From assembly GCA_030630935.1 (NCBI GenBank), contig DAOVMD010000243.1, forward strand, positions 1 to 5,308: DNA of 5,308 nucleotides, written 5' to 3'. This document shows, piece by piece, positions 1-5,308 of this stretch. The notes below the pieces were generated by a model. The model was not told where the DNA came from. It made no database searches and worked only from the letters and a program-made list of their open reading frames with translations. This DNA comes from Candidatus Mcinerneyibacteriota bacterium. GTDB lineage: Bacteria > AUK180 > JAQVHJ01. Every line of letters begins with the position of its first letter. Positions within the stretch are counted from its first letter, which is position 1. Position numbers and translations under genes: made by a program.

Positions 1-94
1 AATATCTTAGTAATTTACGAAAAATAATCTTGAACCTAAAAATAAATTTTCAAAATTTTGTTTTTTTACCTAAACTCGCTATCAAAACACTTTT

Positions 95-3000
95 TTGATA
101 CCTTGTTTTTGCAGGAAGGTCAATTTTCAATATGAAATTAAAGAATATAAAATATCTCAAGAAGAAAAGAAAGAATTTAGAAAATTATGCTATATAATAG
201 GTTCCCGAAAAGATTTTGAAAAAGAGTTACAGGTTTTTGAAGAAAAATATCAAAACAGTCCAAATATTGAGAAGTTATATTCTAAAATAATTTTTACCTA
301 TTCTTATACTAACAATCTGGATAGGGAGGTAAAAAAAATATATGATCGGAAATTTTTTAAATATTACGATTCATATAAAGAGAAATTCAAATATGGGAAA
401 AGTTGGAATAGTGTAATAAATTATTATATGAAAAAAACGAATAAAAATATATATTTATATCCTCCAGATTTTAAATATACATCATATACTCCCCAACAGA
501 ATATCAATTTGCATATTCATGGTCGAAATCTTAAAACGGTAAATATTGAAGTATATAAAGTTGATTTTCATGACTATTATTTAGTTTCAGCTGGTAGAAG
601 AGATATCTTAAAGAATATTTTCAAAAGAGAGCCTTTGGTAAGTAAAAACGTAGAATGGTTAAAAAAATACTCTTATTCAAGGAAAAATATTGATATTGAA
701 AAGTTAGAAAAGGGATATTATATATTTAAAGCATCAGCTGATGAGTTTGAGGTTTTTAATACTTTAATGATTTCAGAATTAAGTTATGTATTAAAACAAG
801 ATAATAGGAAGATACTATTGTATGTCTTTGATAAGAATTCCGGGATACCGAAACAGGGAGTAAATGTATTTTTTCATAACAGTAAGAAAATATATGCAAA
901 AGGTAAAACAGACCAAGACGGCATTGCAATTTTAAAAAAGAAAAATGATATTGCTAAATATCATTTTTATATTCAAGATAAGGAAGAAATTATCTATTCA
1001 GCGTTTCCAAAATATCCTATTAATAAAAATCCAAAACCAAGATGCTATTTTTATTCAGACAGACCTGTATACAGACCAGAGCAAAAGTCCTTCTTTAAAA
1101 TTATCATTCGTGATCAAATTAGCAATTTAAATTATTCAATTCCCAGTTTAGATAAGTATAAAGTTATAATTAAAGATTCGAAAGGAAATAAAATTTATGA
1201 AGAGGAACTTGAGATAAATGAATACGGTACAGTATTTGATTCTGTAACTTTGGGTTCAAATCCGGCATTAGGATGGTACAGTTATTCAATTAAAAATAAA
1301 GACAATAGAATAATCTCAAGCGGCGCGGCATTTAGAGTTGAGGAATATAAGAAACCGGAATTTAAAATGGAAATTAAACCTGAGAAATCAGCCTACTTAA
1401 ATAATGAAGAGGTTGTTGTTGATGTAAATGTGAAATATTATTTCGGTAAATCTGTCAAAGATTCAAAAGTGGATTATGAAATTGAATATACTCAAATTTA
1501 TAAATATATGAAACAACAAAATGAATATTCCTGGTTTTATGGTGATTATATCGAATCAAGACGTTATGGTTATAGACATTATTATCCACCAATACAATTA
1601 AAATCCGGTGAAACTAAAACGGATAATTATGGTAATTGTAAAATTATTTTTAAACCAAAGAATTTAAAATATACTGCAGCATACACTATTAAAGTTTTAG
1701 TTACTGATAAATCAAGAAGGCAAGTAACAGGTTCTTCAAGAGTGAAAATTGCTAATTCGGAATTCAGGATTCAAATTAAAACGGATAAATATATTTATAA
1801 ACCAGGTGATATTGCTATAATAAACTATAAAGGAAAAGATATAAATGGAGAATTATATCCATTCAAAGGACAACTCAGTATAAAGAGAATTTCCTGGACA
1901 AATAACAAATCTAAAGAAAAAGTTATATTGAATAAGGATATATCAACGGATGAAAAAGGATTAGGTTTTTTTAATTTTAAAATAACAGAAAATGGTTATT
2001 ATGAATATAAAATTATTTCAAAGGACTCTTTAGGAAATCGAATCATTACCAGTAGATCATTTAGGGTTAGGGATAAAAATTATTCTGATAATTATATTTC
2101 TCTTGAATTAGAAGCGACATTAGATAAGGATTTATACTATGCTGGAGATACTGCTACACTAATTATTGATTCACCGTTTAAAAAAACCTCAACTTTAGTT
2201 ACACTTGAACAGGAAGAGATATTGGCATATAAGGTTATAAATATTAAGCAGAATTCTGAATTAATGAATTTCAATATAGATAATAAATATGCTCCTGGAG
2301 TATTCCTTGATCTTTCTATGATAAAAAATGACAGAATTTTTACAGCTAATAAAATAATATTAGTTCCACCTAAAGAGAAGATGCTGAATATAAAAATTCT
2401 TTCAGCAAAAACAACATATAAACCAGGAGAAGAGATAGAGTTTAAAATTGAAATTAAAGATAATAATAACAACCCGGTAGAATGTGAATTATCACTTGGA
2501 ATTACTGATGAGTCATTATATTATATTCAAGATGAATTTGTGTATGATATCAGGAAATATTTTTTAAGAAACTTTATTCATATGGTCGAGACTCGGTCAG
2601 GAAAAACTTATTACCACCGTTCTGTAAGTCAAATGCCTGTTAAATCATTTTTCGGTGTTGTTGAAACCTTACCCGGTGTTATTAGAAGGGGGGGGCAACT
2701 TTATATTCGAGGTGGTCGTGGTGATCAGATTAATTATATGGTTGATGGAGTAACAATAACAGATCCGGTGACCGGGACATTTGGTGCAACGATAGAATCG
2801 ATTAAAGTAACTTCATCAGGAATGAATAATGAATATTCACCCCAAATTCAAAAGAAAATAATTTATGTTAAACCTGAGATTAGGGAATATTTTCCTGATA
2901 CCGGGTATTGGAAACCCGATCTGAAAACAGATAAAAACGGTATTGCAATTATAAAAATTAAATTGCCTGATACTTTAACTACCTGGCGGGGTACAGTTCG

Positions 3001-4936
3001 CGGAATTACAAAAGATACGAAGGTAGGTATTCAAACATATAATGTAAAGACATTTAAAAATATTTTAGCAAGACTTGAGCTGCCCCGATTTATTACGTTG
3101 GGAGATAAATTTTTAGTTTCTGGGATAATTCATAATTATTTAACAGAATCCAAAAATGTTAAATCAGAATTGGTATCAGAAGGAGTTGAACTTAAGAGTA
3201 ATCCTATTCAGAATCGAAAAATCTCTCCAGGTAAAAATCATAGGTTTGATTGGTTAGTCTCAGCAAAAAATGTTGGCAGTGCTGAATTTATTCTTAATGG
3301 TCTTACTGATGTTGAATCTGATGCAATGAAAATGGATATACCAATAATTCCATTTGGTCTTCAAAAAAGAGAAGTATTAACAGGAGTATTAACAAATAAT
3401 CATGTAACTGAGAAGATAAAAATCCCTGAAACTGCGATTCCTGGAACACTTAAAATAACCATGACTTTTAATAATGGATCTGTTGGTAAGCAGATGTTTG
3501 ATTCTCTGGGTTATTTAATAGGATTTCCTTATGGTTGTGTTGAACAGACAATGAGTAGGTTCCTTCCTAATGTAATGGTTGCTCAAACAATCCAAAGACT
3601 TGGACTTGAGAAACCAGCGATTCAGGAAAAGCTGCCTAAAATGGTTGAAATGGGTCTAAATAAATTGCATAAATTTCAGAAGGCTGATGGTGGTTGGGGT
3701 TGGTGGAAAGATTCATCATCTCCTTATATGACAGCGTATGTTATGTATGGTCTGACTTATGCTATAGAAGCAGATTATCAAGTAGATATAAAGATGTATA
3801 AAAATGGAATTACAACACTGAAAAGATTATTTAGTAAAGAAAAAACCGGTGATCAAAAAGCATATATGGCTTTTGTAATAAGCCACTTTGAAAAACCGGA
3901 TAAGAATGGAATTCTTAAATTATATAATAAGAGCAATGAATTATCTATCTATGGGAAATCTCTTCTGGCAATGGCACTTTTTAAGGTTGATGAACGGGAG
4001 AAGGGAACAGAACTTGTTAAGGAAATAAAACGAAAAGCTAAATGTTCAAAACAATCATGTCATTTTGAAAGTGAGAAAATTAAATATTCCTGGCGTAGAA
4101 ATGATGTTGAAGTAACAACTTATGTGTTCAGAGCACTTGTAATGAATGATCCTACTGATGAACTTATTCCTAAAATTCTTAATTGGTTACAATTAAAAAA
4201 GACAGGTAATTACTGGGTATCCACTAAAGATACTGCAGCGATTATCTTTGGGTATTCTGAGTATTTAGCAAAGGTTCTTGAAAATTCTGATGATTTAAAA
4301 TTTGAGGTTTCTGTAAATGATACGATAAAATTATCTGAAACATTTGATTTTAAAAATCTTGAAAAATGTAAAAGTAAATTAATTTTAAGTTCAAATGAAA
4401 TAAAGGGAAATGTACAGGATATTAAAATAAGAAAAAATGGGGATGCAAAGTTATATTATACAATAATTTTGGAATATTTTAGTGATGATAATCCTATAAA
4501 TAGATTTTCGAGCTGCATTAATGTGAAAAGATCTTATGTATTAAAAAATTCTGATAAGAATCCGCAAAGTATTGGAAGAGAAATAAACCCATACAAGGAT
4601 AAGATATACTCAGGTGATGTAATTGAAGTTGAGATAGAACTTAAATCAAAAGATCCATTACAATATTTAATGATAGAAGATTATATCCCTGCGGGATGTG
4701 AGATAGTCAACAGAACATCAGGTCGAAGTAAATACTACTGGATTGCTCATCAGGAGTTCAGGGATGAGAAGGCAGTATTTTTCATTACGAAATACCAGGG
4801 GAAGAAGACGATAAAGTACAAACTCCGGGCAGAGATCCCCGGGACTTATAACGTTCTCCCAACAATCGTTACATCAATGTATTTTCCCGAAGTGTATGCA
4901 AATAGCAGTTCGTATAAACTCACCATAGTTGAATAA
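95..4936 (+). CDS. Alpha-2-macroglobulin family thioester protein with an embedded TonB-plug-like domain
   Basis: Bacterial A2Ms are periplasmic or surface protease traps: an attacker cuts the bait region and is captured by a reactive thioester. Seen here: a Lys/Tyr-rich helical region (residues 1-118); MG1-like strands (about 119-215); a second beta domain (about 225-310); the MG2 signature YFYSDRPVYRP (318-328); further MG domains starting near 421, 554, 669 and 763 (the last contains GITDESL, 802-808); a plug-like insert (about 831-921); the A2M block EIREYFPDTGYW (928-939) followed by LPDTLTTWRGTVRG; the thioester motif GCVEQ (1147-1151); the helical thioester domain with GGWGWWK (1199-1205) and TKDT (1377-1380); and a C-terminal beta domain (about 1494-1613) ending as family members usually do. 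Length is normal for the family. The start is uncertain: TTG at 95 is the first possible start after an in-frame TAA at 71-73, has no ribosome binding site, and gives no signal peptide or lipobox. The next in-frame ATG (428) would fall at the edge of MG1. No pbpC partner is visible. The family call is secure; the 5' end is not. Confidence 0.96.
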   Translation: MIPCFCRKVNFQYEIKEYKISQEEKKEFRKLCYIIGSRKDFEKELQVFEEKYQNSPNIEKLYSKIIFTYSYTNNLDREVKKIYDRKFFKYYDSYKEKFKYGKSWNSVINYYMKKTNKNIYLYPPDFKYTSYTPQQNINLHIHGRNLKTVNIEVYKVDFHDYYLVSAGRRDILKNIFKREPLVSKNVEWLKKYSYSRKNIDIEKLEKGYYIFKASADEFEVFNTLMISELSYVLKQDNRKILLYVFDKNSGIPKQGVNVFFHNSKKIYAKGKTDQDGIAILKKKNDIAKYHFYIQDKEEIIYSAFPKYPINKNPKPRCYFYSDRPVYRPEQKSFFKIIIRDQISNLNYSIPSLDKYKVIIKDSKGNKIYEEELEINEYGTVFDSVTLGSNPALGWYSYSIKNKDNRIISSGAAFRVEEYKKPEFKMEIKPEKSAYLNNEEVVVDVNVKYYFGKSVKDSKVDYEIEYTQIYKYMKQQNEYSWFYGDYIESRRYGYRHYYPPIQLKSGETKTDNYGNCKIIFKPKNLKYTAAYTIKVLVTDKSRRQVTGSSRVKIANSEFRIQIKTDKYIYKPGDIAIINYKGKDINGELYPFKGQLSIKRISWTNNKSKEKVILNKDISTDEKGLGFFNFKITENGYYEYKIISKDSLGNRIITSRSFRVRDKNYSDNYISLELEATLDKDLYYAGDTATLIIDSPFKKTSTLVTLEQEEILAYKVINIKQNSELMNFNIDNKYAPGVFLDLSMIKNDRIFTANKIILVPPKEKMLNIKILSAKTTYKPGEEIEFKIEIKDNNNNPVECELSLGITDESLYYIQDEFVYDIRKYFLRNFIHMVETRSGKTYYHRSVSQMPVKSFFGVVETLPGVIRRGGQLYIRGGRGDQINYMVDGVTITDPVTGTFGATIESIKVTSSGMNNEYSPQIQKKIIYVKPEIREYFPDTGYWKPDLKTDKNGIAIIKIKLPDTLTTWRGTVRGITKDTKVGIQTYNVKTFKNILARLELPRFITLGDKFLVSGIIHNYLTESKNVKSELVSEGVELKSNPIQNRKISPGKNHRFDWLVSAKNVGSAEFILNGLTDVESDAMKMDIPIIPFGLQKREVLTGVLTNNHVTEKIKIPETAIPGTLKITMTFNNGSVGKQMFDSLGYLIGFPYGCVEQTMSRFLPNVMVAQTIQRLGLEKPAIQEKLPKMVEMGLNKLHKFQKADGGWGWWKDSSSPYMTAYVMYGLTYAIEADYQVDIKMYKNGITTLKRLFSKEKTGDQKAYMAFVISHFEKPDKNGILKLYNKSNELSIYGKSLLAMALFKVDEREKGTELVKEIKRKAKCSKQSCHFESEKIKYSWRRNDVEVTTYVFRALVMNDPTDELIPKILNWLQLKKTGNYWVSTKDTAAIIFGYSEYLAKVLENSDDLKFEVSVNDTIKLSETFDFKNLEKCKSKLILSSNEIKGNVQDIKIRKNGDAKLYYTIILEYFSDDNPINRFSSCINVKRSYVLKNSDKNPQSIGREINPYKDKIYSGDVIEVEIELKSKDPLQYLMIEDYIPAGCEIVNRTSGRSKYYWIAHQEFRDEKAVFFITKYQGKKTIKYKLRAEIPGTYNVLPTIVTSMYFPEVYANSSSYKLTIVE
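2582..2870 (+). other. TonB-dependent receptor plug-like domain within the A2M, at the bait-region position
   Basis: Residues about 831-921. The order of motifs is that of a TonB receptor plug: VSQMPVKSFFGVVETLPGV (844-862), GGQLYIRGGRGDQ (866-878), NYMVDGVTITDPVTG (880-894), IESIKVTSSGMNNEYSPQ (900-917). These match the plug pattern of an SF-x-x-V-x-x-x-PGV helix, an IRGGR strand, Y-x-VDGV-x-x-x-DP, and IE-x-I-x-V ending near EY. In receptors the plug fills the outer-membrane barrel and undergoes TonB-dependent rearrangement. Here there is no barrel and no TonB box. The domain follows the last MG domain before the conserved block and ends just before EIREYFPDTGYW, where A2Ms carry the protease-cleaved bait. 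GC over 2581-2820 is about 42% by hand count, against 20-23% in the 60 bp on each side. The motif identity is clear; a role as bait, docking module or recognition domain is inference. Confidence 0.85.
2688..2695 (+). repeat. Eight-G homopolymer in the coding sequence
   Basis: Eight consecutive G residues span the codons for R865, G866 and G867, just before the conserved LYIRGGR strand of the plug-like domain. A G8 run is striking in a gene that is mostly 20-30% GC. The frame is intact as read. A one-base slip would end translation before the thioester domain. Such runs serve as phase-variation switches in several bacteria, and are also common sites of sequencing error. Which applies here cannot be decided from one sequence. 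Confidence 0.9.
3533..3547 (+). other. Thioester motif GCVEQ of the A2M
   Basis: Residues 1147-1151, in the context FPYGCVEQTMSRFLPN. In thioester-containing A2M and complement proteins the Cys (C1148) and Gln (Q1151) side chains form the internal thioester that bonds covalently to the target after activation. Both residues and the intervening Glu are present, so this copy should be of the trapping type rather than the thioester-lacking bacterial type (such as YfaS). The motif sits at the start of the helical thioester domain, in its usual place. Confidence 0.95.
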
Positions 4937-4964
4937 TTCAACTGAAAGTTGAATTATTCAACTA
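4926..4964. repeat. 18-bp perfect inverted repeat over the A2M stop codon
   Basis: The left arm 4926-4943 (TAGTTGAATAATTCAACT) is the exact reverse complement of the right arm 4947-4964, with a GAA loop at 4944-4946. The last codons and the TAA stop (4934-4936) lie inside the left arm. Each arm is itself palindromic except at its central base, so alternative foldings into two short hairpins are possible. No T-run follows, so it is not a canonical intrinsic terminator. It could protect the mRNA 3' end or slow polymerase, or be the first member of the downstream GTTGAA-rich repeats. The structure is certain; the function is unknown. Confidence 0.9.
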
Positions 4965-4973
4965 GGAGTTCAA

Positions 4974-5208
4974 GGCATGCTTTGCATGCGTTCAAGTGTT
5001 CAATAGTTCAAATGTTAATAAACCGTTCAAGAGTTATTTTAGGGACATGCTTCGCATGTCTATGGTTGAATGGTTGAAGAGTTAATAAACCGTTCAAGAG
5101 TTATTTTAGGGACATGCTTTGCATGTCCATGGTTGAATAGTTGAAGTGTTAATAAAACGTTAGAGAGTTATTTTAAAGACGGCTTCGCACGTCTATGGTT
5201 GAATGGTT
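4974..5208. repeat. Array of about 67-bp tandem units, each with a short GC-rich hairpin
   Basis: Four units begin near 4974, 5042, 5109 and 5176. The stretch 5014-5052 recurs exactly at 5081-5119 (39 bp, 67 bp apart), and the two middle units differ at about 8 of 67 positions. Each unit has a 6-8 bp hairpin with a TTT or TTC loop: 4975-4989 (GCATGC/GCATGC), 5044-5060 (GACATGC/GCATGTC), 5110-5128 (GGACATGC/GCATGTCC) and 5178-5193 (GACGGC/GCACGTC, one base bulged). The rest of each unit is AT-rich with GTTGAA or GTTCAA words. The first unit diverges between its hairpin and 5013; the last is intact only to about 5208. The array resembles REP-like extragenic palindromes. No open frame spans it, and the family is not one I recognise. 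Confidence 0.85.
4990..5021 (+). repeat. 8-bp period short repeat (GTTCAANN)
   Basis: Four consecutive octamers, GTTCAAGT, GTTCAATA, GTTCAAAT and GTTAATAA, lie in exact 8-bp register inside the first array unit. The corresponding position of the second unit (5064-5087) has the same 8-bp period but the GGTTGAAT form: GGTTGAAT, GGTTGAAG, AGTTAATA. GTTCAA and TTGAAC are reverse complements, so the two units carry differently oriented versions of a similar word. This looks like slippage-generated sequence or a small repeated binding site; nothing in the window decides which. Confidence 0.75.
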
Positions 5209-5308
5209 ATTGTTTCGCTGCGCTCCGCATTTATGATTGATGGTTATTGGCAAGATAAAAGGAGACCACTTTTTTTATTAACAAGAATCACTTCCTGCAT
5301 ATTCTTAG
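5209..5308. other. Right-edge segment: repeat remnant and undecided open frames
   Basis: A small hairpin at 5219-5229 (TGCG/CGCA, loop CTC), followed by ATGATTGATGGTTATTGG, looks like a decayed further repeat unit. Beyond it, a minus-strand frame is open from the window edge to a TAA at 5246-5244. It gives at least 20 codons and reads MQEVILVNKKSGLLLSCQ from an ATG at 5300-5298. A plus-strand frame from ATG 5233 is also open to the edge (25 codons). If the minus-strand frame is the end of a gene, that gene converges on the A2M gene and the repeats lie between two 3' ends. Neither frame is long enough to call. Confidence 0.35.

Follow-up and report, generated by a model that had tools for sequence, protein, structure and literature searches.

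The window analysed here, a whole contig of 5,308 nucleotides, encodes an alpha-2-macroglobulin (A2M) in which the protease bait consists mostly of a piece of the plug domain of a TonB-dependent receptor (TBDR), closely related to a receptor encoded in the same genome. Comparable receptor pieces are present at the same site in A2Ms of the Bacteroidia, and together these proteins point to an unexpected tie between the A2M bait and the cell's own receptors. We found no account of an A2M paired with a plug in the open-access literature searched.

One gene fills the window and is the only gene on the contig; the source genome is fragmented, with 471 contigs and a completeness of about 80%. The open reading frame (95..4936, forward strand, as are the domains and segments of the gene given below) encodes 1613 amino acids from a TTG start, with an in-frame TAA at 71–73, 21 bases ahead of it. 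Pfam searches identify in turn an MG2 domain (residues 317–415, 1043..1339; E 5.2e-22), A2M_BRD (residues 672–810, 2108..2524; E 1.4e-14), A2M/MG7 (residues 938–1024, 2906..3166; E 2e-18), a thioester-containing domain (TED) matching TED_complement (residues 1128–1225, 3476..3769; E 7.9e-19) and a C-terminal MG domain, bMG10 (residues 1476–1599, 4520..4891; E 3.8e-24). This is the domain order of the Type I bacterial A2Ms, and the motif GCVEQ (residues 1147–1151, 3533..3547) provides the CxEQ thioester of that type, as the bait, lying between BRD and alpha'NT/MG7, occupies the place expected of it. The best sequence matches in the PDB are CD109 (4.9e-29) and human A2M (1.1e-27), with complement proteins also matched, while PADLOC and PHROGs searches gave no informative match. 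On its domains and its thioester we class the protein as a bacterial A2M, thioester-bearing and similar to Type I, with putative export.

Neither a signal peptide nor a lipobox was found at the N-terminus, where the gene start adjoins the contig edge, and this may reflect an effect of that edge, truncation of the gene or a real loss; in two relatives, L041 and L051, the N-terminus resembles that of a lipoprotein. The absent signal peptide at the 5′ end, the shortness of the contig, the fragmentation of the genome and a run of eight G residues within the insert are what would be expected if the assembly had joined two genes or the gene were a decaying A2M pseudogene, but we think this scarcely credible. 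The frame is open through all 1613 codons; the plug and the one receptor that resembles it disagree at 24% of bases, and the plug is in frame on both sides; and independent cases occur elsewhere. The source genome also has other A2M genes (L040, L045 and L046), and comparison with the paralogue L040 (contig C199, 49% identical) gives pN 0.31 vs pS 0.73, so that the window A2M is under constraint, a further point against decay.

The plug stands at the position of the human A2M bait. The alpha'NT block EIREYFPDTGYW (2876..2911) aligns from residue 928 onward (EIREYF) with human A2M from residue 730, placing R930 and F933 on human R732 and F735, and A2M_BRD ends at residue 810. In a structural model of residues 655–1040 the flanking domains are confidently predicted and match Salmonella, human and oocyte A2M structures. 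Because of this alignment and these matches the plug can be assigned to the bait, between A2M_BRD and MG7/alpha'NT, and the central proposal of the first-pass annotation, that a plug has taken the place of the bait, is upheld. In A2M the alpha'NT segment threads a central channel and retracts upon bait cleavage, and triggering needs a break in the continuity of the chain (PMC9352918).

The insert has three parts. Residues 811–844 (2525..2626) are the N-terminal remainder of the A2M's own bait linker and align with the paralogue L040 and with L041. The 52-residue plug core, MPVKSFFGVVETLPGVIRRGGQLYIRGGRGDQINYMVDGVTITDPVTGTFGA (residues 845–896, 2627..2782), is 85% identical to a TBDR, L039, encoded on contig C230 of the same genome. 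The third part, residues 897–927 (2783..2875), is a diverged plug tail that is predicted to be disordered; identity to L039 is 33% over the 30 residues following the core, where receptors share 57–90% among themselves. A 233-residue query from the window matches L039 with E 3.9e-28 (57% over 94 residues), the corresponding DNA matches with E 1.8e-24 and 76% identity, and TBDRs of the same class give 41–55%. Over residues 846–905 the Pfam Plug family falls slightly short of its gathering threshold of 23.9 bits: E is 0.0056 with the full-length protein, and a 121-residue slice scores 23.0 bits with E 1.2e-4. We accept this match as real because of the closer homology to TBDRs. The core thus qualifies by homology as a TonB-dependent receptor plug, with a diverged tail, and the window A2M carries a genuine receptor plug segment, in which all of the plug motifs that had been listed beforehand are present. 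Its proposed extent of 2582–2870 needs to be narrowed: the strong match covers about 2627–2782, the tail at 2783–2875 is only 33% identical and residues 811–844 upstream resemble A2M linker. The profile searches suggested at that stage recovered the MG2, A2M and thioester families, with Plug falling just below its threshold. The signature of the last plug strand, SGIINVVTKE, is absent from the window's plug tail, alignment to L039 reveals neither a TonB box nor a CarboxypepD_reg domain in the window, and no family of the 22-strand beta-barrel was matched in the window protein by Pfam. The run of eight G residues lies at 2688–2695 in the plug coding sequence and is unique in the approximately 50 kb examined of this AT-rich genome; slippage, and with it phase variation, may occur at this run, which is in frame as assembled.

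The predicted structure of the plug is less clear than its homology. The model of residues 655–1040 was folded from alignment A4, which wrongly places receptor tails in MG7. Within its plug core, confidence is moderate over the first 30 residues (block means 66–74) and about 50 over the rest, and residues from about 896 to 930 fall below 50. Folded alone with a receptor-plug alignment, the plug has a mean pLDDT of 57.6. The models do not support a plug that folds confidently as an independent domain. The top structural matches of the plug model are nonetheless TBDR plugs (BtuB, Cir, PirA, FecA and FhuA; best E 2.5e-3, probability 1.00), which we treat as supporting evidence only, given the low model confidence and the inclusion of receptor rows among those aligned; none of our claims draws on the mixed alignments A2, A5 and A6, whose receptor or A2M rows were misaligned. 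According to a passage in PMC11658791 that cites Usher 2001, the isolated FepA plug behaves as unfolded, and by analogy such behaviour would suit a role as bait.

A tree built from 36 plugs joins the window to L039 with support of 100/99, and the branch lengths are 0 for L039 and 1.06 for the window, which argues that the L039 lineage is the direct or near-direct donor. A receptor of the L039 type is thus the likely donor of the window plug, as judged from a genome that is about 80% complete. In L039 a CarboxypepD_reg domain and a plug accompany the barrel, and its gene is followed by exbB and tonB. The plug was acquired rather than inherited from an ancestral A2M, because the paralogue L040 and the nearest relatives (L041, L051–L053 and L055) have only a low-complexity linker at the bait; this linker is 63–73 residues long vs 101 in the window, an excess over the bait of L040 of about 32 residues. 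In a tree of A2M bodies L040 is sister to the window, and the two group with metagenome-assembled genomes labelled Spirochaetota. None of the 80 A2M loci retrieved by the motifs of this A2M family has this plug (blastp, and a plug model built from alignment A3), an initial scan of genome contigs with window peptides revealed no relative, and the exact fusion seen in the window is represented by one sequence only.

The acquisition is not recent. Between the window core and L039, pS is 0.77 and pN 0.09, and only 11 of 33 fourfold degenerate sites are identical, approximately the chance level; recent copying from L039 is excluded by this saturation of synonymous sites. Saturated synonymous sites together with a preserved core protein suggest purifying selection, and if the split between the window and L039 is the copying event, then the core protein would have been held since copying, although for the window this argument would lose force if the 20% of the genome that is missing encoded another receptor, the true donor. 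GC3 gave no signal of foreign origin (0.25 vs 0.21). Evolution is much faster in the A2M copies of the plug than in the receptors, so that relaxed constraint also fits.

The window protein is not the only A2M with a receptor piece in its bait. A joined plug and MG7 profile identified fused proteins of 1904–2058 amino acids in the Bacteroidia (L240–L243), each with a CarboxypepD_reg domain, a motif resembling a TonB box and then a plug core ahead of the R..F.D..YW block, and two further fusions are present in genomes G704 and G813. Scanning 395 genomes at a cut-off of E 1e-24 gave no match, this cut-off being too strict for the real Bacteroidia fusions, which score near 1e-18; a profile of the fusion bodies matches in at least 34 of 395 genomes of the class. 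Among 30 Bacteroidia bait segments, 26 match CarboxypepD_reg, 12 match Pfam Plug (best 5.4e-15) and 14 match the SusC/RagA receptor family, whose plug-end signature is found in eight; L307 matches positions 1–210 of the 981-position model, the N-terminus only. The suspicion in the first-pass annotation that large Bacteroidota A2Ms might share the pairing was therefore well founded, the survey of homologues that it suggested having located TBDR N-termini in a separate Bacteroidia A2M clade, and uniqueness of the plug–A2M fusion is ruled out.

In the Bacteroidia fusions the receptor segments and the A2M bodies differ in history. The bodies of six of the fusion A2Ms form one clade (SH-aLRT 100), with the window A2M outside it. 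Yet in a tree of the segment from CarboxypepD_reg to plug the five A2M copies do not form a single clade (p-AU 1.5e-12, in a tree with long branches and for a group that was named after the fusions had been seen), which rules out one ancestral Bacteroidia fusion followed by plain descent for the receptor segment. Three copies pair with a TBDR of their own genome (G894, 100/100; G624, 99/90; G659, 89/78), and those of G756 and G704 pair together, nested among receptors that come from these two genomes and from others. The A2M and receptor of the G624 pair have 75% protein identity, and 22 of their 72 fourfold sites are identical. The Bacteroidia segment may have been captured repeatedly or overwritten by gene conversion, and either would tie the bait to a resident receptor. 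Judging from the trees, the gains of the window and of the Bacteroidia are independent events in unrelated A2M lineages. Since unrelated trap proteins took up the same kind of piece independently, a plug in the bait is probably a product of selection and not an accident.

Baits of the 80 A2M loci surveyed range from about 24 to 238 residues, and many are of low complexity. A domain resembling CarboxypepD_reg, which in many receptors stands ahead of the plug, occurs in the bait of ten A2Ms of Bacteroidota and Ignavibacteria (L061, L065, L067, L069, L070, L075, L078, L079, L082 and L083), and the L075 bait also contains LRGGRTDESEIVNDG, which resembles a plug remnant. Five other Bacteroidia baits (L296, L305, L306, L309 and L310) have apparently worn-down receptor N-termini or none, which suggests repeated decay and renewal. 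Variability of this order in bait length and content, the long branches of the A2M plug copies and the degraded state of many Bacteroidia copies are compatible with a neutral or opportunistic origin, in which nearly any insert is acceptable in a bait so long as it is exposed, the abundant receptor genes are a convenient supply and the plug provides protease-sensitive sequence only. We regard this as possible but doubtful: A2M lineages that are unrelated, at least two of them, have each taken up a TBDR N-terminus, several times within one lineage and often from the same genome, and in the window the core protein has been kept while synonymous sites became saturated.

We favor, tentatively and somewhat short of an even chance, the interpretation that the plug acts as a bait that mimics the cell's own receptor, with putative roles in cleavage, thioester firing and as a decoy. 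It builds on the plug homology, the donor, the position, the trigger and thioester residues, the independent recurrence and the conservation of the core. The flexible A2M bait would have been replaced by the N-terminal two thirds of the plug of a conserved TBDR of the same genome, and lacking its barrel this plug would be only marginally stable. Proteases directed at receptor plugs, or at the linkers on either side of this one, would then cut between A2M_BRD and alpha'NT; the alpha'NT segment, with R930 and F933, would exit the channel, the trap would collapse, and the thioester at Cys1148 would bind the protease covalently. A receptor-like bait would favor proteases for which that receptor is a substrate or a route, making it an integrated decoy. 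The role of a cleaved trigger, one of three suggested at the outset, fits the bait position, the conserved R930 and F933 and the thioester. Several observations count against bait mimicry: human A2M tends to misfold when its bait is lengthened by 10–20 residues (PMC9352918), and the window bait exceeds that of its paralogue by more; signal peptide and lipobox are lacking, the exact fusion is a single one and the copies evolve fast. That bacterial A2Ms more widely have repeatedly refreshed their baits with the N-termini of their own TBDRs, the trap being sprung by any protease that attacks the outer-membrane gate or makes use of it, is a bolder proposal, with a logic comparable to that of the integrated decoys of plant immune receptors, and one we also consider doubtful.

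The plug could instead be a docking or sensing module that places the trap at a barrel, at TonB or at a receptor partner, where it would guard the gate or be pulled by TonB. The Bacteroidia A2Ms, which retain CarboxypepD_reg, a TonB-box-like motif (e.g. LNEVVVVGYG) and plug in order, lend this some weight, as does the lipoprotein-like appearance of L041 and L051, but it is unlikely for the window, whose plug is without a TonB box, CarboxypepD_reg domain and final strand, and a barrel already contains a plug of its own. Docking on TonB, a second of the roles first suggested, is unlikely for the window because it has no TonB box, though such motifs are kept in the Bacteroidia copies; the third, recognition of proteases that use TonB receptors, may apply. 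Passages in PMC6434023 and PMC11658791 describe the export of the protease PopC by the Myxococcus TBDR Oar, with exbB and exbD adjoining oar. With this published precedent, and with L039 having a CarboxypepD_reg domain and being followed by exbB and tonB, one can envisage that the window A2M traps a protease exported via the receptor, the plug copy recognizing its passenger in the periplasm and stopping it from acting internally; the passenger protease, the orthology of L039 with Oar and the binding of passenger to plug are all putative, and we think this role very unlikely. Bait mimicry thus remains our preferred interpretation.

The closest bacterial parallels are the Type I A2Ms YfhM/ECAM of E. 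coli and SaA2M of Salmonella, which like the window protein have MG domains, A2M_BRD, MG7, a TED with CxEQ and bMG10, and a bait directly before the alpha'NT block. In those proteins a linker that is mostly disordered serves as the bait (PMC4498604), whereas that of the window is mostly receptor plug. Human A2M, CD109 and complement C3/C4/C5, where the best PDB matches lie, have no receptor-derived insert, although the human bait corresponds to the insertion point in the window. C3 has its LNK/ANA insert at the point matching the human A2M bait. L039 shares the plug core with the window and differs in possessing the barrel, TonB box, CarboxypepD_reg domain and final plug strand. The Bacteroidia A2Ms (e.g. 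L240–L243, L299 and L307) have a receptor piece at the same site and a CxEQ thioester, but with distant bodies of about 1.8–2.1 thousand residues and a larger receptor piece, bearing Oar- or SusC-type plugs. Little is known of what bacterial A2Ms target in nature and how specifically, and a bait copied from a receptor of the same cell points to proteases that act at TonB-dependent receptors; it also raises the question of whether a domain, instead of a loose linker, can spring the trap.

Two minor observations concern sequences around these genes. Contigs labelled Thalassobius and Thalassovita (both Pseudomonadota) carry the A2Ms L070 and L083, which lie inside a Bacteroidota clade, and these contigs are probably misbinned. 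Downstream of the window A2M gene are three tandem 67-base repeats (100, 90 and 64%) with CATGCTTYGCATG palindromes at 4998–5198, preceded at 4930–4960 by a possible terminator, an inverted repeat of 14 bases without mismatch.
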